From: Hyphomicrobiales bacterium | GTDB taxonomy: Bacteria; Pseudomonadota; Alphaproteobacteria; Rhizobiales; JAJFHB01 | Direction of reading: 5' to 3' | Length of the DNA stretch: 48,232 nt | Assembly: GCA_021775615.1 (NCBI GenBank) | Contig: JAJFHL010000147.1 | Coordinates: 1-48,232 of the forward strand | In this document: in pieces, positions 1 through 48,232 of the stretch | Layout: every line of letters starts with the position of its first letter | Numbering within the stretch: the stretch's first letter is position 1 | Made by a program: the position numbers and the translations under genes | Notes under the pieces: model-generated | Seen by the model: the letters and a program-made list of their open reading frames with translations, nothing else | What the model was told of the DNA's origin: nothing | Databases searched by the model: none

Positions 1-1
1 G

Positions 2-1135
2 TGCAGTTTCATTACGCCGGCCATCGTCGACCGCGATCCCTTAGTGGTCGCCATCGGCACGGAAGGCACAGCTCCTGTGCTCGCACAGGGGATCAAGGCG
101 CGTCTTGAGTCGATCCTCCCCCATAGACTGGGCGCGCTTGCACAGAAAGCCGGGCGGTTGCGCCCACGTGTTGCGGAAACCCTGCAAAACGGAGCGCGCC
201 GTCGGGCTTTCTGGCGAAATTTTTTCTTCGGCCCGGTCCGTGACGCCTTCCTGGCGGGCGACACGCAAGACTTCGACCGTCGCGTCGACCGGGCACTCGA
301 TGACCAAAGCGGCAACCATGACGACCTGGGAAGAGTGTTTCTGGTTGGGGCGGGACCCGGCGACCCGGAGCTGCTGACCCTGAAGGCGCAACGCCTGCTG
401 CAGGATGCCGATGTCATCGTCTATGACCGCCTGGTCGGCGACAAGGTGCTGGACTATGCACGCCGCGATGCAGAACGCATCTGCGTCGGCAAGACGCCGG
501 GCCGTCCCTCCCCCACACAACGCCATATCAACCGTACCCTCATTGCCGAAGCGCTCGCCGGCAAGCTGGTTGTCCGGCTCAAGGGCGGTGACCCTTATGT
601 GTTTGGGCGCGGAGCCGAAGAACAGGCGGCGCTCGAGGCGGTGGGTGTTACGGTCGAAGTGGTGCCGGGCATAACGGCTGCCGCCGCCTGTGCGGCCTCA
701 ATCAGGCTGCCGCTCACCACACGCGGGCGCAACCGCACTTTTTCCGTACTCACGGGGATGACCGAAAACGGCGCGGCCGAACATGACTGGGATGCTTTGG
801 CGCAACCCGGCGCCGCCTTTGCGATCTATATGGGCGTTGGAACAGCGCATAACACGCAGACACGACTGATCGACGCGGGCATCGGTGCCGATACCCCGGC
901 GGTGATCGTGGAAAACGGCACCCTGCCCGGCGAGCGTGCCTTTGCGACGCGCGTATCTGAGCTCTCGCAATCCATCGCTGCGGAAGAAATAGCCGGGCCG
1001 GCGATCATATTCATCGGTCTCGAACCTACCGCTGAGACACGGGTGAAACGGTTGCCCGCACGCTCCGAACAACACAAAGCAACAGTGGTGCCGTTCCGCC
1101 ACGATGCGGCGAAACGCTTTCTGGAGGCTTCGTGA
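2..1135 (+). CDS. cysG: Sirohaem synthase CysG, 5'-truncated by window edge
   Basis: The frame is open to the left edge, so only the last 377 residues are seen. The family makes sirohaem from uroporphyrinogen III: the N-terminal part is the precorrin-2 dehydrogenase/ferrochelatase and the C-terminal part the SAM-dependent methyltransferase (SUMT). The first visible residues (SFITPAIVDRDPLVVAIGT) match the end of the dehydrogenase core. The methyltransferase begins near base 335 with FLVGAGPGDPELL and has RLKGGDPYVFGRG near base 577, both SAM-binding signatures. It heads the sulfite reduction operon and supplies the cofactor for the reductase at 1476. Its TGA overlaps the next ATG by one base. 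The internal GTG at base 44 is not the true start. Confidence 0.93.
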   Translation, partial: CSFITPAIVDRDPLVVAIGTEGTAPVLAQGIKARLESILPHRLGALAQKAGRLRPRVAETLQNGARRRAFWRNFFFGPVRDAFLAGDTQDFDRRVDRALDDQSGNHDDLGRVFLVGAGPGDPELLTLKAQRLLQDADVIVYDRLVGDKVLDYARRDAERICVGKTPGRPSPTQRHINRTLIAEALAGKLVVRLKGGDPYVFGRGAEEQAALEAVGVTVEVVPGITAAAACAASIRLPLTTRGRNRTFSVLTGMTENGAAEHDWDALAQPGAAFAIYMGVGTAHNTQTRLIDAGIGADTPAVIVENGTLPGERAFATRVSELSQSIAAEEIAGPAIIFIGLEPTAETRVKRLPARSEQHKATVVPFRHDAAKRFLEAS

Positions 1136-1458
1136 TGAGCGGAAAGATCCTGACGGCCAACAGAGTGAATGACGGAGATGTGGTCTTCTTCACAAGCGAT
1201 CATCAGTGGTCGCTGCGTATCTCCGATGCGTTGTTTGCCGAGGATGAGGCCGTTCTTGAACTGCTCGAAGACCAGCTTCGGCTGGCCGAGACCGGCACCG
1301 AAGTCACCGACGCATACGTGTTCGATGCCGAAAAGTTCGACGGTGTTCTGCGCCCGCGGCACATCCGCGAACGGATCAGGACGCTCGGGCCAACCGTGCG
1401 TGCGGACCTTGGAAAGCAGTCGAACGGCACCGGCGGTGCCTTTTCGGCCGTCAGTTAA
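1135..1458 (+). CDS. DUF2849 protein of the sulfite reduction operon
   Basis: This 107-residue protein matches what is known as DUF2849, a small alphaproteobacterial family usually lying between cysG and the sulfite reductase gene. I know of no demonstrated activity. It begins MSGKILTANRVNDGDVVFFT, has an acidic middle and shows no signal peptide, membrane segment or cysteine motif. The ATG overlaps the cysG stop (TGATG), suggesting translational coupling; a GTG one codon earlier is possible. By position it may assist sirohaem delivery or sulfite reductase, but that is inference. Confidence 0.8.
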   Translation: MSGKILTANRVNDGDVVFFTSDHQWSLRISDALFAEDEAVLELLEDQLRLAETGTEVTDAYVFDAEKFDGVLRPRHIRERIRTLGPTVRADLGKQSNGTGGAFSAVS

Positions 1459-1475
1459 ACAGGAAGCGACAGATC

Positions 1476-3131
1476 ATGTACCGGTATGATGAATTCGATC
1501 ACCGTTTCGTCCGCGAGCGTGTCGGCCAGTTCCGCGACCAGGTCGAGCGACGGCTCGGCGGCGAATTGAGCGAAGCGGAGTTCAAGCCGCTGCGCCTGAT
1601 GAACGGCGTCTATCTTCAACTGCACGCCTATATGCTGCGGGTCGCCATTCCGTACGGCACCCTTTCGTCGGCCCAGATGCGCCGGCTGGCCGAGATCGCC
1701 GACACCTACGACAAGGGCTATGCCCATTTCACGACGCGGCAGAACGTCCAGTACAATTGGCCCAAGCTGAAGGACATGCCCGACCTGCTGGACGATCTGG
1801 CGGATGTGGAAATGCACGCCATTCAGACGTCGGGCAACTGCATCCGCAACGTGACGACGGATCAGTGGGCGGGTGTTGCGGCCGACGAGGTGGCCGACCC
1901 GCGGCCGGTCTGTGAGCTGCTGCGGCAGTGGTCGAGCCTGCATCCGGAATTTTCCTTCCTGCCGCGCAAGTTCAAGATTGCGGTGACCGGGGCGCCGCGC
2001 GACCGCGCCGCTGTGGCGGTGCACGACATCGGCCTTCGCATGCACGTGAACGCGGACGGCGCCCGGGGCTGGGAAGTGTTGGCCGGCGGCGGTCAGGGCC
2101 GCACTCCGATGATCGCCATCACCGTGCGCGAGTTCCTTCCCGAGGCCGAATTGCTTGGGTATCTCGAAGCTGTGATGCGGGTCTACAATCTGCACGGCCG
2201 GCGCGACAACAAGTACAAGGCGCGCATCAAGATCCTGGTTCACGAGCTGGGAGCGGATGCGTTCCGCGCTCAGGTGGAGGCCGAGTATGCCAAGCTGGGG
2301 TCGCCGACCGTCGATGTCGAACAACGCGAACTGGAACGCATATCCGCCTATTTCGCGCCACCGGTTTATGACGAGTTGGACGAAACATGTGTTCCGTTCG
2401 AGCTTGCCAAGAACGAAAACCGGGAGTTCGCCTGGTGGGTGAAGTCCAACGTGTCGGCGCACAAGGTGTCGGGCTATGCGATCGTCAATATTTCACTGAA
2501 GCCGACTGGCGGAATCCCGGGTGACGCGACGTCGCAACAGATGTTCGTGGTCGCCGATCTTGCCGAACAGTACAGCCATGCGGAGATCAGGGTCACGCAC
2601 CGGCAGAATCTGGTGCTGCCCGACGTCAGGCTGTCGGACCTCTACACGCTGTGGATCGAGCTCAATTCCGCAGAACTCGCAACCGCGAATGTCGGGCTTA
2701 TCGGCGATATCGTGGCCTGTCCGGGCCTCGATTACTGCGCCCTGGCGACAGCCCGTTCCATTCCGATCGCGCAGGACGTATCGGAGCGCTTCGAGGATCT
2801 CAAGCGCCAGCATGACATTGGTTCCCTGACCATCAACATTTCCGGCTGCATCAACGCCTGCGGTCACCACCATGTCGGCCATATCGGTATTCTCGGTCTC
2901 GATAAGAAAGGCGAGGAGTTCTACCAGATCACGCTTGGTGGCAGCTCCGACGAGAATGCGTCCATCGGCACGATCCTGGGCCCCGGTTTTGCCGGCGACC
3001 AGGTGGCCGATGCCATCGAGACCATCGTGGAGACCTATCTCGGTCTGCGCGCGGACGACGAACCCTTCATCGAAACCTACCGCCGTGTCGGCGCCAAACC
3101 TTTCAAGGAGGCCCTTTATGAGACTGCTTAA
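1476..3131 (+). CDS. cysI: Sulfite (nitrite/sulfite) reductase haemoprotein
   Basis: A 551-residue sirohaem/4Fe-4S enzyme that reduces sulfite to sulfide with six electrons in the cytoplasm. The cluster/sirohaem cysteines are visible as C415-x5-C421 (ACPGLDYC) and C458-x3-C462 (SGCINACGHHH). The two ferredoxin-like half repeats and N-terminal basic residues (THFTTRQNVQYNW) fit the family. Length suits the single-subunit form used in alphaproteobacteria. Its start lies 17 nt after the DUF2849 gene, and its 3' end overlaps the DUF934 gene by 14 nt. A nitrite reductase role cannot be excluded from sequence alone, but the cysG and cysH neighbours favour sulfite. Confidence 0.92.
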   Translation: MYRYDEFDHRFVRERVGQFRDQVERRLGGELSEAEFKPLRLMNGVYLQLHAYMLRVAIPYGTLSSAQMRRLAEIADTYDKGYAHFTTRQNVQYNWPKLKDMPDLLDDLADVEMHAIQTSGNCIRNVTTDQWAGVAADEVADPRPVCELLRQWSSLHPEFSFLPRKFKIAVTGAPRDRAAVAVHDIGLRMHVNADGARGWEVLAGGGQGRTPMIAITVREFLPEAELLGYLEAVMRVYNLHGRRDNKYKARIKILVHELGADAFRAQVEAEYAKLGSPTVDVEQRELERISAYFAPPVYDELDETCVPFELAKNENREFAWWVKSNVSAHKVSGYAIVNISLKPTGGIPGDATSQQMFVVADLAEQYSHAEIRVTHRQNLVLPDVRLSDLYTLWIELNSAELATANVGLIGDIVACPGLDYCALATARSIPIAQDVSERFEDLKRQHDIGSLTINISGCINACGHHHVGHIGILGLDKKGEEFYQITLGGSSDENASIGTILGPGFAGDQVADAIETIVETYLGLRADDEPFIETYRRVGAKPFKEALYETA

Positions 3132-3669
3132 GAATGGCGAATTTTTCGAAGACACCTGGCTCACTCTCGATAACGAGGAGGCCGTGCCGCAGGGCGCGGA
3201 CATTCTCGTGAGCGCGGAGCGCCTACAGGCGGAGTTCGGAACGCTCATGCTGCACAACGGGCGCCTTGGCGTGGTTGTGGCCAATGACCGGGCTGTCGAC
3301 GATATCGCCGACTATCTCGAGGTCATCGACACCGTGGTCCTGGAGTTTCCGTCTTTCACGGACGGACGCGCCTACTCTCAGGCGCGCAAGCTGCGTGGCT
3401 CGCTCAAGTTTCGCGGCGGCCTGCGCGCCACCGGCAACGTTCTGCCCGACCAGTTGGCGTTTATGCGCCAGTGCGGGTTCGACACGTTCGAAGTCAACGG
3501 CCGTTTCGGCCTGGACGTGTGGCAGCGCGCGGTCACCGCGATGACGCTGACCTATCAGGGTGGTTATGTGCCGGACCGGGGCTTTGCGCCGGCCGATGTC
3601 TGGAGCGCACGCGCGGGAAACGCAGATGATACGCTACGATCTGATTTTGAAGAGATATGGACCGCTTAG
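3118..3669 (+). CDS. DUF934 protein of the sulfite reduction operon
   Basis: This 183-residue protein matches DUF934, a family regularly found between cysI and cysH in proteobacteria and often named only as an oxidoreductase-like protein. Its biochemical role is not established to my knowledge. The chosen ATG overlaps the end of cysI by 14 nt and follows AAGGAGG at about 3106-3112, a strong ribosome site; the longer open frame upstream lies inside cysI. Visible features are an early GVVVANDRAVDD segment and a central FPSFTDGRAYSQARKLR segment typical of the family. Its 3' end overlaps cysH by 44 nt, so the genes are almost certainly co-transcribed. Confidence 0.82.
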   Translation: MRLLKNGEFFEDTWLTLDNEEAVPQGADILVSAERLQAEFGTLMLHNGRLGVVVANDRAVDDIADYLEVIDTVVLEFPSFTDGRAYSQARKLRGSLKFRGGLRATGNVLPDQLAFMRQCGFDTFEVNGRFGLDVWQRAVTAMTLTYQGGYVPDRGFAPADVWSARAGNADDTLRSDFEEIWTA

Positions 3670-4339
3670 CGGTCCGGAACTTCTCGCACCTCTTATCGGG
3701 GAGGTCTTCCCCGGCAGGATTGCGCTGGTTTCGTCGTTCGGGATCGAGTCGGCGGTGCTGTTGCATATGGTATCGCGGATCGACCCGGCGACACCGGTGA
3801 TCTTCCTCGACACCGGCAAGCTGTTCGGAGAAACCCGCAGGTATCGCGATGAACTGGCGGCGCATCTGGGGTTGAGCGATGTGCGCAGCGTTCGCCCTGA
3901 CCCCACCGACGAGGCGGCGCGCGACGGGCAAGGACATCTTTGGATGTCCGAACCGGAAATGTGTTGTCACATGCGTAAAGTCGAACCGCTTGAGCGTGCC
4001 CTTCGGGGATTTCAGGCGTGGATCACCGGGCGCAAGCGGTTCCACGGTGGTTCGCGCACGGATCTGACGGGCCTGGAGGTTGCGGACTGGCGCCTGAAGG
4101 CCAACCCGTTGGCGGGCTGGAGCCACGATGAGATTATGGCCTATCGGGACGCGCATGACCTTCCCATGCATCCTCTGGAAGAGCGTGGCTATCCTTCGGT
4201 GGGCTGCATGCCCTGCACTGACCTGCCGCGTCCCGGCGGCGGCATCCGTGATGGCCGCTGGTCCGGGTCGGACAAGACCGAGTGCGGCATCCACTGGACG
4301 GTGAACGGGCGACCGGTAGCTTCAAAGCGAAGCGCCTGA
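3626..4339 (+). CDS. cysH: Assimilatory APS/PAPS reductase with 4Fe-4S motif
   Basis: A 237-residue thioredoxin-dependent reductase giving sulfite from adenylyl- or phosphoadenylyl-sulfate. The nucleotide-binding loop is SSFGIESAVLLH. The cluster ligands typical of APS-type enzymes are present as C113-C114 (EMCCHMRK) and C194-x2-C197 (GCMPC), and the catalytic cysteine is C220 in ECGIH. Presence of the cluster cysteines suggests APS as preferred substrate, by family knowledge. The start is taken at MIRYDLIL, where the CysH alignment begins, giving a 44-nt overlap with DUF934; an upstream in-frame start at 3560 would add 22 atypical residues. It is the last gene of the operon. Confidence 0.92.
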   Translation: MIRYDLILKRYGPLSGPELLAPLIGEVFPGRIALVSSFGIESAVLLHMVSRIDPATPVIFLDTGKLFGETRRYRDELAAHLGLSDVRSVRPDPTDEAARDGQGHLWMSEPEMCCHMRKVEPLERALRGFQAWITGRKRFHGGSRTDLTGLEVADWRLKANPLAGWSHDEIMAYRDAHDLPMHPLEERGYPSVGCMPCTDLPRPGGGIRDGRWSGSDKTECGIHWTVNGRPVASKRSA

Positions 4340-4601
4340 CATCTTTGGACATTGGCGGTGGACATCGCTCCACCAGCCCCACAAACCAAGTTCTTGCCGG
4401 ACGGGGTGCCAGTTCCTGTGGGCGGACATCAAGGGTCTGTCGAGGAGCAGGTCCTAAACGGTTCAGGCAAGTTAATAATGTTGATTGCTTTGACTTTTTT
4501 CGAACGAACGTAAACACTAGGCTTATTGCAAGGTGCGGTGTTCTGGCATGCCGATTGCTCACTAGGGCAAATCGTAGACGCTCAATGGAGAGATGTGTCA
4601 A
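4340..4601. other. Intergenic region after cysH
   Basis: No gene is seen. A small hairpin (GGTGGA/TCCACC, 4357-4374) follows cysH but has no T-run, so it is a poor intrinsic terminator. The stretch around 4480-4520 is clearly more AT-rich than the surroundings and probably carries the promoter of the gene at 4602, but I see no convincing -35/-10 pair. A GGAGAG ribosome site lies at 4587-4592. Confidence 0.5.
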
Positions 4602-4979
4602 ATGAATACAACTATGCAATCAAAGCCAAATAGTCCGGTGGATATGCGCAAGCCCACTCCTGAGAAGGCGCCGGTGGCCGAGCCGACCATCACCTCTCAG
4701 AATGATCTGAACCTGATCCGCGAGATTTTGGTGCGGCCCACCGAAGAGATCAATGAGGAGCGGATTGTCGAGCTGGTTCGTATGCTCGAAGATCAGGAAG
4801 ATGCTTTCCAAAAGCGCATCAACAAGCTGGAGAGCCAGGTCAAGAAATTGGCTGGAATGGCTGATAACAATCAGCTCCATGCCATTGCCGAAGTCGGAAA
4901 TGCTCTGATATCCGCCGGGCAGAAGGTTATGGACCTGCAGGAAAAGCTTCAACCAGCGGCAACCGCCACGAAGCCCTAA
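4602..4979 (+). CDS. Hypothetical coiled-coil protein
   Basis: I do not recognise this 125-residue protein. Its N-terminal third is polar and proline-rich and probably disordered. From about residue 40 to 85 it is strongly helical and charged, with a heptad-like stretch (LEDQEDAFQKRINKLESQV) predicting a coiled coil; the C-terminus is again proline/alanine-rich. There is no signal peptide and no cysteine. The ATG at 4602 is chosen because GGAGAG lies 9 nt upstream; the ATG at 4593 would sit directly on that site. Codon use looks like a real gene. It may be a cytoplasmic scaffold or adaptor, but that is a guess. Confidence 0.7.
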   Translation: MNTTMQSKPNSPVDMRKPTPEKAPVAEPTITSQNDLNLIREILVRPTEEINEERIVELVRMLEDQEDAFQKRINKLESQVKKLAGMADNNQLHAIAEVGNALISAGQKVMDLQEKLQPAATATKP

Positions 4980-5086
4980 TTGGGGACAGCGGGTTCGGTT
5001 TTGACCAAAGTTGCTGGCGTTTCGGCAGCCGCGAGACGCTGTGCCGCAGCCAGGTTCTGGCCGGATTAAAGTGAGTGGGAGAGACG

Positions 5087-5479
5087 ATGTCTTGTTCAGT
5101 TAAGGTCTTGGGGCGGCTCGTAACAGCGCTGATTCTTGTTGCGCTCGGGTTCGAACAAGCCGTGGCTCAATGCCGCTTCAATGGGGTGCGCGGGTACACC
5201 GACGAATCACGCCCCAGCCCGAACAAGTCGTGTCAGTCCCTGTATCTGTTTGAAGCCCGCTCTTCTGCTGATGGCAGGACGATTATGTTTGAGAGCGAAG
5301 GCCGCCACTACACGGCCGAATTGGGTGGAGGTGAGTATTACTACATCCAGAAGGGTGATGTTGACCCGGTGCCAAAGAACGATTTTGCCGCTGTGTTCCA
5401 GATTGACAAAGAAGGAATGATGACAAGCGGCTATTGCGGGGATGGTTTCATCACCATTGCGCTCGACAAATGTGAGTAA
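5087..5479 (+). CDS. Small secreted protein, unknown function
   Basis: An unrecognised 130-residue protein with a clear N-terminal signal peptide (a basic start, hydrophobic VTALILVALGF, then a QAVAQ cleavage region near residue 28). The mature part has four cysteines (in QCRFN, KSCQS, GYCGD and DKCE), an even number that would allow two periplasmic disulfides. It is rich in tyrosine and charged residues and looks like a small beta-rich domain. The ATG at 5087 follows GGGAGAG closely; a GTG at 5075 is in frame but lies on the ribosome site. It stands alone, with gaps of over 100 nt on both sides. Confidence 0.65.
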   Translation: MSCSVKVLGRLVTALILVALGFEQAVAQCRFNGVRGYTDESRPSPNKSCQSLYLFEARSSADGRTIMFESEGRHYTAELGGGEYYYIQKGDVDPVPKNDFAAVFQIDKEGMMTSGYCGDGFITIALDKCE

Positions 5480-5717
5480 TTGCGGCCGAAAGAATGGATA
5501 TGCACCGCGCAGACTTGAGAACGATGACATAGGGCACGGTTTGCGGTCGTTAACCACACTCTGTATAAGCATCTAATGACATGGTGGTACATTTGTGTCT
5601 ACGCTGAATATGGCGCAGCTTAACCAATTTACTATGTAGCCCCCTTTTTGTTAAATGCCTGCACAAACTGATATATTTTTTGCTGACGTATAACTGGGAA
5701 ATGGCGAGGAGCCGACT

Positions 5718-5996
5718 ATGGGTGATTACAACCGACATCTGAGGGACTTTGAGAAATCTGTTTCTGCTCTTTCAAGCGCCATGGAAGGTATGCATCAGCA
5801 GCATACGACCATGAAGAAGCAGTTCCGCAAATATGTTGCGGATCATGAGGTCTTTACCAGAAACGTTCGTATGTATCTCGATGAACTGGATCACGGTGAT
5901 GAAGAACAGAACAACAGTGTCTCATCTACGACCAACAGAGGACAGAATGACAACCGGAGAGACGAGTATCGAGTTCCAAACCAAGCCGGAGAGTGA
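5718..5996 (+). CDS. Small helical hypothetical protein
   Basis: An unrecognised 92-residue protein. Residues 1-65 are predicted to be almost all helix, with heptad-like hydrophobics (HLRDFEKSVSALSSAMEGM), and the tail is polar, asparagine/arginine-rich and probably disordered. A GAGGAG site lies 8 nt before the ATG. The following gene starts either inside its 3' end or 16 nt after it, so the two are likely a unit. The upstream stretch 5560-5700 is AT-rich, suggesting a promoter. No signal peptide or metal motif is seen. Confidence 0.6.
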   Translation: MGDYNRHLRDFEKSVSALSSAMEGMHQQHTTMKKQFRKYVADHEVFTRNVRMYLDELDHGDEEQNNSVSSTTNRGQNDNRRDEYRVPNQAGE

Positions 5997-6012
5997 GGAG
6001 CAAGGTCTTTCC

Positions 6013-6459
6013 ATGCGGCAACTGTCTGTTTCCAGCATTCCGGTTTTTCTGCTCGCAGCGCTTGCGTTCGGATACGGTTATTCGAACGGCAAGCCCGAGG
6101 CGGCCGACCCGGCTGCGTATGTTACCAGTGTTCCGGCAAGTGTCGAGGCCACCAGCCCGGAAGCCCAACGGGTGCAGGGAGATCTTTCCGGCACTGTTGT
6201 AAAGGCGCAGATTCGCTCACACCTCGAACGTCATGCCTGCCTGTCACAGGTTCAGTTCACGACCGTCGAACTGGAAACCGCGGGCGGGGCGAACCTCGAA
6301 GCCATGCTGCCCTTGCAGATCACAAGTCTGGAAAGCGCACAAAAACTGTTTCCCACGGGAAAGGTGGAGTCATTCCGCCTGAGCAAGGTCGAAAACATCA
6401 AGTCCGTTGATGGCTCCGACTTGTACGCAATCACCGACGCTGCTCTGCAGAGGCAGTAA
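6013..6459 (+). CDS. Membrane-anchored hypothetical protein
   Basis: An unrecognised protein, 148 residues from this start. It opens with MRQLS and a hydrophobic stretch (IPVFLLAALAFGYGY, about residues 9-23), so it is probably anchored in or secreted across the inner membrane, followed by a periplasmic domain with a single cysteine. An alternative in-frame ATG at 5947, preceded by AGAGGA, would add 22 polar residues and overlap the previous gene by 50 nt. I prefer 6013 because it leaves the hydrophobic segment N-terminal. It ends 9 nt before the first repeat copy. Confidence 0.6.
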   Translation: MRQLSVSSIPVFLLAALAFGYGYSNGKPEAADPAAYVTSVPASVEATSPEAQRVQGDLSGTVVKAQIRSHLERHACLSQVQFTTVELETAGGANLEAMLPLQITSLESAQKLFPTGKVESFRLSKVENIKSVDGSDLYAITDAALQRQ

Positions 6460-6468
6460 TCTAAAAAA

Positions 6469-6736
6469 CTAGACCCTTTCTTCTTCTTACGGAAACGCTT
6501 GACCGGTTTTTCACGTCTGCTGCCAAGGCACGGTCCGCGCGGTGGTCTCACCGACCACAAGCGGGCCGTAACGCAGTTCAGAGGGCGTGAAAAGCCGGCC
6601 TTCGGTGGGCTATATCGGCCCGTCGGCGGCGTTGCGGCGCTTGCCCGATGCACCGCATCGAACTGCGCACCGCGCTTTGCCGAGCAAACCGATTTGGCGC
6701 CATCAAGCGTTTCCGTAAGAAGAAGAAAGGGTCTAA
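6469..6736. repeat. MITE-like repeat, copy 1 (268 bp)
   Basis: The two ends form a 34-bp terminal inverted repeat (6469-6502 and 6703-6736), starting CTAGACCCTTTCTTCTTC, with one mismatch at the outermost base. The interior carries no credible gene. It is homologous over most of its length to copy 2 (19780-20048) when one of them is reverse-complemented, and in part to copy 3 (31741-31969). It lies between the convergent genes ending at 6459 and 6850. No transposase is nearby, so it would be a non-autonomous element. Confidence 0.85.
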
Positions 6737-6849
6737 TGTTTGGAAGGCCTTCGCTCCTGGTGTTTGCCCCTCGTCGCGCGGCAAACACCAGTGCTTCTGG
6801 CCATCCGGCTGCCAGTGAGCCCGGCGCCGGTTCTGCCCCCGGGTGAAAC

Positions 6850-7206
6850 TTATTCGGCCGCCTCGACACCGCCAAAAAACGGTTCGTCGCTCAAAAACGA
6901 GGATGCCAGGTCTTCGTCGTCACGCTTGTCCGTCTGACCGGATTCACGCACCTTGAGGAGGTCTGGCGTGGTGAGATCGATCGGGCCCTTGAATTCAAGC
7001 AAGGCACGCAGGAAGATGTGCAGCTCGATCAGCGTCATACGCAGAGTTGATGACGTGCTCTGCGGAGCTCTTGCTTTCGATGGGTTATCAGCCTCATCGG
7101 CCTTTCTCTTCCCCAGAACGGTCACTTTGACTCTGACATGCGTCAGATCAAATTCCACGATTTCTACAGATAGCCTGAGCTCTGTCATTTGACTGTCCAC
7201 GACCAT
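6850..7206 (-). CDS. Hypothetical protein, 118 residues
   Basis: I do not recognise this protein. It has a beta-strand-like N-terminus (LSVEIVEFDLTHVRVKVTVL), a basic-acidic polar middle, and a central amphipathic helix (MTLIELHIFLRALLEF) followed by an acidic tail. It has no signal peptide, membrane segment or cysteine. The start is uncertain: ATG at 7206 has no ribosome site, whereas ATG at 7188 (MTELRLS) has GGA 7 nt upstream. It lies downstream of the L,D-transpeptidase gene on the same strand, with a gap of about 150 nt. Confidence 0.55.
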   Translation of the reverse strand: MVVDSQMTELRLSVEIVEFDLTHVRVKVTVLGKRKADEADNPSKARAPQSTSSTLRMTLIELHIFLRALLEFKGPIDLTTPDLLKVRESGQTDKRDDEDLASSFLSDEPFFGGVEAAE

Positions 7207-7357
7207 TAATTAGGTTACAATAGGACCTTAGCGATGATTGGGTTACGAATCTGTTAACCCTAGTTTCGCCGTAATCTGGCCAAAGTGGACGGTACCGGTT
7301 GCGTTGTTGGCCGCTGGACGCGGCCTGGTCGAGTTGCACTGTTGGCGAATCGATTTT

Positions 7358-7948
7358 TCAGAAGACGTAGACCTCTGCACCGACCTGAACTCTCGCGTAG
7401 AGGTCGATCACCTCTTCATTGACCATGCGAATGCAGCCTGAAGATACCGCCGTTCCGATGGTCGAGCGCTCAGCGGAACCGTGGATGCGGTAGAGGGTGT
7501 CGCCCAAATAGAGGGCCCGGGCGCCAAGCGGGTTTTCGGGGCCTCCCGGCATCAATCGCGGCAGATCGGGCTGCCGGGCGATCATCTCTTCTGGAGGACG
7601 CCATTCGGGCCATTCGGCCTTTCGGCTCACCCGAACGTTTCCCGACCAGGTAAACCCATCCCTTCCCACGCCAATGCCGTATTCGATGGCCTGTCCATCG
7701 CCAAGAACATAGTAAAGCTTGCGATAAGCGGTTCGAATTATGATCGTCCCCGGCTTGAACTGTCCCGCAAAGGGAACGGTCTTTTTACCCGTATAGACGG
7801 AACGGGTCGCATAGTCGGACGAAAAGTTGAACACGGTCTCGGCCTGTCCGGCCAAAGGCGCAAGGCACGCGCCGACGCCAATGCAGGCGGACATCAGCCC
7901 CGTGCGCCATCTCCTGTTGAGAATTCCCGTTGAAGTATTTGAGATCAT
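7358..7948 (-). CDS. L,D-transpeptidase (YkuD family), secreted
   Basis: A 196-residue periplasmic enzyme of the YkuD/ErfK family, which forms 3-3 peptidoglycan crosslinks or attaches lipoproteins to peptidoglycan. A signal peptide covers about residues 1-36 (LMSACIGVGACLAPLAGQAE). The catalytic motif is complete: H156-G157 and SSGCIRMVN with nucleophile C172. The ATG at 7948 is chosen because GGAG lies 7 nt upstream and the signal peptide then starts correctly; the longer frame to 8047 would add 33 unlikely residues. Alphaproteobacteria usually carry many such paralogues, so a precise substrate cannot be named. Confidence 0.9.
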   Translation of the reverse strand: MISNTSTGILNRRWRTGLMSACIGVGACLAPLAGQAETVFNFSSDYATRSVYTGKKTVPFAGQFKPGTIIIRTAYRKLYYVLGDGQAIEYGIGVGRDGFTWSGNVRVSRKAEWPEWRPPEEMIARQPDLPRLMPGGPENPLGARALYLGDTLYRIHGSAERSTIGTAVSSGCIRMVNEEVIDLYARVQVGAEVYVF

Positions 7949-8122
7949 TGGATTGCTCCGAGAGGTTCGTGGCCCTTGACCGATTTTGACCTGGAGCAAT
8001 GCACGAGAGGTGCCATTTGGCGTGCTGGTGCGGCACGGATGCGGCATCTCGCCGAGATGTCGTTAACAGGTGCGGTTAAGAGGACGTGCAGGCGCCGGCG
8101 AACGGGGCCGGTGCCGGGTTGG

Positions 8123-9787
8123 TTACCTGTTTCCCAACCTGATGGCGATTGCTGCCCGGATGACATGCATGTCGAACTCCAGGTCGTCGGTCGCCGGGCC
8201 GACCGTGTAGTTCCGCCTTCCGAAATGGCCGTAGATGTACTCGGTGCGAAGGCTTACCGTTTCAGAGACGGCCCATTCCAGTCCGCCACCGACGACCAGA
8301 CCGAGATGGGTGTTTTGGCGCCGGACCGTAGCGGCGGTCTGCAGGGTTTCCGTGACATGGGCTTCGGCAAACCCCAGACCGATGCTCGAGAAGACGAGAA
8401 GCTCCTCCCAGGCATAGCCAAGCCGGGCCCTGAACGTTGCGGCGAAGTCGATCTCCAGGCGAGGATCCGAGAACCCGGCCAGGGTGGTGCGACCGTCCAC
8501 ATTTCCGAATGAGAGATCCCCTTCAAGCCCGATGACAAACTGCTGATACTGCATGTTGTAGCCGAGGAGAGCGCCGCCCAGGAAACCGTCCGCGTTGACG
8601 TTGATCGGGATGTTCAAGGCCCCTACCCCGGCGCGGTACCGCGCGTCGCCGAAACCGGCGCCGGCGTGACCGCCAATATAGAGGCCGCTCCAACTGGCGG
8701 CTCGATGATCATCGTTTGCGGTGGGGATCAGGTCCGGCTCGCGGACCCGCGGCGGTGCGGGACGAAACACTGGAGGGTTGGGAGCTGTGTCGGCCGCAAC
8801 AATGTCGGGCTGCGTTACGACATCGTCGGGATGCGGTATGGGATCTGGCTGCGCGACCGGGTCTGGTTGCGGCAGAGGGGCTGGTTCAGGCGCCGGGTCA
8901 GGCTGCACCGGCAGTGTGGCGATTGCGTCGCCGTCGCATTCCCGCAAGCTGGCGGTCAGCGCCGTAAGGTCTTCCTCTGCTTGTGTCGCCAGATAATAGA
9001 GGAGCCATACGGATTCGATCGCCGACGCATGGGCCGGCGCCGGTCGGACATCGGAGTTCTCATCCGCTAAGCGGCCGGAACCGTCGGCACTGTAAGCGGG
9101 CAGACCATGAGCGGTGCGCAGTGGTGTGAGGGTCTGAAACGCCCTTAACGCAGACGGTGCATCGTCCACGGCCCTGGCAACCTCGTCACGCAGATCGGGC
9201 GGCGCCGTCTTCAATCCCGTCCTGATCAGCGCTCTGGCGCGGCTCTTGTGCAACGAGAGCTCATCATGCAGCACCGGGAACCGGCCCAGGAGGATTGACC
9301 TGATGGCGTCGGTCGGCAGGTGCTGTTCGCCATTGATGCAACTGATACCGCTGAAGTCTTCCAACGGGCTGAAACGATCCGTACTCAGCCGGCCGCCCGG
9401 CACCATTTCGGTTTCGGCATCGCCTAAAACCACCCGGGTGGACCAGTAACTTGCCCCACCGGGGCCATCAATGCGGATTGATACGAGATATGCACCGATG
9501 GCGGAAACCTCCAGCACGGCACGCCCGGCCGCATCGGTGTTCCCGGTCGTCGTAACATTCTCGCCGCTAAACGAGAGCAAAAGAGGTGTGAGGGAAACCG
9601 TCGCCCCTGCCTTGTTTTTCGGCGGTTCTCCGACCACGCCGGAGCCGTCTTCCAGGGAGACTACAAGTCGTGGGCCGGCGTGCAGGCCGGTTGACGCAAA
9701 GGCGAGCGTCACCATCACCAAGAGGCAGGTCGTCAGCCCACGAGTGTTTGCCCAATTGGTTCCGGGCAGGGAAATTCCAGCCATCAT
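8123..9787 (-). CDS. Outer-membrane beta-barrel protein with large N-terminal domain
   Basis: A 554-residue protein of three parts. A signal peptide (CLLVMVTLAFASTGLHA) ends near residue 37. Residues 38-293 form a soluble region without a family I recognise; its first 100 residues look like a beta-sandwich of the carboxypeptidase-regulatory type (GNTDAAGRAVLEVSAIGAY). Residues 294-354 are a Pro-Asp-rich linker with PDP repeats. From residue 365 (WSGLYIGGHAGAGFG) to the end is an Omp25/Omp31-type eight-stranded barrel. Members of that family normally consist of the barrel alone, at about 200-250 residues. The ATG at 9787 is chosen; an adjacent ATG at 9784 and a TTG at 9835 also fit. Confidence 0.8.
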   Translation of the reverse strand: MMAGISLPGTNWANTRGLTTCLLVMVTLAFASTGLHAGPRLVVSLEDGSGVVGEPPKNKAGATVSLTPLLLSFSGENVTTTGNTDAAGRAVLEVSAIGAYLVSIRIDGPGGASYWSTRVVLGDAETEMVPGGRLSTDRFSPLEDFSGISCINGEQHLPTDAIRSILLGRFPVLHDELSLHKSRARALIRTGLKTAPPDLRDEVARAVDDAPSALRAFQTLTPLRTAHGLPAYSADGSGRLADENSDVRPAPAHASAIESVWLLYYLATQAEEDLTALTASLRECDGDAIATLPVQPDPAPEPAPLPQPDPVAQPDPIPHPDDVVTQPDIVAADTAPNPPVFRPAPPRVREPDLIPTANDDHRAASWSGLYIGGHAGAGFGDARYRAGVGALNIPINVNADGFLGGALLGYNMQYQQFVIGLEGDLSFGNVDGRTTLAGFSDPRLEIDFAATFRARLGYAWEELLVFSSIGLGFAEAHVTETLQTAATVRRQNTHLGLVVGGGLEWAVSETVSLRTEYIYGHFGRRNYTVGPATDDLEFDMHVIRAAIAIRLGNR

Positions 9788-9965
9788 CGCGGCGCTTCTC
9801 ACCAAGCGTTCTATGTTTTGATACGCTGTAAGCAACCACTGCTTGTGACTTCGTTCCTATACGCGACTGACGAGTCCTGCGTTATCCACAGGAAAAAACG
9901 CAAGATATCTGATTCGCGTTGACTTTGTATTTGGAATTTATTTCGACTTTGTCGCATGCCGTAAT

Positions 9966-9989
9966 GGCGCCGCATTTGGTTGCGGCGCC
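9966..9989. other. GC-rich hairpin between leftward genes
   Basis: A perfect 9-bp stem (GGCGCCGCA/TGCGGCGCC) with a 6-nt loop lies 43 nt after the end of the CoA-transferase gene on the minus strand. There is no T-run on either side, so it could be a weak or Rho-assisted terminator or simply a structured spacer. Confidence 0.35.
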
Positions 9990-10031
9990 GGCCCTGTGGC
10001 GACCACCTTTACTGTCTGAACGGTCCGCCGG

Positions 10032-11231
10032 CTACGAGGTGTCGGTGAGGTTTATGGCCCCGTCTTCTGCCAGCGCATTCAGTTCGTCGGCCCCGTAGCC
10101 GAGTTCACCCAGAACCTCTTGCGTATGCTCGCCCAGCAACGGGCCACCGAAACGGACTTCCGGCGGGCTTGCGGAAAACCGGGCGGCGGGTCGTGTCTGG
10201 CGCACCCGGCCGGCGTGTTCGTGCTCGGTTTCGATGATCACTCCGCTGGCTTCGACCTGCGGGTGAGACAGCACCTCGGTTCGGGTGAGAACCGGCGCAC
10301 AGGGCACGTCCTCGGCTTCCAGCCGTTCGAGCCATTCGGCCGCAGGCCTGGCGAGGAGCGCGTCCTGGATCATCTGCAGGCGGACATCGATGTGCTTCTG
10401 CCGCAGGGCCGGCGTCTTGAAGCGCTCATCTTCGCGCCATTCCGGTTTCTCCAGGGCGCGGGTAAGACCCTCCCATTCTCGGTTCTGCTGCACAGCCACT
10501 GATATGTAGCCGTCGGCGGTCTCATAGATCAGGTCGATGAAGCTGGCTGCTTCCTGCTGCGGAATGTCGGCGCCGACAAAGGTCTGGCTGCCCATGTCCG
10601 AGCCCCACAGGAAGGATACCACTGAATCGAGCATCGACACCCGCACATGCTGTCCCTCGCCGGTACGTGCCCGGGCAAGCAGCGCCGCCGAGATCGCCTG
10701 TGCGGCGGTCACGCCGGTCAGCTTGTCGGGCAGGATGGTGCGCACCAGCCTGGGGCGCTCGCTGTCGGAACCGGCCTGCACCGAGGCGAGGCCGGACAAC
10801 GCCTGAATGAGCGGGTCGTAGACGGGCTTGTGAGCATAGGGGCCCTCCTCCCCGAAACCGCAGATCGAGACATAGACGATGGCGGGATTGACCTCGCGGA
10901 TCGCGTCCTCGCCAACACCGATGCGATCGGCCACGCCGGGCCTGTAGTTCTGAACGAAAACGTCGGCATCGCGGGCCATCTGCTTGACCAGCTCGACGCC
11001 GCGGACATGCTTGAGGTTGACCGCGACCGACCGCTTGTTCCGGTTGTTGTTCAGGAAGGCCGCCGAAAGGCCGTTGTTCCGGTTGTTGGAGGCTCGGGTA
11101 TGGTCGCCCTCCCTGGGGTTTTCGACCTTGATCACGTCGGCCCCCTGGTCGGCGAGCAGCATGGTGGCAAGCGGTCCGGAAATCATCGATGTCAGATCGA
11201 TGATGCGATAGCCGTGCAACGGTCCGGGCAT
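10032..11231 (-). CDS. Family III CoA-transferase (CaiB/BaiF)
   Basis: A 399-residue cytoplasmic enzyme of the family III CoA-transferases, which move CoA between acyl acids through an aspartyl thioester. The N-terminal signature (RIIDLTSMISGPLATMLLAD) and NYRPGVADRIG are typical. D139 in VYDPLIQALSG is the candidate nucleophile. The substrate is not evident; formyl-, succinyl- or dicarboxyl-CoA are possible. It lies downstream of metZ on the same strand, 83 nt apart, and may be read from the same transcript. Confidence 0.87.
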   Translation of the reverse strand: MPGPLHGYRIIDLTSMISGPLATMLLADQGADVIKVENPREGDHTRASNNRNNGLSAAFLNNNRNKRSVAVNLKHVRGVELVKQMARDADVFVQNYRPGVADRIGVGEDAIREVNPAIVYVSICGFGEEGPYAHKPVYDPLIQALSGLASVQAGSDSERPRLVRTILPDKLTGVTAAQAISAALLARARTGEGQHVRVSMLDSVVSFLWGSDMGSQTFVGADIPQQEAASFIDLIYETADGYISVAVQQNREWEGLTRALEKPEWREDERFKTPALRQKHIDVRLQMIQDALLARPAAEWLERLEAEDVPCAPVLTRTEVLSHPQVEASGVIIETEHEHAGRVRQTRPAARFSASPPEVRFGGPLLGEHTQEVLGELGYGADELNALAEDGAINLTDTS

Positions 11232-11314
11232 GATTGTGTGGTCCTCAGCTCAAGTTCTGGCGGGCCGTCACGTAATCACATCGCTGGCGGCTTCGCAATG
11301 TTCCGCTGGCGGGC

Positions 11315-12559
11315 TCAGGCAGCTTCGCCGATGGCCTGCGTCAGATCGGCGATCAGATCGTCGGTCTCCTCAAGGCCTACGGACAACCGAAGCATGCCCT
11401 CGCCGATACCGACCCTGGCCCGCTCCTCCTCGCCTATGTTGCGATGAGTGGTGCTTGCCGGGTGGGTGATCAGGGATTTTGAATCACCGAGATTGTTGGA
11501 AATGTCGACAATGGTCAGCCGCCGCAGGATGTCGAAGGCCTGCTCGCGGCCGCCGTCGATGATGAACGTGACGACCGTGCCGCCTTCCCCCATTTGCGCC
11601 CTGGCGAGGCCGGCTTGAGGATGGGTGTCAAGGTGGGGGTAGATCACTTCGGCGACGTCGGGCACCGACTGCAGGGCTTCGGCAATCGTCAGCGCGGACC
11701 GGGACTGTGCATTGACCCGCAGCTTGAGCGTTTCAAGACCTTTCAGCAGCACCCAGGCGTTGAACGGGCTGAGCGAGGGGCCGGTGTGCCGGATCATCGG
11801 CTTGAGCTCTTTTTCCTTGAACTCTTCGGTCGACAGAATGGCGCCGCCGAGGCACCGCCCCTGTCCGTCGATGTGTTTGGTGCCGGAATAGACGATGATG
11901 TCGGCGCCGTAGTCGAGCGGCTTCTGGAGAACCGGTGTTGCAAAGACATTGTCGATGACAACGCGGGCGCCGACCTTGTGGGCCATTTCACAAACCGCCG
12001 CGAGGTCGATGATCTCGAGTGTCGGGTTTGACGGGGTTTCCACGAAGACGCACTTGGTCCCCGGCACAAGCGCAGTTTTCCAGGCGTCGAGATCCTTGCC
12101 GTCGACCAGTTCGAAGGTGACGCCGAAGCGCGGCAGGATGTTGGTGACGATCTGAAAGCAGGAGCCGAACAGCGCCCGCGAGGCGACGATGTGGTCGCCG
12201 GCGGTGAGTTGGCAGGCGAGCGACGTGAAGACCGCGGCCATGCCGCTGGCCGTTCCATAGCAGGCCTCCGCGCCTTCGAGCAGGCGCAGCCGTTCCTCGA
12301 ACATGGAAACCGTCGGATTGCCGTAGCGTGAATAGACGTATCCGTCGTCGTCGCCGGCAAAACGCGCCGCGGCGGTTTCCGCGTCGGGATAGACAAAGCC
12401 CGAGTTCAGATACAGCGCTTCTGAGGTTTCGCCGAACTGGCTGCGTTCCAGACCGCCGCGCACCAGCTTGGTGGCTTCGCCCCAGGCATCAGGACCGGCG
12501 TCTGCAAAGTTCTCGGGCACCGCGGCACCGTTATCCTTGGATCCAGGGAAGACCCGCAT
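11315..12559 (-). CDS. metZ: O-succinylhomoserine sulfhydrylase
   Basis: A 414-residue PLP enzyme of the Cys/Met metabolism family, expected to make homocysteine from O-succinylhomoserine and sulfide. The PLP lysine is K228 in VYSGTKHIDGQGRCLGG, and the SRYGNPTVSMFEERL phosphate/PLP region is intact. The IDGQGR sequence after the lysine is characteristic of MetZ rather than cystathionine lyases. The ATG at 12559 is chosen because GGAGG lies 8 nt upstream; it overlaps the 3' end of the rhodanese gene by 29 nt. Sulfide would come from the sulfite reductase at the left end of the window. O-acetylhomoserine use cannot be excluded. Confidence 0.9.
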   Translation of the reverse strand: MRVFPGSKDNGAAVPENFADAGPDAWGEATKLVRGGLERSQFGETSEALYLNSGFVYPDAETAAARFAGDDDGYVYSRYGNPTVSMFEERLRLLEGAEACYGTASGMAAVFTSLACQLTAGDHIVASRALFGSCFQIVTNILPRFGVTFELVDGKDLDAWKTALVPGTKCVFVETPSNPTLEIIDLAAVCEMAHKVGARVVIDNVFATPVLQKPLDYGADIIVYSGTKHIDGQGRCLGGAILSTEEFKEKELKPMIRHTGPSLSPFNAWVLLKGLETLKLRVNAQSRSALTIAEALQSVPDVAEVIYPHLDTHPQAGLARAQMGEGGTVVTFIIDGGREQAFDILRRLTIVDISNNLGDSKSLITHPASTTHRNIGEEERARVGIGEGMLRLSVGLEETDDLIADLTQAIGEAA

Positions 12560-12932
12560 GTTTCCATCCTCCAACCGATCCGCGGTGGCCGGCGGCGTCT
12601 TTATCGCCTTCGAAGCCTTCCGCGACGTTGTAACAATTCTCAAATCCGGCCTGTGTAAGCGCCGTTGCGGCCGCCGCCGACCGTTGTCCGGAGCGGCAAA
12701 TCAGGAATATCTCGGCAGACTTCGGCACGCCGGCACCCTCGACTTCTGCAACAAAGCCTGCATTGCGCTCCATGGTCGGGTATTGCTGCCAGCAGATCCG
12801 CATGAGCCCGTCGATGGCGGGAATGCCGACGAATGCCCACTCCGCATCGGTGCGCACGTCTATCAGAACCGCATTCTGCGATGCCCTGATGCGCTCGTAG
12901 ACTTCCCTTGGGAGCAGGTCGCCCTTGTACAT
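12531..12932 (-). CDS. Rhodanese-like protein upstream of metZ
   Basis: A 133-residue single rhodanese domain. The active loop is FLICRSGQRS with C79, which would carry the persulfide in sulfur transfer. The CH2A-like IDVRTDAEWAFVG motif lies near residue 24. It has no signal peptide, so it is cytoplasmic. It is the first gene of a leftward unit and overlaps metZ by 29 nt, implying a role in handling sulfur for homocysteine synthesis, possibly protecting or channelling sulfane sulfur; that is inference from context. Rhodanese-metZ pairs are common in alphaproteobacteria. Confidence 0.88.
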   Translation of the reverse strand: MYKGDLLPREVYERIRASQNAVLIDVRTDAEWAFVGIPAIDGLMRICWQQYPTMERNAGFVAEVEGAGVPKSAEIFLICRSGQRSAAAATALTQAGFENCYNVAEGFEGDKDAAGHRGSVGGWKHAGLPWIQG

Positions 12933-13170
12933 GTCAGATCGCCTTTCGAGAGTGATGTCGTTCTTTTTAACGAACGAATTGGACTATAATTCAAACGTGC
13001 CCGCGGGGAAACCGCATTTTCGTTCCGACTGACGCTTTTTTTGCTTGGTTCCAGCACAAAAAAAGCTATGGAGCCAGTCTGAAACGGGGATCGTTTTGAA
13101 ATGGTCGGCGCCAGCGCGTCTGATATGTTCGCGGCGCCGTTTCTGGGGATTGTTATTATGGGGTTTTGTG
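12933..13170. promoter_or_regulatory. Divergent regulatory region, rhodanese-metZ / dimethylglycine dehydrogenase
   Basis: This 238-nt gap separates two divergent genes and must hold both promoters. It contains an exact TATAAT at 12985-12990 on the plus strand, though without a good -35, and on the minus strand a TTGAAT/TTAAAA-like pair. A perfect 10-bp inverted repeat (13034-13043 and 13057-13066, GCTTTTTTTG/CAAAAAAAGC) separated by 13 nt lies in the middle and could be an operator or an attenuator-like hairpin. GTTC-N8-GAAC at about 12960-12975 is a second short palindrome. I see no SAM-II-type riboswitch. Confidence 0.4.
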
Positions 13171-15630
13171 ATGGCGAAGGAACTACCAAGCAGGGCTGAC
13201 GTGGTGATCATCGGCGGTGGTATCATCGGCGCCAGCATCGCCTATCATCTGACCAAGATCGGCATTACCGATGTGGTGCTGCTGGAGCGCAAGCAACTCA
13301 CCTGCGGAACAACGTGGCATGCCGCCGGACTGGTCGGTCAGTTGCGCGCCACCCGCAACATGACCGAACTCGCCAAATACACCACCGAACTGTTCGAGAC
13401 GCTTGAAGAAGAAACCGGACAGGCGACGGGGTTCAAGCAGAACGGTTCGCTCGGCGTCGCCACCCATGAAGGGCGGCTTGAAGAACTCATGCGCGGCGCC
13501 TCGATGGCGAGCAATTTTGGGCTTGATGTGCAGGTGGTTCCGACCGGCGAGATCAAGGAGCGCTGGCCCCTGATCAATCTCGACGGCGTGGTGGGCGGCG
13601 TGTTCCTGCCGAATGACGGGCAGACCAACCCCATCGACACGACGAACGCACTGGCCGCCGGCGCGCGCAGCCGCGGCGCCAGGATTTTCGAGAACACGCT
13701 TGTGGAACGCATCGTTGTCGAAGACGGCAGAGCAAGGGGCGTCGTGACATCCGCCGGTGAGATCGCGGCGGACACGGTGGTGCTTGCGGCCGGCATGTGG
13801 TCGCGATTTATCGCCGAAGACATCGATGTGAGCATTCCGCTTCATGCGGCCGAGCACTTCTATATCGTTACGGAACCGATCACGGATCTGCCGGCCGACC
13901 TGCCGGTGCTGCGCATTCCGGACGAATGCGCCTACTACAAGGAAGACGCCGGCAAACTCCTGCTTGGGGCGTTCGAACCCAATGCCAAGCCCTGGGCCAT
14001 GGACGGGATCCCGGAAGACTTCAGTTTCGACAGCCTGCCCGACGACTTCGATCATTTCGAACCTGTCCTGGAGGCGGCAATCCACCGTGTGCCGGCTCTC
14101 GAAAGCGCGGGGATCCAGCTTTTCTTCTGCGGGCCGGAGAGCTTTACGCCGGACGTGCGCTATTGCATCGGTGAGACGCCGGAGGTCAAAAGCCTCTTTG
14201 CCGCCTGCGGCCTCAATTCCATCGGCATCCAGTCATCGGGCGGTATCGGCAAGGTGATCGCCGAGTGGATCCGCGACGGCCATCCGCCGATGGACGTGGC
14301 CGATGTCGACATCCGCCGCATGATGCCGTTTCAGTCGAACCGCAAATATCTGCATGACCGGATCTCGGAATCGCTCGGCCTGCTCTACGCCATGCACTGG
14401 CCCTACCGGCACTATGAGACCGCGCGCGGCGTGCGGCGCTCTCCATTCCACGACCGGCTCGCCGCGGCGGGCGCCTGCATGGGCGAGACGGCGGGCTGGG
14501 AGCGGCCCATGTGGTACGCACCGGATGGGGTCGCGCCGGAGTACGAGTACTCGTTCCAGCGGCAGAACTGGTTCGATCACTGCACCGCCGAGTGCGAGGC
14601 GCTGCGTGACCATGTCGGCGTGTTCGATCAGTCGAGCTTTCCGAAATACCTGGTCCAGGGCAAGGACGCCTGCGCTGTGCTCAACCGCATTTCGGCCAAC
14701 AACGTCGATGTCGAAGTCGGTCGCTGCGTCTATACCCAGTGGCTCAATGAGCGCGGCGGCATCGAGGCCGATCTGACTGTCACCCGCACCGGCGAGAACG
14801 AGTTCATGGTGGTGACGGCGGGCGGTGCGCAGACCCGCGACCTTGCCTGGCTGAAGCGCCATATTCCCGACGATGCGCATTGTTTCGCAACGGACATTAC
14901 CGCCGGCCTGCCCATGCTCGGCCTGATGGGTCCGAACAGCCGGGCCCTGCTCTCTTCGGTGGCGCGCTGCGACTTTTCCAACGAAACCTTCGCCTTCGGA
15001 CAGTCGCGAAAATTCGAACTCGGCTATGCCACCGTCAGGGCCAATCGGATCACCTATGTCGGCGAACTGGGCTGGGAGATCTATGTGGAGGCCGACTTCG
15101 CGCAGCATGTGTTCGATGTCATCCGTGAGGCCGGTGCCGACCACGGTCTCACCTTCACGGGCTATCAGGCGATGAACGCCTGCCGTATGGAAAAGGGATA
15201 TCGGCACTGGGGCCATGATATCGCCGATGAGGACACGCCGATTGAGGCGGGCCTCGGCTTTGCGGTCGCCTATGACAAACCGGGAGGCTTCATCGGCCGC
15301 GATGCGCTTTTGAAACAGAAGGAAGCGGGCATTCCGCCCAAGCGGATGGTTGCGCTGTGTCTTGACGACGACAGTGAAGCTGCGCCGATGATGTATCACG
15401 AGGAGCCGATTTACCGGGACGGCGAGCGTGTCGGATCGACCACAAGCGGTTCATGGGGCCACCGGCTTGGAAAGTCTCTGGCACTTGGTTACCTGCACCA
15501 TGAGGGCGGGGTAACCAAGGACTACGTCGAGGGCGGCTCCTATGAAATCGAGATCGGCTGGGAGCGCTACTCCGCCAAAGCGCAGCTGCGGCCGTTCTAT
15601 GATCCGGCTTCGGAACGGGTGAAAGCCTGA
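13171..15630 (+). CDS. Dimethylglycine/sarcosine dehydrogenase-like flavoprotein
   Basis: An 819-residue enzyme of the dimethylglycine/sarcosine dehydrogenase family, which demethylates N-methylglycines to N5,N10-methylene-tetrahydrofolate. An FAD-binding Rossmann fold (IIGGGIIGAS, residues 13-22) opens the DAO domain; H50 in GTTWHAAGL is at the position of the FAD-linked histidine of the family. The FAO-M linker follows near residue 380, and residues about 430-810 are GcvT-like folate-binding domains (YVGELGWEIYVEAD, GYQAMNACRMEKGYRHWG). The start at MAKELPS is chosen because the Rossmann fold follows directly. Substrate choice between dimethylglycine and sarcosine is not settled by sequence. 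Confidence 0.88.
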   Translation: MAKELPSRADVVIIGGGIIGASIAYHLTKIGITDVVLLERKQLTCGTTWHAAGLVGQLRATRNMTELAKYTTELFETLEEETGQATGFKQNGSLGVATHEGRLEELMRGASMASNFGLDVQVVPTGEIKERWPLINLDGVVGGVFLPNDGQTNPIDTTNALAAGARSRGARIFENTLVERIVVEDGRARGVVTSAGEIAADTVVLAAGMWSRFIAEDIDVSIPLHAAEHFYIVTEPITDLPADLPVLRIPDECAYYKEDAGKLLLGAFEPNAKPWAMDGIPEDFSFDSLPDDFDHFEPVLEAAIHRVPALESAGIQLFFCGPESFTPDVRYCIGETPEVKSLFAACGLNSIGIQSSGGIGKVIAEWIRDGHPPMDVADVDIRRMMPFQSNRKYLHDRISESLGLLYAMHWPYRHYETARGVRRSPFHDRLAAAGACMGETAGWERPMWYAPDGVAPEYEYSFQRQNWFDHCTAECEALRDHVGVFDQSSFPKYLVQGKDACAVLNRISANNVDVEVGRCVYTQWLNERGGIEADLTVTRTGENEFMVVTAGGAQTRDLAWLKRHIPDDAHCFATDITAGLPMLGLMGPNSRALLSSVARCDFSNETFAFGQSRKFELGYATVRANRITYVGELGWEIYVEADFAQHVFDVIREAGADHGLTFTGYQAMNACRMEKGYRHWGHDIADEDTPIEAGLGFAVAYDKPGGFIGRDALLKQKEAGIPPKRMVALCLDDDSEAAPMMYHEEPIYRDGERVGSTTSGSWGHRLGKSLALGYLHHEGGVTKDYVEGGSYEIEIGWERYSAKAQLRPFYDPASERVKA

Positions 15631-15641
15631 TCTGAAAACAA

Positions 15642-15667
15642 AATGGCCCGGCGGTTGCCGGGCCATT
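15642..15667. terminator. Bidirectional intrinsic terminator
   Basis: A perfect 11-bp stem (AATGGCCCGGC/GCCGGGCCATT) with a GGTT loop lies between the convergent genes ending at 15630 and 15685. On the minus strand it is followed by TTTGTTTT, so it should work best for the LysM gene; on the plus strand the tail is only CTTGTT. Confidence 0.8.
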
Positions 15668-15684
15668 CTTGTTCGCGGTCGCGC

Positions 15685-16122
15685 CTATGCGTCCGGCGGA
15701 ATCCGCAGAACCTGACCGGGGTAAATCCTGTCGGGATGCTTGAGCATCGGTTTGTTGGCTTCGAAAATGGCGTTGTACTTTGCGCCGTTGCCATACGCCT
15801 TTGTGGCGATGGCCCACAAGGTGTCGCCCTTCTGAACCGTGTGGAACACTGGATCTTTTTCATCCGGCACCGCGACGTCGGTTTCCACTTTTGAGATCCC
15901 AAGAGTGTTGCCGACGGCAACGATCATTTTTTCGAAGGCGGTCTGGTCTTCGACCGAGCCTTTGACGATTGCCTTGTCGCCATCAACCTCGATCGTCACG
16001 TTCTCCGTACCAAGATCGTGGGAATCCAGCTCTTTCTTGAGGTCTTCAGCCGACGGCGGTTCGTCTTCACCGCCAATGCCCAATGCCTTGCCTGCCGATT
16101 TGATGAAGTCGAACAGTCCCAT
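15685..16122 (-). CDS. BON-LysM protein, homologue of Kbp/YgaU
   Basis: A 145-residue protein with the same layout as E. coli Kbp (YgaU), a cytoplasmic K+-binding protein. It opens with MGLFDFIKSAGKALG, which is characteristic of that family. A BON domain spans about residues 25-87 (VTIEVDGDKAIVKGSVEDQ) and a LysM domain residues 94-143 (HTVQKGDTLWAIATKAYG ... VLRIPP). There is no signal peptide, unlike cell-wall LysM proteins. The ATG at 16122 has GGAGG 9 nt upstream. Potassium binding is inferred from the E. coli protein only. Confidence 0.88.
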   Translation of the reverse strand: MGLFDFIKSAGKALGIGGEDEPPSAEDLKKELDSHDLGTENVTIEVDGDKAIVKGSVEDQTAFEKMIVAVGNTLGISKVETDVAVPDEKDPVFHTVQKGDTLWAIATKAYGNGAKYNAIFEANKPMLKHPDRIYPGQVLRIPPDA

Positions 16123-16322
16123 ACTTTCACGCCTCCGCAAATTCAGGGGTGAAAACCGCATCACCCAACCCATATTTACTAGCATCAAAGTTGACGGAGA
16201 CGCACTAGGTTTCTTGTTGCTCCCCGGCGGTGTTTGTCATTAAAACAAGACTTCGGCCCGGGATATTTTTTTACCAGATTGGCGTCGCCATTTCGGCAGG
16301 CGCCAGCATGAGGAGGTGTACC

Positions 16323-16982
16323 ATGTCATTGTTAATCGACTCCCCAGTGCCTGACTTCACGGCGCAGACCACAGAAGGCGAAATCAGCTTCCACGACTGG
16401 ATCGGAGATTCCTGGTGCGTGCTGTTTTCGCATCCGAAGGATTTCACCCCTGTCTGCACAACGGAACTTGGCCACATGGCCAAGATCAAGCCGGAGTTCG
16501 ACAAGCGCAATGTCAAGATCCTCGGGCTCAGCGTCGACGGGGCCGACTCGCACGCCGAGTGGGCCAAGGACATCGAAGACGTCATGGGCGCCGCGCCGAA
16601 CTATCCGATCATCGGCGACTCGGACCTGAAAGTCGCCAAGCTGTTCGGCATGCTGCCGGCCGACGCCGGTGACACGGCGGAAGGCCGCACGGCGGTCGAC
16701 AATCGCACGGTTCGCAATGTCTATGTCATCGCACCGGACAAGACGATCAAGCTGATCCTCAGCTATCCGATGAGCACCGGGCGCAACTTCGCCGAGATCC
16801 TCCGGGTCATCGATTCCATGCAGCTGACCGCGAAGCACAAGGTCGCAACGCCGGTCAACTGGGAACAGGGCGAAGACGTGATCATCGTGCCGGCGGTTTC
16901 CAACGAAGACGCGGAAAAGATCTATCCCGACGGCTGGAAGTCACCGAAACCGTATATCCGGATTGTGCCGCAGCCTGAGTAA
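16323..16982 (+). CDS. 1-Cys peroxiredoxin (Prx6 type)
   Basis: A 219-residue cytoplasmic thiol peroxidase that reduces hydroperoxides. The peroxidatic cysteine is C45 in FTPVCTTEL, and the C-terminal Prx6-type extension (TPVNWEQGEDVIIVP) is present. No resolving cysteine is seen in the usual 2-Cys place; the only other cysteine is C32. GAGGAGGTG lies just upstream of the ATG. The gene is monocistronic, divergent from the LysM gene and followed by a strong terminator. Such proteins are often induced by oxidative stress, but no operator is obvious in the 200-nt upstream gap. Confidence 0.92.
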   Translation: MSLLIDSPVPDFTAQTTEGEISFHDWIGDSWCVLFSHPKDFTPVCTTELGHMAKIKPEFDKRNVKILGLSVDGADSHAEWAKDIEDVMGAAPNYPIIGDSDLKVAKLFGMLPADAGDTAEGRTAVDNRTVRNVYVIAPDKTIKLILSYPMSTGRNFAEILRVIDSMQLTAKHKVATPVNWEQGEDVIIVPAVSNEDAEKIYPDGWKSPKPYIRIVPQPE

Positions 16983-17009
16983 GGCCCGGCGGCGATCGCA
17001 CCACATCAA

Positions 17010-17035
17010 CCCCGGCCATCGCGGCCGGGGTTTTT
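17010..17035 (+). terminator. Intrinsic terminator of the peroxiredoxin gene
   Basis: An 8-bp GC stem (CCCCGGCC/GGCCGGGG) with a 5-nt loop is followed directly by TTTTT, 28 nt after the peroxiredoxin stop codon. Confidence 0.88.
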
Positions 17036-17126
17036 CATATCCTGCGGCGTGGAGACGCGGAGGCAGCAGGCGCGAATCCGGTCACACTGGGGGCTTGCGA
17101 ATTCTCAGGGACAAGCGGGAGGCGAC

Positions 17127-19109
17127 ATGCCTAAGAGACGATTGGCAGGTCTGTGCGCGGCACTGATTGCGTTATGCCTTGGAGCCACGAATGCCACGGC
17201 GCAGCAGAATGTGCCGATGCATCCGATGGATGCACTCACGATCCAGGAAGTCCTTGCGACGGTAAAGCTCCTCAAGGCGGCAGGCCATGCCGATGAGGCG
17301 ACCCGCTATCCCATGATCCGCCTGAAGGAAATGCCGAAGACGGACGTTCTAGCCTGGAGCCGTGGCGGCGAGATGACGCGAACCGCCTTCGTCATTCTGC
17401 GGCGAGACGGCAAGACGTTCGAAGCGGAAGTCGATGTGACCACGAACATGGTGACGCTGCATCGCGAGGTACCGGACGTCCAGCCCAACATCATGATGGA
17501 GGAATGGCACCTGGCGGCAACGCTCACCCGGGCCGATCCGCGCTGGCAGGCGGCGGTGGCCAAGCGTGGCATCAGCGACTTTTCAAAGGTGTTCTGTTCG
17601 CCCACAGCGGCCGGCTACCTCGATGAGCCGGGCTATCTGGGGCGCCGTCTGTTCCGTGTGCCGTGTTTCAGTCCAGGCACCGGAGAACACGCCTACGGGC
17701 TTCCGATCGAAGGGATCACCGCCCTCGTTGACACCGACACCGGAGTGGTCGTCGACGTCGTCGATACCGGGGTGGTCCCGCTTGGCGACGATGCGGGCAA
17801 GGCGCCCGAAGTGGTCGACCGCCCTGCCCTCAAGCCGGTGGTGAACATCAGCCCGCAGGGCGCCAATTTCGATCTTGCCAGAGGGTTCCGGGTGCGCTGG
17901 CAGAAATGGTCCTTCCATCTGCGTCTGGAGCGCCGCGAAGGCCCGATCGTTTCCCTGGTGCGTTACAAAGACGACGGCACCGACCGCCTGATCGCCTATC
18001 AGATGGCGCTGTCGGAAATGTTCGTGCCTTACATGGACCCCGATCCGAACTGGTCCTACCGGTCGTTTCTCGATGCCGGGGAGTTCGGTCTCGGCTATCT
18101 GATTTCGCCATTGAGTGTAGGGCGTGACTGCCCCGCCCATTCGGCGTTTTTGCCGGCCATCATCCCGAGCGATCTCGGTGGCCTGTTCAAGGTCGACAAT
18201 GCGCTCTGCGTATTCGAACGCAATACGGCCGACCCGGCCTGGAGACATCCTGATGCGGCGACGAATACCACCAACTCGCGGGCGAATGTCGAGCTGGTCG
18301 TGCGTGTGATCCCGACGATCGGCAATTACGACTACGTCATGGACTACGTCTTCACCCAGCACGGCAACATAAAGGTCAGGGTCGGCGCAACCGGCATTGA
18401 CGCCGTCAAGGCGGTTGCCGCGAAGACGATGTCCGACCCGACCGCCGCGCAAGACACTCAATATGGAGCGCTGGTGGCGGCCAACCGGGTTGCGGTCTAT
18501 CACGATCACTATTTCTCGTTCCGGCTGGACCTCGACATCGACGGCCAGGCCAACCGGCTGGTGCGGGACCATCTGGTCGCCAAGCAACTTCCCGACGGCA
18601 ACCCCCGGCGCAGTGTCTGGGTGCTGGAGCCCGAGGTCGTTCCGCGTGAAGGGGTTGCCGACGACTACGTGAAAGGGCGCGGCGTCTGGCGTGTCGTCAA
18701 TGCCAATCACCGGACGCAGCTGGGTCACAATCCAAGCTACCAGCTGGCGACCGCCCATCGCGTCACGTCGCTGCTGGACCCGGGGGACGGGCCACAGAAG
18801 CGCGCGCCGTTTTCAGCCCACGAGCTGTGGGTGACCAAATATGATCCGAGCGAGCGAAACGCGGCGGGACGATATGCCAATCAAACTGTACCGGGCGGCG
18901 GACTGCCGGAGTTCATTGCCGATCAGGCGCCCATCGAAGATCAGGACATCGTGTTGTGGTACACGGTCGGGTTCCATCATATAACCCGTGCGGAAGACTG
19001 GCCCGTTCTGCCGACTAGGTGGCACGAGTTCACGCTTCGTCCGGTCAATTATTTCGAGCGCAGCCCGGCCATCGATCTGGCGCCGGCGTTCGTCAAGTCA
19101 TCACAATAA
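17127..19109 (+). CDS. Secreted copper amine oxidase (TPQ type)
   Basis: A 660-residue quinoenzyme oxidising primary amines to aldehydes, ammonia and hydrogen peroxide in the periplasm. A signal peptide (LCAALIALCLGATNATAQ) ends near residue 26. The tyrosine that becomes topaquinone is Y401 in GNYDYVMDY. The catalytic base is D316 in FLDAGEFG. Copper ligands are H459 and H461 (YHDHYFSF) and H618 (HHITRAEDWPVLP). All key residues are thus present. The ATG at 17127 follows GGGAGG by 5 nt. A tyramine/phenethylamine-like substrate is likely but not certain. The GST gene follows 29 nt after. Confidence 0.93.
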   Translation: MPKRRLAGLCAALIALCLGATNATAQQNVPMHPMDALTIQEVLATVKLLKAAGHADEATRYPMIRLKEMPKTDVLAWSRGGEMTRTAFVILRRDGKTFEAEVDVTTNMVTLHREVPDVQPNIMMEEWHLAATLTRADPRWQAAVAKRGISDFSKVFCSPTAAGYLDEPGYLGRRLFRVPCFSPGTGEHAYGLPIEGITALVDTDTGVVVDVVDTGVVPLGDDAGKAPEVVDRPALKPVVNISPQGANFDLARGFRVRWQKWSFHLRLERREGPIVSLVRYKDDGTDRLIAYQMALSEMFVPYMDPDPNWSYRSFLDAGEFGLGYLISPLSVGRDCPAHSAFLPAIIPSDLGGLFKVDNALCVFERNTADPAWRHPDAATNTTNSRANVELVVRVIPTIGNYDYVMDYVFTQHGNIKVRVGATGIDAVKAVAAKTMSDPTAAQDTQYGALVAANRVAVYHDHYFSFRLDLDIDGQANRLVRDHLVAKQLPDGNPRRSVWVLEPEVVPREGVADDYVKGRGVWRVVNANHRTQLGHNPSYQLATAHRVTSLLDPGDGPQKRAPFSAHELWVTKYDPSERNAAGRYANQTVPGGGLPEFIADQAPIEDQDIVLWYTVGFHHITRAEDWPVLPTRWHEFTLRPVNYFERSPAIDLAPAFVKSSQ

Positions 19110-19138
19110 GTCAAAAACACCTCAGGGAGCGCAGTGGT

Positions 19139-19759
19139 ATGAAACTTCATCACAATCCGGCATCGCCGTTCGTCAGGATGGTCACGGTCACGGCACGCGA
19201 AGCGGGCCTGGCGGACCGGATAGAAGAGATTTTCACCGGCGTGTTCCTGCCGGTCTCTCCGCATGAGGGCGTCATTTCCGACAGCCCGCTTGGCAAGATC
19301 CCGACCCTGGTCACCGATGACGGCACTGCGCTCTATGACTCGCGTGTCATCTGCGAGTATCTCGCCGACATGGCGCCGGACAAAAACCTTCTGCCGGCAT
19401 CGGGAGACGCCCGCTGGCGGTGCCTCACGCTGCAGGCGTTGGGACAGGGCCTGGCGGATACGGCGGTCAACCTGCGCTACGAAACGGCACTTCGGCCGGA
19501 AGAACTGCGGTGGTCCGAATGGATCGATGCACAACGCGCCCGCATCAATCGCTCGCTCGACGCGCTTGCCAATGACCGGATGGCGGAACTGGCTGATGTA
19601 ACGGTAGGGTCGATCTCGGCCGCCGTGTGTCTCGGCTACATGGATTTCCGCTATCCCGATGATGACTGGCGCACTCCCCGCCCGGTGCTGGCAGAGTGGT
19701 ACGCGGGCTTTTCGGAGCGCCCGTCCATGAAAGAAACGGATCCGGCGGTTCTGGTCTAG
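19139..19759 (+). CDS. Glutathione S-transferase family protein
   Basis: A 206-residue protein with an N-terminal thioredoxin-fold GST domain (MKLHHNPASPFVRMV, then GKIPTLVTDDGTALYDSRVI with the usual cis-Pro and the Glu/Asp-Ser glutathione site) and a helical C-terminal domain. The serine in NPASPFVR is the likely thiol-activating residue. The ATG follows GGGAG; the longer frame to 19019 lies within the amine oxidase gene. Being 29 nt downstream of the amine oxidase, it may be co-transcribed. A role in aldehyde or peroxide detoxification would fit but is inference. Confidence 0.87.
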   Translation: MKLHHNPASPFVRMVTVTAREAGLADRIEEIFTGVFLPVSPHEGVISDSPLGKIPTLVTDDGTALYDSRVICEYLADMAPDKNLLPASGDARWRCLTLQALGQGLADTAVNLRYETALRPEELRWSEWIDAQRARINRSLDALANDRMAELADVTVGSISAAVCLGYMDFRYPDDDWRTPRPVLAEWYAGFSERPSMKETDPAVLV

Positions 19760-19779
19760 GTCATGGACTCATAAATGGC

Positions 19780-20048
19780 CTAGAGCGCTTCACGTTCATA
19801 TGGAAACGTTTGATGGTGCCAAATCGGCTCTCCGGCCACGTTGCGGCGCTTGCCCGATGCACCACATCGCGCGGCGCACCGCGCCTTGCCGGACGAACCG
19901 ATTTGGCCCACCGAAGGTCGGGATTTCGCGCCTTCTGGACTGCGTTACGGGCCCCTTTTGGACGCGAAGTCCACGGCGGGAACCGTGCCTCGCCAGCAGA
20001 CGCGAAATCTCGGTCAAAGCGATTCCATATGAACGTGAAACGCTCTAG
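19780..20048. repeat. MITE-like repeat, copy 2 (269 bp)
   Basis: The ends form an imperfect inverted repeat of about 34 bp (19780-19813 and 20014-20048) starting CTAGAGCGCTTCACGTTCAT. The interior matches the reverse complement of copy 1 in long blocks such as ACTGCGTTACGG and GTTTGATGG(T/C)GCCAAATCGG. It lies between convergent genes. Its right-hand CTAG contains the stop codon of the DUF1326 gene. The terminal arms differ from copy 1, so at least two end subtypes exist in this genome. Confidence 0.85.
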
Positions 20049-20665
20049 GGCCCGGACCAGTCGATCTGGCAAAGCTCGGCGCTGCGGCCCTTGAAGTCCC
20101 AATTGCGGCCCCAGGCGCGGAACTTGGACTTGTTGGCCTGAGCCACGGTGATCGTGTCGGCGATCCAGTACTGCGAATTGTTGATGACGACGGGCTCGCC
20201 TTTTTTGGCGCCCTGGATCGGCTCGATCTCGCCGTCGATCAGTTTGGGCACCTTCAGGCGGCGGATGTCGCCGTCGATCTCGTAGGTGACCTTTTCCTGG
20301 AAGACGCCGACGAACTGGCCGACCAGAATGCTGAAAAGATGGGTGGTGCCGCGGGCCCTGCCTGACAGGATCTTGGTCAACGCGCGCATCTGGTAGGCGT
20401 CCGCCTTCTGGTCGATATAGGCGCCGACCGTCCAGTTGCCGCGGCTCATCAGGCCGGGAATTTCAATCATGAGGGCGATGTTGATGCCGGACAGATCGAT
20501 GTCGCCGTAGTTGCTGCCCTTGGTGAGCATGATGCCCCCCCAGGTCTGGCAATGGCCTTCGGTCGGCGGGTGCTGGCCCAGAGAGATGACGCACGGACAG
20601 AACACCGTGCAGCTGCAGCTGAGGATCAGCTCGCCCTTCATCTTCCATGGTTCAATTGCTGCCAT
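20045..20665 (-). CDS. DUF1326 protein
   Basis: A 206-residue protein matching DUF1326, a family without an assigned function. It has a dense cysteine cluster near the N-terminus (C17, C19, C23 and C25 in SCSCTVFCPC), suggesting metal or redox binding. There is no signal peptide or membrane segment. The ATG at 20665 follows GGGGA; the GTG at 20680 lies before that site. It is 18 nt downstream of the DUF2182 membrane protein, and the two families commonly sit together, so they are expected to act together. The stop codon lies in the end of repeat copy 2. Confidence 0.85.
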   Translation of the reverse strand: MAAIEPWKMKGELILSCSCTVFCPCVISLGQHPPTEGHCQTWGGIMLTKGSNYGDIDLSGINIALMIEIPGLMSRGNWTVGAYIDQKADAYQMRALTKILSGRARGTTHLFSILVGQFVGVFQEKVTYEIDGDIRRLKVPKLIDGEIEPIQGAKKGEPVVINNSQYWIADTITVAQANKSKFRAWGRNWDFKGRSAELCQIDWSGP

Positions 20666-20683
20666 TTCTCGTCCCCTCACTCT

Positions 20684-21655
20684 TCACATAAATGTCGTCG
20701 TGACCAGCGCCACCGCAAAACCGATCAATATGATGCCGGTTCCTTGCACGACCGGCCGTGGATTAACAAGCGTCTTCTCCAGCGCCATCACCACCGCGAG
20801 TGCCGCCATCCAGATGACGTTCATGAGGCCTACCGCGAACATCACAAGCATCAGCGCCCAGCAGCACGCGACGCAGAAAATGCCCTGGCGAAATCCCAGG
20901 GTGAACACGCCGGATGTCCTATCGGTCCAGTTGGCCATGAAGAACGGTAACGGCGTGCGGCACTTGGTCAGGCAGGCATGTTTCATCGGCGTCAGCTGAT
21001 AGAGGCCGGCGACGGCCAGGACGGCGGCGGCCACATAGGAGCTGTTGAGCGTCAGTTGCGGGCTTATGAGCGCACTTGATGTCATGAGCCACTGCCCCGC
21101 CGTCGCCACGGCACAGAAGCCAAGCCAGGCGGACAGATAACCCGAGATCAGTATGGTGGTCGGTACGACGGTGATGTCCTTCTCGCGTGCCGTCAGCGCG
21201 ATATCGGCATAGGTCGAGATCATGGGAGCCGCGGTCGGCACCATCATGGCGAGGGTCATCGCGAACCACATGGCGAATACCAGCGCGATGTCTGCCGCTG
21301 TCCAGGCGCCGGATGCGTAAATGTCCTGCGATGGCGTGCAGATGGCGCGCAGAAGTTCACGGGTAAAGCTGCCGAATGTCGCCCAGTCCGAGAAAACGTT
21401 GAAAACACCCATGCCGAAGCCGGTCTCGGCCATGTCGGTGCGCGGCAGGGCTTCGACGACCATCAGCAGGAGATAGACCCAACCGAGCGCGATGAGCAGT
21501 GCCACACCGGTCCACAAGATGGCTTTGGGACTCGAAAAAACACGCGCCGCCCAGCCGCTGCCTGGCCGCAGCAGTTCTTCATGGCTTATCGGTGCATGTC
21601 CTTCAGTTGCCGCCAAAGTCGCGTCCTCATGGGGGTCTTGTTCAAAGCGTCCCAA
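20684..21655 (-). CDS. DUF2182 integral membrane protein
   Basis: A 323-residue inner-membrane protein matching DUF2182 (described as a predicted metal-binding membrane protein). About seven membrane segments are visible, the first at residues 44-67. Family motifs include WFAMTLAMMVPTAAPM, YQLTPMKHACLTKCRTP and GIFCVACCWALM, with methionine- and cysteine-rich pieces that would suit copper or another soft metal. It is the first gene of a two-gene leftward unit with DUF1326. Transport or chaperoning of a metal is inference from residue composition. Confidence 0.88.
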   Translation of the reverse strand: MGRFEQDPHEDATLAATEGHAPISHEELLRPGSGWAARVFSSPKAILWTGVALLIALGWVYLLLMVVEALPRTDMAETGFGMGVFNVFSDWATFGSFTRELLRAICTPSQDIYASGAWTAADIALVFAMWFAMTLAMMVPTAAPMISTYADIALTAREKDITVVPTTILISGYLSAWLGFCAVATAGQWLMTSSALISPQLTLNSSYVAAAVLAVAGLYQLTPMKHACLTKCRTPLPFFMANWTDRTSGVFTLGFRQGIFCVACCWALMLVMFAVGLMNVIWMAALAVVMALEKTLVNPRPVVQGTGIILIGFAVALVTTTFM

Positions 21656-21730
21656 CCTAGCAGATCAGTGAAGGCAGACAAGGCCCGGTAACTGCGGCAA
21701 CAGGCGGCGTTGCCTCCAGCCTCGGACGCA

Positions 21731-22990
21731 ATGCAGGCTGAGTGCGGGCGCAAATCAACGGATGCCTTGAGCGTGGTGAAGACAAACGATTATGACGTTG
21801 CCGTTGTCGGCGGCGGGCCTGCCGGTCTCACCGCGGCCCTGCTGTGCGCGCGGGCCGGTCTCGAAACCGTCCTGTACGGCGGTCTGGCGATGCATGGAGG
21901 GCGCGACGATGCCCGCACCACGGCACTGATGCAGGGCGCGGTGCGGCTTCTCGAGCACCTTGACCTGTGGCCGGCTCTGTTGCCTCACAGCGCTCCGCTG
22001 CGGCGATTGCGCCTGATCGACGATACGGACTGGACCATCAAGGCGCCGTCGGTGTCCTTTGACTCACAGGAACTTGGCGACGAGCCCTTTGGCTGGAACA
22101 TCCCCAACCATGACCTTCTGGAATGCCTTGACGCCGCCTGCCTCGAGGCCGGCGCCCTGCGGGTGATTTCCGAAGAGGTCCGGTCAGTTGCGATTGAGCC
22201 GGATCGGGTGCTGCTGACGGGAGGCGGACAAACGCCGGCGACCGCGCGTCTGGTCATCGCCGCCGATGGCCGCAAGTCCATCTGCCGTGACGCCGCCGGC
22301 ATCGGCACCACCGAATGGTCCTACCCACAGACCGCGATTGCCTGTTCGTTTTCCCATAGTCTGCCGCACAACGACACCTCGGTGGAATTCCATAAACAGG
22401 CAGGCCCGTTGACCCTGGTTCCACTGCCGGGCAACCGGTCCAGCCTTGTGTGGGTGGTGGCGCCCGAGGATGCGGAGGAGTTGGCAGCCCTGCAGCCTGC
22501 GGATTTTGAACACAGGTTGAGTGCCGAGATCCATGGCGTGCTGGGCGACATCTCGTCGTCCACCTCCAGAGGCGCATTTGCGATCAAGGGGCTGACAGCG
22601 CGCAGCTTCGCCGCCAACCGTGTCGCGCTCATCGGCGAGGCGGCGCATGTGTTGCCGCCGATTGGTGCGCAGGGCCTCAATCTCGGCCTCAGGGACGCCG
22701 CGCTGATCAGCGAGCTTGCCGCACATGCGCAGACGGCGGGCGAAGATGTTGCCGGATCATCGGTGCTCGAAGACTATGACCGAAGGCGACGGCTGGACAT
22801 CCTGCCGCGCACTGCGTTGGTCGACTTTCTCAACCGGTCGCTGTTTTCAGGTCTCATGCCGCTGCAGGGGCTGCGCGGCTTGGGCCTGTTTCTGCTCGAC
22901 ACGGTAGGTCCGCTAAGACGCGCAGTCATGCGCCAGGGCATGGAACCGCAGACCAATCTGCCGGCGGTGATGCAGCGCACGGGTACCTGA
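21731..22990 (+). CDS. UbiH/Coq6-family FAD hydroxylase
   Basis: A 419-residue flavoprotein monooxygenase of the UbiH/UbiF/VisC group, expected to hydroxylate the ring during ubiquinone synthesis. The FAD Rossmann motif is VVGGGPAGLTAAL (residues 25-37), the DG motif is IAADGRKS, and the second FAD motif is VALIGEAAHVLPPIGAQG, with Glu in place of the more usual Asp. The start is uncertain: ATG 21731 lacks a good ribosome site, and GTG 21776 or TTG 21710 are in frame. It stands alone between a leftward pair and a convergent racemase-like gene 13 nt away. Which ring position it modifies cannot be told. Confidence 0.85.
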   Translation: MQAECGRKSTDALSVVKTNDYDVAVVGGGPAGLTAALLCARAGLETVLYGGLAMHGGRDDARTTALMQGAVRLLEHLDLWPALLPHSAPLRRLRLIDDTDWTIKAPSVSFDSQELGDEPFGWNIPNHDLLECLDAACLEAGALRVISEEVRSVAIEPDRVLLTGGGQTPATARLVIAADGRKSICRDAAGIGTTEWSYPQTAIACSFSHSLPHNDTSVEFHKQAGPLTLVPLPGNRSSLVWVVAPEDAEELAALQPADFEHRLSAEIHGVLGDISSSTSRGAFAIKGLTARSFAANRVALIGEAAHVLPPIGAQGLNLGLRDAALISELAAHAQTAGEDVAGSSVLEDYDRRRRLDILPRTALVDFLNRSLFSGLMPLQGLRGLGLFLLDTVGPLRRAVMRQGMEPQTNLPAVMQRTGT

Positions 22991-23002
22991 CAGCAGCGGT
23001 GT

Positions 23003-24151
23003 CTACCCGCCGTATTTCTTGAGAATTGCGTCATTGTGAGCCCCCACCGCCGGAGCCGATTTCCTGGCGGTCGGGCTTTCGCGAAACTGCGGCGAGACAC
23101 ACACCACGGTTGCGGGAATGCTGTCGCCCTCCTCGTTTTCGAGAACGTAGTCGAACAGGCCGCGCTCAAGAAAATGCTGATCGGCCAGCGCCTCCTTGAG
23201 TGTCTGCACGATGCTGCAACAGCAGTCCTGATGATAGAAGACGCGCTTCCAGTCGTCGGAAGATTTGGTGGCGATGATCCGGCGAGCCCCGGCCAGGGTC
23301 GCCGCCGGGTCCTTCGCGTCGTCGCGCAGGTCATCCGGCATTTCGATCAGATTGCAGAAAGTCTCCCAGAACCTCTGTTCGATCGGGGCCGCGGCCACGA
23401 AGCGGCCATCCGCGGCGGGGTAGATCTGATATCGGGCGGTACCGCCGGTCAGCAGTTCGTTGCCACTTTGGGGCCATTCTCCGGTGACCAGTCCCTGGCC
23501 GATGGCCCAGGTCATCAGCATGAACATGTTGTCGGTCATGGCGATGTCGAGGTGGGTTCCCTGCCCGGTCTTTTCGCGCAGCAGGAGCGCCAGCAGAATG
23601 TTGACGATGGCCGGATAGGTGCCACCCGCGAGATCCGCTATGAGTGCCGGTGGAACCACAGGCTGGTCCGTCGGCCCCATGCTCAGGCTCAACAGGCCGG
23701 TGTCGCCGATATAGTTCAAGTCATGGCCGGCAACGTCGGATTTCGATCCGGTGGCGCCGTAGCCGGTGATCGAGCAATAGACAAGACGGGGATTGATGCG
23801 CGACAAGGTTTCGTAGCTCAAGCCCAGACGTTCCATCACGCCGGGCCTGAATTGTTCGATCAGGACATCCGCCTCGGTGATCAGGGGTTCCATCATCTTG
23901 AGGGACTTGCGGTCCTTCAGATCGATGGCGAGGCTCTTCTTGCCGCGGTTCAGCAGCGCAAAGCCGATGGCTTCGCGGCCCCATTTGGGCTCATAGAGGC
24001 GCATGTCCTCGCCGTAACCGGGTCGTTCGATCTTGAGCACTTCCGCGCCGGCTTCGGCCAATGCCAGCCCTGCCATGGGTCCTGGCAGAAGTGTCGTGAA
24101 ATCAAGGACTTTGACGCCGCTGAGAGGCTGAACTGGATCTGATGCTGTCAT
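23003..24151 (-). CDS. Alpha-methylacyl-CoA racemase-like protein (CaiB/BaiF family)
   Basis: A 382-residue family III CoA-transferase-fold protein. It keeps all three residues described for methylacyl-CoA racemases: H143 with D144 in AGHDLNYIG, D173 in IADLAGG and E258 in APIEQRF. It is therefore more likely a racemase/epimerase of 2-methylacyl-CoAs than a CoA-transferase. The CCC stretch at about residue 312 (DCCCSI) is unusual. It diverges from the malyl-CoA-lyase-like gene at 24344 across about 190 nt, which suggests a shared acyl-CoA pathway, though this is inference. Confidence 0.85.
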   Translation of the reverse strand: MTASDPVQPLSGVKVLDFTTLLPGPMAGLALAEAGAEVLKIERPGYGEDMRLYEPKWGREAIGFALLNRGKKSLAIDLKDRKSLKMMEPLITEADVLIEQFRPGVMERLGLSYETLSRINPRLVYCSITGYGATGSKSDVAGHDLNYIGDTGLLSLSMGPTDQPVVPPALIADLAGGTYPAIVNILLALLLREKTGQGTHLDIAMTDNMFMLMTWAIGQGLVTGEWPQSGNELLTGGTARYQIYPAADGRFVAAAPIEQRFWETFCNLIEMPDDLRDDAKDPAATLAGARRIIATKSSDDWKRVFYHQDCCCSIVQTLKEALADQHFLERGLFDYVLENEEGDSIPATVVCVSPQFRESPTARKSAPAVGAHNDAILKKYGG

Positions 24152-24343
24152 GGAATGTGCGCCCAGGTTCGCGAAGGGCCTGTTCTAGAGGATTTCGTGC
24201 ACCGGGCACAACAGGGAAAGCCCGCGCCTTGGGTGCCATCGCGGTGCGGTATTCCGACGCCGCTGCCCCATCGCGGTATTGCATGGTATCTCACTCTCAC
24301 GTAATTGAGACCCCGGTTTCCCCTTCAAAGCAACAGTGCACCC

Positions 24344-25390
24344 ATGTCCAGATTGCCTTCCAAGTTCTACCAGCCGCTTGCCATCGGCGCGCCGGCGCCC
24401 TGCCGCGAGCTGCCGGTCCGCCTCGAGCGCATGATCCACTTCATGCCGCCGCACATCGAAAAACTGCGCGCCAAGGTGCCGGACCTGATCAGCCAGGTGG
24501 ATGTGGTCCTGGGAAATCTGGAAGACGCCATCGCCATTGAAGACAAGGAAGCGGCCAGAGGCGGCTTCATCGAAATGGCGAAGGAGAACGATTTCGGACA
24601 GACCGGCCTGTGGACGCGGGTCAACGCGCTCAACAGCCCATGGGCGCTCGACGATATCGTCGAGATCGTTTCGGCGGTGGGCCACAAGCTTGACGTGGTG
24701 ATGCTGCCCAAGGTCGATGGACCCTGGGATATCCACTATCTCGATCAGTTGCTGGCACAGCTCGAAGCCGCCAGGGGGATCGGACGCCCTATCCTCATCC
24801 ACGCCATTCTTGAGACCGCCGAGGGCGTAAAGAACGTCAACGACATCGCCGCCGCAAGCCCACGCATGCACGGCATGAGCCTGGGGCCTGCCGACCTTGC
24901 CGCATCGCGCGGCATGAAGACGACCCGGGTCGGTGGCGGCCACCCTTCCTACGGTGTGCTCGAAGACGCTGCGGGTGACGATGCGGCACGTGGGTTTGTT
25001 CAGCAGGACCTGTGGCACTACACGGTGGCGCGCATGGTCGATGCCTGCGCCGCCAACGGCATCAAGGCGTTCTACGGACCTTTCGGCGACTTCTCCGATC
25101 CGGCGGCCTGCGAAGCGCAGTTCCGCAATGCATTCCTGCAAGGCTGCCTCGGCGCCTGGTCGCTGCATCCCAGCCAGATCACCATCGCCAAGAAGGTATT
25201 CAGCCCCGACGTCGACGAAGTCAGATTCGCGGCGCGGATTCTCGATGCGATGCCTGATGGCAGCGGGGCGGTGATGATCGACGGAAAAATGCAGGACGAT
25301 GCAACCTGGAAACAGGCACGGGTCATCGTCGATCTGGCACGTCTCGTGTCAACAAAAGATCCTGAACTGGCAAGCGCATACGGGCTATAA
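24344..25390 (+). CDS. HpcH/HpaI-family CoA-ester lyase, malyl-CoA lyase-like
   Basis: A 348-residue TIM-barrel lyase related to L-malyl-CoA/beta-methylmalyl-CoA lyases. Segments that match the family are [49 protein letters not shown] and WSLHPSQ. The usual N-terminal RSxLFxPG is changed to [10 protein letters not shown], so it belongs to an atypical branch. Substrate is not known; malyl-, methylmalyl- or citramalyl-CoA are candidates. The ATG at 24344 is chosen, with a weak ribosome site; a TTG at 24305 is in frame. Confidence 0.82.
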
Positions 25391-25461
25391 AATCGTTGGT
25401 ACACTGCCAGTAGCGTGGCTGTTTGCCTTGCTTTGTGCCCGGCTCGGCACAATTGAGTACT

Positions 25462-25489
25462 TTGTCGAACAGGGGCTGTTTGATATAGT
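25462..25489 (+). promoter_or_regulatory. Putative sigma-70 promoter of hspQ
   Basis: TTGTCG (25462-25467) and TATAGT (25484-25489) are separated by 16 nt and lie 58 nt before the hspQ ATG. I see no clear heat-shock (RpoH) promoter in the gap. Confidence 0.45.
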
Positions 25490-25546
25490 GAGCCACGGGA
25501 ACAAGGCAGTTTCAACTCTCCGCTGCGGCGGGCAAGAGGTTTGAAA

Positions 25547-25876
25547 ATGGAAGTAAACCGCAAGGCAAGGTTTGGCATCGGACAGGTGGTAAAACACCGG
25601 TTCTTCCCGTTCCGTGGCGTGATTTTCGACGTCGACCCGACCTTCGACAATACCGAGGAATGGTGGGAGTCGATCCCAGAGGAAATTCGTCCAAGAAAAG
25701 ACCAACCATACTACCATTTATTGGCGGAAAACGAGGAAACGGAGTACATCGCGTACGTTTCCGAGCAGAACCTGCTGGAAGATGACAGCGGCGATCCGGT
25801 ACGTCATCCTCAGGTGACCGAGATGTTCGATGAGCTTGACGAAGGCAGTTATCGCATGCGTTCGGTTCTGAACTGA
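25547..25876 (+). CDS. hspQ: HspQ / hemimethylated-DNA-binding-like protein
   Basis: A 109-residue protein of the HspQ (YccV) family. Family residues are plain: KARFGIGQVVKHRFFPFRGVIFDVDP and QPYYHLLAENEE, ending with a DPVxHPQV segment. In E. coli the protein is heat-induced, acts as a specificity factor for Lon, and was first described as binding hemimethylated DNA. The ATG at 25547 has AGAGG 7 nt upstream. It is a single gene with its own likely promoter at 25462. Confidence 0.93.
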   Translation: MEVNRKARFGIGQVVKHRFFPFRGVIFDVDPTFDNTEEWWESIPEEIRPRKDQPYYHLLAENEETEYIAYVSEQNLLEDDSGDPVRHPQVTEMFDELDEGSYRMRSVLN

Positions 25877-25964
25877 TCATCGTTGGGGCCGACGCTTCAT
25901 CCCACATCGACATCCTCGTAAATTGACATAGGAAAGATCCGCGTGGGCGGTAAACTCCGCAGCC

Positions 25965-27773
25965 ATGTTTGATTCGCTCCAGTTTCCAAGGATTTTTCCG
26001 GCCCTCGCCTTATTGGGTTCGCTGATCTGTGCATCGGTTCAGGCCGAACCACGGCACGGTATTGCAATGCATGGCGAGCCGGCCTATCCGGCGGGCTTCG
26101 CCCATTTCGCCTATGCCGATCCGGCGGCGCCCAAGGGCGGTACCGTCACTCTCGGCGTTCACGGCAGTTTCGACAGCACAAATCCCCTGATCATATCGGG
26201 TGTGGCGGCGGCAGGGCTGCGGGCGCATGTGTTCGAAAGCCTCATGGCAAGAGCACTGGACGAGCCGTTCTCGCTCTACGGCCTGATTGCCGAAACCATC
26301 GAGACGCCCGAGGATCGAGGCTGGGTGACGTTTACGCTCAATCCGAAGGCGCGGTTCTCCGATGGCAAGGCGGTAACCGTGGACGATGTGGTCTTCTCTC
26401 TGGAACTCCTGCGCGATCACGGCCGGCCCAATCACCGGCACTACTATTCCAAGGTGACCGGCATTGAACGGCTGGGTGGCACTGCGGTTAAGTTCGTTCT
26501 ACAGCCGGACGGCGACCGTGAGATGCCTCTCATTTTGGGGCTGATGCCGATTCTTCCGAAGCATCTCTACGATCCCGAGGCCTTCGAGAAGACGACATTG
26601 GACATCCCGACCGGGAGTGGTCCCTATTTGGTCGAAGACGTCGACCCTGGCGCACGCATCACCTATCGGCGCAATCCGGACTATTGGGCCAGAGATCTGG
26701 CTCCCAATGCCGGCCGGCACAATTTCGATGTGATCCGTTACGACTATTACCGGGACGCGAACGCCGTATTCGAGGCTTTCAAGAAAGGTCTCATAGATAT
26801 GCGCAGCGAGGGCGATCCGACCCGCTGGGCGACCGGGTACGATTTCCCCGCCGTCAACGATGGCAGGGTCGTCAAGGAAGAGTTCCCGACCGGCCTGCCG
26901 TCGGGCATGTCGGCATTCGTGTTCAACACCCGGCGCGAAAAGTTCGCCGATCAGCGTGTCCGGCGCGCCTTGCTGCACATGTTCGATTTCGAGTGGGCCA
27001 ACAAGTCGCTGTTCCACGGTCTCTACCGCCGGACGCGCAGCTTCTACGACAATTCGGAACTGGGCTCTGCCGACCGGCCGGCTGAAGCGGAGGAGCGCAA
27101 GCTGCTCGATGAGTTTCCACAAGTCGTGCTGCCGGACATACTCGAAGGCCGCTTCGCCATGCCGGTCAGCGACGGTTCGGGGCGCAATCGCATCAACCGC
27201 CGCATCGCGATCGCCATGCTCAAGGACGCCGGATATGTGATCAAGGACGGAGTGCTGGTCAACGCCAAGACGGACGCACCCTTTGTCTTCGAATTCGTAA
27301 CATCGTCACGGCAGCAGGAGCGCCTGGTCCTGCATTACACGCGCTCCCTCAAACGCATTGGGATCGAGGTGTCGGTGCGGCAGGTGGATTCTTCGCAGCT
27401 TCAGCGCCGCCGCCAGACCTACGACTTCGATATGATGCAGTATCACTGGTTTGCGTCGCTCTCGCCCGGTAACGAGCAGACATTCTACTGGGGTGCGGCA
27501 GGCCGCGACCGGGAAGGCACCCGAAACTACATGGGCGCCAGCGAGCCGGCGATCGACGCGATGATCGGGCACCTGCTTGCGGCGCGCGAAAGACCGGAAT
27601 TCGTCTCCGCCGCACGGGCTCTTGACCGTGTTCTGCTTTCGGGCTTCTACGTCATACCCCTGTACCATTCACCAACCCAATGGGCTGCCCGCTGGACACG
27701 TTTACACCATCCCAAGACAACTTCTCTGTACGGTTTTCAACTTGATACTTGGTGGTACGCCGAGAATCAGTGA
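25965..27773 (+). CDS. Family 5 extracellular solute-binding protein (YejA-like)
   Basis: A 602-residue periplasmic binding protein of the oligopeptide/nickel family, closest by motifs to YejA, which serves peptide and microcin C uptake. A signal peptide (IFPALALLGSLICASVQA) ends near residue 27. The mature N-terminus has HGIAMHGEPAYPAGFAHFAY and DPAAPKGG, typical of this branch, and SGPYLVEDVDPGARITYRRNPDYW is the family 5 signature region. No permease or ATPase gene is adjacent, so partners would be encoded elsewhere. The downstream synthetase-like gene begins 38 nt later and may be co-transcribed. Confidence 0.88.
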   Translation: MFDSLQFPRIFPALALLGSLICASVQAEPRHGIAMHGEPAYPAGFAHFAYADPAAPKGGTVTLGVHGSFDSTNPLIISGVAAAGLRAHVFESLMARALDEPFSLYGLIAETIETPEDRGWVTFTLNPKARFSDGKAVTVDDVVFSLELLRDHGRPNHRHYYSKVTGIERLGGTAVKFVLQPDGDREMPLILGLMPILPKHLYDPEAFEKTTLDIPTGSGPYLVEDVDPGARITYRRNPDYWARDLAPNAGRHNFDVIRYDYYRDANAVFEAFKKGLIDMRSEGDPTRWATGYDFPAVNDGRVVKEEFPTGLPSGMSAFVFNTRREKFADQRVRRALLHMFDFEWANKSLFHGLYRRTRSFYDNSELGSADRPAEAEERKLLDEFPQVVLPDILEGRFAMPVSDGSGRNRINRRIAIAMLKDAGYVIKDGVLVNAKTDAPFVFEFVTSSRQQERLVLHYTRSLKRIGIEVSVRQVDSSQLQRRRQTYDFDMMQYHWFASLSPGNEQTFYWGAAGRDREGTRNYMGASEPAIDAMIGHLLAARERPEFVSAARALDRVLLSGFYVIPLYHSPTQWAARWTRLHHPKTTSLYGFQLDTWWYAENQ

Positions 27774-27811
27774 AAAGGGTACTGGGGATTTCGCTTGGCT
27801 GAGGGGCTGGC

Positions 27812-29494
27812 ATGATCTTAACAGATCGCCTGGTCATTGAACAATTTGAAGCTTCGGGCATCTGGGGCGAAGCAACGCTTGTGGATTTGTTCGCGGCCGC
27901 CGCGCGGCGCTCGCCGGACAAGCTGGCGCTGGTCGACCCGCCGAACAGAGCCGCGGTGGCCGGTGGTTTGCCGCGCCGCCTGACCTTTGGGCAATTGTCT
28001 TCCGCGGTGGAAAATCTCGCGAGCGTTTTCCGCTCACTGCATCTGAAGCCGGACGACGTCGTTGCTTTTCAACTGCCGAACACGGTTGAGCAGGTCGTGG
28101 TGCTGCTGGCCGCGCTCAAGTGCGGACTGATTGCATCGCCTGTGCCCCTGCTCTGGCGAGAGCACGAAATCAAGACGGCACTTCCGCTGATCGGGCCCAA
28201 GGTCCTGCTTACGACACGCATGATTACCGGGCGCAATCATGAGGCCCTGATGTGTTCCGTGGCAGCGGAAAACATGACGGTCCGTGCCGTCATGTCGTTT
28301 GGCGACGGTGTCATGGACGGGGTCGTCGCGCTCGACGCGATTTTTACCGAAGAAACCGACGGGGACACGAGCACGGCCGCGTCCGAGGGTGCCAACGCGG
28401 TTGCTACTGTGTGCTGGGCAGGCGGCGATACGCCGACCCCCTGCCCTGTTCCCAGGTCGCATAATCAATGGATTGCAGCGGGCATGATGTCGCTGCTCGA
28501 GGCGGAGGTCGACGAGAGCTCGCACCTTCTTTGCCCCTATCCGTTGAACGGGCTGGTTTCGATCGGCGGCTTCATGGTTCCGTGGTTGCTGGCGGGCGCC
28601 ACGTTGTCTCTGCATCATCCCTTTGACCTGAAGGTATTTGTCGAGCAGCTGCGAAGCGAGGGCGTGACGATTGCCGGATTGCCGCCGGCAGTGATTGACC
28701 TCCTCAAATCGGAGGGCGCCTTCGAAAGCGACGGCGCAGCGGGCAGCCTCAAGACGCTGGCCTGTGTCTGGCCCGGGCCCCTGCTGCCAAAGGATGCCGA
28801 AGAGCGTGCCGCGGACTTGGTTGTGGGTGTGATCGATGTCAGGGCTCTCGGAGAGATGGCCTATATCGCCAAGCGCCGGGTGGCCGGAGAAAATCTGGCG
28901 GAGCTGGAACATGGCGAGTTCAGCTATCCGACACGGCGTGCCGGTGGAGCGGTCCTGCTGCAAACCCGCGTCAAGGGCGGGATTTCGAGCAACAAGCAGA
29001 TGGCGTCGCTGCTGACCGGTGATCTGATGATAAAGAGCCCGATGGCTTTCGATGCCTACTTCCCGGCCTGCATCGAGGGCGTCGACGAACCGGTTATCAC
29101 GAAAGATCCGCAAGGATACATCAACACAGGCCTGCGCTGCCTCCTGAGCGGCGGTTCCGCGACGAAGATCGAGATCATCAGACGCAATTCCAATGTCATA
29201 TTCTATGGTGGCCTGAGCGTTTCCGCCCACGAACTCGACCAGCTTTATGCCGATTTCCACGGCATTTCGGATGCTGCCGCATTCGCCTTCGACGATCCGG
29301 TCATGGGAGAGCGCATCCTGGCCGCGGTTGTCCCGCAACCGGGCATGACCATCGCATTCGATGAGTTTGTCGACTACCTGAACGAGCGTCAGGTCGCGCC
29401 TTACAAGGTGCCGGACCGGCTGGTCACGGTCAAAAGCATACCGCGTGATGGAGAAGGTGCCATTCTGCGCGACAAGGTGCTGGATCAGATTTAA
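27812..29494 (+). CDS. Degenerate adenylate-forming (acyl-CoA synthetase-like) protein
   Basis: A 560-residue protein with the fold of AMP-binding acyl-CoA synthetases but altered at every core motif. The P-loop (normally SGTTGxPKG) reads AGGDTPTPCPVPRSHNQ; the A5 YGxTE motif reads ALGEMA; the A8 TGD reads NTGLR; and the catalytic lysine of A10 (GKxxR) is alanine in PRDGEGAILRD. The fold is kept to the end (FYGGLSVSAHELD, APYKVPDRL). It is therefore probably not an active ligase but a ligand-binding or regulatory relative; it is intact, with no frameshift. GAGGGG lies 6 nt before the ATG. The next gene is a degenerate PleD-like protein 121 nt on. Confidence 0.8.
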   Translation: MILTDRLVIEQFEASGIWGEATLVDLFAAAARRSPDKLALVDPPNRAAVAGGLPRRLTFGQLSSAVENLASVFRSLHLKPDDVVAFQLPNTVEQVVVLLAALKCGLIASPVPLLWREHEIKTALPLIGPKVLLTTRMITGRNHEALMCSVAAENMTVRAVMSFGDGVMDGVVALDAIFTEETDGDTSTAASEGANAVATVCWAGGDTPTPCPVPRSHNQWIAAGMMSLLEAEVDESSHLLCPYPLNGLVSIGGFMVPWLLAGATLSLHHPFDLKVFVEQLRSEGVTIAGLPPAVIDLLKSEGAFESDGAAGSLKTLACVWPGPLLPKDAEERAADLVVGVIDVRALGEMAYIAKRRVAGENLAELEHGEFSYPTRRAGGAVLLQTRVKGGISSNKQMASLLTGDLMIKSPMAFDAYFPACIEGVDEPVITKDPQGYINTGLRCLLSGGSATKIEIIRRNSNVIFYGGLSVSAHELDQLYADFHGISDAAAFAFDDPVMGERILAAVVPQPGMTIAFDEFVDYLNERQVAPYKVPDRLVTVKSIPRDGEGAILRDKVLDQI

Positions 29495-29615
29495 CCGCGA
29501 TCCACGCAATTTCTTAAGCAAACCTTTACCACGTTCTCCGTAGAAGAGTCGGTACCGGAATTCGATTCTGCTTGGCTGGATTGCCCGCCTGGCGCACTGC
29601 ATGGAGTACATCTTG

Positions 29616-30968
29616 ATGCCCAGTACGGCGAGGGTCCTGATTGTCGGCGAAGGTTCCAGCGGCGGTGATCCCACCCTGCCCGAGGCATTGCAGAGGTGTG
29701 GTTTTTCCAGCAGAACCGTCGATCTCGCGGCGGGTTTGCAGGCCTGCTGCCAGGAAGACCGCCCTGATGTCGTGATCCTGAATCTCCTTGCCGAACATGC
29801 GGAGCAGCACATCGACAGGTTCGTCGCCTTTGCTCGCGACCTCAAGTCAGAGAGCGCCCTGACTCACATTCCCGTCATGGCAATCGGAGAAGAAGCGCGC
29901 TGCGGCGAGGCCCAGGTCGAAGAGATTCGCCATGCGAAGGTGGACGAAATTATCCTCGGCCCCTTCAACGAGCACCAGATTTGCGGCCGGCTAGGCGCTT
30001 TGGTCCGCCTTAACACCATGCACGAAGAGTTGGTTCGGCGTCTCAACACATCAGCGAAATACGGCGTCGATGCGCCGGTCATTGCCGCACCGCAGCGCAG
30101 TGTGGACGACGCGACCGTGCTGGTGGTGGGCGCAACGGAGAGCTACCCCGTCATCGAGAACACCCTGTCGCGACATGCGACCCTTGTCGGGGCGCTGACG
30201 CCCGAAACGGCGATGGACTACCTGACGCGGCGCCGGTTCGATACCGTGATTATCGACCTTGACGGCAACCCCGAGCCCTATATGGAGCTGTGCCGCGCGG
30301 TCCGAAGGAACTCAAGGCTGTTCAATCTCCCGATCGTGCTGATGGCGAAAGAACGGGATTTGAACGCGCCTGATGTGGCCGATTGTGAAGGCGTAACGGA
30401 CATTATCATGAAGCCGGTCCGCCCGCGCGAGCTGGAAACCCGCATTGTGTCGCTGATTTCGGAATTGCGGTTTCGCGATTCGCTGCGGGCAATCTACAAA
30501 GAAGCCCGCCACATGGCGACGAGCGACGGCCTGACGGGCCTCTACAGCCGCGGCTTCCTTCTTGAGCACCTGCGCAGCATGATCGCGGACGCCCGGCACC
30601 GTGCGGGCAAGTTCTCGCTCGCCTTCCTCGACATTTCCAACCTGGAAGCGATCAACTCGGAATTCGGATTTGTGGTCGGCGACCGCATCATTCGACAGGT
30701 TGGCGACATGATGGGATATCTGGTGCGCGGCGAAGATCTGACCGCGCGCTACTCGGGCGGCAGATTCTGCGTCATCCTGCCGGATACCTCGCTGGAGGCC
30801 GCTCGGGTCGCCGTCAAGCGCATCAGCGGTGTGGTCAAATGTACTGAACTGACCACGCCGGAAATGGAAAAGCCGGTCAAGGTGGATCTCATCTGCAGCA
30901 TTTGCGAATTTGACGACGACCGCGATCCTCAGAAGATGATACATCGCGTGCGCGCGATGATGAGTTGA
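29616..30968 (+). CDS. Degenerate PleD-like protein (REC-REC-GGDEF)
   Basis: A 450-residue protein with the PleD layout: two receiver domains (about residues 6-120 and 158-275) and a GGDEF domain (about 300-450). The first receiver has Asn where the phosphorylated Asp is expected (PDVVILNLL), and its acidic pair is lost (VLIVGEG). The second keeps Asp (TVIIDLD) but also lacks the acidic pair. The diguanylate cyclase signature is SGGRF instead of GGDEF/GGEEF. It is thus expected to be catalytically inactive, perhaps a c-di-GMP/GTP or protein-binding regulator. The ATG at 29616 has GGAG 9 nt upstream. Confidence 0.83.
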   Translation: MPSTARVLIVGEGSSGGDPTLPEALQRCGFSSRTVDLAAGLQACCQEDRPDVVILNLLAEHAEQHIDRFVAFARDLKSESALTHIPVMAIGEEARCGEAQVEEIRHAKVDEIILGPFNEHQICGRLGALVRLNTMHEELVRRLNTSAKYGVDAPVIAAPQRSVDDATVLVVGATESYPVIENTLSRHATLVGALTPETAMDYLTRRRFDTVIIDLDGNPEPYMELCRAVRRNSRLFNLPIVLMAKERDLNAPDVADCEGVTDIIMKPVRPRELETRIVSLISELRFRDSLRAIYKEARHMATSDGLTGLYSRGFLLEHLRSMIADARHRAGKFSLAFLDISNLEAINSEFGFVVGDRIIRQVGDMMGYLVRGEDLTARYSGGRFCVILPDTSLEAARVAVKRISGVVKCTELTTPEMEKPVKVDLICSICEFDDDRDPQKMIHRVRAMMS

Positions 30969-30975
30969 TCGGCCT

Positions 30976-31003
30976 AAGGCTCCCCGCCTTTTGCATTTTT
31001 TCT
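30976..31003 (+). terminator. Weak intrinsic terminator after the PleD-like gene
   Basis: AAGGC-TCCCC-GCCTT forms a short 5-bp stem, followed by TTGCATTTTTTC, 8 nt after the stop. The stem is short, so activity is uncertain. Confidence 0.4.
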
Positions 31004-31054
31004 TCCGGCGCGCCATATTGAGCTGATTTTCCCGTGTGCCCTGGAGAACAGCCG

Positions 31055-31744
31055 GTGACCACAGCCGACCCGCAACCGATTAGCGTCGATATCATCTCGG
31101 ACGTCATGTGCCCGTGGTGCTATATCGGCAAGCGCCGCTTTGAAAAAGCCCTGCAGCTCAAGCCCGACATCGCCGTTGATGTACGCTGGCGGCCGTATCA
31201 GCTCGACGAGACCATTCCTCCCGAAGGCGTCGACAGGCAGGAGTATCTCAGCAAGAAATTCGGCGGCACGGATCGGGCAAAGCAGATCTATCAGGCGGTG
31301 TCCGATGCAGGCGACATGGAAAGCATTCCCTTTGAGTTCGGCAAGATCGAGCGCTCTCCCAACACGGTGAATGCTCATCGGTTGATCAGATGGGCGGTTA
31401 CGCCCGGTCTGCAGGACGAAATGGTGGAGCGGCTGTTTTCCCTCTATTTCATAGAGGGTGGAGATCTAACCGATCGCGACGTGCTCCTGAAGGCGGCCGA
31501 AGATGTCGGTCTTGATACATCGCTCATCGCCGAATTGATTGATACAGACGCGGATGCGGAGCTTGTGAGCAAGGAAATCAATCTGGCGCGCGAGATGGGC
31601 GTCAGCGGCGTGCCCTGCTTCATTGTTGCCAACAAATATGCGGTGATGGGCGCGGAACAGCCCGAAGTGATCGCGCGGGCGCTTGAGATGGCGGTGGCGG
31701 ATCAGAACAACACCGAAACCCTCGCCGGGGAAGAGGTAAGCTAG
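31055..31744 (+). CDS. DsbA-family oxidoreductase (FrnE-like)
   Basis: A 229-residue cytoplasmic DsbA-fold protein of the FrnE/2-hydroxychromene-carboxylate isomerase group. The active motif is C19-P-W-C22 (DVMCPWCYIGKRR), and the cis-proline loop is GVSGVPCFIV. No signal peptide is seen, so it acts in the cytoplasm, where relatives help with oxidative stress or polyketide chemistry. The GTG at 31055 is chosen because CTGGAG lies 8 nt upstream; a GTG at 31034 is in frame. Its TAG stop is part of the CTAG end of repeat copy 3. Confidence 0.85.
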   Translation: MTTADPQPISVDIISDVMCPWCYIGKRRFEKALQLKPDIAVDVRWRPYQLDETIPPEGVDRQEYLSKKFGGTDRAKQIYQAVSDAGDMESIPFEFGKIERSPNTVNAHRLIRWAVTPGLQDEMVERLFSLYFIEGGDLTDRDVLLKAAEDVGLDTSLIAELIDTDADAELVSKEINLAREMGVSGVPCFIVANKYAVMGAEQPEVIARALEMAVADQNNTETLAGEEVS

Positions 31745-31969
31745 ACCCTTTCACCTTCATATTGAACCGTTTGATGGCGTCAAATCGGTTCGCTCGGTAA
31801 GAGCAGCCTGCGTCCGGTTGGACGCAGGCAAGCTGCTCGTGCTTAGTGAAATAGATCAAATACTCTGCGCTTAACCGGGATCGGTTAAGCGCAGTTTGAT
31901 CTATGCGCGGTGCGCAGTTCGATGCGGTGCATCGGGCAAGCGCTTCCGTAAGAAGAAGAAAGGGTCTAG
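31741..31969. repeat. MITE-like repeat, copy 3 (composite, 229 bp)
   Basis: The ends start CTAGACCCTTTC on both sides, but the inner part of the left arm resembles copy 2 (CACCTTCATATTGAAC) while the right arm matches copy 1 (TTACGG...TCTTCTTC type). Relative to copy 1 it lacks about half of the interior, with the junction at CAAGCG, and carries a 105-bp insertion (31801-31905). Both outer CTAGs contain stop codons: of the DsbA-like gene at left and of mfd at right. It lies between convergent genes. Confidence 0.85.
31801..31905. repeat. Two-hairpin RIME-like element nested in repeat copy 3
   Basis: Two large palindromes stand side by side. The first (31801-31838) pairs GAGCAGC and CTGCGTCC with their complements, with a 4-nt bulge (GCAA) on the 3' side and a GGTT loop. 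The second (31852-31903) pairs TAGATCAAA and CTGCGCTTAACC with their complements, with a 4-nt bulge (TACT) on the 5' side and a GGGATC loop. Neither is in copies 1 or 2. Size and two-palindrome layout match what is known of Rhizobium-specific intergenic mosaic elements; identity to a named family is not tested. Confidence 0.7.
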
Positions 31970-34900
31970 GCCACCGCCTGGTCTTCCGTGGCCACGCGCG
32001 CCAGCTGCTTCAGTATCACATGTGCACCCTTGAGGCGGTTTTCCGGGGTTGGCCAGTCGCGCTTGAGGACCATGGTGTGGTCGGGGCGCAGCTTTGCCAG
32101 CGTTCCCTGCTCGTTGATGTAGCCGATCAACCCGCCCGGGTTGGCAAACTGTCCGTTGCGGAATTTGAGAACGACGCCCTTGGGTCCGGCATCGACATTC
32201 GATATGCCGGCCTGGCGGCACAGGATCTTGATGGCGACGACTTCGAGCAGATGCTCGACCTCCTCTGGCAACGAGCCGAAACGGTCGACGAGTTCCGCGC
32301 CGAATGCCTGAACAGATTCCTGACCCTCAAGATCGGCCAACCTCCGGTACAGTCCGAGCCGCAGTTCGAGGTCCGTGACATATGTCTCGGGGATCAGTAC
32401 GGAGGTGCCGAGATTGATCTGCGGCGACCACTTGTCCTCCTGGGTATCGTCGTCGTCTCCGGCGCGCAGGCTGGCGACGGCTTCTTCCAGCATGTCCTGG
32501 TAGAGTTCGAAACCCACTTCCTTGATGTGGCCCGATTGCTCTTCGCCGAGCAGGTTTCCAGCTCCGCGGATGTCGAGATCATGGCTCGCCAGGGTGAAAC
32601 CGGCACCCAGCGAGTCGAGGGACTGCAGCACCCGCAACCGCTTGTCCGCGGTTTCGGTCAGGGGCCGGTTTGCCGGCACCGTAAAGAGCGCATAGGCACG
32701 GCTCTTGGAGCGCCCGACCCGGCCGCGCAGCTGATAGAGCTGGGCCAGGCCGAATTTGTCGGCGCGGTGGACAATCAGTGTGTTTGCCGTGGGGATATCG
32801 AGACCGGATTCGATGATCGTTGTCGACAACAGCACATTGTAGCTGCCTTCATAAAACGCGGTCATGACGTCTTCGAGTTGCCCGGTGGGCATCTGGCCAT
32901 GGGCGACGGCAAAACTTACCTCAGGCACGTGGTCTCGCAGGAATTCTTCGGTTTCGGGTAGGTCGGCAATGCGCGGACAGACATAAAAGCTCTGCCCGCC
33001 GCGATAGAGTTCGCGCAGCAGCGCCTCGCGGATGATGACCGGATCAAACGGGCTGATGAACGTTCTGACCGCGAGACGGTCGACCGGCGGGGTGGTGATG
33101 AGCGAGAGTTCGCGCACGCCGGTGAGCGCCAGCTGCAAGGTTCGCGGGATTGGCGTGGCCGTCAGCGTCAGGACGTGAACATTGGCACGCAGCTCCTTGA
33201 GACGCTCCTTGTGTGCGACCCCGAAATGCTGCTCCTCGTCGACGATGAGAAGGCCCAGGTCACGAAATGCTATCGATTTACCGAGCAGGGCATGAGTGCC
33301 GATGACGATGTCCACATCGCCGCTGGTCAGGCCGGACTTGGTCTTGTCGAGATCCGCCTTCGGCACCAGGCGCGAAGCCTGTTCGACGCGCACCGGAAGC
33401 CCGGCGAAACGTTCCTTGAAGGTCTGGTAGTGCTGACGCGCCAACAAGGTCGTCGGCACCACAAGGGCGACCTGCTTGCCCGACATGACCGCAATGAAGG
33501 CGGATCTGAGAGCGACTTCGGTCTTGCCGAAGCCGACATCGCCGCACACCAGCCGGTCCATGGGGCGGCCGGCCGCCAGATCGTCGACGACGGCGTCGAT
33601 TGCGGCGATCTGGTCCTCGGTCTCTTCAAACGGAAAGCGTGCGCAGAACTCGTCATAGAGCCCGTCGGTGGGCGCCAGCACTTCACCGCTCTTGAGGGTC
33701 CTTGCGGCGGCGGTCTTGATGAGCTGCTCGGCGATGTCGCGAATGCGCTGCTTGAGGCGTGCCTTGCGCGCCTGCCAGCCCGAACCGCCGAGCTTGTCGA
33801 GCTGGGCACCGGCGTCGTCCGAACCGTACCGGCTGAGAAGCTCGATATTTTCAACGGGGAGAAAGAGACGGTCGCCGCCCTGATAGACTATGAGCAGGCA
33901 GTCGTGCGGCGCCTCGTTGACGGTGATGGTCTGCAGGCCTTCGAATTGGCCGATACCGTGATCCACATGAACCACCAGGTCGCTCTGGGACAGTGAAGAG
34001 ACCTCGGTCAGGAAGTCTTCGGCGCGCTTGGTCCTGCGGGCGCGCCGGACCAGACGGTCGCCGAGTACGTCCTGTTCGCAGATGACGGCGATGTCTTCGG
34101 TTTCGAAACCTGTTTCCAGACCCAAAAGGACCAGCGATGCGGTGGTGGGCGGCAGGGCCAGCGCGTCGTGCCATGTGTCTGCCAGAACCGCCTGATCGGA
34201 GCTGTGATCGGCCATGACAGATTTCAGGCGATCGCGAGAGCCCTCGCTCCAGCATGCCACGACGACGCGTTTGCCCGAGCGTTGCGTTGCGTTGATGTGA
34301 TCTTGCAGCGCCTCGAACAGGTTGCGGTCGGTTTCGCCGCGTTCCGCCGCGAAGCTTCGACCCTGGCGCCCGCCAAGGGACATGGTGCGGTGCGAGCCCG
34401 AAACATCCGGCTGTTCGAAGTGTGAAAGCTGAACCGTCGGCAGGTTGCTGGAGGCCGATGTCCACTCGTCTTCGCTCAGATAGAGCGCATCGGGCGGGAT
34501 CGGATTGTAGATCGGTGCGCCGAGCGAATCCTGCTCGCGGGCGGCGATACGGGCATCGTAGTATTCGTTGATCTGCTCGAAGCGCGACCGGGCCGCGTCC
34601 TCCAGCAAGTGATCGAAAATCAGTGCGTCGGGTTTTACATAGTCGAACACGGTGCTCAGACCGTCATGGAAGAGTGGCAACCAGTGCTCCACGCCCTGAT
34701 AGCGGTGGCCGGACTTTACCGCTTCATAAAGAGGGTCCGGCCCGGTGACGCCGCCGAACAGGGCGCCATAGCCGGTCCTGAACCCGGTAACCGCTTCGGG
34801 CGTGAGCACAACCTCGCTCGCAGGCAGCAGGTCCATGCGCTTGAGCTGGCCGATGGTGCGCTGTGTTTGCGGATCGAACGTTCTGATGGATTCCAGCGTG

Positions 34901-35493
34901 TCGCCAAAAAAGTCGAGCCGGAGGGGCGCGCCGGTTCCCGGTGCGTAGAGGTCTACAATACCGCCACGGATGGCGTAGTCGCCCGGATCGACGACGGTAC
35001 CGGTCCGGTTGAAGCCGTTCTGTGCGAAATAGGTCTTCAGATGGTCGATGTCGATCCGGTTGCCCGGGGCCGCATTGAGGGCACCGCGGGCTATGAACTC
35101 TGGACGGGGCACCCGTTGCAGGACGGCGTTCGCCGTCGCAAGGATGAGCCGCGGCCGTGATGCGGGTTCTGATTTCGTGAGTTGTGCCAGTGTGGCGATG
35201 CGCTCCGCCACGATGCCGGGGCGCGGAGAAACCCTGTCGTACGGCAGGCAATCCCACGCGGGCAGCCGCAGGACGTCTATGTCGGGTGCAAAGAACGCCA
35301 ATGCATCATATGTGGCTGCAAGTCGCGCATCGTCCCTGGTGATGAACAGAACCGGGCGGCTGGCCGGTGACTTGGAATGCCGCGCGCGCGTATAGTCGCC
35401 GGCGAACAACGCGTCGAGACCCTCAGGTACCCCGCCGATGGTTGTTCTGGCACCCGAGGCGATGATCTCCTCAAGCTGTTTCACTCGACCCAT
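31966..35493 (-). CDS. mfd: Transcription-repair coupling factor
   Basis: A complete 1175-residue Mfd, which releases stalled RNA polymerase and recruits UvrA. The N-terminal UvrB-homology module, the RNA-polymerase-interacting domain (VVHVDHGIGQFEGLQ), the RecG-like translocase motor with Walker A GDVGFGKT (about residue 650) and DEEQHFG box (about residue 750), and the C-terminal TRCF domain are all present. The ATG at 35493 is chosen, though the ribosome site is weak. It lies 19 nt downstream of sdhE on the same strand. Its TAG stop is inside the terminal CTAG of repeat copy 3. Confidence 0.96.
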   Translation of the reverse strand: MGRVKQLEEIIASGARTTIGGVPEGLDALFAGDYTRARHSKSPASRPVLFITRDDARLAATYDALAFFAPDIDVLRLPAWDCLPYDRVSPRPGIVAERIATLAQLTKSEPASRPRLILATANAVLQRVPRPEFIARGALNAAPGNRIDIDHLKTYFAQNGFNRTGTVVDPGDYAIRGGIVDLYAPGTGAPLRLDFFGDTLESIRTFDPQTQRTIGQLKRMDLLPASEVVLTPEAVTGFRTGYGALFGGVTGPDPLYEAVKSGHRYQGVEHWLPLFHDGLSTVFDYVKPDALIFDHLLEDAARSRFEQINEYYDARIAAREQDSLGAPIYNPIPPDALYLSEDEWTSASSNLPTVQLSHFEQPDVSGSHRTMSLGGRQGRSFAAERGETDRNLFEALQDHINATQRSGKRVVVACWSEGSRDRLKSVMADHSSDQAVLADTWHDALALPPTTASLVLLGLETGFETEDIAVICEQDVLGDRLVRRARRTKRAEDFLTEVSSLSQSDLVVHVDHGIGQFEGLQTITVNEAPHDCLLIVYQGGDRLFLPVENIELLSRYGSDDAGAQLDKLGGSGWQARKARLKQRIRDIAEQLIKTAAARTLKSGEVLAPTDGLYDEFCARFPFEETEDQIAAIDAVVDDLAAGRPMDRLVCGDVGFGKTEVALRSAFIAVMSGKQVALVVPTTLLARQHYQTFKERFAGLPVRVEQASRLVPKADLDKTKSGLTSGDVDIVIGTHALLGKSIAFRDLGLLIVDEEQHFGVAHKERLKELRANVHVLTLTATPIPRTLQLALTGVRELSLITTPPVDRLAVRTFISPFDPVIIREALLRELYRGGQSFYVCPRIADLPETEEFLRDHVPEVSFAVAHGQMPTGQLEDVMTAFYEGSYNVLLSTTIIESGLDIPTANTLIVHRADKFGLAQLYQLRGRVGRSKSRAYALFTVPANRPLTETADKRLRVLQSLDSLGAGFTLASHDLDIRGAGNLLGEEQSGHIKEVGFELYQDMLEEAVASLRAGDDDDTQEDKWSPQINLGTSVLIPETYVTDLELRLGLYRRLADLEGQESVQAFGAELVDRFGSLPEEVEHLLEVVAIKILCRQAGISNVDAGPKGVVLKFRNGQFANPGGLIGYINEQGTLAKLRPDHTMVLKRDWPTPENRLKGAHVILKQLARVATEDQAVA

Positions 35494-35512
35494 CCCATTG
35501 CAACGCCTGTCA

Positions 35513-35821
35513 TCACCCGGATTGTGAATAATCCGCCGGGATGAGGCGTATCTGCCTGATCCGCGCGAAAAGAGCGTTGTCCTGCTCCGCCGGCACGTCC
35601 TCGGTGCCCATGATCCAGGCGTACATCTGAGGATCGGGTACTTCCAGGATGCGCTCGAATTGGTCCAGTTCTTCCGACGTCAACTCGCTCAGATGAGCAT
35701 CCGCAAACCGGCCGATGATGAGGTCGAGTTCCTTCATGCCGCGATGGTTCGCCCGAAATGCAAGTTTTCTGAGACGTTCGTTCATAATTGAGATGGTGGC
35801 CCGTTCCAGCGGTGAAGCCAT
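35513..35821 (-). CDS. sdhE: SdhE, succinate dehydrogenase flavinylation factor
   Basis: A 102-residue protein of the SdhE/Sdh5 family, which helps attach FAD to SdhA. The conserved RGMKELD (the RGxxE motif) is present near residue 27, followed by LDQFERILEVPDPQMYAWI, typical of the family. It is cytoplasmic. The sdhE-mfd gene order is known in alphaproteobacteria. A start at MNERLRKL (residue 13) is possible too. Confidence 0.93.
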   Translation of the reverse strand: MASPLERATISIMNERLRKLAFRANHRGMKELDLIIGRFADAHLSELTSEELDQFERILEVPDPQMYAWIMGTEDVPAEQDNALFARIRQIRLIPADYSQSG

Positions 35822-35901
35822 GCGCTTGGCCTCGCCTTGTGCAGTGGTTTATAGACATGGCTCTGAAAGACTCAATAGCCGAACACGGCGCGAGAGGCAC
35901 A

Positions 35902-36480
35902 ATGGAGAAAATCGCGGTCATCGGATGGGGTTCCCTGTTGTGGGATCTTGACGATCTGACGCCTCACGTGACCGGAAACTGGAGTGTCGCGGAGGGCCCA
36001 AGGCTGCCGTTCGAGTTTGTCCGAGTGTCGCCCAAAAGAAAGCAGGCGCTGGTTGTCGTTATCGACGAAGGTCATGGAGTTGCCTGTGCGACAAGCCACA
36101 TCGCAAGTGCCCGCGACGGTCTGATGCCCGCTGTCGAAGATCTGGCAAGGCGCGAACGTACGACGGCTGAACATATCGGTTATGTGGACCGTGACGGGGC
36201 CCGCGCCCAAAGCCGGCATGCATTTGCCCTTAAGACGGTGCAGACCTGGTTGCGGGACAGTTACTATGATGCTGCTGTGTGGACGGACCTGGCCGGAAAC
36301 TATCAGGACATACTGGGAGAGCCTTTTTCGATCGGCGGTGCAATCGGATACCTGAGGACCTTGACCGGAGACTCCCTGATCGAAGCCCGGCGCTACATCG
36401 AATCGGCGCCGGCAAACGTTGAAACGCCGCTTCGTGCCGCTTTGCGCCATGAAGGCTGGTGGCAGGCTATCGACTACTGA
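35902..36480 (+). CDS. Hypothetical protein, gamma-glutamylcyclotransferase-like
   Basis: A 192-residue protein beginning MEKIAVIGWGSLLWD, which resembles the YGSL(L/M)W substrate loop of gamma-glutamylcyclotransferase-fold proteins; the LPFEFVRVSPKRKQALVVVID region also fits the fold. Tyr is replaced by Trp in the loop. I cannot assign a substrate, and it may be a non-enzymatic relative. The ATG at 35902 has GAGAGG 5 nt upstream; the start lies 80 nt from the divergent sdhE. recG begins 18 nt downstream and is probably in the same transcript. Confidence 0.55.
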   Translation: MEKIAVIGWGSLLWDLDDLTPHVTGNWSVAEGPRLPFEFVRVSPKRKQALVVVIDEGHGVACATSHIASARDGLMPAVEDLARRERTTAEHIGYVDRDGARAQSRHAFALKTVQTWLRDSYYDAAVWTDLAGNYQDILGEPFSIGGAIGYLRTLTGDSLIEARRYIESAPANVETPLRAALRHEGWWQAIDY

Positions 36481-36498
36481 CGCGCCATTGGATTGAGC

Positions 36499-38619
36499 AT
36501 GCGGCCATCGATATTGAACTCTCTTTTTGCGGACGTGAAGAGCCTGCAGGGCGTGGGGCCAAAGATCTCTCAGAATATGGGCCGCCTGTTCAACCGGCAG
36601 GTGGACGATACGCCGTCGGCGAATGCCTATGTATGCGATCTTCTCTGGCATTTTCCCTTTAGCGTGATCGATCGGAGTTTGCGCCCCAAGGTCGCCGACG
36701 CGCCGGAAGGTGTGGTCGTGACCCTGACGCTTACGGTCGGACAGCACCAGCCCTCTCCCGCGCATAACCGGCGGGTGCCGTACCGTGTCAAATGTTTCGA
36801 TGACAGCGGTGATCTTACGCTGGTGTTCTTTCATGCCCATCGTGAATACCTGACCGAGCGTCTGCCTGTCGGTGAGACCCGGCTGGTCAGCGGCAAGGTG
36901 GAGTATTACGACGGCCAGGCTCAAATGACCCATCCCGACTACATTCTGACGGAGGATGAGTTCGCGGAGTTTCCGGCCATCGAGCCGGTCTACCCGTCAA
37001 CCGCGGGCCTGGCAGCCAAGACATTGCGTAATGCCATTGGCCAGGCGGTCGCGCTGTGTCCGGAACTGCCCGAGTGGCAGGATGGCGCCTGGCTGGACAA
37101 GAACCGGTGGATGGAATTCGGTTCTGCCCTGAAGGCTGTTCACAGCCCGGAATCGTCGGCGGATCTGGAACCCGTGTCCCCTGCCCGCAGCAGGCTCGCC
37201 TATGATGAGCTTCTGGCCAATCAACTGGCGCTTGCCATCATGCGCCGCAACTTGAAGAAATCCTCAGGGCGGAGTTTGGCCGGTTCGGGAACGTTGCGTG
37301 AGCTGATCATCAATGCGCTTCCGTTCAGCCTGACGGGCTCTCAGACCCAAGCACTCAAGGAAATCCTGGCCGATATGGCGGCGCCAGAACGCATGTTGCG
37401 GCTTCTGCAGGGCGATGTCGGCTCGGGCAAGACGGTCGTCGCCCTGATTGCCATGGCGGCCGCTGTCGAAACGGGCGCCCAGGCGGCGCTCATGGCGCCG
37501 ACAGAAATTCTGGCGCGTCAGCACCTGGCGACAATTGAACCGCTTTGCGAAAAGGCCGGCGTCACGGTGGCCCTGCTCACGGGACGTGAGAAGGGAGCGA
37601 CCCGCGCGGACCTGCTGGAACGGCTTGCGGCGGGCGACATCAGCATTCTTATCGGCACGCATGCACTCTTTCAGAGCGATGTCGCGTTCCATGACCTTGG
37701 CGTTGCGGTTATCGACGAGCAGCACCGGTTCGGTGTGCATCAGCGCCTCGCCTTGCAGGCGAAAGCACCCAAGGGTGCAGATGTTCTGGTGATGACCGCG
37801 ACACCGATACCGCGCACGCTGGCGCTGACCCTTTATGGCGATATGGAATCGTCGAAGCTGACGGACAAACCGGCGGGGCGCACGCCGGTGGACACCCGGG
37901 TGCTTCCGATGGAGCGGCTTGGCGATGTGGAAGGGCGGCTGGCAAGCGCGATTGACACCGGCGCGCGGTGTTACTGGGTCTGCCCTCTGGTGAGCGAATC
38001 CGGGGTGTCGGAGCTTTCAGATGCCGAACGTCGCTTCGAACTTCTGAATGCGCGGTTCCCCGGCCGTGCCGGCCTGGTCCATGGCCGCCTCAAGGCGGCG
38101 GAAAAAGATGAAGTCATGCGGCGCTTCCAGGTCGGCGAAATCGACATTCTGGTGGCGACCACGGTGATCGAAGTCGGTGTCGATGTTCCCGAGGCGACGA
38201 TCATGGTCATCGAACATGCCGAGCGGTTTGGTCTGTCACAATTGCATCAGATGCGCGGGCGGGTCGGGCGCGGCACGGCTCATTCGGTCTGCCTGCTGCT
38301 CTATCAGTCACCGCTTGGCGATGTCGCAAAGGCGCGGCTGGAGATCATGCGCAGCACCGAAGACGGCTTCGTCATCGCAGAGGAAGATCTCAGGCTTCGC
38401 GGTGCGGGGGAACTGCTCGGAACCCGGCAGAGCGGCACACCCGGGTTCCGCGTGGCGGATCTTGCGGCGCATGGCGATCTGCTCGCGGCAGCCCGTGATG
38501 ACGCAGCACTGACCATGAACAAGAACCCGAACCTGGAGGGCGAACGGGGCGCGGCCTTGCGTGTGTTGCTCTATCTCTTCGAAAGGAACGAAGCGGTTCG
38601 GCTTTTGGCCGCCGGGTGA
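36499..38619 (+). CDS. recG: ATP-dependent DNA helicase RecG
   Basis: A complete 706-residue RecG, which rewinds and regresses stalled forks and branch-migrates Holliday junctions. The N-terminal wedge/OB domain covers about residues 1-220. The motor has Walker A GDVGSGKT (about residue 305), DEQHRFG (about residue 406) and TATPIPRT, and the C-terminal half has GRVGRG and GTRQSG. ATG 36499 is preferred over TTG 36493. It ends 10 nt before the convergent DUF502 gene, leaving no room for a separate terminator. Confidence 0.96.
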   Translation: MRPSILNSLFADVKSLQGVGPKISQNMGRLFNRQVDDTPSANAYVCDLLWHFPFSVIDRSLRPKVADAPEGVVVTLTLTVGQHQPSPAHNRRVPYRVKCFDDSGDLTLVFFHAHREYLTERLPVGETRLVSGKVEYYDGQAQMTHPDYILTEDEFAEFPAIEPVYPSTAGLAAKTLRNAIGQAVALCPELPEWQDGAWLDKNRWMEFGSALKAVHSPESSADLEPVSPARSRLAYDELLANQLALAIMRRNLKKSSGRSLAGSGTLRELIINALPFSLTGSQTQALKEILADMAAPERMLRLLQGDVGSGKTVVALIAMAAAVETGAQAALMAPTEILARQHLATIEPLCEKAGVTVALLTGREKGATRADLLERLAAGDISILIGTHALFQSDVAFHDLGVAVIDEQHRFGVHQRLALQAKAPKGADVLVMTATPIPRTLALTLYGDMESSKLTDKPAGRTPVDTRVLPMERLGDVEGRLASAIDTGARCYWVCPLVSESGVSELSDAERRFELLNARFPGRAGLVHGRLKAAEKDEVMRRFQVGEIDILVATTVIEVGVDVPEATIMVIEHAERFGLSQLHQMRGRVGRGTAHSVCLLLYQSPLGDVAKARLEIMRSTEDGFVIAEEDLRLRGAGELLGTRQSGTPGFRVADLAAHGDLLAAARDDAALTMNKNPNLEGERGAALRVLLYLFERNEAVRLLAAG

Positions 38620-38629
38620 TGCAATCCGG

Positions 38630-39445
38630 TCAATTTACTTTTTCGGGTTTCTTCTGGTTGGGCGATGTTCGTGTGCCGGCCGGCCGGGCCTTCTTTGCAA
38701 TCTGTGTGGCGGCTTCAGGAGCGAGAGTCGGCACGTCCGCCTCCTCGGCATCCTTTGGCGAAACCAATCCGGCGGATATGACGAGTTTGGCGCCTTCTTC
38801 GACCGACATGTCCAGAAGCAAGACGTCGCGTTTCGGCACGAACAGGAGATAGCCCGACGTGGGATTGGGCGTCGTCGGCAAAAACACGCTCAGCATTTCC
38901 GGAATGCCGGACTTCTCCGGGATTTCGCCGGTCGTCTCCGTGGAGACAAAGACGATGGCGAAAAGGCCCTTGCGCGGATACTCGATCAAACCGACATCCT
39001 GGAATGACGAGTTGCTCTGCGACAGGGCGGTTTCGAATATCTGTTTAAGGGCGCGGTAGACATTGCGGACGACCGGCATGCGGTTGAACATCTGTTCGCC
39101 ATAGGCAACGATGGTCCTGCCGAACAGGTTTGCCGTCAGGGCTCCCAGAAATGTCAGGGCGATGAGTGCGAAGACCAGACCCACCCCGGGCACCGAAAAC
39201 GGGAGATAGGTGTCCGGATTGTAAAGGGCCGGCACAAGGGGTTTCAACCAAACGTCGAAGAAGCTGACGAACCACCAGGTCAGGTAAATCGTAATGCTGA
39301 TCGGGGCGGCGACGACGAGCCCGGTCAGGAAGTAGGCCCGCAGCCGCGCGAATACTCCCATCTTCACCGGTTTCGCATCGCCTTGAATTATCGAAGCGAG
39401 CTTCCGGTCGGACTGATTCTGTTTGTTCGGTTTTTTCTTGTTCAT
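38630..39445 (-). CDS. DUF502 membrane protein
   Basis: A 271-residue inner-membrane protein of the DUF502 family, function unknown. Two membrane segments are visible (LTGLVVAAPISITIYLTWWF, about residues 40-60, and VPGVGLVFALIALTFLGAL, about residues 85-105). Between the second segment and the soluble domain lie the family hallmarks (NRMPVVRNVYRALKQIFET, then PNPTSGYLLFVP). The N-terminus is very basic and the C-terminus is Pro/Lys-rich. The ribosome site is poor. Convergent with recG. Confidence 0.88.
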   Translation of the reverse strand: MNKKKPNKQNQSDRKLASIIQGDAKPVKMGVFARLRAYFLTGLVVAAPISITIYLTWWFVSFFDVWLKPLVPALYNPDTYLPFSVPGVGLVFALIALTFLGALTANLFGRTIVAYGEQMFNRMPVVRNVYRALKQIFETALSQSNSSFQDVGLIEYPRKGLFAIVFVSTETTGEIPEKSGIPEMLSVFLPTTPNPTSGYLLFVPKRDVLLLDMSVEEGAKLVISAGLVSPKDAEEADVPTLAPEAATQIAKKARPAGTRTSPNQKKPEKVN

Positions 39446-39641
39446 AGTTTTTTACAGGCGCTGCGCAGGGGTCAAGTATGCATGCACCGGCATGCGCTGC
39501 TCGCGGCCTTGCGCCATTACAGCCATTCTTGCGCTATATTACGACATCTGGCAATTGGCAAGGCGCAGACATAAATTGATACGGCTTGGCCGCCGGTTCA
39601 AGGGGGTTTCCAATCCAAAGTTACCGAGTGCTGGAGATGAT

Positions 39642-40028
39642 GTGTCAAAACTGCCGAAGTTCGTACTGATCGGGATCGGCTGGATTGCGGTTGGCCTGGG
39701 ATTCGTCGGGGTGTTCCTGCCGCTGTTACCCACAACACCGTTCATCCTCGTGGCGGCGTGGGCATTTGCACATTCATCGCCGAGGTTTCGCAGCTGGCTT
39801 CTGAATCACAGGATCTTCGGCCGCATGATTCGGGACTGGCAGGAGAATGGCTCCATTCCCCTGCACGCCAAGCTCATCGCGGTGAGCATGATCGGAGCCA
39901 GCCTGCTCTGGCTGATTGTGTGGTCCGGGCTGTCCGTCGTGTTGCTGGGGGTTGCAGTTGTGTGCCTGGTGGGGGCCGCCAGTTTTATTCTGTCCCGTCC
40001 GACGGCAAAAAAAGACCCCGCATCGTGA
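39642..40028 (+). CDS. YbaN-family (DUF454) membrane protein
   Basis: A 128-residue protein of the DUF454/YbaN family, function unknown. It has a membrane segment at the start (VLIGIGWIAVGLGFVGVFLPLLPTTP is split by the family signature GxxLPxLPTTPF), a conserved RMIRDW helix, and a hydrophobic pair at the C-terminus. The GTG at 39642 with GGAG 5 nt upstream is chosen because the family alignment begins there; the open frame extends to 39423 through sequence of poor coding quality. Its last codons lie in the terminator of the convergent gene. Confidence 0.85.
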   Translation: MSKLPKFVLIGIGWIAVGLGFVGVFLPLLPTTPFILVAAWAFAHSSPRFRSWLLNHRIFGRMIRDWQENGSIPLHAKLIAVSMIGASLLWLIVWSGLSVVLLGVAVVCLVGAASFILSRPTAKKDPAS

Positions 40029-40035
40029 TGCGGGG
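40007..40035 (-). terminator. Intrinsic terminator of the TPR-SPOR gene, inside ybaN
   Basis: A stem of CCCCGCATC/GATGCGGGG (40016-40035) is followed on the minus strand by seven T residues (A-run at 40007-40013). It lies 21 nt after the TPR-SPOR stop and overlaps the last codons and the stop of the convergent YbaN gene. Confidence 0.85.
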
Positions 40036-40056
40036 CCGTTTGGGCGCCATGTGGCG

Positions 40057-41523
40057 TTACTTGTTCGCCGCGGTGACGTAGCAGGATATTCGCCGCCGCT
40101 TAAGCTGTGAGCACAGCTGGGAACCCGCGGCGCGATCGCCAAATCCGCCGGCGCGCACACGATAGATCGTTCCCTTACCCGAGATCTGTACCTTGATGAT
40201 GTAAGGGGTGAGATTGCCGAGAATATCGGAATGTTTCTCCGACATGCTGTTCCACAGGCCGCGGGCCCGCGCCGGATCGGTCTGCGCGGACAGCTGAATG
40301 AGATATCCTTCGGGCATCGCCTCGGCGTCGGGAGCCTGATCGGGCTCGGCCGGTGTCAGCGCGGCAACGTCCGTCGTTTGCGGCTCGGTCTGTTCCGCAT
40401 TGACTGGTGATTGCGGTACCGGGGCAACATCCGGTTGGGTGTTCTGCTCGGCGCCGGGACCGGGAACAAAAATGACCGTCCTGCCGGGCAGAATCTGATT
40501 TCGCAGGCTCGGATCTTCCGCATCTTTTGCGGTCACGACATTATCAGTGACCTGGTCGGCGGGTGCCGATGTCGGGCTTGCGACAACATCCTGCTGGTTC
40601 AGCGGTGTGATGGACGCGCTGGCGATGATCGACTCGGCGGTTTCATTGTCTGTGATCAACAGCTCGCCGGGGTTCTTCTCAGGCAGGGCCGCCGGGTCAA
40701 TGACTTCCCTGGGTGCCGGGGCCCAGGGCAGATTGTTCTTTACGACCACCGTGGTCGACTGGTCATCGACAGTGCCGGTGATGATGCGGTCGGTCTGGGT
40801 TTCAGCCACAAGCGTTCCCTTGGTTTCGGGCGCTTCAGGCTGTTCCTGTTTCTTCTGGTTCGGCACTTTGGTGATTCGCGCCAGCAAGCGTCGGGCCGGC
40901 TTGTAGGCCGGTTGGATGTGAAGGGCTTTTGTCAGGGCGTCCTTCGCGGCTGCAAGATTGCGTATGGCAGCGTGCGACAGCGCCTTTCCGTAAAGCGGAA
41001 TGTGGAGGTGCGGGTGCTTGTGTCTCACGGCCGCGTCGTAGTCCTGTATCGCGGTGGTGTAGTAACCCAGTTCCCGCAGCACGTTTGCACGGCTGTTATA
41101 GGCTTGCGCAAAATTCGGATTGAGCAGAAGCGCATTGGTGAAATCTTCAAGCGCCAGCGTTGTGCGGTAGAGCTTTCTGTTGGCAAGCCCGCGGTTGTAC
41201 AGCGCAACGGCTCTTGTTTTCGGCTCCAGCTTTCTTTCCTGAAGTGCCCGCTCGTAGTCGGTGATCGCCTGTACGAACTGGCTCAGCTGCTGATGCGCGA
41301 GCCCCCTGTTCAAAAGGGTGAGCGCCGTGGTCTTGGCATCAAGCGTTTTTGCCGACAACGCTTTGGTGAATTGGTCTACAGCCGACTGATACGCGCCGGC
41401 CTGAAGCGCCGCCGATCCTGACTGGATCGCGGACTTGGTCGGTGATTTGGCGGCTTCGGAGGATATGGCGCCCAGCGTCATCGCCTGAGCGAAGATCGCT
41501 ATGGCAAGTGTTAAATTCCGCAC
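40057..41523 (-). CDS. Secreted TPR-SPOR protein
   Basis: A 488-residue envelope protein. A signal peptide (LAIAIFAQAMTLGAISSEAA) ends near residue 24. Residues about 30-215 hold five or so tetratricopeptide repeats (e.g. ALYNRGLANRKLYRTTLALEDF). A long acidic, proline/threonine-rich and probably disordered linker follows (about 220-400), and residues about 405-487 form a SPOR-like domain (GYLIQLSAQTDPARARGLW ... YRVRAGGFGDRAAGSQLC). SPOR domains bind denuded peptidoglycan at the division site; TPRs suggest a protein partner. Divergent from nothing nearby; glmS lies upstream on the same strand. Confidence 0.85.
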   Translation of the reverse strand: MRNLTLAIAIFAQAMTLGAISSEAAKSPTKSAIQSGSAALQAGAYQSAVDQFTKALSAKTLDAKTTALTLLNRGLAHQQLSQFVQAITDYERALQERKLEPKTRAVALYNRGLANRKLYRTTLALEDFTNALLLNPNFAQAYNSRANVLRELGYYTTAIQDYDAAVRHKHPHLHIPLYGKALSHAAIRNLAAAKDALTKALHIQPAYKPARRLLARITKVPNQKKQEQPEAPETKGTLVAETQTDRIITGTVDDQSTTVVVKNNLPWAPAPREVIDPAALPEKNPGELLITDNETAESIIASASITPLNQQDVVASPTSAPADQVTDNVVTAKDAEDPSLRNQILPGRTVIFVPGPGAEQNTQPDVAPVPQSPVNAEQTEPQTTDVAALTPAEPDQAPDAEAMPEGYLIQLSAQTDPARARGLWNSMSEKHSDILGNLTPYIIKVQISGKGTIYRVRAGGFGDRAAGSQLCSQLKRRRISCYVTAANK

Positions 41524-41644
41524 TGCTTTTACTCTACCCAGTTACACGCTCGTAGAGTGTTGCACCGGTGAGTTAATGAAGCTTGAATCCGCAGTTTACC
41601 AATAATCAACTATAATCACTCCCGCCAAATATGGGGTGTCGTCC

Positions 41645-43468
41645 CTATTCGACGGTGACGGATTTAGCGAGATTTCGTGGCTGATCTATGTCCGTGCCCA
41701 TGAACACCGCTGCGTGGTAGGCAAGCAGCTGGACCGGCACAGCATAGAGCATCGGGTTGATGAATGAATTGGCCCGGGGCACACGGAACTGTTCGAAGGT
41801 TTCGGCGCCGTTGCCATTGCCGTTGATCTCGTCTGTCAGCAGGACAATCTTGCCGCCGCGCGCTGCGACTTCCTCCATATTGGAGACTGTCTTCTCATAG
41901 AGCGTGTCGTGCGGCGCAATGACAATGACCGGAACGTCTTCGTCTATGAGCGCGATCGGTCCGTGTTTGAGCTCGCCGGCGGCATAGCCCTCGGCATGGA
42001 TATAGGAAATTTCTTTCAGTTTGAGCGCTCCTTCCAGAGCGATCGGGTAATTGATGCCGCGACCGAGATAGAGCACGTCGCGGGCGCTGGTCAACTTCTT
42101 GGCGATGCGTTCGAGCTCGCTTTCGTTGCGCAGAATGTCCGCGATGTGGCGCGGCACGCCGACCAATGCGGATACGAGTTCGCGTTCCTGCTCGGGCGTG
42201 ATGGTGTTTCGCTGGCGCGCCGCGGCAAGGGCCATGCAGGCGAGGACGGTGAGCTGGCAGGTGAACGCCTTGGTTGAGGCAACTCCGATTTCGGGGCCCG
42301 CGTAAGTCGGCAGGATCGCATCGCACTCGCGGGCAATGGAGCTGTCCTGGACATTGACGATACCAACCGTGTGCTGTCCCTGGCCGGCGCAATAGCGCAG
42401 GGCGGCAAGTGTGTCCGCGGTTTCACCCGACTGCGAAATCACGACCGACAGCCCGCCATCCGGCAAAGGAGCCTCGCGATAGCGGAACTCCGATGCGATG
42501 TCCACTTCCACCGGCAGCCTGGCGATCTGCTCGAACCAGTATTTTGCGGCAAGTCCGGCGTAAGACGCGGTGCCGCATGCGGTGATGGTCACCCGCGTCA
42601 GGTCGGCAAAGCTGAACGGCAGCTCGGGCAGCTTTACCCGTTGCTCCGCCATGTCGATGTATTCGCCCAACGTGTGGCCGATCACCTCCGGCTGCTCGGC
42701 GATCTCCTTGGCCATGAAATGGCGATGGTTGCCTTTGTCCGCGAGATAGGCGCTGGCCTGGGTGAACCGTATCGGGCGCTCAACGGCAGCGCCGGTCTCA
42801 TCGTGGATCTGTGCCGAATTGCGGGTTAGCACCACCCAGTCGCCTTCATCGAGAAAGGTCACCTTGTTGGTGAAGGGGGCAAGGGCGACGGCATCGGAGC
42901 CGAGGAACATCTCGCCATCGCCATACCCGATGGCGAGCGGGCTGCCGCGTCGCGCGCCGATCATCAGGTCCTGCTGGCCGGAAAAGATTATGCCAAGCGC
43001 AAAGGCACCGTCGAGGCGCTGCAGTGTGGCGAAAACGGCATCCTTCGGAGCCTTGCCCTCTTTCATTTCGCGGCTGATCAGTTGAACCACGACTTCGGTA
43101 TCGGTCTGCGTTTCAAAGCGATAACCGTCTGTCTCCAGTTCCTCGCGCAGGTCACGGAAGTTTTCGATGATGCCGTTATGCACAACCGCGACACCGCCGG
43201 CCGAATGAGGATGGGCGTTGGTCTCGGTGGGGGCGCCATGGGTTGCCCAACGGGTGTGGCCGATGCCGGTGGTACCCGACAGGGGGCCGTTGCCGAGAAC
43301 GCCCTGCAGGTTGTTCAGCTTGCCGGGCGCGCGGCGGCGGACCAGTTCGCCGTCTTCGAGAGTTGCGACGCCGGCGGAGTCATAGCCGCGGTACTCGAGC
43401 CGGCGCAAGGCGTCGAGCATCAGCGGTGCGACCGGCTGCGATCCCAAAATACCAACGATACCGCACAT
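41645..43468 (-). CDS. glmS: Glucosamine-6-phosphate synthase
   Basis: A complete 607-residue glutamine:fructose-6-phosphate aminotransferase. The N-terminal glutaminase begins MCGIVGILG, with Cys2 as nucleophile once Met is removed, and GHTRWATHG is present. Two SIS sugar isomerase domains follow (VVISQSGETADTLAAL; VLYLGRGINYPIALEGALKLKE), ending in NLAKSVTVE, the conserved C-tail. AGGAGG lies 8 nt before the ATG, within the end of glmU; the longer frame to 43558 is inside glmU. The gap to glmU is 4 nt, so the two are coupled for UDP-GlcNAc synthesis. Confidence 0.97.
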   Translation of the reverse strand: MCGIVGILGSQPVAPLMLDALRRLEYRGYDSAGVATLEDGELVRRRAPGKLNNLQGVLGNGPLSGTTGIGHTRWATHGAPTETNAHPHSAGGVAVVHNGIIENFRDLREELETDGYRFETQTDTEVVVQLISREMKEGKAPKDAVFATLQRLDGAFALGIIFSGQQDLMIGARRGSPLAIGYGDGEMFLGSDAVALAPFTNKVTFLDEGDWVVLTRNSAQIHDETGAAVERPIRFTQASAYLADKGNHRHFMAKEIAEQPEVIGHTLGEYIDMAEQRVKLPELPFSFADLTRVTITACGTASYAGLAAKYWFEQIARLPVEVDIASEFRYREAPLPDGGLSVVISQSGETADTLAALRYCAGQGQHTVGIVNVQDSSIARECDAILPTYAGPEIGVASTKAFTCQLTVLACMALAAARQRNTITPEQERELVSALVGVPRHIADILRNESELERIAKKLTSARDVLYLGRGINYPIALEGALKLKEISYIHAEGYAAGELKHGPIALIDEDVPVIVIAPHDTLYEKTVSNMEEVAARGGKIVLLTDEINGNGNGAETFEQFRVPRANSFINPMLYAVPVQLLAYHAAVFMGTDIDQPRNLAKSVTVE

Positions 43469-43472
43469 CTGT

Positions 43473-44855
43473 TCAGCCTCCTGCAGCAGTTTTGTTGCCG
43501 CGGTTGTTTGATGCGTTTTCCGACTGCGCGCGCTTTTTGCGCGCGGCCCAGCCGTCAATCTGTGATTGCTTCGACCGGGTCACGGCGAGCGCGCCGGCAT
43601 CGACGTCCTTGGTGATGACGCTGCCCGAACCCACATAGGCACCCGGGCCGATAGTGACCGGCGCGACAAGGGAGCTGTTGGAGCCCACAAAGGCGCCATC
43701 GCCGATGTCGGTGAAGTGCTTGGCGGCGCCGTCGTAGTTGCAGGTGATCGTGCCTGCGCCCACATTGGCGCCCTGCCCGACCCGGGCGTCGCCGATGTAG
43801 GCCAGGTGATTGACCTTGGCGCCGGCCTCGATCCGGGTGTTCTTGATCTCGACAAAATTGCCTACACGGCAGCCTTCGGACAGGCTGGCTCCCGGACGCA
43901 ACCGTGCATAAGGTCCTATCGACGCCCTTTCGCCCACCGCGGCGCCTTCGAGATGCGAGAAGGCGCGGATGACTGCGTCCCGGGCGATGGAAACTCCAGG
44001 TCCAATGAACACATGCGGCTCTATGGTCACGTCCTCCGCAATTGCTGTGTCGGCACTTAGATAGACCGTTTCGGGCGACACCAAGGTGGCGCCTTCAGCC
44101 ATGACCTTGAGGCGCAGGCGATGTTGCATCAGCGCTTCGGCCTGAGCCAGTTGAGCGCGCGAGTTGACGCCCATGACCTCATCCTCACTGCATTCCACGA
44201 CGCTGCTTGCAAGACCCTTCGAACGGGCGATCTCGATGACGTCCGTGAGATAGTACTCGCCCTTGGCATTGTCGTTGCCGATGTCGTCGAGGAGATCCAG
44301 CAAAGCCGCCGACCGGAATGCGATCACGCCTGAATTGCACAGGGTCACAGCGCGCTCGCTCGGGCTCGCTTCGAGTTCTTCGCGGATCGCCTCTATGTGG
44401 CCGTCCGCGTCTGTAAGGAGCCGACCATAGCCGGTCGGGTCGGCGGCGTCGAAGCCGAGTACGACAATATCCGTACCATTGTCCGTCCCTGCGACCACCC
44501 GTTCGATCGTTTCGGAACGCAGTAGGGGTGTGTCACCATAGAGGACGATGACAGGCGCCTCCCGGGACGCAATTTCAGCCCTTGCCGCCTTGACCGCGTC
44601 CGCCGTTCCAAGCTGGCGCACCTGAACGGCGCTACGCAGTGCGGGAACATGATTCAGAGCTTCGGCGCGGACATCTTCGTGATCCGGTGCGGTGACCAGA
44701 ACGGTCTCCATGGCTCCGGCCGTCTTGAGGCAGGACAGAACATGACCGAGCATACTGCGGCCGGCGATGGCGTGCAGGACCTTGGGCAGGCGGCTTTTCA
44801 TCCGCGTGCCCTTTCCCGCTGCAAGTACGATCGATGCGAAAGCCGCTTTAGTCAT
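43473..44855 (-). CDS. glmU: Bifunctional GlmU uridylyl-/acetyltransferase
   Basis: A complete 460-residue enzyme making UDP-GlcNAc from glucosamine-1-phosphate. The N-terminal uridylyltransferase has LAAGKGTRMKSRLPKVLH (residues 11-28). The C-terminal left-handed beta-helix of hexapeptide repeats (about residues 250-430) has VGNFVEIKNT, NHLAYIGDA and GTITCNYDG, the acetyltransferase site. The tail is polar and Asn-rich. It is the first gene of the glmU-glmS pair. Confidence 0.97.
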   Translation of the reverse strand: MTKAAFASIVLAAGKGTRMKSRLPKVLHAIAGRSMLGHVLSCLKTAGAMETVLVTAPDHEDVRAEALNHVPALRSAVQVRQLGTADAVKAARAEIASREAPVIVLYGDTPLLRSETIERVVAGTDNGTDIVVLGFDAADPTGYGRLLTDADGHIEAIREELEASPSERAVTLCNSGVIAFRSAALLDLLDDIGNDNAKGEYYLTDVIEIARSKGLASSVVECSEDEVMGVNSRAQLAQAEALMQHRLRLKVMAEGATLVSPETVYLSADTAIAEDVTIEPHVFIGPGVSIARDAVIRAFSHLEGAAVGERASIGPYARLRPGASLSEGCRVGNFVEIKNTRIEAGAKVNHLAYIGDARVGQGANVGAGTITCNYDGAAKHFTDIGDGAFVGSNSSLVAPVTIGPGAYVGSGSVITKDVDAGALAVTRSKQSQIDGWAARKKRAQSENASNNRGNKTAAGG

Positions 44856-45213
44856 GGAATTTCCGTTGCAAGAGTTGCACCGTCCGAGGGCACGCGATCA
44901 CATCAGCCCCCGAATGGTTAATACGTAGTGATCAGGCGGCTCCAACTGGCCGAAGCCGACTGCGTTGTGAAGTTGTGGCAACCGCTCGTCTGCCACCAAA
45001 ATACGCAATAACATCAGATATTTGGGTCTCGAGTATGGCCTGTTTCCGCATCTTGTGTGCAGTTCCGGCGGCCTTCGAAAATGGTTACTGATGTATTAAG
45101 ACTTTTTTTCTCTTTAGCAACTAGATCTGAGAGCTCATCTGGGGAAACGACGAATCAGCAGCATTCGCCGGGGGAACCGCAGCAGCACCTGTCATGTTTT
45201 GGAGCAATGGCGG
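44856..45213. other. Divergent intergenic region, glmU / SPOR-like gene
   Basis: A 358-nt gap between divergent genes. Apart from the likely glmU promoter at 44918-44945, I see only an AT-rich part with a run of seven T (about 45104-45110) that may be upstream of the SPOR-like gene's promoter, and its ribosome site GGAG at 45201-45204. No RNA gene or long palindrome was seen. Confidence 0.45.
44918..44945 (-). promoter_or_regulatory. Putative promoter of glmU-glmS
   Basis: On the minus strand TTGGAG (44945-44940) and TATTAA (44923-44918) are 16 nt apart, about 63 nt before the glmU ATG. The match to the -35 consensus is moderate. Confidence 0.35.
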
Positions 45214-46575
45214 ATGAGTGAGTCAGTGAAGCCGAAAGACGCCAGTGAAGCGGTCAAGACCGTAGCGCCCGCCATGGTGCGGGGGCGCTCCCCTGACCTT
45301 TCGCGGCTGCTCTCCGTTTCGTCGATCATCGTTGCTCTGGTGGTGGCGGGATCGCTGGCGCTGGAAGGCGTGCTGTCACGCCGGCAGGTAACGCAGGTGC
45401 CCAATCCGATCGAGCTTGCCGAAACGTCGCCGCAACCGGATCAGGAGCGGTTCCATGCAGACAAGCAGAGGGTACAGCATCTCGAACAGCGCCTTTCCCT
45501 GCTTGAGCGGCAGATCATCTTTCTGCAAACGCAGATCTCTTCTGAACAGAAACAGTCGAACACCCTGCATCTGAAGATTGCATCGCTTGAGAATGCCGTT
45601 GCGGAGGCCAATATCCCCGTCGCAGAGAGGCAGGTTGTCGCCAACCTGCCCGAAGCGCAGCCAGAGCCCACGGCACCGGTGGCTGAACCACCAGTAGAAG
45701 TGATGGCGCCCGAGTTGCCCGACGCAGAGTCTGCCTCGCAGGACGTGATCGTCACCGGCTCGATCAACCCGGCGCCCGACTCTGCGGTCGATGAGACGCC
45801 CCAGGTTCATCCGGCTTCGGACACCATTGCCCCAGAGGCCGTGGCCCCGGAGACCGCCGCCACCGAAACCGCGGTAACTGAAACCGTTGTAGCTGAACCC
45901 GCTGTAGCTGAACCCGTCGCGACGGAAACCGCAGCCGCCGAAACCTTGGCGACTGAAGCAGTTGCCACCGAAACCGTCGCCACGGAGACCGTTGCCGCTG
46001 ACACAGCGATCGCCGACACCGTCGTTACCGGTTCTGTCAATCCGCGGGAAATGGCCAAGCCCGCGACGACACCGGACCGCGAGCTTGCAGAACTGGTCAA
46101 GCCGGCCGTGCGCAACACCGTGCAGCCGGCGATCTCCCGTACCCGGTTTGGCGTCGCGCTCGACCTGCATACGAGCATCGATGCGGTAAAAGCCGCCTGG
46201 AAGGCACTGAACAGGACTCACGGAAGGCTCGTCGGCACATTTGACGCCCGGGCCCTGCCACAGGGCACCGAAGATGGTGATCTGGTGTATCGCCTGATGG
46301 TGGGGCCGATTGAGAACGTCGCTGATGCGGCGCGCCACTGTGCCCGTATGACGAAGAGCGGACTGAGGTGCAGGACGGCGGTGTTTGGCGGGGAGCCGTT
46401 GGACACACCGCCTTCGCCCGGTACGCTGATCAAGGTCGAAGTGGTCGCCGACGACGGAGAAGAGCTGCCGCTCCAACCTCTACCTGATCCGAAGTTCGCC
46501 GCGCTCTCCGCGAAGCTGCGCAATCTGGTGGCCAACGCGCCATTGCCGCAGCCCAAACCAAGACCGTCATCCTGA
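45214..46575 (+). CDS. Membrane-anchored coiled-coil protein with SPOR-like C-terminus
   Basis: A 453-residue protein. A single membrane segment (VSSIIVALVVAGSLALEGVL, about residues 35-54) leaves the rest periplasmic. A coiled coil follows (about 80-135, LEQRLSLLERQIIFLQTQ), then a low-complexity acidic linker with imperfect 5-residue repeats of the ATETV type (about 205-275) flanked by VIVTGSINP and TVVTGSVNP. Residues about 310-400 look like a SPOR-like domain (FGVALDLHTSIDAVKAAW, VYRLMVGPIENVADAARHC), and the tail is Pro-rich. ATG 45214 follows GGAG by 9 nt. Likely a cell-envelope or division factor by layout. Confidence 0.75.
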   Translation: MSESVKPKDASEAVKTVAPAMVRGRSPDLSRLLSVSSIIVALVVAGSLALEGVLSRRQVTQVPNPIELAETSPQPDQERFHADKQRVQHLEQRLSLLERQIIFLQTQISSEQKQSNTLHLKIASLENAVAEANIPVAERQVVANLPEAQPEPTAPVAEPPVEVMAPELPDAESASQDVIVTGSINPAPDSAVDETPQVHPASDTIAPEAVAPETAATETAVTETVVAEPAVAEPVATETAAAETLATEAVATETVATETVAADTAIADTVVTGSVNPREMAKPATTPDRELAELVKPAVRNTVQPAISRTRFGVALDLHTSIDAVKAAWKALNRTHGRLVGTFDARALPQGTEDGDLVYRLMVGPIENVADAARHCARMTKSGLRCRTAVFGGEPLDTPPSPGTLIKVEVVADDGEELPLQPLPDPKFAALSAKLRNLVANAPLPQPKPRPSS

Positions 46576-46616
46576 CCGCCAATCAGAATGTCCCCATATC
46601 GGCGAACGCGAATCTA

Positions 46617-46645
46617 TTGACCGCCCCCGGTCACGGCACTATGTT
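46617..46645 (+). promoter_or_regulatory. Promoter of the tRNA-Lys gene
   Basis: TTGACC (46617-46622) and TATGTT (46640-46645) are 17 nt apart, with the tRNA starting 21 nt after the -10 box. The -35 box, spacing and position all fit a strong housekeeping promoter. Confidence 0.7.
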
Positions 46646-46666
46646 CGCGCGCACTTTCATAGCAGT

Positions 46667-46742
46667 GGGCCCGTAGCTCAGTTGGCAGAGCAGCTGACTT
46701 TTAATCAGCGGGTCGAAGGTTCGAATCCTTCCGGGCTCACCA
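46667..46742 (+). tRNA. tRNA-Lys (anticodon UUU)
   Basis: A full cloverleaf of 76 nt with encoded CCA. The acceptor stem is GGGCCCG/CGGGCTC with one G-U pair, the D arm begins TAGCTCAGTTGG, the anticodon stem-loop is GCTGA-CTTTTAA-TCAGC with anticodon TTT, and the T arm GAAGGTTCGAATCCTTC is intact. Confidence 0.97.
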
Positions 46743-46762
46743 CTCATTTCAGTACGCGATAC

Positions 46763-46774
46763 GAAGCGCTCTAG
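46763..46774. repeat. Possible solo repeat end
   Basis: GAAGCGCTCTAG equals the reverse complement of the first 12 bases of repeat copy 2. It sits between the tRNA and the convergent gene, and its CTAG supplies that gene's stop codon. Only 12 bases match, so it may be a remnant or chance. Confidence 0.35.
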
Positions 46775-48219
46775 CACGATGCCCGGAATGACACGTGGAG
46801 GCTTACGACACTGTCACGGGCCTGACGGATGAGCTGGAGATCGTGCTCCTGTAATGGACAGCGCGCATCGAGTTCAACGATTACCGGCCGCCACGGATCA
46901 TCGCGGGACCCTCTGTCACCTCCGGCGCGTCTCGCATTCGCAATGTCGCCCAACACAATCTCCCGGCCATCGTTCAGACCGTAGCGCAACGCGAGAACCG
47001 ATCCTGGCGTGTGTTCATGTGCTGAACCTCCGAGCTGTTTTTCAAGCCAGGAAAAGAACGCTGACGGCTCAATTCCGAGTTGGAGAAACCTATCGAGGCC
47101 CATTTCGATAAAAAGGGCGGAGACGGGTGTCATTCCAGGGTTGGATGCTGCATTCAGTTCAGACGCGCGCCAAACCCAGTCATCGGACCGTTTGAGTTGG
47201 AGGCTTTTGACGATGCCCGACGCGCCGCATTCATCCTGCTGATGGGAAGTTTTTTCCGGCATGCCGATGACCATGCCGTAAACATGGCCGGGCTCTTCCT
47301 GCCGCCACCAATTCCATACGAGGAACCTCGCCCCGCGGCTGGTTACATCGAGCTCAAGCAACCGAAACGCCTTCTCCCAGTGATATTGATGCTTGGTCGC
47401 ACTGCCGTTGGCCAGCAGTTGTGACGTAAGAATTTGCCGCAACGGATCTTTCACATCGCTCGGAAAGGTCAATCGGTAGCGGGCAAGACCGCACGGCATC
47501 AACGTCCCGTCGTCGCGCACATGGCCGGCTTCGAACTCGAAGGCGCCTTTGTTGTTGAACGTGGACGTTTCGCCAGTCTCAATATCAATTTGCGGTGCGT
47601 CGGTTGCCCGCAGTCCGCCCCATGCAATCGAGGCAAGGTCGACACGTCCTGCGGCGGCGTGCCACTGATCAGGCACCGGCCGGGCGGATGTTGTTCTTAC
47701 CCAGCCGGACGGCAGTTTCAAGCTGGCGATGTCATGCCGCACGTAACCAATTCGATAGGTCATTTCCGCCCAGCTCATAATCTGGGGCGAGAAGGTGGTG
47801 AGCGCACTCATCACGATCCAGCACCCCACAACACCATAGGCCCAGCGATCCCGACTTTTCACCGCCTGGAAATATGCGTTTGAGGCTGGCCGCGTGAGAA
47901 AATAGGCGAAGACGATGAAATAGCCCGCCTTGAAGACCAGGTGGGCGCCGAGCCCTCCGCCCGCGATGCCGACGGCCACATCCACCGGTGTGAGCCAGAG
48001 AAACAGAATTCGCGCCCAGTTCTTGCCGTTCAAAATACCCAGCGCGAGGATCACCTGAACCAGACTTGCCGCGGTAAATACAGCCAACACAACGACCGTG
48101 TTTTCCAGAGCAAGGCCGGACGTAATGAGCAGATAGAGGGTCAGACCCGTACCGATAATCGCAAACCCGAGAAGCGTCGAACCTATGATTGTGATGATTA
48201 AAGGTCGTGTGGGCGACAT
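46771..48219 (-). CDS. Multi-pass membrane protein, unknown function
   Basis: A 482-residue protein I do not recognise. The first 145 residues hold about five membrane segments (IIGSTLLGFAIIGTGLTLY; VVVLAVFTAASLVQVILALG; VAVGIAGGGLGAHLVF and a further one or two), the last ending near residue 145. The remainder is a soluble domain of about 330 residues with many tryptophans and arginines and no clear motif. AAGGA lies 5 nt before the ATG, only 13 bases from the window edge, so the gene is complete. It converges on the tRNA-Lys gene. Confidence 0.7.
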   Translation of the reverse strand: MSPTRPLIITIIGSTLLGFAIIGTGLTLYLLITSGLALENTVVVLAVFTAASLVQVILALGILNGKNWARILFLWLTPVDVAVGIAGGGLGAHLVFKAGYFIVFAYFLTRPASNAYFQAVKSRDRWAYGVVGCWIVMSALTTFSPQIMSWAEMTYRIGYVRHDIASLKLPSGWVRTTSARPVPDQWHAAAGRVDLASIAWGGLRATDAPQIDIETGETSTFNNKGAFEFEAGHVRDDGTLMPCGLARYRLTFPSDVKDPLRQILTSQLLANGSATKHQYHWEKAFRLLELDVTSRGARFLVWNWWRQEEPGHVYGMVIGMPEKTSHQQDECGASGIVKSLQLKRSDDWVWRASELNAASNPGMTPVSALFIEMGLDRFLQLGIEPSAFFSWLEKQLGGSAHEHTPGSVLALRYGLNDGREIVLGDIANARRAGGDRGSRDDPWRPVIVELDARCPLQEHDLQLIRQARDSVVSLHVSFRASC

Positions 48220-48232
48220 CTTGGTCCTTGCC

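Follow-up and report, generated by a model that had tools for sequence, protein, structure and literature searches.

The described systems closest to the locus studied here are PopA of Caulobacter crescentus/vibrioides (CC1842), PleD, and the adenylate-forming enzymes of the acyl-CoA synthetase type. Passages of PMC10333796 and PMC3764195 describe Caulobacter PopA as an inactive REC-REC-GGDEF protein that binds c-di-GMP via RxxD, and its mechanism is treated in passages of PMC8973945, PMC3764195, PMC7200025 and PMC10333796. A precedent for a metabolic-enzyme fold acting in cell-cycle control independently of catalysis is CitA of Caulobacter, a citrate synthase that parts of PMC7083601 present as moonlighting in the control of the cell cycle. 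Unlike the protein ACS1 described below, CitA is catalytically active; a role of ACS1 in cell-cycle control would be putative only.

The window is a stretch of 48,232 nucleotides from a draft Hyphomicrobiales genome of 6.26 Mb (96.65% complete). We consider it probable (about 0.7) that here a PopA ortholog shares one conserved neighbourhood with a dead acyl-adenylating enzyme of ancient origin. The sequence-only reading had pointed to two co-directional genes stripped of catalysis behind a solute-binding protein, and this was confirmed by checking the open reading frames, the catalytic residues and the upstream gene: both frames are unbroken, co-directional and placed as given here. The upstream gene, SBP5 (25965..27773, + strand), encodes a family-5 extracellular solute-binding protein (Pfam SBP_bac_5, 5.3e-65). 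It ends 38 nt before ACS1 (27812..29494, +), which Pfam, a motif tally, the fold and a tree assign as a probable pseudoenzyme, an ANL-fold acyl-adenylate/acyl-CoA synthetase without its catalytic residues. The PopA ortholog (29601..30968, +) follows after 106 nt, counted from the ACS1 stop at 29494 to ATG 29601, or after the 121 nt given in the sequence-only reading if translation begins at the alternative ATG 29616. A terminator-like hairpin (30976..30990, +), a consensus match only, lies 8 nt 3' of PopA; the scanned stretch held 8 such hairpins versus 4.8 expected from shuffles. Further downstream are a DsbA-fold gene (31034..31744, +; Pfam DSBA, 4.4e-45), which is a class-wide neighbour of PopA, and the conserved neighbour mfd (31966..35493, - strand; TIGR00580, 999 bits, above cut-off). 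The short SBP5-ACS1 gap and the hairpin 3' of PopA are weakly suggestive of one transcription unit.

We have examined this neighbourhood in 61 Hyphomicrobiales genomes (60 relatives and the source genome), 33 of which match ACS1 at 1e-20. ACS1 was counted in 29 of the 61, with 18 strong matches and 11 at 192-424 bits; G057 was excluded (intact P-loop), and G007, G033 and G052 were counted as being without it. The class-wide search, in which three candidates were scored per genome, gave matches to ACS1 at 1e-60 in 5/387 genomes, G211 among them. SBP5 is the gene immediately before ACS1 in 28 of the 29 order genomes (the exception being G053), and a well-preserved PopA is found next or next-but-one to ACS1 in 10 of the 26 that can be tested, the adjacency not being readable at contig ends in G049, G002 and G029. 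In six genomes (G045, G051, G043, G038, G054 and G046) ACS1 is followed by an eroded PopA-like protein of 24-199 bits, and PopA was not detected beside ACS1 in the remaining 10 of the 26 (G040, G016, G034, G013, G060, G032, G014, G022, G037 and G053). The firmer companion of ACS1 is SBP5 rather than PopA. The conserved chromosomal neighbourhood consists of SBP5, ACS1, sometimes an intact synthetase gene (ACS2), PopA, the DsbA-fold gene and mfd, and sdhE and recG also hold a conserved order with SBP5, DsbA and mfd around the locus.

Wherever a single contig carries both genes, they are neighbours in the same direction (10/10 order genomes, across families). The gene between them in these ten cases is an intact ACS2 in four and an alpha/beta hydrolase in one. 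Among named loci with enough flank, ACS1 is upstream of PopA on the same strand in 21/21, with ACS2 between them in 11; 18 of these loci bear titles that name the order or one of its members and three are titled only as bacterium or proteobacterium, and six are contigs already in the order count. Chance adjacency is rejected on these two counts, which also answer in the affirmative the check on gene order that the sequence-only reading had proposed. ACS2 was not found in the draft source genome (best match 245 bits versus 653-893 for the 17 ACS2 rows of relatives). That reading had overlooked the intact synthetase gene between the two in several relatives, as well as the intact RxxD I-site of PopA.

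Such constancy of order would suit a dedicated non-catalytic module: ACS1 would detect an acyl or acyl-CoA ligand and relay its state to PopA. The same holds for co-occurrence, ACS1 being present in 11/11 PopA-bearing order genomes versus 18/48 others (kinship ignored; p 1.2e-4 with two contig-end cases set aside, 3.9e-3 with both counted against), and for a correlation of 0.65 between ACS1 and PopA distances given Mfd over 15 genomes (15 of 20 loci). This correlation is not robust, however, and falls to 0.35, equal to that of ACS1 with DsbA, after one divergent genome is dropped. Moreover, among the 26 testable ACS1 genomes, 16 show no well-preserved PopA (eroded or undetected), and PopA exists without ACS1 in other orders: no ACS1 was seen in 15/15 class regions that extend 2 kb or more upstream of PopA (three more were too short), nor at PopA in 5/5 Caulobacter regions, where a divergent CoA-transferase gene takes the upstream place held in Hyphomicrobiales by SBP5-ACS1-(ACS2). 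Since the order of SBP5, DsbA, mfd, sdhE and recG is likewise constant, ACS1-PopA adjacency alone is weak evidence for a functional pair. We therefore regard a dedicated module as unlikely. ACS1 and PopA are old neighbours, not an obligatory pair, and the paired sensing module first proposed finds partial support only: the two are conserved pseudoenzymes with their folds retained, they are syntenic across families, and one of them very probably binds c-di-GMP. Independent loss, which had been named as grounds for abandoning the proposal, weakens the fixed pair.

ACS1 matches Pfam AMP-binding (1.2e-35) and AMP-binding_C (4.9e-08) and shows the ANL superfamily architecture of a large N-terminal and a small C-terminal domain. 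Its AlphaFold model (pLDDT 89.1) is a confident ANL fold with CahJ/EntE as best PDB matches (TM 0.8), and this two-domain fold is common to EntE/CahJ-type aryl-acid adenylating enzymes and acyl-CoA synthetases. Unlike in the EntE/CahJ-type enzymes, the ATP-site motifs are gone in ACS1 of the window and of its order relatives. The window protein lacks the P-loop lysine, the TGD aspartate and the A10 lysine: the A3 P-loop position (28415..28471, +) now reads WAGGDTPTPCPVPRSHNQW, versus WTSGTEARPKGVPRSHNHW in an intact relative, and the codon at the A10 lysine position (29459..29461, +) now specifies alanine. We take these positions, and those of A5 and A8 below, to be the motifs so named. In a tally of 32 order members the P-loop lysine is missing in 29/32, the TGD aspartate in 31/31 and the A10 lysine in 29/31. 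The tally leaves out L160, L164 and L177 (same contigs as L070, L069 and L074) and the fragment L169; in 11 further ACS1 relatives outside the 32 the P-loop is likewise not intact.

In a quick tree with long branches the ACS1 pseudoenzymes form one clade of 36 rows (SH-aLRT 100, stem of 0.95 changes per column), whose nearest relatives are intact enzymes. The tree takes 7 of the 11 further ACS1 proteins and 5 of the 17 ACS2 rows, and leaves out eight rows (L160, L164, L177, the ACS2 of L160, L169, L162, L175 and L170). Four intact ACS1 relatives were found, in G333, in G114 and on plasmids of C. necator (pENH92) and S. granuli (pRW412b). These class I adenylate-forming enzymes fall with ACS1 in the tree, separate from ACS2 and the other synthetases, and differ from it by their intact motifs and by an adjoining nitronate monooxygenase-like gene (4/4). 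In G333, which belongs to another order, the intact ACS1 sits in a homologous neighbourhood with SBP5, ACS2, DsbA and mfd, plus extra genes, and PopA was not detected there. The simplest reading is that an enzyme already resident at the locus lost its catalysis once and was then retained; a later transfer of the intact gene into the G333 locus is possible.

The A8 glycine is retained in 31/31 order members and the A5 Glu/Asp in 30/32, and the C-terminal domain of ACS1 is intact. These features would be compatible with a protein that is not dead but still catalyses part of the reaction or a modified one, for instance thioester transfer from the acyl-AMP of another synthetase. We think this quite unlikely, given that the P-loop, the TGD aspartate and the A10 lysine were lost together across the order and that no substitute motif was seen in ACS1. 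ACS1 most likely binds a ligand rather than converting it. The literature searched for a pseudo-adenylating enzyme yielded none.

ACS1 evolves fast (mean distance 1.49 versus 0.52 for Mfd), which, together with the many ACS1 genomes whose PopA is eroded or undetected, could point to two decaying remnants that survive by chance in a stable neighbourhood. This is very unlikely: the frames of both genes are open in the window as well as in the listed relatives from the order, ACS1 appears to have been long retained after a single loss, and conservation extends to non-catalytic positions, with R158, G170 and P291 kept in 32/32 ACS1 order members, across families, and the RxxD of PopA in 40/42.

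The product of the second gene matches Pfam GGDEF (3.5e-26) and Response_reg (4.2e-07, second receiver only), and it scores 198 bits (1.9e-58) against the NCBIfam PleD model, whose cut-off is 474. A REC-REC-GGDEF architecture was found by a full-length match to the PopA/PleD-type profiles, by the AlphaFold model (pLDDT 85.3) and by PleD being the best full-length fold (TM 0.5-0.57 over the full length, with a different domain arrangement). Both pseudoenzymes keep their folds, as had been claimed. In PleD numbering, D53 is replaced by N, D9 by G, K105 by G, E370 by G, E371 by R and K332 by E, and R359 and D362 (RxxD), D327 (metal position), N335 and D344 are kept; these positions presumably have the roles that we attribute to them. 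The window protein is thus unlike PleD in having lost the phospho-acceptor aspartate and GGEEF. The latter is replaced by SGGRF (30753..30767, +), a broken cyclase active site by its motif, and the retained RGED (30726..30737, +) is the predicted RxxD I-site for c-di-GMP.

These residues were tallied, and a tree computed, from 46 chosen loci less two short ones (L086 and L132), L134 and L184 being the same gene. Of the 44 family rows two are gapped at the I-site; R359 is present in 42/42 of the others and D362 in 40/42, and a separate 23-row PopA alignment has an invariant I-site arginine and the aspartate in 22. At the metal position E370, Glu occurs in the five Caulobacter rows of the family only. 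L120 and L129, close PopA relatives in other orders, still read GGDEF, so not every member of the family need be inactive, and the window protein itself retains the metal position D327. In the tree, a quick one with several long branches, all 44 family rows, including those of the window and of Caulobacter, fall on one side, and 17 PleDs and four other GGDEF proteins on the opposite one (SH-aLRT 99). A canonical PleD that has GGEEF and scores 676.7 bits against the NCBIfam model (cut-off 474) is encoded elsewhere in the source genome, at C296; together with the separate clade, this rules out PleD itself as the identity of the window gene.

The Caulobacter genomes were located by comparing their PleD with the PDB sequence (identity 100% in G518, 99% in G537 and G571, 96% in G638 and 92% in G567). 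Each of the five has two full-length matches to the family profile, namely PleD (246-249 bits) and a better-scoring protein (275.5-283 bits) that carries RVED and a broken GGDEF. The latter was identified as PopA by elimination, motif and architecture, not from a database record. A DsbA-fold gene, 45-48% identical to that of the window, adjoins it in 5/5, and mfd follows in 3/5, lying elsewhere in G638 and G567. The locus thus resembles that of Caulobacter PopA in its REC-REC-GGDEF protein, inactive cyclase site, RxxD, adjacent DsbA-fold gene and nearby mfd. On sequence grounds the gene is a PopA ortholog, because it forms a clade with Caulobacter PopA apart from PleD and shares the DsbA-fold neighbour. 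The PleD-like label first given to it stands for architecture and fold, and fails for identity. It is hardly credible that the gene is an independently degenerated PleD copy: REC-REC-GGDEF is common to PleD and PopA and the tree has long branches, but one clade with Caulobacter PopA (SH-aLRT 99) and the shared DsbA-fold and, in part, mfd neighbours oppose it.

We have also searched for PopA across the class. The profile matches 176/387 genomes at 1e-50, many via PleD alone, and 26/387, the window's included, at 272 bits or more; Caulobacter PopA is not among them, so that 26 is a lower bound. The next matches, at 266 bits or less, include second matches of the same genomes. The 25 other genomes with PopA-like proteins represent 13 families. 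Regions were fetched for 18 of these 25, and in 18/18 the DsbA-fold gene adjoins PopA; mfd lies within the stretch after PopA in 10/18 and is not beside it in 8/18. The remaining seven assignments rest on score alone. A scan of named loci with the closer alignment as query gave 79 loci, of which 31 were annotated (L158-L188), among them L176 with the ortholog of the cultured Prosthecodimorpha hirschii, and the other 48 were 26-42% matches over part of the query only; no Caulobacter was among the titles listed.

According to a passage of PMC11500502, meliloti is without PopA. Part of a 2023 review (PMC10333796) includes a tree that already shows PopA-like receptors of alphaproteobacteria, so a wider occurrence of PopA was not wholly unknown. 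The literature searched held no mention of PopA orthology by gene order or of the Hyphomicrobiales locus. What is new is the presence of PopA well outside Caulobacterales, contrary to a review, and the order-wide dead synthetase. The undescribed two-protein system suggested by the sequence-only reading is not supported: the PleD-like protein is, by the above, an ortholog of PopA, a described kind of effector.

By analogy with Caulobacter PopA, the window protein would be unable to make c-di-GMP, would bind it at the I-site RGED and would dimerise through its C-terminal domain; with RcdA and CpdR, it would then deliver a client (probably CtrA) to the ClpXP protease. That it very probably binds a nucleotide ligand, c-di-GMP, is suggested by the conserved motif, and, as in Caulobacter, it likely serves as a proteolytic adaptor that senses c-di-GMP through RGED. 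Window and Caulobacter PopA are only 30-32% identical, so a different client is possible. The domain PF07323, which we take to be RcdA, is present in the source genome and in 54 of 60 relatives, which is too general for a specific test. At position 335 the window protein keeps N, whereas Caulobacter PopA has Val.

The part of ACS1 is less sure. It may descend from a synthetase that was once active at this locus and have been retained as a binder of an acyl group, an acyl-CoA or a protein partner, and perhaps it serves ACS2 or the SBP5 pathway rather than being a dedicated partner of PopA; for ACS1, PopA has no better claim as a partner than the SBP5 pathway or, in genomes that have it, ACS2. 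A rather improbable extension is that ACS1 signals acyl or acyl-CoA status to a c-di-GMP adaptor of the PopA type; CtrA proteolysis would then be gated by nutrient state (SBP5 cargo) or by lipid state. Through the guanine-contact residues N335 and D344, which are kept, a second nucleotide such as GTP or (p)ppGpp might also feed in. If true, this would be a metabolic checkpoint built from two pseudoenzymes in Hyphomicrobiales. The literature searched for PopA with acyl-CoA held nothing on an ACS1-PopA pair.

ACS1, with catalysis apparently lost once and the protein then kept across much of the order, offers a clean case from which the function of a dead ANL enzyme may be learned. For PopA, the Hyphomicrobiales orthologs, recognised from tree and gene order, and the PopA-like proteins of 13 further families of the class suggest a control of adaptor-driven proteolysis by c-di-GMP that predates Caulobacterales and has often been lost.

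A locus homologous to that of the window was found in a genome of another order (G333; locus L136, 3363-18001), where it comprises intact ACS1, ACS2, DsbA and mfd. The intact ACS1, whose window counterpart is a pseudoenzyme, is adjoined there by a nitronate monooxygenase-like gene, and this gene set likely pictures a catabolic origin of ACS1. Intact ACS2, an acyl-CoA synthetase gene, lies between ACS1 and PopA at the related loci L068 (9322-10896), L070 (9189-10817) and L080 (9016-10623) and in other relatives, whereas a search of the window genome did not find ACS2, the best match scoring 245 bits.

Most of the window ACS1 is covered by an antisense ORF of 603 codons (28034-29845, minus strand), which is probably an effect of composition. 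At L072, ACS1 is likewise overlain by a similar antisense ORF.

Very diverged PopA-like proteins are encoded downstream of ACS1, between it and DsbA or mfd, at L085 (5908-7098), L086 (5501-6742), L084 (8866-10146), L269 and L267. The alignment revealed that an R-x-x-D is still present at the position of the I-site in L085 and L086; in L084, its Asp is replaced by Cys. The GGDEF motif can still be read in the PopA-clade proteins of L120 and L129, from other orders, and some family members may have kept cyclase activity or lost only part of it.

The window PopA (29601-30968), for which loss of catalysis is predicted, keeps guanine-contact residues equivalent to PleD N335 and D344. Since there are PDB structures of PleD with ppGpp and pppGpp (9g85 and 9g86), an input to this PopA could be another guanine nucleotide.
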